IMG/VR virus record: IMGVR_UViG_3300029911_000149
Span: 1 to 23,153 of that record
DNA from: a virus
Length of the DNA: 23,153 nt
Direction: 5' to 3' (one strand)
This document shows, in pieces, positions 1 through 23,153 of this stretch; the stretch's first letter is position 1; each line of letters starts with the position of its first letter. The notes under the pieces were generated by a model. That model was not told the DNA's origin. It saw only the letters and a list, made by a program, of their open reading frames with translations, and ran no database searches. The position numbers were made by a program, and so were the translations under genes.

Positions 1-701
1 CCGGTTCCCAGACTGGCGGTAGCATCCATATCACTCGCATAGGTGATGATGGTTCTGCCGCTAGTCTTCACTTCATTACCAACAAAACCTGTTGAATTTC
101 TAAGAGCACCCATATTTTGAGCAGGCACGGCGCTAGAGCAATACATCTGCTGCGATGACTGACTCAAACCGACCCCACCCATCGTGGTGATGGGTCTATC
201 ACTACTCCACATCGGAAAATTACCAAACTGTGGCTGGGGATATACATACGCATTAGTATGTAAATAACGAACCACTGGCGTCACAGGAGGAATGTATCTT
301 TCCTCAAACACCATGCAACCTATCACACCTTGGTTAGAAGTGTCAACATCAAACCCCTCTGATTTTAGAATTTCTACGTAGGTGGTATTGGCCTTGGCAT
401 CCTGTGGTCTAAACTGGAATGCAGCAGCCTTGTTGGAGTTGATCTTCCAGCCGGGAATGGTGACATAACTATAAGGTCCAACAATATATCCTGTTGACTT
501 ATCGGATGCCGTCTTGCCTTCAATAACGTCAAGACCATCGACCGAAAATACGACTTCTACTTTTCTGTGGGTTTTGTTGTAAAAATACAACTCATATTCT
601 GTGCCTTTTCGGCCCTCGACGTAGGTGTCGGCACCATGTTCATATTCTTTTAATGGAGCATTCTTAACACGGACTTCGAACGTAAACTTAGAGCATTGCA
701 T
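1..701 (-). CDS. Conserved phage protein, C-terminus cut by window edge
   Basis: The frame is open from ATG at 701 to the first base of the window, 233 codons, so the C-terminus is missing. The start has a strong Shine-Dalgarno (AGAAGGAG) just upstream. The first ~130 residues resemble a conserved phage family of unknown function whose core reads VDGLDVIEGK, then a GYIV-PYSYVTIPGW stretch and a conserved IGCMVFEE motif. The rest is rich in Ser, Gly, Gln and Asn, with Tyr/Pro runs, and looks like a flexible tail. A late-type promoter motif (763-770) and a 5' leader with a repeated 10-mer precede it, so late expression is likely. A virion or host-interaction role is inference only; no catalytic motif is visible. 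Confidence 0.8.
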   Translation of the reverse strand, partial: MQCSKFTFEVRVKNAPLKEYEHGADTYVEGRKGTEYELYFYNKTHRKVEVVFSVDGLDVIEGKTASDKSTGYIVGPYSYVTIPGWKINSNKAAAFQFRPQDAKANTTYVEILKSEGFDVDTSNQGVIGCMVFEERYIPPVTPVVRYLHTNAYVYPQPQFGNFPMWSSDRPITTMGGVGLSQSSQQMYCSSAVPAQNMGALRNSTGFVGNEVKTSGRTIITYASDMDATASLGT

Positions 702-719
702 GTGTTTCTCCTTCTGAGA

Positions 720-749
720 CTGCCTAGGAACTTACTTTCCTGCCTAGGA
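720..749 (-). repeat. Direct repeat of a 10-mer in a 5' leader
   Basis: TCCTAGGCAG (minus strand) occurs at 740-749 and again at 720-729, exactly 20 bases apart, between the late-type promoter motif and the start codon at 701. Each copy contains the palindrome CCTAGG. It would be in the mRNA leader. Function unknown. Confidence 0.6.
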
Positions 750-762
750 CTTGATGCATCTC

Positions 763-770
763 TATTTATA
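763..770 (-). promoter_or_regulatory. Late-type promoter motif TATAAATA
   Basis: This is an exact match to the T4 late -10 element TATAAATA on the minus strand. It overlaps the stop codon of the RlpA-like gene and lies 62 bases before the ATG at 701. As in T4 late promoters, no -35 box is needed. It is one of ten NATAAATA sites in gene-flanking positions in this window. Confidence 0.6.
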
Positions 771-1113
771 GGACTTCCACATGCAAAACTGCGGTTCCGG
801 CCTCCAAAAACCCCAAAACATTTGCGACACCCTTGGAACAATCAAGGTCTCTGCCTCTAACGAACGGTCCACGATCAGTAACGGTGGCGACAACGGTCTT
901 CCCATTTCTTAAATTTGTCAGCCTGACTCTGGTTCCTAGTTTCAGACTTCGGTGTGCGACGGTAAGCCCATTAGGATTCCAGTGGGCTCCATTGGCCGTA
1001 AATTTACCTGATTCGCTTCCATACCATGACGACAGAGTATTAAATTCCTGATGCCCCGCCTGCGCCTTCACCATCAAAAAGATAACAATGATAAAGGCGT
1101 AGAGGAACTTCAA
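766..1113 (-). CDS. RlpA-like secreted double-psi beta-barrel protein
   Basis: 115 residues. The start is TTG at 1113 with GGAGAG upstream; the next Met (residue 14) would destroy the signal peptide. Residues 1-19 form a signal peptide ending AQA|G, so the product should be exported. The remainder is a single RlpA-type double-psi beta-barrel: WYG, NGLTVAHRSLKLGTRVRLTN, NGKTVVATVTDRGPF, then RGRDLDCSKGVANVLG. RlpA cleaves naked glycan strands as a lytic transglycosylase. The Asp of TDRGPF and the His of VAH are kept, but the acidic residue usual after TASG (TASGE) is Ala here, so activity may be changed. There is no SPOR domain. The TTG overlaps the upstream gene's stop (TTGA), so translation is coupled. 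A role in lysis or wall remodelling is inferred. Confidence 0.85.
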   Translation of the reverse strand: MKFLYAFIIVIFLMVKAQAGHQEFNTLSSWYGSESGKFTANGAHWNPNGLTVAHRSLKLGTRVRLTNLRNGKTVVATVTDRGPFVRGRDLDCSKGVANVLGFLEAGTAVLHVEVL

Positions 1114-1346
1114 CTAATCTCTCCGGGAACCAACGAGCCATCGAAGAAGAATTCCTTCTCCATGACCCTAACAATCCCCTCTCGATCCTTAAAAATAATC
1201 ATTGTGATATAATCGAAGGTACGGTCGGGGAGCAGCTTGGAGTAGATGCCCTCACCAATGATTTTATATGATTCATTCAGAACCAAATCCTTGTAATATT
1301 CACCAATATATGGTTGTCTCAAATAATGCGATTTCAAAATGTACAT
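1110..1346 (-). CDS. Small protein of unknown function
   Basis: 78 residues, not recognised. It begins inside the last codons of the downstream nrdJ ORF (ATG at 1346; nrdJ stop at 1334) and ends inside the TTG of the RlpA-like gene, so it is coupled at both ends. GGGAGG lies immediately before the ATG, closer than usual, so coupling to nrdJ termination probably drives initiation. The sequence is mixed alpha/beta, with aromatic residues and a DRTFDYITMIIF strand-like stretch. No membrane segment or known motif is seen. Confidence 0.65.
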   Translation of the reverse strand: MYILKSHYLRQPYIGEYYKDLVLNESYKIIGEGIYSKLLPDRTFDYITMIIFKDREGIVRVMEKEFFFDGSLVPGEIS

Positions 1347-1999
1347 CCTCCCGCGACACAGGCCAATTCCTGCGTATTTGTTGTTGAGTCTTCCTTCTCG
1401 AATTCAACCAGTGACGACCAGTCAACGTTCTGAGGCATCTTCGCCACCAGACTTTCATATTCTTCTGAATTACACTCGGTGAATGGTGCCTGCTGATAGA
1501 CAGTATCACCCTCTTCGGCAGGCAAGAACGAAACGCCGCTCATCCATTCAAAGTTTTTATAGACCCATGCGCCGACTTCCAACCATTCATCTTCCTTGAC
1601 GGAGATGGTGACGGAAGGCTTATGCTCACAATAATCCTTCTGATAGGCCAACCAAAGTTCAAGATGTTCGATGGCCGAGATTTCCTTACGCCCGATGGAG
1701 CCGGGAGCAGACTTGATTGGAAATTTAAAACAGACGACATTCTTTGGGTCCATCACATCAGTCTCCCATGGGAAGCCAGCATCCATCATGAACTTCGTCA
1801 GAGGGTCTTTCAGATCGTTTCTCACATACCGCACATAGGTTGGTGAGTAGGATGGATGGAAGCCTGATGAGGTTCCGTTGAAGGCTGATGACGTATTATG
1901 ACTAATACTTCCGTTTTCTAATTGATATGTGTGAGTATCGGCTACTTCAATATCTAATGTAAATTCTGGTTCTAACTTTTTTATTGTTGTTATTTTCAT
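1334..1999 (-). CDS. nrdJ: Split-intein C-half fused to C-terminal part of class II ribonucleotide reductase
   Basis: 221 residues. ATG at 1999 has AAGGA eight bases upstream, so this is a separately initiated ORF and not just a broken continuation. Residues 1-35 are a C-intein: block F (FTLDIEVADTHTYQLENG) and block G ending ISHN, with the His-Asn pair needed for Asn cyclisation. Residue 36 is Thr, the +1 nucleophile. Residues 36-221 continue the reductase exactly where the upstream ORF stops (KPEG|TSSAFNGTSSGFHPSYSPTYVRYVRN), and end in CVAGGC, the C-terminal redox Cys pair that passes electrons from a thioredoxin or glutaredoxin. It lacks the radical site, so it should be inactive unless trans-spliced to the product of 2087-4564. 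The intein part is AT-richer than the extein part. Confidence 0.92.
   Translation of the reverse strand: MKITTIKKLEPEFTLDIEVADTHTYQLENGSISHNTSSAFNGTSSGFHPSYSPTYVRYVRNDLKDPLTKFMMDAGFPWETDVMDPKNVVCFKFPIKSAPGSIGRKEISAIEHLELWLAYQKDYCEHKPSVTISVKEDEWLEVGAWVYKNFEWMSGVSFLPAEEGDTVYQQAPFTECNSEEYESLVAKMPQNVDWSSLVEFEKEDSTTNTQELACVAGGCTF
1895..1999 (-). other. Split intein, C-terminal half (IntC, 35 aa)
   Basis: This codes for residues 1-35 of the downstream nrdJ ORF. It holds intein blocks F and G, penultimate His, terminal Asn and a +1 Thr. Its length is close to those of known natural split inteins such as gp41-1 and NrdJ-1 (from memory, about 37-40 aa). Its partner is IntN at 2090-2410. Confidence 0.9.
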
Positions 2000-2058
2000 T
2001 TTAATCTTCCTTATAGATGAATTAATTTATGTATGGATTTAGAAGAAGTAAAGTAAGA

Positions 2059-2079
2059 CACCCATAATTCGTTTGGGTG
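2059..2079. other. Small hairpin between the two split-intein ORFs
   Basis: CACCCA (2059-2064) and TGGGTG (2074-2079) form a 6-bp stem with a 9-base loop, 8 bases past the IntN stop codon. No clean T-run follows, so it is not a convincing terminator. The whole 87-base gap (2000-2086) is very AT-rich and holds no other ORF; it contains the Shine-Dalgarno for the IntC ORF. Confidence 0.4.
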
Positions 2080-2086
2080 ACAATTT

Positions 2087-4564
2087 TTACCAAGACAAAA
2101 TTTCGTCATTTTCAGATAAATCTTTTGCCTTTTTCCATCCATCAACCGTTTTTAATTGGTGGTTAGCAGTCAACTTTACTATGGTGTTATCTTCCATAGT
2201 AATTTCATATACTTCGCTTAAACCATTCACATATAATTTAGTAATTTCCTTTTCTTCATTATTTTCATCATATACATACATTTTTCTGTCAGGAGTTATC
2301 CAATTACCACCATCCATTTCAAATATATCATAAGAAGTCAATTCTCCAAATATAGAGGCAATAGATTTATTTCCTTCCGTTGTTTTAATTTTTGTATCTA
2401 AAGATATACACCCTTCTGGCTTGATACAGGTGATGGCGACGGAGGCATTGATGCCGATTTCCTTGGCCACCTTCATATTTGTTCTGATGGCTTCCGCCTT
2501 CATAGAAGTTCGGAAATTTTCAAAATCAAATTGAGCATTTTCATCAAACTCATTATTCTCATAGGCCTGACCATTCGTCCAACCATTATCGAAGACGCCA
2601 TTGAGAGAGACACCCAGCAAACGCTCTTCCTCACAATTACGCTGCCACTTCTTTTTCAGATATTTAAAATCTGTGAAGCAAGACTGGAAGGTGCCAAGGA
2701 TCGTCGCCAACTTGATTTTATTCAGGATGGATTGCTTACTGTCATCCTCATAAATCTGGACTGATGTCAGGTTACAGAATTCATAGGGACGTAGAATGAT
2801 TTCCGCGCAATTATGGACAACAATAAAATCTGCAATAAAATTATGAGTGTCTTCCACACTAAGATCATAAACATCTGTAATCGGTCCTTCTTGAATAGAA
2901 ATTACATTTGCATATTGATGTAAATTGCTTTTTAAATCTTCTGGGATAGGAATAATTACCTTGGCCCCATGTCTAGAATTTTCGGGAGAAATAAATCCAA
3001 TATTATTTACACATTTATCATTATATCCCACAACCCCATGATTATTTGGCTGTTCTATGCCGGTTAAACGCGCATGATCTTCATGAGACAAACATTCTAA
3101 ATTATCAATATCATTATTATATGTATCTCCATCAATATGATGTACATCATATCCGACAGGAATTTTTCCATAGTAAGCCTCGAAAACTAATCTATGTTCC
3201 ATCACAATTTCTTGTTTTGTTTGTGTGGTTAATTTTACACCAGAATATGCTGCCCCCCTACGATTTCTGGTAAGATGAACTACTCTATCACCAATTTTTA
3301 TATTCTGTGCTTCCAGCCACCCACGACCTTCTACATAAATCTTATGGTCGGGTGTACAAATCAATTCTTTACAAGAAGAAATTGTAATTTTCAATGTATT
3401 AGCCTTTTTCTTACTAATCCAAGAAGCAGAAGAATTTCTAATACAAAGTTTACCATTTTTGTCCATAGAATAAACCATGGTTGGTTCCTTAATATCTTTA
3501 ATTTTTACTCTTCCATGGATCGTTTCGACCATACTATCGGGATGAAGACATGGATTTACCCCGAATTCATGGTTGGTGTCACGTTGCGGAGCATCCTCAA
3601 AGTTGATTGAACGATATTCGTTGGCGTTGTCAATCACGCGCCTGATGGCCTTGCGGGAGACGATCCCACGTTCCCCAGAATGAGACTCGTAAAGGCTCAA
3701 CCATTCCTTCATGAAGACGCCCATGTCGGGCTTCTCATTATATACAGCCGAGTTATTGGCGAGGCGACGATAAGGATTGGTCTTCCACCACGTCCCGCTC
3801 TTGGCGTCGCGCATACGGTCATCATTAAGGTCGGAGAGCGAGATAAGCGCCGAACGACGCACACCACCAACCACGACGATATCCGCCACCTTACAGGCTA
3901 TATCATGTGCCTCTAGCGTGGTGAGACGACGACCAGCCGCCTTCTTGAAGGTGTTGAGTGTGAAGCGTAGAAGTTCGACCAATGGGTCCGGTCCACTAGA
4001 ACGACCACCCATGGTCTTCAGACGAGCCCCGGCAGGCCGAAGCTTGCTCACGTCCCACTTGGGTATTTGACCAATCATCAACAGGCTCAAAAACTCGCGG
4101 TAGCCCTTGGACCAGCCAAGGCGAGAGTCATCAAAGATGATGGTTGTGTCTGACTCAAAAAAGGTGTCAGGCAACTCAGGAAGATGCTTGACGTTATCCG
4201 ACTCGACGGAATAGCCGACGCCTGTGCCTGACATGAGGATGGCCATTTCCTCATCGAACGACTTCATGTCATCCATCGGAAGGTAGGCGCAATTATACAG
4301 GGCGACATGGTTCTTCTTCGCGGCGGGACCAGCCGTCATCAGAGCCCTCATCGAAGGCATGATATCATGGTTCAGAACGGCATTGTATAATTCGTCATAG
4401 TAAGGAGCGATATCGTAGTTATGCTTCTCCTTCAAAGACTCCCCAATGAAATCAAAGTATCTTTTTACGGTCTCTGACCAAGTCTCTCGTCTATTCTTAC
4501 TATCAATGTATCGTGCATACCGGCTCGTAAAAATGAACTGTGAATATAGTGAATCCTTAAACAT
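2087..4564 (-). CDS. nrdJ: Class II ribonucleotide reductase, N-terminal and catalytic part, with cis-intein and split-intein N-half
   Basis: 825 residues in one ORF; ATG at 4564 with AAGGAG upstream, overlapping the previous gene by 8 bases. Residues 1-338 are the N-terminal extein: SMRALMTAGPA and LYNCAYLP, which carries the first redox Cys, in the pattern of monomeric adenosylcobalamin-dependent reductases. Residues 339-585 are an intein. Residues 586-718 resume with CAEIILRPYEFCNLTSV, carrying the active-site thiyl Cys and catalytic Glu, and run to TCIKPEG. Residues 719-825 are the N-half of a second, split intein, after which the ORF stops. With the second ORF (1334-1999) the mature enzyme would be 338+133+186, about 657 aa. 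The enzyme makes deoxynucleotides without oxygen and fits beside ThyX, primase and a phage glutaredoxin. The extein joins read as an uninterrupted family consensus, so function after splicing is likely. Confidence 0.94.
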   Translation of the reverse strand: MFKDSLYSQFIFTSRYARYIDSKNRRETWSETVKRYFDFIGESLKEKHNYDIAPYYDELYNAVLNHDIMPSMRALMTAGPAAKKNHVALYNCAYLPMDDMKSFDEEMAILMSGTGVGYSVESDNVKHLPELPDTFFESDTTIIFDDSRLGWSKGYREFLSLLMIGQIPKWDVSKLRPAGARLKTMGGRSSGPDPLVELLRFTLNTFKKAAGRRLTTLEAHDIACKVADIVVVGGVRRSALISLSDLNDDRMRDAKSGTWWKTNPYRRLANNSAVYNEKPDMGVFMKEWLSLYESHSGERGIVSRKAIRRVIDNANEYRSINFEDAPQRDTNHEFGVNPCLHPDSMVETIHGRVKIKDIKEPTMVYSMDKNGKLCIRNSSASWISKKKANTLKITISSCKELICTPDHKIYVEGRGWLEAQNIKIGDRVVHLTRNRRGAAYSGVKLTTQTKQEIVMEHRLVFEAYYGKIPVGYDVHHIDGDTYNNDIDNLECLSHEDHARLTGIEQPNNHGVVGYNDKCVNNIGFISPENSRHGAKVIIPIPEDLKSNLHQYANVISIQEGPITDVYDLSVEDTHNFIADFIVVHNCAEIILRPYEFCNLTSVQIYEDDSKQSILNKIKLATILGTFQSCFTDFKYLKKKWQRNCEEERLLGVSLNGVFDNGWTNGQAYENNEFDENAQFDFENFRTSMKAEAIRTNMKVAKEIGINASVAITCIKPEGCISLDTKIKTTEGNKSIASIFGELTSYDIFEMDGGNWITPDRKMYVYDENNEEKEITKLYVNGLSEVYEITMEDNTIVKLTANHQLKTVDGWKKAKDLSENDEILSW
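2090..2410 (-). other. Split intein, N-terminal half (IntN, 107 aa)
   Basis: Residues 719-825 of the upstream nrdJ ORF. Block A starts at the Cys (CISLDTKIKTTEGNKSI). Block B has the TxxH motif in KLTANHQLKTVDGWKKA and is followed by DLSENDEIL. The ORF then stops after SW. No endonuclease or block F/G follows in this frame. The first Cys directly follows KPEG of the extein. The base composition is sharply AT-rich against the extein: 2221-2280 has 13 G+C in 60 by hand count. Confidence 0.9.
2810..3550 (-). mobile_element. Cis-splicing intein with HNH homing endonuclease in nrdJ
   Basis: 247 residues, inserted between NP and CAE so that the reductase's own active-site Cys is the +1 residue. 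Block A begins CLHPDSMVETIHGRVKI; block B is CTPDHKIYVEGRGWLEA with TxxH (TPDH). Between the blocks, residues ~118-162 of the intein carry an HNH endonuclease: MEHRLVFEAYYG, then VHHIDGDTYNNDIDNLE, then SHEDHARL. Block F is ITDVYDLSVEDTHNFIADF, and block G ends VVHN. All splicing residues are present, so it should splice in cis, and the endonuclease looks intact. The DNA is AT-rich (2821-2880: 17 G+C in 60; extein 3841-3900: 34 in 60, by hand), which points to recent arrival by homing. Confidence 0.92.
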
Positions 4565-4907
4565 CTTGCTCCTTATTATTTTTATTTTTTATGAAATCTC
4601 TGTAATCGTCTTTTAAATCACCGTTGTCGTCATAACAACCATATCCATTGTTGACGTATTGATCATATGCTTCTAACACGGATACTGGTAACGGCGGTTC
4701 TTTTTCTTTTCTTGTGATTATTACTTCTTGTGTATAGAAGTTTCCATCATAATCACAAAGACATTCACCTATCACATAATGTTGAAAAACTACCTTCCAA
4801 ATACTAGACTTGATTTGTTGACGTGTATACTCATTATTAGGTTCGAAGAGATGATAAGAAACAGCCGCCTTTATATCTTCAATAAAATTTAGTGGTGTTT
4901 CACTCAT
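4557..4907 (-). CDS. Small protein of unknown function
   Basis: 116 residues, not recognised. ATG at 4907 overlaps the thyX stop (ATGA), and its own end overlaps nrdJ by 8 bases, so it is coupled between the two nucleotide-metabolism genes. The middle has strand-like segments (VFQHYVIGECLCDYDGNFYTQEVIITRK). The C-terminal third is acidic and Tyr/Asn-rich. No membrane segment. Position suggests expression with ThyX and NrdJ; a link to deoxynucleotide synthesis is only inference. Confidence 0.75.
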   Translation of the reverse strand: MSETPLNFIEDIKAAVSYHLFEPNNEYTRQQIKSSIWKVVFQHYVIGECLCDYDGNFYTQEVIITRKEKEPPLPVSVLEAYDQYVNNGYGCYDDNGDLKDDYRDFIKNKNNKEQDV

Positions 4908-5857
4908 AACGTTTGCTCGATAATCTTACGGTACTGAATCCATGGAAAGGCCAGATTACTTCTGATATAATCATCGTCTCCACCATATCCCGTAGGGTCT
5001 TCTGTCCATGTCGCCATCTTGGCCTGATGCTCGAAAGGACTTGCATGAATTGGATTGGCGTCACGAAGCAATTCAAACCGTTGAAATTCCTTTTCCAGAC
5101 TGGCGTTACCGTCGAAAGGAGCGTAAGAAACTCTGGCGCATCTGGCGACGGAAAGCTTCAGAAGTGGAATATATAATGCTTCTCCATTATGTTGATTATC
5201 ATTTTCCAAAATAGAAGTATAATCATCTACAGAAATATAAGGAAGATGCCACTCCGTTGGATAAAGAACTTGGTATACGCCTTTAGTTTTTTCTTGGATG
5301 ACCCGAGCGATTTCCTTGTCCATGACCTTGGCCAACTCGCGGATTTCCGGCATGGCGTCTTTATGAATACGGAGGGCGAAGTAGTTATCCCAATCGGTGG
5401 CGGTGATCAGCGTATCAATGTAGCCGAACCACTCCAGAGGACGATTGGCCCACTGTTTATGAACACCCTTGTATGACAACCACTTGGAGAAACGTTGTGT
5501 CTCCTTGGCGAAACGATTCCATTCCTTTTGAATTTCGTCCTGCTCTTCGATAGAAAACTTTTCAAAAGATTGCATTCCCGGCTGATTTTTCATGAAGTAG
5601 GGTGTATAAATTTCTTCTGCCAGTAAATTCTTTACAGGCACGGCCCGACTAGAACGAGCGTTGCGTGAAAATGCCCTATGCGTTATTACTTCAGAATGAA
5701 TGATGCGTGGATAGCGGATTTGGATTGTGATAAGCGGTTTACCACATGAAGGCCAAGAAGTAAGTGTTTTACCACCTAAAGAATCGAAAGTAAGTGTTTT
5801 ACCACATGAAGGCTCGGAAATAAGAATTACCTTAGCCTGAAAATCAGTCTCTTTCAA
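4904..5857 (-). CDS. thyX: FAD-dependent thymidylate synthase ThyX
   Basis: 317 residues. It methylates dUMP to dTMP using methylene-tetrahydrofolate, FAD and NADPH. The motif region reads THRAFSRNARSSRAVP (residues 59-74), matching the ThyX motif with its HR, S and N residues. Near the C-terminus, IHASPFEHQA is the usual H-x-S-P-F-E-H block. The start is TTG at 5857 with AAGGAG nine bases upstream; no earlier Met fits. Residues 15-44 are three tandem 10-residue repeats (EPSCGKTLTF, DSLGGKTLTS, WPSCGKPLIT) from a 30-base DNA repeat at the beta-strand leading into the active-site domain; normal family members have one copy. A NATAAATA motif (5881-5888) sits upstream. Confidence 0.95.
   Translation of the reverse strand: MKETDFQAKVILISEPSCGKTLTFDSLGGKTLTSWPSCGKPLITIQIRYPRIIHSEVITHRAFSRNARSSRAVPVKNLLAEEIYTPYFMKNQPGMQSFEKFSIEEQDEIQKEWNRFAKETQRFSKWLSYKGVHKQWANRPLEWFGYIDTLITATDWDNYFALRIHKDAMPEIRELAKVMDKEIARVIQEKTKGVYQVLYPTEWHLPYISVDDYTSILENDNQHNGEALYIPLLKLSVARCARVSYAPFDGNASLEKEFQRFELLRDANPIHASPFEHQAKMATWTEDPTGYGGDDDYIRSNLAFPWIQYRKIIEQTL
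5726..5815 (-). repeat. Three-copy 30-base in-frame tandem repeat in thyX
   Basis: Units 5786-5815, 5756-5785 and 5726-5755 each encode ten residues around a (S/G)-C/G-GK-x-L core. GGTAAAACACTTACTT is identical in the first two units; the third has diverged (GGTAAACCGCTTATCA). The first and third share CCTTCATGTGGTAAA. The unit length keeps the frame. Confidence 0.85.
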
Positions 5858-5880
5858 AAATAGCTCCTTGGTGTGTTGGT

Positions 5881-5888
5881 TATTTATC
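5881..5888 (-). promoter_or_regulatory. Late-type promoter motif GATAAATA
   Basis: On the minus strand this matches TATAAATA at seven of eight positions, 24 bases before the thyX TTG start and just after the primase stop. It could give thyX and nrdJ a second, late transcript in addition to readthrough from the primase promoter. Confidence 0.4.
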
Positions 5889-5898
5889 GATTTTGGGT

Positions 5899-6909
5899 TT
5901 ATGAGAAGTTTCGCGAGATAATCTCTGCTTGGGCTCTAAGTCCTTGGAAAGTATGAGAAGAAATGACTTCTTCGACATATTTTACGGACAGACCCCCTAA
6001 AATCATCGCATTGATATCTTTTTTTTGTATGGACCGTGGCCAGATGACCACTTTATATCCCGCCTTGATGGCCTTCTCGATTTTCTTCTTGGTTTCGGGA
6101 TGCCGAGGCTCATTATCATAACAAAAAACAAGGTTCTCTTTGTCGAAATTCTTCATGGATGATACCATGTCATTACCCAGCGTGGCAAGAGAATTTTCTA
6201 AAAATAGAGCATCTAATGGACCTTCTAAAACGATAGTGGTCTTGGTCTTATCCCATCGTTCTAGGCCGAAGACATGCGGCACATTCTCGTCAAGAATAAT
6301 ATTGATATACCGTTGACTGTTTTTTGGATCGAGGGATCGACCAGCAAAGCCGAAGAAGTCGCCACTCTCCGACAGGAAGGGGATCACCAGCCGCTCTTCG
6401 TCATGCTTCAATGCTCCCTCACTGAATTTATTAGGAATCAAATCATTTGTATATTTTCGAAAGTTGGGACACTTGAACAGCAACCCCAGACGATTCTCTG
6501 GAATCTTTCTCCCAAGCACATACTGTTTCATGGCGTCGTCGTCAGGAAGGTCTTTAATCGAGCAGAGAGAAGGCGTGACCAGCTTCGACTTGAATTCTGG
6601 TGCCTTGGTCTTATAATCCAAGACCTGTTCCTTCTTGGGTCTAAAAAGCTTCTCGCGGATATATTCCCTGAAGAGACTGGCGTCTTGATCGTTGAGAAAA
6701 TCATCGAAGCTGCGGGACTTGCCACACTTATGACACTTAAAAAATGTTGTTCCGTCATGTTCGAACACGTCACCACGAGCCCTACGCGGATTGCGCTTGG
6801 AGTCTCCACAATATGGACATGAGAAATTATAGAGATTGTCGGATTTCTTTTTGAAATTTCTAAGCTGGGCCGACACGAAGCTAAGATATTTAATTACTAA
6901 ATAATTCAT
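5899..6909 (-). CDS. DNA primase, gp61/DnaG-like
   Basis: 336 residues. The N-terminal zinc-binding domain has CPYC (31-34) and CHKC (59-62). The central/C-terminal Toprim domain has the catalytic Glu in IVLEGPLDALF (E229) and the acidic pair in VFCYDNEP (D265). This matches phage primases of the T4 gp61 type that make RNA primers with the gp41 helicase at the fork; it is about the same size as gp61. GGAGGG lies just before the ATG. It is the first gene after the promoter at 6931-6959 and so leads the primase-ThyX-NrdJ run. Confidence 0.92.
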   Translation of the reverse strand: MNYLVIKYLSFVSAQLRNFKKKSDNLYNFSCPYCGDSKRNPRRARGDVFEHDGTTFFKCHKCGKSRSFDDFLNDQDASLFREYIREKLFRPKKEQVLDYKTKAPEFKSKLVTPSLCSIKDLPDDDAMKQYVLGRKIPENRLGLLFKCPNFRKYTNDLIPNKFSEGALKHDEERLVIPFLSESGDFFGFAGRSLDPKNSQRYINIILDENVPHVFGLERWDKTKTTIVLEGPLDALFLENSLATLGNDMVSSMKNFDKENLVFCYDNEPRHPETKKKIEKAIKAGYKVVIWPRSIQKKDINAMILGGLSVKYVEEVISSHTFQGLRAQAEIISRNFS

Positions 6910-6930
6910 CTACCCTCCAATGGAAGGTGG

Positions 6931-6959
6931 AAGATATTCCCGTTTTAGAAGTTTGTCAA
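6931..6959 (-). promoter_or_regulatory. Sigma70-like promoter for the primase-thyX-nrdJ run
   Basis: Minus strand: -35 TTGACA (6954-6959), 17-base spacer, -10 TATCTT (6931-6936), and the primase ATG 22 bases beyond the -10. The spacer starts with AACTTCTAAAA, the complement of the TTAGAAGTT box also found at the two promoters near 14.8 and 15.3 kb. A host-sigma, early or middle promoter is inferred. Confidence 0.65.
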
Positions 6960-6961
6960 GA

Positions 6962-7366
6962 TCATTCCATGATCTGGTCGGAATGAATTTTTTGAAGGGA
7001 TATGTGCGGCACCTTGTTCAAGACGAGGACATTTATGAAGTTTAGATATACACTATATTTTACCAATGAGGCCGACAACACCCACATGGCCAAAACAACA
7101 TGGCTGGAATTATGAATATAATTAAAATAACCATCAATACATGTGACGACACCTAACATCATCTGACAGTAGAGACCCAACTGACCTACCTTCACCGTCC
7201 ATTTTCCTATAATATTACTTTCCGAAGAAGAAAATATATCCCACTTGGCACGTTGAATAATGCAGGCAAAGGTGATTCCAATGCCTGCTGTCATCTCGAT
7301 GATATTCCAAAAATCTATAGGTAAAATATAGATGAAGAATAAATTAAAGTTGTCTATGAAGTTCAT
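6962..7366 (-). CDS. Integral membrane protein of unknown function
   Basis: 134 residues with about three or four hydrophobic segments: NLFFIYILPIDFWNIIEMTAG, GQLGLYCQMMLGVVTCIDG, VVLAMWVLSASLVKYSVYL and FINVLVLN. ATG at 7366 overlaps the stop of the preceding membrane protein gene (ATGA), so the two are made together and may form a complex. No family was recognised. A lysis-accessory or superinfection role is possible but not shown. Confidence 0.7.
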   Translation of the reverse strand: MNFIDNFNLFFIYILPIDFWNIIEMTAGIGITFACIIQRAKWDIFSSSESNIIGKWTVKVGQLGLYCQMMLGVVTCIDGYFNYIHNSSHVVLAMWVLSASLVKYSVYLNFINVLVLNKVPHISLQKIHSDQIME

Positions 7367-7773
7367 CCTCTAGTCCCACCCTTTTCCTTTTCCTTTTTCC
7401 ATGGAATGATACGATCAATAATTGTGGCCACAATTTCTGAAAATGTATTTGTTCTAAGATTTCTAATCATATATTGTGTGATATTCACACCGAACATAGA
7501 TAAAAAGAATGAGGCGGCAATCTGCGGCATCAGCGGTTCCCATGTGTGAATAATCTGAGAGCCAAATATACCGAAGAATAATCCGATCATCACATTAATA
7601 AAGATATTAAATATAGATTGATCCTGCCCAAGGGAAACAGTCAGAAGTGATCCGCCGAGAGAGACAACCCAGATACCAACAGACGGTTCGATACCGGACC
7701 CGAGCATAACTAAGGCCCCCCCCACTATCGAAACAAAATATTTTATACCAAAAAGGTGACTCCAATCTATCAT
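7363..7773 (-). CDS. Integral membrane protein, holin-like
   Basis: 136 residues with about four hydrophobic segments (FVSIVGGALVMLGSG, VGIWVVSLGGSLLTVSLG, FINVMIGLFFGIFGSQIIH, QIAASFFLSMFGVNITQ) and a strongly basic C-terminal tail (PWKKEKEKGGTRG). Size, Gly-rich segments and charged tail recall phage holins or similar small membrane proteins, but a second and better holin candidate lies at 21633-22070. The start is one base after the upstream gene's stop, with AGAAGGAG before it. It overlaps the next membrane protein gene by four bases. Confidence 0.65.
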   Translation of the reverse strand: MIDWSHLFGIKYFVSIVGGALVMLGSGIEPSVGIWVVSLGGSLLTVSLGQDQSIFNIFINVMIGLFFGIFGSQIIHTWEPLMPQIAASFFLSMFGVNITQYMIRNLRTNTFSEIVATIIDRIIPWKKEKEKGGTRG

Positions 7774-7774
7774 C

Positions 7775-8170
7775 TCATTCTCCTTCTTGGCTTACGTCTT
7801 TTTTCTTTTTCTTTTTCTGTCCCAAAAGTGGATCGAAAGTCTGAATTGGCCCCTGTGTCGATGACGAGTTTCCCATGGCGTTAGTAGGTGCCTCACCGTC
7901 TTCATTCATCTTCAGACGATGCTTGTAACGCTGGAGCAGGGAAGGCTTCTTACGCTTACCCATCAACTCGACACCCTCACCAAAAATTTTCTTTAGTTCT
8001 GATTGATCCTTCTTCTCAATCTTGTCATGGGCAAGAGAGATGAATTTACGATGTTTTTGAATAAGAGCCTGATTTGCCTTACCAGAAATGTAAGACTTCA
8101 TTTGCTTTTCCAGCGTCTTGGTGATGAATTTATCCAGAGTCTTATTATCTAGTTCGTTGATTTGAGACAT
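7775..8170 (-). CDS. Small Lys-rich protein of unknown function
   Basis: 131 residues. The first ~75 residues are predicted helical and rich in Lys/Glu. The C-terminal third is low-complexity (NSSSTQGP) and ends with a run of seven Lys followed by DVSQEGE. ATG at 8170 with AAGGAAAAG upstream. A virion, scaffold or nucleic-acid-binding role would fit the charge pattern, but there is no family match from memory. It is preceded by the NATAAATA motif at 8197-8204. Confidence 0.7.
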   Translation of the reverse strand: MSQINELDNKTLDKFITKTLEKQMKSYISGKANQALIQKHRKFISLAHDKIEKKDQSELKKIFGEGVELMGKRKKPSLLQRYKHRLKMNEDGEAPTNAMGNSSSTQGPIQTFDPLLGQKKKKKKDVSQEGE

Positions 8171-8195
8171 GACTTTTCCTTAGAATGAATGTCTC

Positions 8196-8594
8196 CTATT
8201 TATCCCTTGAAAATTCTCTAAGTTTGGTGATGATTACTTCATCCATCTGGATATCCGTCGTGTCAAATATTTTTCCATCAACCGAATCGACTATAACAGG
8301 GAGTATATTTAAATATACTAGGAAGGGTTTAATATATTTCATCTGATCAATCATTTTCAAAAATAACATTCTATTTAAAAATTTCGGCCCGAATACATTA
8401 TTTAAAATAATGATGTGATTTAGGACTAGCCTTTCGTCTATATTCTTACTGGACTCATACCTTGTAAAAATCTTCTTAAGGTATTTGATACGCTTAAGGT
8501 CGTCTAGAAATTCCTCCGTCCCGCTACATTGTGCGTTTCGGTAGTGTGTGGCACAGAGAAGTAAATAGTTGTCGTGAGTTAAATTGTCCTTCAT
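8196..8594 (-). CDS. Conserved T4-like phage protein of unknown function
   Basis: 132 residues, mostly helical. The pattern resembles a short protein conserved in marine T4-like phages: an early YLLLCATHYRNAQC, then EEFLDDLKRIKYLKKIFTRY, then RLVLNHIIILNNVFGP and KPFLVYLNILP. No enzyme motif; function unknown. It has its own exact TATAAATA late-type motif at 8601-8608, seven bases before the start codon. Confidence 0.75.
   Translation of the reverse strand: MKDNLTHDNYLLLCATHYRNAQCSGTEEFLDDLKRIKYLKKIFTRYESSKNIDERLVLNHIIILNNVFGPKFLNRMLFLKMIDQMKYIKPFLVYLNILPVIVDSVDGKIFDTTDIQMDEVIITKLREFSRDK
8197..8204 (-). promoter_or_regulatory. Late-type promoter motif GATAAATA
   Basis: Seven of eight match to TATAAATA on the minus strand, overlapping the stop of the upstream gene, 26 bases before the ATG at 8170. 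Confidence 0.4.
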
Positions 8595-8600
8595 AACAAC

Positions 8601-8608
8601 TATTTATA
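8601..8608 (-). promoter_or_regulatory. Late-type promoter motif TATAAATA
   Basis: Exact TATAAATA on the minus strand, between the genes starting at 9007 and 8594. The distance to the ATG (six bases between) is too short for an ordinary leader after a -10 element, so either the start is further in or the site is not used as a promoter. Confidence 0.4.
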
Positions 8609-8611
8609 GTA

Positions 8612-9007
8612 TTATTTAGAAGTGTCGCAGTCTACACCACAATCTTTAGACTTGGCATTAGCACGACCACTAATAAGTTTGTTAAGTTTGTCATAGAAGT
8701 CACGATCCTGATGATAATCTTCTGGCACCTGACCATTATAACCACTAATCTGACCTAGATTATTAAAATGCTTGGAAGCAAATGAGTGGGCGATGATGGC
8801 AAGATCATGTTTTGTGAGGTCTTTATCCTTTGTAGTACCAGCAGAAATGGCCTGATGACGACCAACCATTTTCTGATGATGCACTTGATTGGCGAAGATT
8901 TCTTCTCTCGCTTCACGATCCTTGGCGTGATATGCCTCGTTGATGGTATCGAAACCAAGTAATTCCGCCGCTGCCTTGTTGATGTTATTAAGTTGTGAAA
9001 GTCTCAT
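8612..9007 (-). CDS. Protein of unknown function in late region
   Basis: 131 residues. ATG at 9007 with a strong TAAGGAG. It is charged and helical, with several His (VHHQKMVGRHQA, HDLAIIAHSFASKHF), and ends CGVDCDTSK with two Cys. No recognised domain. It lies directly behind two virion-type genes with an 11-base gap, so it is probably co-transcribed with them. Confidence 0.7.
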   Translation of the reverse strand: MRLSQLNNINKAAAELLGFDTINEAYHAKDREAREEIFANQVHHQKMVGRHQAISAGTTKDKDLTKHDLAIIAHSFASKHFNNLGQISGYNGQVPEDYHQDRDFYDKLNKLISGRANAKSKDCGVDCDTSK

Positions 9008-9018
9008 TTAAAATCTCC

Positions 9019-9312
9019 TTAGAATGATGTTAGACCAACACGCTTAATGGTGTTGTTCGATGTGGCGACGTAAATATAGGTTCCATCAGACCAAATCGAT
9101 CCACCGATCACATTTGCTGTTGAATTTGCAGGCGTATTATTTTGTTTCAAAACCAGATTGTTGGCCCATAGAGTAGAATTAGAAAACAGATTAGAGACCT
9201 GAATCAGAACATCTCCACCCGAGACATTGCTGACGGCAACAACCTGATCGGTTCCATCGGCGTTATTCTTAGTTTGAATCGCGCTTAGTTTGATTGAGTT
9301 ATTACCGGCCAT
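9019..9312 (-). CDS. Small beta-rich virion-type protein
   Basis: 97 residues, beta-rich and Asn/Ser/Thr-rich, with a final repeat-like VIGGSIWSDGTYIYVATSNNTIKRVGL that resembles a beta-propeller or fibre strand. Nine bases separate it from the preceding structural gene. A decoration or fibre-associated virion role is inferred from composition and position; no family is named. Confidence 0.7.
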   Translation of the reverse strand: MAGNNSIKLSAIQTKNNADGTDQVVAVSNVSGGDVLIQVSNLFSNSTLWANNLVLKQNNTPANSTANVIGGSIWSDGTYIYVATSNNTIKRVGLTSF

Positions 9313-9321
9313 GTTTTACTC

Positions 9322-9915
9322 TTATACGTTAGGGAATAAATTTGTATTGGAAGCACTCTGCATCGACTTCATGGAAACCAATGTTTCTCTATTGATTCTG
9401 CCTGCACGACCACCAAGAGTAAGGGTAACAGTTGCGCCTGATCCACCAGTTGCGCCGCCTGTTGAGTTAGCCCATGTCTGTGTCACGTAGGCAGTATTTG
9501 GAAATCCAAATCCAGCAGAGTTTGTGGTGAAGGAAAGAATACCACCAGTTGCATTTGTGACAGGATGGAACGTCGCATTCGCGCAACCATTGCCAGAAAT
9601 TGTCAGAACGTCGGTGTTATTATAAGAAAGACCACCGGGAGACGCGGCAAGAGACATTACTGGTCCTGTTCCTTGTCTGACAAGAACCCATCCCGGCTGA
9701 GAAAGATTAGTCGCATGGTTGGCCTGTGCAGCCTGAATCATCGTCTTTGTCACACCATAGAGACCGACGATCATTCCGTTTGTTGTCGCGGAAGGCGTGG
9801 TGTTATGATATAGTGTTGAGCCGTTGGCATGTTGACCAGCGTTTTGGCTGTTAATGAATAACTGCTTTTCTTTTGGCGCTGAAGCCGATACGTCTGAATT
9901 TCCCCAAAGTGGCAT
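9322..9915 (-). CDS. Virion structural protein, marine T4-like family
   Basis: 197 residues. It begins MPLWGNSDVSASAPKEKQLFINSQNAG and ends with GRAGRINRETLVSMKSM. This framing (MPLWGN...APK at the N-terminus; GR-x-ETLV-M-SM near the C-terminus) is typical of small structural proteins in marine T4-like phages, in which the central part is beta-rich and Gly/Thr/Asn-rich. ATG at 9915 with AAAAGGAAAA. A NATAAATA motif lies 28 bases upstream. A head or neck location is possible but cannot be told from sequence. Confidence 0.75.
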   Translation of the reverse strand: MPLWGNSDVSASAPKEKQLFINSQNAGQHANGSTLYHNTTPSATTNGMIVGLYGVTKTMIQAAQANHATNLSQPGWVLVRQGTGPVMSLAASPGGLSYNNTDVLTISGNGCANATFHPVTNATGGILSFTTNSAGFGFPNTAYVTQTWANSTGGATGGSGATVTLTLGGRAGRINRETLVSMKSMQSASNTNLFPNV

Positions 9916-9943
9916 TTTGTTTTCCTTTTCTTATTATTTTTAT

Positions 9944-9951
9944 TATTTATT
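9944..9951 (-). promoter_or_regulatory. Late-type promoter motif AATAAATA
   Basis: Minus-strand ACAATAAATAAT in an AT-rich intergenic stretch before the structural gene starting at 9915. Seven of eight match to TATAAATA. Confidence 0.5.
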
Positions 9952-9954
9952 GTA

Positions 9955-11511
9955 TTAGAATTGGTGTGTCCAAGTGTCGGAAGGCCCCTCTGCCTTTAGT
10001 AGCTTCGCGGCATGAAGTTTCCACTTTGTATTATGATGATATGGTTGTGGTTCCTCACCGGCAAACTCAGATTCGGGCTTCTGTTCCTTAAATCCATGAC
10101 CGGGAACCTTGGGCAACTTCTGGCCAGCAAAACGAGTCTTGGCAAACTCATTCCAGCTTTTTTCTTGATGTATAGATTTCTTGGCTGCACCACCGCCGCG
10201 CTTCTTCTTTTCACCGGGAATAGGACCAGCCTGCTCGGCTTCCTGATTCTTACGCTGACGCCATGCCCATGTCGTCGCCTGAAGCTGTTCTGGCTCTATA
10301 TTGACGCCATGCTTGACACGAAGATGTTCAGCCGCCTTCAGATAATGATGTTCAATATTTTCATAGACACCCTTGTTCTTCAAGCCTGCCATACCGAAAG
10401 CATTGTCAGTAATACGGGCTCCTGATGCGACAGAGTGAGCGTGACGATCAATAACAACTCTTGGGCGTGAAGGATCGGTCTGACGACCATGTTCTAAGAG
10501 ATGAGCGAAGGATTTGACTTTCTTACCTTTCAGCGCGGTATCATAATGTTCACCAGCAAACATCTTATCATCGACGGCCTTCTGCTTTTCAGATGCCATC
10601 ATGCCCTGACCCTTACCACCGATCCCCTGACCCTTATCAAGAACTTGCACGGCGTCATGATAGTTTTGATAAATTCCGTTCTGTGGGGAATGGTTGGCGA
10701 TAACACCGGCCACGGTGCTCATGGAATGGCCCGATCCCTTTGAAAGGAACTTGGTTAGTTTATGTGCGTCGGAATACCAGTTCTTACCGAAAGCCTTCTC
10801 TTCAGGATTTGAATCATTATAGGCGTTGACAATATTCATATGATCGACAGGATGATTCTTATGCCAGTCCCTACCTTCCTGCATTTTAGCAGCCGTATTG
10901 GGCTTCTTCTTCTTGGCTACGGAATCAGCCGCCTTTACACCAAGAGTTACCTTTGGCTTCTTTCCAGCAGCAACCTTCTTGACCTCATTAATCTCTTCAA
11001 TCTCTTCCATGATTTCGTCATATTCTTCTTTATATTCCAGAAGATGATCGTAGTTTTCCTCAATCTGCTCGACCGATTCGGTTCTCTTGTTAATGACCTG
11101 AAAGGCGAGGTTCTTTAAAAAGAATCCCATCTTGGGGTTAGCCAAGGCTCCATAAGGGTCATTGACGGCAGACGATGTATCCGCCACCAATCCCTCGGAA
11201 ATCTTATTGACGGCCTTGTTGACCTGTTTAGAACGATCCTGCGCCTTGTTAATGAGGGCTACCGTCAGCGCCTTCGCCTCGTTGCCCTTCTTGGTGGAGT
11301 TGACACCGGCCACGAATGATTTGTTACCGATATCATTCTTCGCCTTCTTAATGTACTTGGAAAGAATGGTCTTTGAAAGTTCGTTCAGCGGAGGATTGAT
11401 TAAAATCTTGGTGCGGCGCTTCGGCATCTTTTTCTGTTGAGGATTCGGCGCTGACGCGGCGTCTTCCTCCTTCAGACCGAGAACCTTTTTATAGACAGCA
11501 TTTAAATCCAA
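9955..11511 (-). CDS. Two-part protein: Lys-rich N-terminus plus an uncharacterised globular domain with a VVIDRHA motif
   Basis: 518 residues. TTG start at 11511 with AGGAG eight bases upstream; the next Met is residue 29. Residues 1-210 are basic and helical, with an acidic coiled-coil-like stretch near 155-180 (YDHLLEYKEEYDEIMEEIEE). Residues ~240-420 form a compact domain: NWYSDAHKLTKFL, TVAGVIANHSPQNGIYQNYHDAV, KVKSFAHLLE, RPRVVIDRHAHSVASG and QLQATTWAWRQRKN. This pattern (helical, AGVIA-x-SP, then V-x-D-R/x-H-A) recalls a phage domain of unknown function, possibly DUF7178, with a faint resemblance to helix-hairpin-helix glycosylases; that link is inference. The tail is Lys/Gly-rich. It lies in the late run behind a late-type motif, so it may be packaged or act in head assembly. 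Confidence 0.75.
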   Translation of the reverse strand: MDLNAVYKKVLGLKEEDAASAPNPQQKKMPKRRTKILINPPLNELSKTILSKYIKKAKNDIGNKSFVAGVNSTKKGNEAKALTVALINKAQDRSKQVNKAVNKISEGLVADTSSAVNDPYGALANPKMGFFLKNLAFQVINKRTESVEQIEENYDHLLEYKEEYDEIMEEIEEINEVKKVAAGKKPKVTLGVKAADSVAKKKKPNTAAKMQEGRDWHKNHPVDHMNIVNAYNDSNPEEKAFGKNWYSDAHKLTKFLSKGSGHSMSTVAGVIANHSPQNGIYQNYHDAVQVLDKGQGIGGKGQGMMASEKQKAVDDKMFAGEHYDTALKGKKVKSFAHLLEHGRQTDPSRPRVVIDRHAHSVASGARITDNAFGMAGLKNKGVYENIEHHYLKAAEHLRVKHGVNIEPEQLQATTWAWRQRKNQEAEQAGPIPGEKKKRGGGAAKKSIHQEKSWNEFAKTRFAGQKLPKVPGHGFKEQKPESEFAGEEPQPYHHNTKWKLHAAKLLKAEGPSDTWTHQF

Positions 11512-11533
11512 AGTACAATCTCCTAATTTTAAT

Positions 11534-11541
11534 TATTTATT
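11534..11541 (-). promoter_or_regulatory. Late-type promoter motif AATAAATA
   Basis: Minus-strand TAATAAATAATT between the terminator at 11555-11587 and the TTG at 11511. It begins a new transcript right after the upstream operon ends. Confidence 0.5.
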
Positions 11542-11554
11542 ATAAGGAGATGTC

Positions 11555-11587
11555 AAAAAAAAATGGCCCGAGTTTCCTCGGGCCATT
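11555..11587 (-). terminator. Rho-independent terminator of the early operon
   Basis: On the minus strand an 11-bp perfect stem (AATGGCCCGAG with its complement) closes a GAAA tetraloop and is followed by nine T (11563-11555). It lies 26 bases past the glutaredoxin stop. This is the strongest terminator in the window and separates the RNA ligase-glutaredoxin operon from the late run. Confidence 0.92.
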
Positions 11588-11613
11588 GTCTGAAATATTT
11601 AGGTAATAAAATA

Positions 11614-11868
11614 CTACTCTTGAAGCAGGGTCTTTCCAAAGCCTACATTCGTGATTTCATTCAGGAGTGAATCATACCCACCAATCAGACGATTCTCATC
11701 GACAATGATCGGAACGGTATACATCGACGGAAATGCCTCATGTACCCATGAACGGCTAACATCCTTACCAATCACAAATTCTGTGAAGGGGATTTCATGG
11801 ATGTTTAGAAGTTTCTTGGCCTTGTCACAAAATGGACAAGGTTCTATTCGTGTATAGACTTTGATCAT
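11614..11868 (-). CDS. Glutaredoxin
   Basis: 84 residues, full length for a phage glutaredoxin. The redox motif is CPFC (11-14) after the first beta strand; the cis-Pro motif is MYTVPIIV, and the GG turn is LIGGYD. It is a thiol-disulfide carrier that reduces ribonucleotide reductase. The phage encodes a class II reductase with a C-terminal CVAGGC pair, a plausible partner, although the two genes are in different operons. ATG at 11868 is two bases after the RNA ligase stop, with AAAAGGA. Confidence 0.93.
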   Translation of the reverse strand: MIKVYTRIEPCPFCDKAKKLLNIHEIPFTEFVIGKDVSRSWVHEAFPSMYTVPIIVDENRLIGGYDSLLNEITNVGFGKTLLQE

Positions 11869-11870
11869 GT

Positions 11871-12983
11871 TCAGTCCTTTTCGTTGAGAAGATATCGGTC
11901 TGATATCATCTTGAAGCTAAACTCACCATCGTTTGACTTGAAGACAAGACCCTCGGCGGGATAAGACTTACCATCTTCATTCTGGAAGACGGATTTGTCG
12001 GCAAGTTCATGAATAAAGTCAGCATTCAAAAGGTCGTTAAAGAAGATGCTAGCATAACAAATTGGAGCCAACGTTAATTCAACAGCATAACCTTTCAGCA
12101 TTCCAATCAGGACGATACGTTCAAACGGAGAAAGATATCGTTTCGTGTCAATGTCATAAATGTCGAACAGATAGAAATCATGCTCCTTGATACCGTATGG
12201 ATTACCCTGAATTCCGGGACCAACCAGTTCACCCTGAAGCGCGACGTTCATATTAAGGGCAAGAAGCGCCTCCTTGAGACCCAGCTTACGAGTTACCTTC
12301 CAGAAGAGATTTTCTGATCCTCCTTCCTTATGAAAATTGTTTTCGGCGTCATCAGCCAAGTTCATGTTGCGGGAGCAAACCCCAAAGTCATCATCATTCT
12401 TATAGACCGTCATAGACGACCCATCCATCTTGATGGTGACTTCGAATGGCATTGTTTTGTATTTCTCCAACTCCCATTCACGAATGTTCTGATACCGTTC
12501 CTGATCCGTCTTCGGAATGAACGAGGGGAAGTTGCCCCGCGCGATGCCCTGAAGGCTGGTAGGAATGGGCTTCTCATACTTTTGAATATGGAGAAGTTCG
12601 GTCAGGTCTTCTCCCTCTTCAAGAAAATCGGTCAACAACTGACCATCCTCATTCGTGGCGTTGATGATTTCAGGGAATTCATCCAAAGGCAGGATGAGAC
12701 CCTGTGAAATCTGACCCCTCAACTTGATGCTGCGGAGACGGAAGCCATCACCCAAATTCTTGGTTGACTTGAAGCCGCTCTTTCGAAGAAATTCATAACG
12801 TTCCTCGACCGGGAGAAATGAATCAATTTCAAAATAACAAACCAATTCTCCGACAGAATAACCCTTCCGAGAGACAACCCACCACCCATCAATCCGATAG
12901 GCGACGATTCTATCGGCACCGGGAATATCTCTAATCTCGGCAATGCGACGAACTGTCGCCAACTTTCGTGTAATCTCAGTCAT
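11871..12983 (-). CDS. RNA ligase with N-terminal OB-fold (DraRnl/Rnl5 type)
   Basis: 370 residues. Nucleotidyltransferase motifs in order: I KMDG (K185 is the AMP acceptor), Ia SRN (204-206), III LQGE (E252), IIIa YLFDIYD, IV EGLVFK (344-349) and V FKMIS (K358). Residues ~1-130 form an N-terminal OB-like domain (ATVRRIAEIRDIPGADRIV, GELVCYFEIDSFLP), as in Deinococcus DraRnl, which seals 3'-OH/5'-phosphate nicks with ATP. In phages such enzymes repair tRNA or mRNA cut by host defence nucleases. It overlaps the upstream gene by eight bases and is in one operon with a tRNA-like RNA and glutaredoxin. T4 Rnl1 and Rnl2 lack this N-terminal arrangement. Confidence 0.9.
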   Translation of the reverse strand: MTEITRKLATVRRIAEIRDIPGADRIVAYRIDGWWVVSRKGYSVGELVCYFEIDSFLPVEERYEFLRKSGFKSTKNLGDGFRLRSIKLRGQISQGLILPLDEFPEIINATNEDGQLLTDFLEEGEDLTELLHIQKYEKPIPTSLQGIARGNFPSFIPKTDQERYQNIREWELEKYKTMPFEVTIKMDGSSMTVYKNDDDFGVCSRNMNLADDAENNFHKEGGSENLFWKVTRKLGLKEALLALNMNVALQGELVGPGIQGNPYGIKEHDFYLFDIYDIDTKRYLSPFERIVLIGMLKGYAVELTLAPICYASIFFNDLLNADFIHELADKSVFQNEDGKSYPAEGLVFKSNDGEFSFKMISDRYLLNEKD

Positions 12984-13200
12984 TTTTAGTTTCCTCTACT
13001 TGTTCACGTAATTCTAATTCCTTCCTGATCCACTTCATGAGAACAATTCCCTTCTCATAGGAAAGAAGTGTTCCATTTCCAACTTCTTCAAGAGGAATAC
13101 GAATCTTAAAAAATGCCTCATTATCCGAGGCGTATGTAAATTCCCCATTTGAAAAACGAAGGAAATTGTAGTTCAATTTTACGAGTTGTGCAAGGGTCAT
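12976..13200 (-). CDS. Small protein of unknown function
   Basis: 74 residues from ATG at 13200. A TTG 21 bases earlier is also open but lies inside the upstream gene. I prefer the ATG because it overlaps that gene's stop as ATGA, the arrangement seen through this operon. MTLAQLVKLNYNFLRF is an amphipathic helix; the rest is mixed, with a helical, charged C-terminus. No family recognised. Confidence 0.7.
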   Translation of the reverse strand: MTLAQLVKLNYNFLRFSNGEFTYASDNEAFFKIRIPLEEVGNGTLLSYEKGIVLMKWIRKELELREQVEETKND

Positions 13201-13445
13201 AGAATACTCACCAGCTTCCAAACACCAGTGGAATCATGTGTACCGATTCCCAATAGGAGATGTCCCTCACGGTCCTGATAGAAGCTGTCATACCACTGAT
13301 TAAGCTTATGACGAGCCGTTGTCAACAGCCTATGAAGCTTCAAAGGCTCATAAGCCATGTTATCAGGATAGAAAGTATTCAGAAGGTTCACCGAGCCGTC
13401 GTCATACTTGACAAAAATAAAATATCCTTCACCAATTTTCAACAA
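13197..13445 (-). CDS. Small protein of unknown function
   Basis: 82 residues if translation starts at TTG 13445 (the adjoining TTG at 13442 is equally possible). AAGGAA lies seven bases upstream, and the previous micro-ORF ends four bases before. The frame is open further upstream to TTG 13574, but that part overlaps the 54-aa micro-ORF, which has a good ATG and Shine-Dalgarno, so the long start is unlikely. The protein begins KIGEGYFIFVKYDDGSVNLLN and has a compact alpha/beta look. It ends in an ATGA overlap with the next gene. Function unknown. Confidence 0.6.
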   Translation of the reverse strand: MLKIGEGYFIFVKYDDGSVNLLNTFYPDNMAYEPLKLHRLLTTARHKLNQWYDSFYQDREGHLLLGIGTHDSTGVWKLVSIL

Positions 13446-13449
13446 TTTT

Positions 13450-13614
13450 TTATTCCTTATCAAAAAACCAGAAAATCCCAAACGGTCCACAGGTGGCACC
13501 ACAAAATATACCCAGCACAACCATAGTCCGATCATGAAGCATAGCTTTAGTAGAACTAAAGTAAAAGCTGGCAATACCGCTGGTTACCCAGAGAAATGCA
13601 AGAATCCAGAACAT
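13450..13614 (-). CDS. 54-aa small membrane protein
   Basis: ATG at 13614 with GAGG seven bases upstream. There are two hydrophobic segments, FWILAFLWVTSGIASFYF and MVVLGIFCGATCGPFGIFWF, joined by a short loop (SSTKAMLHDRT), so both termini are likely on the same side of the membrane. It has the form of a two-helix micromembrane protein and is the third hydrophobic product in the cascade at 13450-13835. Not similar to anything recognised. Confidence 0.65.
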   Translation of the reverse strand: MFWILAFLWVTSGIASFYFSSTKAMLHDRTMVVLGIFCGATCGPFGIFWFFDKE

Positions 13615-13618
13615 TATA

Positions 13619-13678
13619 TTACCTCATGGACAGTAGAAAAGAAAACAAAGCGAAACAAAAACAAAACCAGAATATCAT
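13619..13678 (-). CDS. 19-aa hydrophobic micro-ORF
   Basis: Reads MIFWFCFCFALFSFLLSMR, a single membrane-spanning stretch with one terminal Arg. ATG at 13678 is preceded by AGGAG with a 5-base gap and overlaps the stop of the previous micro-ORF (ATGA). Its own end is four bases before the next ATG. The Shine-Dalgarno and coupling argue for translation, but length alone gives no statistical support. Confidence 0.45.
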   Translation of the reverse strand: MIFWFCFCFALFSFLLSMR

Positions 13679-13725
13679 ATTACTCCTATGAGTAGTAAAA
13701 CAACAATAATAATGATAAATGTCAT
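13675..13725 (-). CDS. 16-aa hydrophobic micro-ORF
   Basis: Reads MTFIIIIVVLLLIGVI, an entirely hydrophobic peptide long enough for a short membrane helix. The ATG overlaps the previous stop (TAATG); GAGG is six bases upstream. It overlaps the 19-aa ORF by four bases. It could be a membrane micropeptide or only a coupling device that passes ribosomes along the message. Confidence 0.45.
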   Translation of the reverse strand: MTFIIIIVVLLLIGVI

Positions 13726-13835
13726 TAGAACCTCATAATCGAAGTGATATAAAAGCGTGTTCCTTGGAAGTATCCGAAGGTCATGGCGTTGAGAAATGCG
13801 TCGTAACGGCCTACTAGATTATCATTCGTCATCAT
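13725..13835 (-). CDS. 36-aa micro-ORF
   Basis: Starts at ATGATG (13835) inside the end of the acidic-protein gene, with GAGGGGAG five bases upstream. The product, MMTNDNLVGRYDAFLNAMTF and onwards to IMRF, is soluble and Tyr/Phe-rich. It ends TAATG with the 16-aa ORF. Unknown function; start of the micro-ORF cascade. Confidence 0.5.
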   Translation of the reverse strand: MMTNDNLVGRYDAFLNAMTFGYFQGTRFYITSIMRF

Positions 13836-14259
13836 ACAAACTCCCCTCGTCTTCGTTAAAATAAATGTCATCTTCGTCATCACCCTGCGTATCTATAAAG
13901 ATATCTCCAAAGTGGAGGAAGCCGTTGTTGTTGAAACATTCGAAGTTCCGATCAAACTCAATCATGGTATGACCAGAAGGAACGTCGGTACCTTCCCGAA
14001 AAGGAATTATGCCTATCAAACCGGAGTCAACAGGATAGGAATTACCCATGTCGTCTTCAAATTTACCATCGCCATGGGTAGTATGAAAGACCACAACTAT
14101 TGTATTAACATCCAGAAGAAATCCCATCCCCTCGTCGTCAACAAAATCATTTGATTCGATAAAGCGTAGCCAGTCGTCTTGATCCTTGTCTGAAAAGAAA
14201 TATGCAGGGTCTCCTATAGTATATTTACCAGCAGGCAAATTATAAATCTGCAACGTCAT
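13822..14259 (-). CDS. Acidic conserved phage protein of unknown function
   Basis: 145 residues. ATG at 14259 with AAAGGAG. The N-terminal GKYTIGDPAYF, then VFHTTHGDGKFEDDMGNSYPVDSGLIGIIP, matches a widespread phage/bacterial family in which a GDP motif is followed by a T-x-x-GDG-x-(Y/F) strand and YPVD-x-G. The C-terminal 25 residues are almost all Asp/Glu. The family's function is unknown to me. It lies between the tRNA-like RNA and the micro-ORF cascade in the same operon. Confidence 0.8.
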   Translation of the reverse strand: MTLQIYNLPAGKYTIGDPAYFFSDKDQDDWLRFIESNDFVDDEGMGFLLDVNTIVVVFHTTHGDGKFEDDMGNSYPVDSGLIGIIPFREGTDVPSGHTMIEFDRNFECFNNNGFLHFGDIFIDTQGDDEDDIYFNEDEGSLYDDE

Positions 14260-14288
14260 AACTCCTTTGAGATGTAAGATGAAAAAAT

Positions 14289-14379
14289 TGGTCGGCCCTC
14301 TAGGTTACGCTCCTAGTCAAGAACACCCATCTGATGCTAAAGGGTTTATAAATCCCTCCCGCGTCTAACGCCAGAGCCG
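14289..14379 (-). tRNA. tRNA-Leu-like RNA with altered loops (degenerate or tRNA mimic)
   Basis: 91 bases ending in encoded ACCA. Acceptor: CGGCTCT pairs with AGGGCCG over all 7 positions (one G-U). The T-stem CTAGG/CCTAG is perfect. A long variable arm makes it type II. GGCG...TAGACGC copies the D-arm of tRNA-Leu, but the D-loop part with the conserved GG is missing. The T-loop is AGCGTAA, not TTCRANY. The anticodon arm AGGGA-TTTATAA-ACCCT has a 31-39 A-A mismatch and reads UAU, while a Leu(UAA) ancestor would read TTTAAAA-TCCCT. The lost D-loop GG and T-loop TTC would normally pair at the tRNA elbow. It may be a pseudogene or a repurposed structured RNA; a normal Leu decoder is unlikely. 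Confidence 0.55.
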
Positions 14380-14386
14380 GAACCTT

Positions 14387-14394
14387 TATTTATT
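14387..14394 (-). promoter_or_regulatory. Late-type promoter motif AATAAATA
   Basis: Minus-strand ATAATAAATAAAGG, overlapping the stop of the 113-aa gene and just before the tRNA-like RNA. It may give separate late transcription of the RNA, or be chance in an AT-rich gap. Confidence 0.35.
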
Positions 14395-14734
14395 ATAGAT
14401 TTTCTTCGATGTAATCCGCAATCCTATTGAAAGACCAGTTATGAAGATCATTCGCCTTCATGAGATACTCCTGATCATCCCAATCTAGGCCGACCTTTTT
14501 AAGATGCTCATCATCCAACTCGAAAGTATATCGATTTTTAGTTGGAATATAATGCGCCTCATCACGAGAATCACTGAAGAAATCCTTGTGAATACATTCA
14601 CCCAAAACACCTAGGCAACAGTACCGTGGTCCTGCACCCTTATCCCTGCTTCTCTTCTTCAGGGCTTCACGCCCCTGCTTGTAATCACCGGAACGAAGAG
14701 CCTCCAACCACTTAGTCTTATATTCCTCAATCAT
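14393..14734 (-). CDS. Conserved phage protein of unknown function
   Basis: 113 residues. ATG at 14734 with AAAGGAT. It matches a common phage/bacterial small protein pattern: W-x-EALRSG-YKQG near the N-terminus, YCCLGVLGE in the middle, then LMKANDLHNWSFNRIADYIEENL at the end. The Cys pair (residues 39-40) is part of that consensus. Function unknown. It is the first gene behind the promoter at 14784-14812 and so leads the operon ending with glutaredoxin. Confidence 0.85.
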   Translation of the reverse strand: MIEEYKTKWLEALRSGDYKQGREALKKRSRDKGAGPRYCCLGVLGECIHKDFFSDSRDEAHYIPTKNRYTFELDDEHLKKVGLDWDDQEYLMKANDLHNWSFNRIADYIEENL

Positions 14735-14783
14735 TATGATCTTTATCCTTTGAATGAGAGACGATCCCCGTCTCCATGTCCCG

Positions 14784-14812
14784 GTTATAAGAGGTTAGAA
14801 CTTCTAAGTCAA
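14784..14812 (-). promoter_or_regulatory. Sigma70-like promoter of the early operon
   Basis: Minus strand: -35 TTGACT (14807-14812), exact 17-base spacer, -10 TATAAC (14784-14789). TTAGAAGTT overlaps the end of the -35. The leader is about 45 bases and the first gene starts at 14734. This is the best host-type promoter in the window. Confidence 0.8.
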
Positions 14813-14823
14813 TAGGAAAATTT

Positions 14824-15267
14824 CTATTTTTGAACTTTTTTTCGGGGCCGGTGAGCAGGAGAATATTTCTTGACCATCTTAGATTCGCAACGTTCGAACA
14901 TCACTTGGCTTTTACCGAATTTCATCCTCTTTTTTTCAACTTCGTATGCCACCAACTTTATTGTCGTCGTTTTCGCCAGCATTTTTCTAACAATTGGGTT
15001 GAAAAATTTATAATATTGTCGAAGAGACTCAAACCCACAATAGTCAATACCACCACGAAAATCTACTATTCCATCCTCTCGCGGCTCAGGCATACGATGA
15101 GGGTCTTTTGGATGAAAATTCCACGACCAGAAATTATATTTTCCTTCATTCTTATAAAAAAGAGGTTCGGTTATGTTTCTAAGTGGCCTTCCAAATTTAT
15201 AGTTGTAGACGCCACTTCTCGTGGCGTCATCTTCCAGCCGCCAAACGATGACTTTTTCATTTCCCAT
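14824..15267 (-). CDS. Conserved phage protein of unknown function
   Basis: 147 residues from ATG at 15267. The frame is open to an ATG at 15363, but the extra 32 residues lie over a promoter-like region and do not fit the family. The product begins MGNEKVIVWRLEDDATRSGVYN, then has DYCGFESLRQYYKFFN and a final MKFGKSQVMFE. This matches a phage family with an N-terminal YR-x-E-x-x-x-G-x-Y strand, a GF-x-SL-x-x-xx-F helix and a K-x-Q-V-x-F strand. Function unknown; it ends in a Lys/Arg-rich tail. It is divergent from the tail block. Confidence 0.75.
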   Translation of the reverse strand: MGNEKVIVWRLEDDATRSGVYNYKFGRPLRNITEPLFYKNEGKYNFWSWNFHPKDPHRMPEPREDGIVDFRGGIDYCGFESLRQYYKFFNPIVRKMLAKTTTIKLVAYEVEKKRMKFGKSQVMFERCESKMVKKYSPAHRPRKKVQK

Positions 15268-15295
15268 GTTACACAACCCCATAATCAGTTTTAAA

Positions 15296-15324
15296 CTTCT
15301 AACAGAATGTCCCTTAGAAGTCAA
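15296..15324 (-). promoter_or_regulatory. Weak sigma70-like promoter for the gene starting at 15267
   Basis: Minus strand: -35 TTGACT (15319-15324), 17-base spacer, poor -10 TAGAAG (15296-15301). TTAGAAGT boxes occur in both orientations here, forming a spaced inverted pair across the -35/-10 region, which suggests an operator. Confidence 0.45.
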
Positions 15325-15335
15325 TCCTAAAACGC

Positions 15336-15343
15336 AATAAATA
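15336..15343 (+). promoter_or_regulatory. Late-type promoter motif AATAAATA for the tail block
   Basis: Plus-strand GCAATAAATATG, 22 bases before the ATG at 15366. It is the only promoter-like motif ahead of the plus-strand baseplate genes. Confidence 0.5.
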
Positions 15344-15365
15344 TGAAAAACAAGAGGATTCATGA

Positions 15366-15965
15366 ATGTATAAGTTTGAGCAACTTGCGAAAACGGCCAA
15401 GCTGAAAGGCTTCGACCTGAAGAAGGATGCGGAGGAAGCGCGGGAGTGGTTCCGACAGAAGGCCTATGGCACGAAGTATGTCAATCCAAAAGACTTTCAA
15501 AAAAATGCCACCGCCTTCCAGAATATCGAACAAATCAGCCCAAATTCTATCGGGAAACTGTACTTCTTCGCCTATGATCCAAAGCATAAGCTGACGCTAG
15601 AATACTATGACGTATTTCCACTTATCTTTCCAATTGAATTTTATAGTGATGGATTTCTCGGCATCAACCTCCATTACCTTCCTCCTTTCATGAGAGCGAA
15701 GTTGATGGATGCTCTTTATAAGACCATGAATAATGACAAGTATGATAAGACTTCCAAGCTGGTCATCACCTACCAGATTCTCAAGGCGGCGGGTCAGTTT
15801 AAATTATTCAAACCTTGTGTTCATCGATATCTCTTCGCCCACATCAGAAGTCCCTTCCAATATGTTCCACCCACGGCTTGGGACTACGCCATCCTGTTGC
15901 CATTAAATAGATTTAAAAAGAAGTCTGCCGAGTATGTGTGGGCTGCTAGTTTATTAAAAACTTAA
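15366..15965 (+). CDS. Conserved T4-like phage protein next to baseplate genes
   Basis: 199 residues. ATG at 15366 with AAGAGGA. It matches a family conserved in marine T4-like phages, with core KLYFFAYDPKHKLTLEYYDVFPLIFPIEF, then GFLGINLHYLPPFMRAKLMDAL, FKPCVHRYLFAHIRS and a final W-x-x-x-LLPLNRF. No enzymatic motif. It sits nine bases before the tube/gp54-like gene. Position and late-type motif suggest a virion or assembly role; the exact T4 counterpart is not clear to me. Confidence 0.8.
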   Translation: MYKFEQLAKTAKLKGFDLKKDAEEAREWFRQKAYGTKYVNPKDFQKNATAFQNIEQISPNSIGKLYFFAYDPKHKLTLEYYDVFPLIFPIEFYSDGFLGINLHYLPPFMRAKLMDALYKTMNNDKYDKTSKLVITYQILKAAGQFKLFKPCVHRYLFAHIRSPFQYVPPTAWDYAILLPLNRFKKKSAEYVWAASLLKT

Positions 15966-15974
15966 GGGAACGAT

Positions 15975-16595
15975 ATGGCATTTAATATCAACGATTTCAT
16001 AACAAATATACAGCAGTACGGGGTATCCAGTAGCTCTAAATTTGATGTGAATATCACCCTACCAAACATATTCAGTAATGCCAAGAATGGTGACATTCTA
16101 CAGTCGGAGTTGCCCCAACTTCTGGCTTTCAGAGCCGAGAGTGTGAATCTCCCCGTCGCCGCGCTTCTTTCGAACGAAACGGCGCGTTATGGCCTTGGAC
16201 CATCGGTGAAGACGCCATATAACGCCGTCTTTGGCGACATCAAGATAACCTTCATCGCGGATAAGAGTGGCACTATTTACACATTCTTTTATTCATGGAT
16301 TAATTCGATTTATAACTTTTCTGAGACCAGCACCACATCAGGAACCTCGACGGGCGGCAGCACCACCAGCATCACGCTTCCTAGATATACGACGATGTAT
16401 GACGACGATATTGTCGCACCTAATATCAGTATAAATATATATGACAACCTCGGAAACATCATCCAGACGGTCTTCGTGACAAGAGCGAAGCCCATCATGT
16501 TCTCGGCGTCACCCCTAATATGGGAACAGACCAACAACTTATTTAAAATAACTGTAGGATTCACCTTCAAAGAGTGGTCTTTGGCGGTTTCATAA
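15975..16595 (+). CDS. Tail-tube-fold baseplate protein (gp54/gp48/gp19-like)
   Basis: 206 residues. ATG at 15975 with AGGGA. The N-terminal FITNIQQYGVSSSSKFDVNITLP, then FRAESVNLPVA, GPSVKTPYNAVFGDIKITFIAD, and a C-terminal FKITVGFTFKEWSLA, follow the tail-tube fold shared by gp19 (tube) and the baseplate tube-initiator proteins gp48/gp54. A Ser/Thr/Gly-rich loop near residues 118-135 is likely a surface insertion. Together with the gp26-like gene behind it, a baseplate tube-cap/initiator role is more likely than the main tube protein, but this cannot be settled here. Confidence 0.7.
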   Translation: MAFNINDFITNIQQYGVSSSSKFDVNITLPNIFSNAKNGDILQSELPQLLAFRAESVNLPVAALLSNETARYGLGPSVKTPYNAVFGDIKITFIADKSGTIYTFFYSWINSIYNFSETSTTSGTSTGGSTTSITLPRYTTMYDDDIVAPNISINIYDNLGNIIQTVFVTRAKPIMFSASPLIWEQTNNLFKITVGFTFKEWSLAVS

Positions 16596-16604
16596 GGAAA
16601 TGAA

Positions 16605-17309
16605 ATGATACCTAAAATTGTATATCCAATATTTTTTATTGACCAGCCTTCTACTAAAAAGAAACTAGCCTTCCGCCGATACCTCGTCAAGGAGGAAAAG
16701 ATTCTCCTTCTCGCCAAGGAGAGTAAGGACATCAACGATATTCTCAGGGCTATCAAGGACGTGGTGAATGTATGCTGTCAGGAAGAAGACTTCAACGTCA
16801 ACGAGATTCCACTCTTCGATCTGGAATTTATATTTCTAAGGCTTCGCGCCGCCTCGGTCAACAATATGGAAAATTTCGTAGTCAAAGATGTTGAAGATGG
16901 AAAGGAATATCCTCTTTCAATTAATTTTAATGATGTTGAGGTTCAATTCGATGAAAACGCCCCCGACAAGAATATCAAGGTGGACGATAAGACGGTTATG
17001 GTGATGCAATATCCGATGGCCTCGATCTACGACAACAAAGACTTCAAGGAACGTCTGGCAGCGGAAGGCCTGTTCGAATTAGTTGTAAATTGTGTTGATA
17101 AGGTGTTCAGTAACGACGAATATATCGAGATGTCACACTTGGAACTGCGGGATTTTATTGACAGCCTCGACGTAAAGACCTTTCATAAAATTAAGGACTT
17201 CCTACTATCAACGCCATCAATTCGCCACTCTCTGAAATATATAAACAGTAATGGCAACGAAAAAATTCTGACCTTTAACTCACTTATGGATTTTTTTTTG
17301 TATCTCTAA
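16605..17309 (+). CDS. Baseplate hub assembly protein, gp26-like
   Basis: 234 residues. ATG at 16605 with AAGGAAA, nine bases after the previous stop. It begins IPKIVYPIFFID, with a charged N-terminal domain and AIKDVVNVCCQ, FLRLRAAS and then a beta-rich part; this matches the T4 gp26 family of baseplate proteins. The ORF ends just after nine consecutive T (17291-17299): zero frame gives FFLYL-stop, and the -1 frame is open for 62 more codons. Two products are therefore expected: a 234-aa short form and a ~293-aa long form. This parallels the lambda G/GT tail chaperones that coat the tape measure; here the link is inference from arrangement and the gp51-like tail. Confidence 0.85.
   Translation: MIPKIVYPIFFIDQPSTKKKLAFRRYLVKEEKILLLAKESKDINDILRAIKDVVNVCCQEEDFNVNEIPLFDLEFIFLRLRAASVNNMENFVVKDVEDGKEYPLSINFNDVEVQFDENAPDKNIKVDDKTVMVMQYPMASIYDNKDFKERLAAEGLFELVVNCVDKVFSNDEYIEMSHLELRDFIDSLDVKTFHKIKDFLLSTPSIRHSLKYINSNGNEKILTFNSLMDFFLYL
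17291..17300 (+). promoter_or_regulatory. Slippery T9 tract for -1 ribosomal frameshift
   Basis: GAT TTT TTT TTG in the zero frame contains T-TTT-TTT and T-TTT-TTG heptamers, both of the X-XXY-YYZ type. The zero-frame stop follows three codons later. The -1 frame opens at 17279, just after a TAA, so no upstream start exists for it. No clear downstream pseudoknot was identified by eye. Confidence 0.75.
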
Positions 17310-17485
17310 TCCATAATACTCTAAGCGCGTATTATTCGACAAACTTTGCCCTGCGGCACCATCACGGTTATTCTCTGGAAGAAATTGAAAATGAAATACC
17401 ATTTGAAAGGACTTTAACCCTTCAAATGGTTTCCAAGACTATTCAACAGGCTGATGAAGCAAATAGACTCAATCAGTCTATGTAA
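17297..17485 (+). CDS. gp51-like C-terminal extension reached by -1 frameshift
   Basis: 62 codons from the slip site to TAA at 17483. There is no ATG before the last 17 codons and no Shine-Dalgarno, so independent initiation is unlikely. It reads ALRHHHGYSLEEIENEIPFER, a HHH-x-YS-x-x-E-(I/L)-E-x-x-(I/L)PFER motif that I recognise from small gp51-like proteins following gp26 in marine T4-like phages, then an amphipathic helix. The gene ends exactly where the convergent minus-strand gene ends (stop codons adjoin). Confidence 0.8.
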   Translation, partial: FVSLIHNTLSAYYSTNFALRHHHGYSLEEIENEIPFERTLTLQMVSKTIQQADEANRLNQSM

Positions 17486-17680
17486 TCACTTCTTCTTGGT
17501 GAGAATCTTCTTGATCCAAGAAGTCTTGTCTCCACCTTCACGCTCCTGACCCGTCTTGTCGTCTGGTCTTATCGAGGCATGAATTGCGTTTGACTTCTTT
17601 TCGGGCTTCTTGTCGTTGCCAATATCCTTATCTGATTCGTGGATACTGGCGTGGATACAATTTTTTGTATTGTCTGACAT
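17486..17680 (-). CDS. Small repeat-containing protein of unknown function
   Basis: 64 residues, hydrophilic and Lys/Asp-rich. ATG at 17680 with AAGGAGA. It has two copies of an IHASI-x-x-x-DK motif (residues ~9-18 and ~32-42) separated by a Lys-rich linker, and ends WIKKILTKKK, an amphipathic basic helix. Its stop directly adjoins the stop of the frameshift product on the other strand. Not recognised. Confidence 0.65.
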   Translation of the reverse strand: MSDNTKNCIHASIHESDKDIGNDKKPEKKSNAIHASIRPDDKTGQEREGGDKTSWIKKILTKKK

Positions 17681-17713
17681 TTTTATTCTCCTTTTTTGTG
17701 AGTTCTTAATATA

Positions 17714-18331
17714 TCATTCATATGTCGGTAAGTCAACATTAATCGCCTGATTAATGTCACAACATAAAAATCTGGTGCCGTCGATGACTTCATTTCGAAA
17801 ACTATGCCAATGACCGAAAATCCACAATTTAGGTTGGTGAATTTCGAGCATCGCCTGAAGCGCCTTTGACGTTCGGTTTGGATAATGGTGTTTGCTCGTC
17901 TCCACCGGAAACAATTTAAAATACATGTTTTCAGGGCAGTCGTGCGTCACCATCACTTGAGGCTTCAGTTCCTCATAACGAGAAATCATCCCATAAAGTT
18001 CCTGATAGGACAGTTCCTCATCTCCCCACCATGAGACACCGGGTGTGCGATTTTGCCAGTCGATGGAGAAGGCACCACCCATCAGGAACATCCGATGCTT
18101 GGGATCGTAGGTGCCATCAGGAATCCATCGCGACGAATTGCGACACGCATGGAGCGAGTCATGATTACCACGGATGAATTTGTGATTCACGGAAATATCC
18201 TGCGGATCGGGAATCGGCACAAAACCAGCGCCAAAATCCCCCACCTGAATCGACTCATCACAATCCTGAATAAGCTGCTCCCACGCCTTGGTATCGCCGT
18301 GGATATCACCAATAAACCTAATTTTTGACAT
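17714..18331 (-). CDS. Calcineurin-like metallophosphoesterase
   Basis: 205 residues. Metal-binding motifs in order: GDIHG (8-12), GDFG (31-34), GNHD (55-58), VTHDCP and GHWH near the C-terminus. These are the complete ligand set of the two-metal phosphoesterase family, so it should be active. The substrate cannot be read from sequence; phage members include protein phosphatases, nucleases and nucleotide hydrolases. A WGD(E) stretch after GVSW is shared with small bacterial and phage phosphoesterases. ATG at 18331, with AAGGA seven bases upstream, ten bases after the stop of the preceding gene. Confidence 0.9.
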   Translation of the reverse strand: MSKIRFIGDIHGDTKAWEQLIQDCDESIQVGDFGAGFVPIPDPQDISVNHKFIRGNHDSLHACRNSSRWIPDGTYDPKHRMFLMGGAFSIDWQNRTPGVSWWGDEELSYQELYGMISRYEELKPQVMVTHDCPENMYFKLFPVETSKHHYPNRTSKALQAMLEIHQPKLWIFGHWHSFRNEVIDGTRFLCCDINQAINVDLPTYE

Positions 18332-18341
18332 AAATAAATCC

Positions 18342-21300
18342 TTACTGTGGACCGTGGCCTATACCACCGTAATTTGTGAACAGTTTTTTAATTCGTTCAT
18401 CGGGTGGAGACACAGGACCGGCCTCATGCTTCTCCTTTTTGATATCCTTGGCACCATCTTTATCATGAGATTTTAGTTCTGTAAAGAGTTTTTGCATGGC
18501 GTCTTGAGGTTTCTCATTAGGTTTAGAGGCATCCTTGTTGATAGCCGTCTGATTAATCTGGGCTGCGTAGTTTATAAGGTCTGGCTTTTGAATCAATGAA
18601 TCTAGGTCGGTGTCTTCTGACTTGTAGAAGTTAGAATCCATCAATTTACTTCCATCATAACCGGCGTCACTTCGACCTTTCATGTTGTCCATTCTACTTC
18701 CATCATAACCGGCGTCTTTACGACCTCGCATGTTGTCCAGACTTCCATCATAAAAGGCGTCATCACGGCCTTTCATGTTGTCCATAGAATTAGGTCTTCC
18801 TCTTCCCAGCATCTTAGGATCGATTAACTTATGTTGCCATCTCTCGGCATTGGCCTTTATTTCAATAGCTTCTTTTTCGTCATCGTCTCTTGGCTGAAGA
18901 CCACCCGCTCTATTCTTCATTTCCATAATTCTGTTATTATCAAACATAGAATCATTACGACCCATCATGCCTGCATCACTATCCCGAGAATTGAAACCGC
19001 CTAATCTTCCATGCATGTTAAAACGAGGATCATGATTTTCTTTCCATCTATTGGCATTGGCCTTTATTTCGGCAGCTTCTCTCTGATCGTCTGTTGGTTG
19101 AATACCCATACGGCCCATCATGCCTGCATCACCGGCCATAGGATTGGAACCACCAAATCTTCCATGCATGTCAGCATGAAGATCATGACCACGATTTCTC
19201 ATCTGACCAAATCGTTTGTCACCATCAAATCCTGAGTCGTCACGGCCCATCATGCCGTTGACACCATCAGTATGTTGTTCAAGAACTTTACCTACAGAGT
19301 AGGCAATATTTTGAGCGGCAGCAACGATGGAAGGATGTGAAGCTTCGGCAGGAGTTTGATCATAATGCTCAGGGTGTTCCTGTCGATATAATGGATTTTG
19401 ATTTCCATTTAATGGATTACCCTGACTATCTCTTATTGGAGAATAATTCTTGCCTGCGGATTCACCAAACCCATCCCTAGGAAGCCAATGAAGTCTTTCG
19501 TTTACTCCCATTTTTTCTCTTATATTATGAAATTGTTCAACAATACCCATTTCTCTTGCACCTGTAGCAGGATTAATTCTATATCCCGCAATAGTTCCTG
19601 CATGGTCTAAATGAGCATGGCGTGTCCCCCCTCCCCCACCAGCATATTTGTCGGATTCCGACCCATCTCTATTTAAATGTGTGGAAACAGGTGTTCCAAT
19701 AGGCAAATCCTTATCGAAGGCATTTTCACCTTTTTTAAATGTCCATTGATGAACATTTGATCCGTCTTGGCCCGACCCTTTTCTGACGCCAACACTTGCC
19801 ATCGCCAAAGAAACACACTCATCATCCGTTATTAATCCTTTATCACGCATGGCCTTTACGTGGTCTAAGACCTGATCCGATGTCTTTAAATCGTTCACCC
19901 CACCACCAGAACCGCCACCAGATTCGTTTCCAATACTTCCCCCGCCCTTAAATCCGGGAGTACCCATACCCTGATCATAGTAATCTTGGGCTCTCTGCAT
20001 ATGTTTTTCAAATGCAGGAACACCGGGACCACCTTCTCTCATTCCTTCAAAATGTGTTTCCCAAGAATGTGCCGAACCTCTGGCGGTAGATTCATTCTTT
20101 ATATGAGGAATTACATGTTTATACGTTGTTTCTAATTCATGATCCATAAATCCTTCATTGGCTTCATAACTGGAAGGATTTAACTTATGTTCCTTTGACC
20201 ATTCAAGAAATGCAGTTCTACGTGGTCCTGTCCACTGTGCGTATCCATATCCCGATCCAGTTCCAGAATGACCAATTTCTTGTAGAGTTTTAAAATTACC
20301 ACTTTCATAACCCATCACACCAACGGGACCAGTCGCCTGTTCTCTGGTCAGACCATATTTTTCCATCAGATGCTTTGTGAGTTTATCACCAATAGCGGCA
20401 CCAGCACCACCAATATGACCACCACCACCAGAACCGCCGCCCGAACCTTGTGTTATTGTGTGATCACCACCACCAGAACCGCCGCCCGAACCTTGTGTTA
20501 TTGTGTGATCACCACCAAGCTTTCTTCCAAGAATATCAGCCGCGCCTTGGTTTCTCTGAGCATCGACGGTCTGGCCGAATGTTGGTTGTGTTTGATCAGG
20601 AGACACAGAATCGACGCCTCCACCGACAGGAAGGGCTACTTGGCCGGTACTTCTCGTGGCGGCAATCTGCTGTTGTGGTGTCTGTATAATATCACCACTC
20701 TGAAGCGCCTTGATCTGGCTTTCCTTCTGGGCCTTGTCCTTACTCAGATCATCAATTTCTTTTTGAATCTCTTCCTTACGTTTATCGACGGCAGGATTAT
20801 GCTTTCCGCTCTTGTCCATCTCATCAAGCTTCTGAACAATCTTCATGAGTGCTTCACGCTGTATTGCAAGATTAGAGTCGTCTTCCTTCACACCGGCCTG
20901 TAATTTCTGCGACTGAAGACTATTATAATAATCCTTTAGGTCTTTTGGACTGTCATTTTCATGACCTCCACTCAAAGGAGTATGATTTTCTCCTTTGTTT
21001 CCCCAATTAAGAGCAGCAGCCAAACCTCCGCCCATCAGACCAGCAGCCAAAACTCCGCCCATCAGACCTTCACTCAAAAATCCCTTAAGACCTCCTAGAA
21101 GTTTACTTCCCCATTGAACGGCCTTGATTTCCATCCCATCCTTGGCAAGGTCTCCAAAACCCCCGCCGCCACCTGAACCTCCACCGCCACCGCCACCGCC
21201 AGAACCTCCACCACCCAAAACTAATCTTTCAAGCAGAGAGTTAGTTTTTCTGTTTTCGGTCAGCATGGAGTCAAGAAGAACACCATGGGTCACATTATGC

Positions 21301-21572
21301 TGATTTATTTGTTCAAAACCAAGTTCAAGCGTATTCACAACGTCTTCGTCGTCTGTACTATTACTACTTTTCTTCCTACGTTCCTGACGAACTTCATCCT
21401 TCAGTTCTTTGATTTCTTCGTCGGCCTTCTTCTTGTAGCTAGAAACCAAATCTTGCAGCGCCATGATCTGTGGAAACGCCGCATGTGTGAGATATCTGGC
21501 GCTATCGGCCAATAAAGTTCTGAAGGTACTTTCTGCTGCTTGTTCTTGTTCTTGTTCTTGTTCTTGTGCCAT
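18342..21572 (-). CDS. Large virion-type protein with lysozyme-like and NlpC/P60-like wall-degrading domains
   Basis: 1076 residues. (EQ)n start, coiled-coil at ~40-70, Gly-rich linker 119-139, a hydrophobic Gly/Ala segment 158-190 and a second coiled-coil 235-290. A tail-lysozyme-type domain (~395-535) has the likely catalytic Glu in GYESGNF (E423) and YGYAQWTGPRR. After another Gly linker, residues ~565-700 have DDECVSLA (C586), W-x-x-G, GTPVSTHL and HAHLDHAG, the layout of a Cys peptidase/amidase of the BPSL0067/NlpC-P60 type. The last third is repeats: two long MHGR...AEIKAN(A)xRW units and three NM(K/R)GR-x-DA-x-YDGS units. It could be a tail-tip enzyme that opens the cell wall during DNA entry, like T4 gp5 in purpose. 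A late-type motif precedes it. Confidence 0.85.
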   Translation of the reverse strand: MAQEQEQEQEQAAESTFRTLLADSARYLTHAAFPQIMALQDLVSSYKKKADEEIKELKDEVRQERRKKSSNSTDDEDVVNTLELGFEQINQHNVTHGVLLDSMLTENRKTNSLLERLVLGGGGSGGGGGGGGSGGGGGFGDLAKDGMEIKAVQWGSKLLGGLKGFLSEGLMGGVLAAGLMGGGLAAALNWGNKGENHTPLSGGHENDSPKDLKDYYNSLQSQKLQAGVKEDDSNLAIQREALMKIVQKLDEMDKSGKHNPAVDKRKEEIQKEIDDLSKDKAQKESQIKALQSGDIIQTPQQQIAATRSTGQVALPVGGGVDSVSPDQTQPTFGQTVDAQRNQGAADILGRKLGGDHTITQGSGGGSGGGDHTITQGSGGGSGGGGHIGGAGAAIGDKLTKHLMEKYGLTREQATGPVGVMGYESGNFKTLQEIGHSGTGSGYGYAQWTGPRRTAFLEWSKEHKLNPSSYEANEGFMDHELETTYKHVIPHIKNESTARGSAHSWETHFEGMREGGPGVPAFEKHMQRAQDYYDQGMGTPGFKGGGSIGNESGGGSGGGVNDLKTSDQVLDHVKAMRDKGLITDDECVSLAMASVGVRKGSGQDGSNVHQWTFKKGENAFDKDLPIGTPVSTHLNRDGSESDKYAGGGGGTRHAHLDHAGTIAGYRINPATGAREMGIVEQFHNIREKMGVNERLHWLPRDGFGESAGKNYSPIRDSQGNPLNGNQNPLYRQEHPEHYDQTPAEASHPSIVAAAQNIAYSVGKVLEQHTDGVNGMMGRDDSGFDGDKRFGQMRNRGHDLHADMHGRFGGSNPMAGDAGMMGRMGIQPTDDQREAAEIKANANRWKENHDPRFNMHGRLGGFNSRDSDAGMMGRNDSMFDNNRIMEMKNRAGGLQPRDDDEKEAIEIKANAERWQHKLIDPKMLGRGRPNSMDNMKGRDDAFYDGSLDNMRGRKDAGYDGSRMDNMKGRSDAGYDGSKLMDSNFYKSEDTDLDSLIQKPDLINYAAQINQTAINKDASKPNEKPQDAMQKLFTELKSHDKDGAKDIKKEKHEAGPVSPPDERIKKLFTNYGGIGHGPQ
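18648..18783 (-). repeat. Three tandem ~48-base repeats near the 3' end of the large gene
   Basis: Copies begin at plus-strand ACTTCCATCATAA at 18648, 18696 and 18741 (periods 48 and 45). They encode NMKGRDDAFYDGS, NMRGRKDAGYDGS and NMKGRSDAGYDGS. Differences are mostly single substitutions and one codon. Confidence 0.85.
20421..20510 (-). repeat. Exact 45-base tandem duplication
   Basis: 20421-20465 and 20466-20510 are identical by eye and encode two copies of GDHTITQGSGGGSGG in the linker before the lysozyme-like domain. Identity without a single difference implies a recent duplication. Confidence 0.9.
21539..21568 (-). repeat. Hexanucleotide microsatellite at the start of the large gene
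   Basis: Four perfect CTTGTT units and a fifth imperfect one encode the (EQ) repeat of residues 3-11. The six-base unit changes length without shifting frame. Confidence 0.85.
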
Positions 21573-21587
21573 GGAATCCCTGAAAAA

Positions 21588-21595
21588 AATAAATA
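21588..21595 (+). promoter_or_regulatory. Late-type promoter motif AATAAATA for the holin-like gene
   Basis: Plus-strand AATAAATATCTG, 37 bases before the ATG at 21633, in a 60-base divergent region shared with the large minus-strand gene. Confidence 0.5.
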
Positions 21596-21609
21596 TCTGA
21601 TACTTTTAA

Positions 21610-21617
21610 TATTTATT
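21610..21617 (-). promoter_or_regulatory. Late-type promoter motif AATAAATA for the large wall-enzyme gene
   Basis: Minus-strand TGAATAAATATT, 37 bases before the ATG at 21572. Together with 21588-21595 it forms a face-to-face pair with overlapping transcripts. Confidence 0.5.
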
Positions 21618-21632
21618 CAAGGACCAAAGGCC

Positions 21633-22070
21633 ATGGAATATGATCCCGACGACTCGATTCAGTCGCAACTTTTAAAAGAAACTTGGTTCAAACAATGGCA
21701 TCTCTTTGCGGCATGGTTATATCTCACCATCATAGCGTTTGATTTTTTGATAGCGCCTATCACCAACGTCGTCATTCTGGCATACTTTAAATACCCCATC
21801 ATCGCATGGGCTCCGATCACACTTCAAGGTGGTGGAATATTTCACATATCCATGTTGGCTGTTATTGGCGTGGCGACATGGGGCCAGAGTCGCCAGATGG
21901 TGGAGCAGATAAGGAACATGCCGGATTATTCTAACTTTGGTGGTGGTTACGGAGGCTATGGAGGCGGTTCACAGATGGAGCAGCAACCATCCCCCAATAT
22001 GCCGCTAAACCCGCCAGTGGACCCTAAAACCGTGTTACAGGCACCACACCGAGGTATACCCAAAGGATAA
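21633..22070 (+). CDS. Holin-like membrane protein
   Basis: 145 residues from ATG at 21633, with AAGGA nine bases upstream. The frame is open 31 codons further, but that part runs into the divergent gene and is not protein-like. Two hydrophobic segments, HLFAAWLYLTIIAFDFLIAP plus NVVILAYF, and GGGIFHISMLAVIGVATWG, follow a short acidic N-terminus. The WK/RQWHLFAAWLYLTIIAFDF-IAP and ITL-GGG-FH-S-LAVIGV patterns are those of holins in T4-like marine phages and gene-transfer agents (3TM holin-like). The C-terminal third is Gly/Tyr then Pro-rich and cytoplasmic or periplasmic. It would make the lysis pore, with an endolysin not seen in this window. Confidence 0.8.
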   Translation: MEYDPDDSIQSQLLKETWFKQWHLFAAWLYLTIIAFDFLIAPITNVVILAYFKYPIIAWAPITLQGGGIFHISMLAVIGVATWGQSRQMVEQIRNMPDYSNFGGGYGGYGGGSQMEQQPSPNMPLNPPVDPKTVLQAPHRGIPKG

Positions 22071-22073
22071 TAA

Positions 22074-22097
22074 AAAGGGGAGCCGAAGCCCCCCTTT
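22074..22097. terminator. Bidirectional terminator between converging genes
   Basis: A 10-bp stem with one A-C mismatch on the plus strand, which becomes a G-U pair in minus-strand RNA. The minus-strand loop is a C(UUCG)G tetraloop followed by TTATTATCC; on the plus strand ATCTTTTT follows. It serves the holin-like gene (stop at 22070) and the gp32-like gene (stop at 22128). The minus-strand form should be stronger. Confidence 0.85.
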
Positions 22098-22127
22098 ATC
22101 TTTTTCGTAGGATGATTAGGTGTCAAA

Positions 22128-23096
22128 TTAAAAGGGGATGTCGTCCTCGACTGTATTCTTTTTCAGGCTGGAGAAAAATTCATCAGTCTGGTCAGATACA
22201 GATTCCTTCTGAATAGACGCAGAGGATTTTGGTTCCGCCGTGGCGAATGACCGAGCCGGTTCGGAAGCCGCCTGAGAAGAGGTAAGGTTCTTACCATTCC
22301 ATAGGGCAGTATCAAAGCCAACAACGTCATCCAAACGCTTCTTCAGGTCGGCGTAAGGCTTGAAGTTCTTGGGTTCCAGATAGGATTTGATCGACCAAGT
22401 TTTATATTGCTCGTAAATCTTCTCTAGCTCTTCATCGGGAGCCAATGGTCCGGGAGGATCGAACGAAGAAGTATTATAGCTCCGTTGCATCCGACCGTCC
22501 TTACGCTCCGAAATAATTTCGATGCGAAAGTTGGCACCATCCCACAGGTCGAAAGGATTGATCTTCTTCTTCCCGGCAAACTTCGGGAACATTACAGCCT
22601 CAATCTTATCCATCGCCCACTTGCCGAACTTGAACTTGACAACCCGACCGTTGTTTTCAGGATGCACACTATCTTCGATGACATAGAAGTTAGCGACATA
22701 ATGAATCTTGCGGGATTGGTGCGTGGCCTGCTGACGGTTAGGATGGGTCTTGGCCACCTTGTCGTCATTCGCGCCGGGAACCGAGTTCCAAAGCTTCTTA
22801 TTGAATTCCATGACAGGATCGGCACCCTCGTCCAATGTGAACAGGCAGTTTTCGATATACCACTTAGAAGTGGTCTTGTCCTGAAACTCGTGGCTCCACC
22901 AACGGGCGAAATCCAGATCGTCTGGTGTGATACGGGGAAGGAAACGACCAACAGCAAACCCGTTGCCGTTCTTGTCTACACTAGGATACCATTCGTTTGG
23001 ATCAGACTCAAATGTCTTCTTTTCCAGCTTGGTAACGTCTTCTTCTAGCTTCTTGAAACTCTCTTGACGATTTTTCTTTAGGTCTTTAAAACTCAA
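22128..23096 (-). CDS. Single-stranded DNA-binding protein, gp32-like
   Basis: 322 residues. TTG start at 23096 with AGGAG eight bases upstream; no ATG nearby. The basic N-terminus (FKDLKKNRQESFKKLEE) corresponds to the cooperative self-interaction domain. The core (WYPSVDKNGNGFAVGRFLP, ARWWSHEF, KWYIENC, SRKIHYVANFYVIED, VKFKFGKW, INPFDLWDGANFRI) is the gp32 OB-fold. The usual CPVC zinc-binding pair is replaced by ADPVM in DEGADPVMEFNKKLWN, so the zinc site appears lost. A Ser/Ala-rich linker leads to an acidic tail ending VEDDIPF, like the tip of bacterial SSB. The mRNA leader carries four ATCACA repeats and a palindrome. Confidence 0.93.
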   Translation of the reverse strand: MSFKDLKKNRQESFKKLEEDVTKLEKKTFESDPNEWYPSVDKNGNGFAVGRFLPRITPDDLDFARWWSHEFQDKTTSKWYIENCLFTLDEGADPVMEFNKKLWNSVPGANDDKVAKTHPNRQQATHQSRKIHYVANFYVIEDSVHPENNGRVVKFKFGKWAMDKIEAVMFPKFAGKKKINPFDLWDGANFRIEIISERKDGRMQRSYNTSSFDPPGPLAPDEELEKIYEQYKTWSIKSYLEPKNFKPYADLKKRLDDVVGFDTALWNGKNLTSSQAASEPARSFATAEPKSSASIQKESVSDQTDEFFSSLKKNTVEDDIPF

Positions 23097-23108
23097 CTTA
23101 TTTTCTCC

Positions 23109-23139
23109 TGTGATGTTGTGATCTTTGTGATGATGTGAT
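23109..23139 (-). repeat. Four ATCACA repeats in the gp32-like leader
   Basis: Minus-strand ATCACA at 23134-23139, 23126-23131, 23117-23122 and 23109-23114, at 8- to 9-base steps, ending just before the Shine-Dalgarno. The stretch has almost no self-complementarity, so it should be unstructured in mRNA. Confidence 0.75.
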
Positions 23140-23140
23140 C

Positions 23141-23153
23141 AGGGATTATCCCT
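23141..23153. other. Perfect palindrome upstream of the gp32-like gene, at the window edge
   Basis: AGGGAT-T-ATCCCT, six bases each side of one central base. It could be a protein-binding operator or the edge of a larger hairpin/pseudoknot that continues beyond the window. Confidence 0.5.

What the first reader, a model, noticed from the sequence alone, without database searches (positions are those of the whole stretch)
1334..4564. Class II ribonucleotide reductase encoded in two pieces by a naturally split intein at KPEG|T
The upstream ORF ends in a complete N-intein (blocks A and B, 107 aa) and a stop. After 87 bases a new ORF with its own Shine-Dalgarno begins with a complete C-intein (blocks F and G, HN, +1 Thr; 35 aa) and continues the reductase at the very next residue. 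Neither half alone could be an active reductase. This is a fractured gene of the kind described for metagenomic split inteins (gp41, NrdJ, NrdA), and the KPEG|T site appears distinct from the reductase active-site intein.
Basis: partly seen in the sequence, partly recalled or inferred. Interest (0 to 1): 0.92.

Follow-up and report, generated by a model that had tools for sequence, protein, structure and literature searches.

The report
Split reductase gene with intein scar
A phage makes its DNA-building enzyme in two pieces that a split intein should weld together; the short gap between the pieces is the remnant of the selfish cutting gene that once sat there, and an almost identical phage genome lacks the whole insertion.

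Summary
Confirmed, and it can be taken further. The class II (RTPR-type) ribonucleotide reductase gene is encoded by two ORFs that share a complete split intein (IntN 107 aa, IntC 35 aa) at KPEG|T, 87 nt apart. The gap is a fossil: its +1 frame reads KNCHPNELWVSYFTSSKSIHKLIHL*, a piece of a SegE-like GIY-YIG homing endonuclease (57.5 bits to intact relatives; maximum of 100 shuffles 24.0). Those relatives lie between the intein halves of other phages at the same site. Of 25 reductase inteins compared there, 3 are contiguous, 14 are split with an endonuclease-like ORF in the gap, and 8 are split with short gaps, 4 of these with recognisable endonuclease scars. A 107,554-bp phage record 99.9% identical to the window lacks exactly these 516 bp, and 4 synonymous SNPs hug the junction, as gene conversion leaves. 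Against the nearest relative dN/dS is 0.06 and 0.09 for the two halves. Trans-splicing is inferred, not shown. Split inteins with an endonuclease between the halves ("fractured genes") are known, so this is a new member of a known kind; the near-isogenic empty twin and the eroded endonuclease are what I have not seen described.

The parts
3551..4564 (-). N-extein, first part (338 aa) of class II RTPR-type ribonucleotide reductase NrdJ
   Evidence: TIGR02505 and phrog_367 matches
2810..3550 (-). Contiguous (cis) intein of 247 aa at the active-site motif NP|C with an HNH_3 endonuclease domain; present in both the occupied and the empty KPEG|T records
   Evidence: PF14890 and PF13392; 741-bp insert also in L003
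2411..2809 (-). N-extein, second part (133 aa), ending CIKPEG
2090..2410 (-). IntN, N-terminal half of the split intein (107 aa: Cys1, block B TANH); stop TAA at 2089-2087
   Evidence: PF14890; Cys1 in 26 of 26 and block B His in 26 of 26 aligned inteins
2014..2088 (-). Scar of a GIY-YIG homing endonuclease: 25 codons, KNCHPNELWVSYFTSSKSIHKLIHL, then TAA; fills most of the 87-nt gap 2000-2086
   Evidence: 57.5 bits, 68% over 25 aa to the L168 gap ORF; maximum of 100 shuffles 24.0; tblastn over the whole window E 1.2e-8
2006..2012 (-). Shine-Dalgarno-like AAGGAAG of the second ORF; overlaps the stop of the scar
   Evidence: read from the sequence; AAGGAAG also precedes IntC in L084
1895..1999 (-). 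IntC, C-terminal half of the split intein (35 aa, ends SHN)
   Evidence: penultimate His and terminal Asn in 26 of 26
1337..1894 (-). C-extein (186 aa), +1 Thr; stop at 1336-1334
   Evidence: TIGR02505 and phrog_367
1886..2411 (-). Apparent conversion tract: the 516-bp insert 1895-2410 plus four synonymous SNPs (2411, 1892, 1889, 1886) that separate occupied from empty alleles

Best explanation
The phage translates the reductase as two polypeptides. IntN and IntC associate, fold into a HINT intein and splice in trans, joining Gly of KPEG to Thr, while the NP|C intein in the first polypeptide splices in cis; together they give one 657-aa reductase. The element is an eroded fractured-gene intein. 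Its ancestor was IntN, then a free-standing GIY-YIG homing endonuclease gene, then IntC. The endonuclease gene was deleted down to 25 codons, which are today's gap. The splicing halves were kept because losing them would kill the gene, and the 516-bp element now occurs beside empty alleles in almost identical phages. Shown by sequence: both halves, the scar, the empty twin, purifying selection, transfer between diverged nrdJ genes. Inferred: trans-splicing, the order of events, and how the endonuclease-less element moved (endonuclease acting in trans, or ordinary recombination).
For: Splicing residues are conserved over 26 aligned inteins. A contiguous relative from L160 models as an intein (3-row alignment, pLDDT 78.4; best PDB matches DnaB intein 1mi8 E 6.9e-7, gp41-1 6qaz E 2.1e-6). 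dN/dS of window against L084: IntN 0.059, IntC 0.089; exteins saturated (pS 0.85, 0.79). The split position is kept while the gap varies from 17 to 1308 nt among 22 split nrdJ inteins. Scar. Endonuclease ORFs in the gaps of relatives. Empty twin; 11 SNPs in 7,894 bp, 4 of them in the 14 bp at the junction (binomial 3e-9, stretch chosen after seeing the data).
Against: No protein data. dN/dS against L004 is higher (0.32 and 0.33). The agent of the recent move is unknown: no intact endonuclease close to the gap type was found in the window or the 47,851-bp record; the empty record codes for a GIY-YIG-like homing endonuclease of the same PHROG far from nrdJ (G001 2862-3545), but a gene that cut KPEG|T should not sit in a genome with an empty site. 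The tree has few strong inner branches (6 of 23 starred), so gain and loss of endonucleases are not ordered. Codon usage does not tell which allele is native (slightly in favour of L003). The Pfam match of an IntC half alone is weak (L084 E 0.08; none for the window's second ORF at 0.01).
Confidence: 0.87

Rival explanations
1. Genes in pieces without splicing: the two polypeptides assemble non-covalently into an active reductase, as reported for Aeromonas phage Aeh1 NrdA, and the intein halves are dead tails.
For: A phage nrdA broken by mobE without a self-splicing intron is reported functional (PMC3653736, passages; the Aeh1 name is in the same passages and recalled).
Against: Splicing residues are conserved in all 26 inteins and both halves are under purifying selection; dead tails should decay.
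Confidence: 0.05
2. A recently broken contiguous intein, so that the reductase is a pseudogene, or the break is an assembly error.
For: Three of 25 inteins at the site are contiguous (L160, L169, L173).
Against: An independent record carries the identical insert; diverged relatives are split at the same place with other gap lengths and frames; purifying selection.
Confidence: 0.03
3. For the allele difference only: L003 lost the intein by recombination with an empty allele, rather than the window's lineage gaining it.
For: The SNPs shared by window and L083 against L003 give no direction; codon usage slightly favours neither, log10 P -2.47 for L003 and -3.01 for the window flank.
Against: At the three differing C-flank codons L084, the nearest intein relative, shares the window's third base at two and L003's at none; a weak argument.
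Confidence: 0.35
4. Ribosomal bypass or readthrough over 87 nt fuses the two ORFs.
For: Little: the gap RNA folds only slightly better than shuffles (z -1.64, 13 of 200 shuffles as good).
Against: IntC has its own start and Shine-Dalgarno-like site; in L084 the halves lie in different frames with a 17-nt gap; the gap is explained as an endonuclease scar.
Confidence: 0.01

Closest known systems
Fractured genes with split inteins (Dassa et al. 2009, doi 10.1093/nar/gkp095; not held; known here through citing passages and recall)
   Same: Phage-type reductase gene cut in two by split-intein halves; relatives at this site carry a free-standing endonuclease gene between the halves. [quoted passage not shown]
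   Different: Here the endonuclease is reduced to a 25-codon scar and an almost identical empty allele exists; I could not check whether either of the two reported nrdJ cases is at KPxG|T
AceL NrdHF split intein (PMC7891396, passages)
   Same: Phage-like contig, reductase gene, fractured by a split intein (98 + 48 aa) with a GIY-YIG ORF between the halves
   Different: Class 3 intein with Ala1, in the class Ib beta subunit; the window's has Cys1, lies in class II nrdJ and has lost the GIY-YIG gene
NrdJ-1 split intein (PMC13123727, passages)
   Same: Naturally split intein of a NrdJ reductase (its natural split is recalled)
   Different: Native junction NPC|SEI with +1 Ser at the active site; the window's is KPEG|T with +1 Thr
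Trans homing of the T4 nrdB intron by MobE, and collaborative homing (PMC2988022, passages)
   Same: A splicing element with a defunct endonuclease moved by a free-standing endonuclease acting in trans; homing converts flanking sequence too
   Different: Introns, not inteins; for the window the acting endonuclease is not identified

Membership tests
Naturally split class 1 intein | IntN with Cys/Ser1 and block B TxxH on one polypeptide, IntC with block F/G ending HN and +1 C/S/T on another | tested here: met
Naturally split class 1 intein | HINT fold | tested here: inconclusive
   PF14890 over both halves and the model of the contiguous relative L160 matches inteins in the PDB; the window's own two halves were not modelled
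Naturally split class 1 intein | Protein trans-splicing | not testable with these tools
   needs expression
Fractured gene | Host gene split into two ORFs at an intein | tested here: met
Fractured gene | Free-standing homing endonuclease gene between the halves | tested here: not met
   in the window only a 25-codon scar remains; an ORF of at least 140 aa is present in 14 of the 22 split nrdJ inteins compared, some decayed. So the window is filed as an eroded descendant, not as a complete fractured gene
Class II RTPR-type ribonucleotide reductase | Match to the RTPR family | tested here: inconclusive
   TIGR02505 176.2 and 64.4 bits for the two ORFs apart, under the cut-off of 340.05 set for a whole protein; phrog_367 387 and 133.8 bits; 1l1l RTPR is the only PDB hit of an uninterrupted relative's fragment

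The most novel reading that the evidence does not exclude
A split intein that has lost its own endonuclease is still spreading in a phage population, carried by endonucleases of co-infecting phages (trans or collaborative homing), and the KPxG|T lineage runs a full cycle: split with endonuclease, endonuclease eroded to a scar, halves re-fused into a contiguous mini-intein (L160 and L169 keep the IntC start Met in frame).
Probability: 0.35. Interest if true: 0.78.

Novelty: new member of a known kind. Interest (0 to 1): 0.6.

Why it matters
How split inteins arise and persist is argued mostly from isolated cases (my recollection of the field). Here one site gives a series: empty allele, split with endonuclease ORFs of three unrelated-looking types, endonuclease decaying, endonuclease reduced to a readable scar, no scar, and contiguous. 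The near-isogenic occupied and empty genomes make gain, cost and mobility of a split intein directly testable. The 25 reductase inteins at this loop (20 with +1 Thr, 5 with +1 Ser) are also candidate trans-splicing tools.

Tried and rejected
Endonuclease in the phage's own genome: PF13392 only in the cis intein of window, G001 (L003's record) and G002 (L083's record); PF01541 GIY-YIG at E 1e-3: none in window, G001, G002, G004, one weak in G003, two in G005; PF01844: none in 7 records. These Pfam searches missed one: a weak tblastn hit (E 0.022) proved on checking to be a 228-aa ORF at G001 2862-3545 with NUMOD3 motifs and 72.3 bits to phrog_314 homing endonuclease, the PHROG of four gap ORFs. 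It lies outside the part of G001 that overlaps the window or G002, so its presence in the occupied strains is unknown. G004 (L084's record) has a weak GIY-like place at 14250-14558. LAGLIDADG was not searched in whole records.

The NP|C intein as carrier: rejected as the cause of this polymorphism, since L003 (empty at KPEG|T) and the window both carry it, and L004, L084 and L008 have the split intein without an insert at NP|C.

Scars in the four shortest gaps (L084 17 nt, L004 24, L161 37, L184 52): none above shuffles. RNA structure of the gap: weak. Direction of the allele change by codon usage: uninformative. Bacterial genomes: the one genome-contig scan gave two loci, a weak intein-like match in a Cloacimonadota MAG not at KPxG and one that looks like no intein. 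Contiguous inteins as one clade: rejected (AU p 6e-57, 3 against 23 rows, group named after the tree was seen). The Dassa 2009 paper is not held.

Rows dropped before counts: of the loci I left out repeats of contigs already held (L158, L159, L174, L175, L180, L182, L183, L186, L188, L189, L191), near-identical copies (L166, L167, L197; also L008), incomplete ones (L176, L177, L185) and non-nrdJ ones (L198-L200, L202). L195 (recombinase-like) is in the 26, not in the 25. L085, L086, L178 and L179 were not used. L007/L083, the window's twin, is not counted apart.
Full report
OBSERVATION. The window is a virus record of 23,153 bases. On the minus strand, ORF 4564-2087 (825 aa) holds a reductase N-part, a contiguous intein at NP|C (247 aa, HNH_3), a further 133 aa of reductase ending CIKPEG, and a 107-aa IntN followed by TAA. 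After 87 nt, ORF 1999-1334 starts with a 35-aa IntC (MKITTIKKLEPEFTLDIEVADTHTYQLENGSISHN) and goes on with TSSAFNGTSSG, the next reductase residues. The family is the adenosylcobalamin-dependent RTPR type (TIGR02505, phrog_367). In the RTPR chain 1l1l (Lactobacillus leichmannii, recalled) the junction falls in the aligned KPSG|T, near residues 551-552 as I count from the alignment.

IT IS REAL AND OLD. PF14890 spans the gap with both halves. A second record, L007/L083, carries the insert identically although it differs from the window at 19 of 23,153 sites. Four further loci, three of them distinct, first showed the same split with gaps (stop included) of 27 nt (L004), 20 nt and another frame (L084) and 81 nt (L008, L009). 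Of the 80 loci, 75 are empty at the site, 4 are split (one being L007) and 1 could not be measured. Between window and L084 dN/dS is 0.059 for IntN and 0.089 for IntC (107 and 35 codons). Synonymous differences are fewer in the intein (pS 0.56, 0.45) than in the exteins (0.85, 0.79, saturated), and amino-acid identity is 89% against 67-70%; so the intein is under selection and passed between the two genes' lineages after they diverged. Against L181 the intein halves are 53% and 74% identical, the exteins 33% and 34%. Against L004 the picture is weaker: IntN 67% and IntC 77%, exteins 68% and 77%, dN/dS 0.32 and 0.33 (all).

THE GAP IS A FOSSIL. A profile scan for IntN plus ten N-extein residues and one for IntC brought in more reductase inteins at this loop. 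Of the first 10 loci whose gaps I translated, 8 (7 distinct) held an ORF. L164, L170 and L172 match SegE_GIY-YIG over the Pfam cut-off and L168 below it; L162 matches HNH over it and L163 below it; PHROGs calls L163, L164, L168, L170 and L172 homing endonucleases. L165 has lost most of the GIY-YIG domain and is frameshifted. GIY-YIG and HNH proteins share a C-terminal region (blastp), as if nuclease domains had been exchanged on one DNA-binding part; that role is inferred. Searched against the window, these proteins match two places: the HNH of the cis intein, and the 87-nt gap. The gap reads KNCHPNELWVSYFTSSKSIHKLIHL*, 68% identical over 25 aa to residues 23-47 of the L168 protein, 57.5 bits against a maximum of 24.0 in 100 shuffles (also 24.0 in 40). 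Pieces of other parts of the endonuclease stand in L181 (63.4 bits; maximum of 40 shuffles 25.2), L171 (52.4; 24.8) and L009 (36.3; 27.8), not in L084, L004, L161 or L184. L181 belongs to the window's own clade of five (98/98) and keeps a different piece, so the endonuclease was lost more than once there, unless one long remnant was trimmed in two ways.

THE SERIES AT ONE SITE. Of 26 inteins collected (window and 25 loci; rows left out are named under Tried and rejected), 25 lie in reductase genes of this family; for ten of the more diverged ones the C-extein was checked: phrog_367 in 9 of 9 scanned, RTPR TIGR02505 in 9 of 10, always far under the whole-protein cut-off (L201 only, L172 only). 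Of the 25, 3 are contiguous (L160, L169, L173) and 22 split; of the 22, 14 have an ORF of at least 140 aa in the gap and 8 have none of 60 aa. Types: GIY-YIG-like in L164, L168, L170, L172, L187 (L168, L187 below cut-off) and decayed in L165; HNH-like in L162, L163, L190, L194 (L163, L190 below cut-off); and L192, L193, L196, L201, related to each other by blastp, all four matching the REase_MTES_1575 nuclease family below its cut-off (15.8, 23, 34.7 and 18.9 bits; cut-off 38.2). I read this last group as Vsr-like, the fold I recall for the endonuclease of fractured genes. In L170-L172 the junction lies two residues further on, after KPSGNA, KPSGSA and KPSGNS. The three contiguous inteins are not one clade; L169 sits beside the split L168, at 87/80, below the starred level. 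L160 and L169 keep a Met where IntC of relatives starts. Re-fusion is possible, but the root is unknown and splitting at an existing Met would look alike.

AN EMPTY TWIN. L003, in a 107,554-bp record, is 99.9% identical to the window over their overlap and carries the NP|C intein, yet at KPEG|T it is empty: exactly the 516 bases 1895-2410 are missing. Over about 46.7 kb shared by that record and L083's record it is the only large difference, apart from a diverged stretch of about 0.2 kb at the end of the shorter record and its last 0.45 kb, which the longer one does not reach. Over 7,894 aligned bases window and L003 differ at 11 positions, 4 of them synonymous third bases touching the junction (GGT to GGG; ACC TCG TCG to ACG TCA TCA); binomial 3e-9 for that 14-bp stretch, which was chosen after seeing the data. 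This is what gene conversion with a diverged partner leaves. L084 reads GGA|ACG TCA TCT, sharing the window's base at two of the three C-side sites and L003's at none, which weakly favours gain in the window's lineage. Exact-junction scans of the viral collection found one empty record (L003's) and one occupied record (L083's) besides the window.

MECHANISM. Trans-splicing is inferred from conserved residues (Cys1, block B His, penultimate His and Asn in 26 of 26; block B Thr and block F His in 25 of 26), selection, and the intein fold of the contiguous relative L160. How the endonuclease-less element moved is open. Trans homing is on record for phage T4: MobE mobilises the nrdB intron with its defunct endonuclease (PMC2988022, passages). 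L084 has a free-standing HNH/endonuclease VII-like ORF 56 bp downstream of its split nrdJ. The empty record G001 has a GIY-YIG-like homing endonuclease gene with NUMOD3 motifs at 2862-3545, far from nrdJ at about 66.8 kb; since its own KPEG|T site is uncut, it probably has another target. None of these has been shown to cut KPEG|T.

KNOWN OR NEW. Fractured genes are known, including GIY-YIG between intein halves (AceL NrdHF, PMC7891396, passages) and nrdJ cases (PMC3653736, passages). NrdJ-1 sits at NPC|SEI. In searches I saw listings with the starts of abstracts, and passages of six papers. In what I saw, none describes a split intein at KPxG|T or an endonuclease scar between intein halves, but the founding paper could not be read.

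Noticed in passing
window 2810-3550: A second, contiguous intein with an HNH_3 endonuclease at NP|C in the same gene, so one reductase should need one cis- and one trans-splicing event.
   Followed up: partly
G001 2862-3545 (L091 2862-3545, minus): 228-aa GIY-YIG-like homing endonuclease with NUMOD3 motifs (phrog_314) in the record with the empty KPEG|T site, missed by the Pfam GIY-YIG search.
   Followed up: partly
L084 3348-3902: Free-standing HNH/endonuclease VII-like gene 56 bp downstream of the split nrdJ; the 53 relatives found were not examined for context.
   Followed up: partly
L084 4928-7366: gp41/DnaB-like helicase with a contiguous LAGLIDADG intein close to the split nrdJ.
   Followed up: no
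L009 77-1708 and 3289-5919: ThyX with an intein, and an nrdJ with a LAGLIDADG intein at NPC besides the split intein.
   Followed up: no
L195 3018-4105; L198-L200; L202: Related split-intein halves in what look like recombinase genes (SGLxYAA after the junction; L195 with an ORF in the gap) and, in L202, in a gene that looks like class I NrdA; read by eye, not tested.
   Followed up: no
Campylobacter phage reductase and Salmonella phage S16 helicase records: Weak IntN relatives (31-35% identity in the 20 of 35 records listed) in cultured phages; in the S16 type the match touches a helicase gene and a neighbouring hypothetical gene.
   Followed up: no
window 15366-23096: T4-like genes (DNA end protector, tail tube, baseplate hub, single-strand binding protein), so the phage is probably a T4-like myovirus in part.
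   Followed up: partly
window 18956-19188: Imperfect 80-nt repeat (81%) inside the 1076-aa ORF.
   Followed up: no
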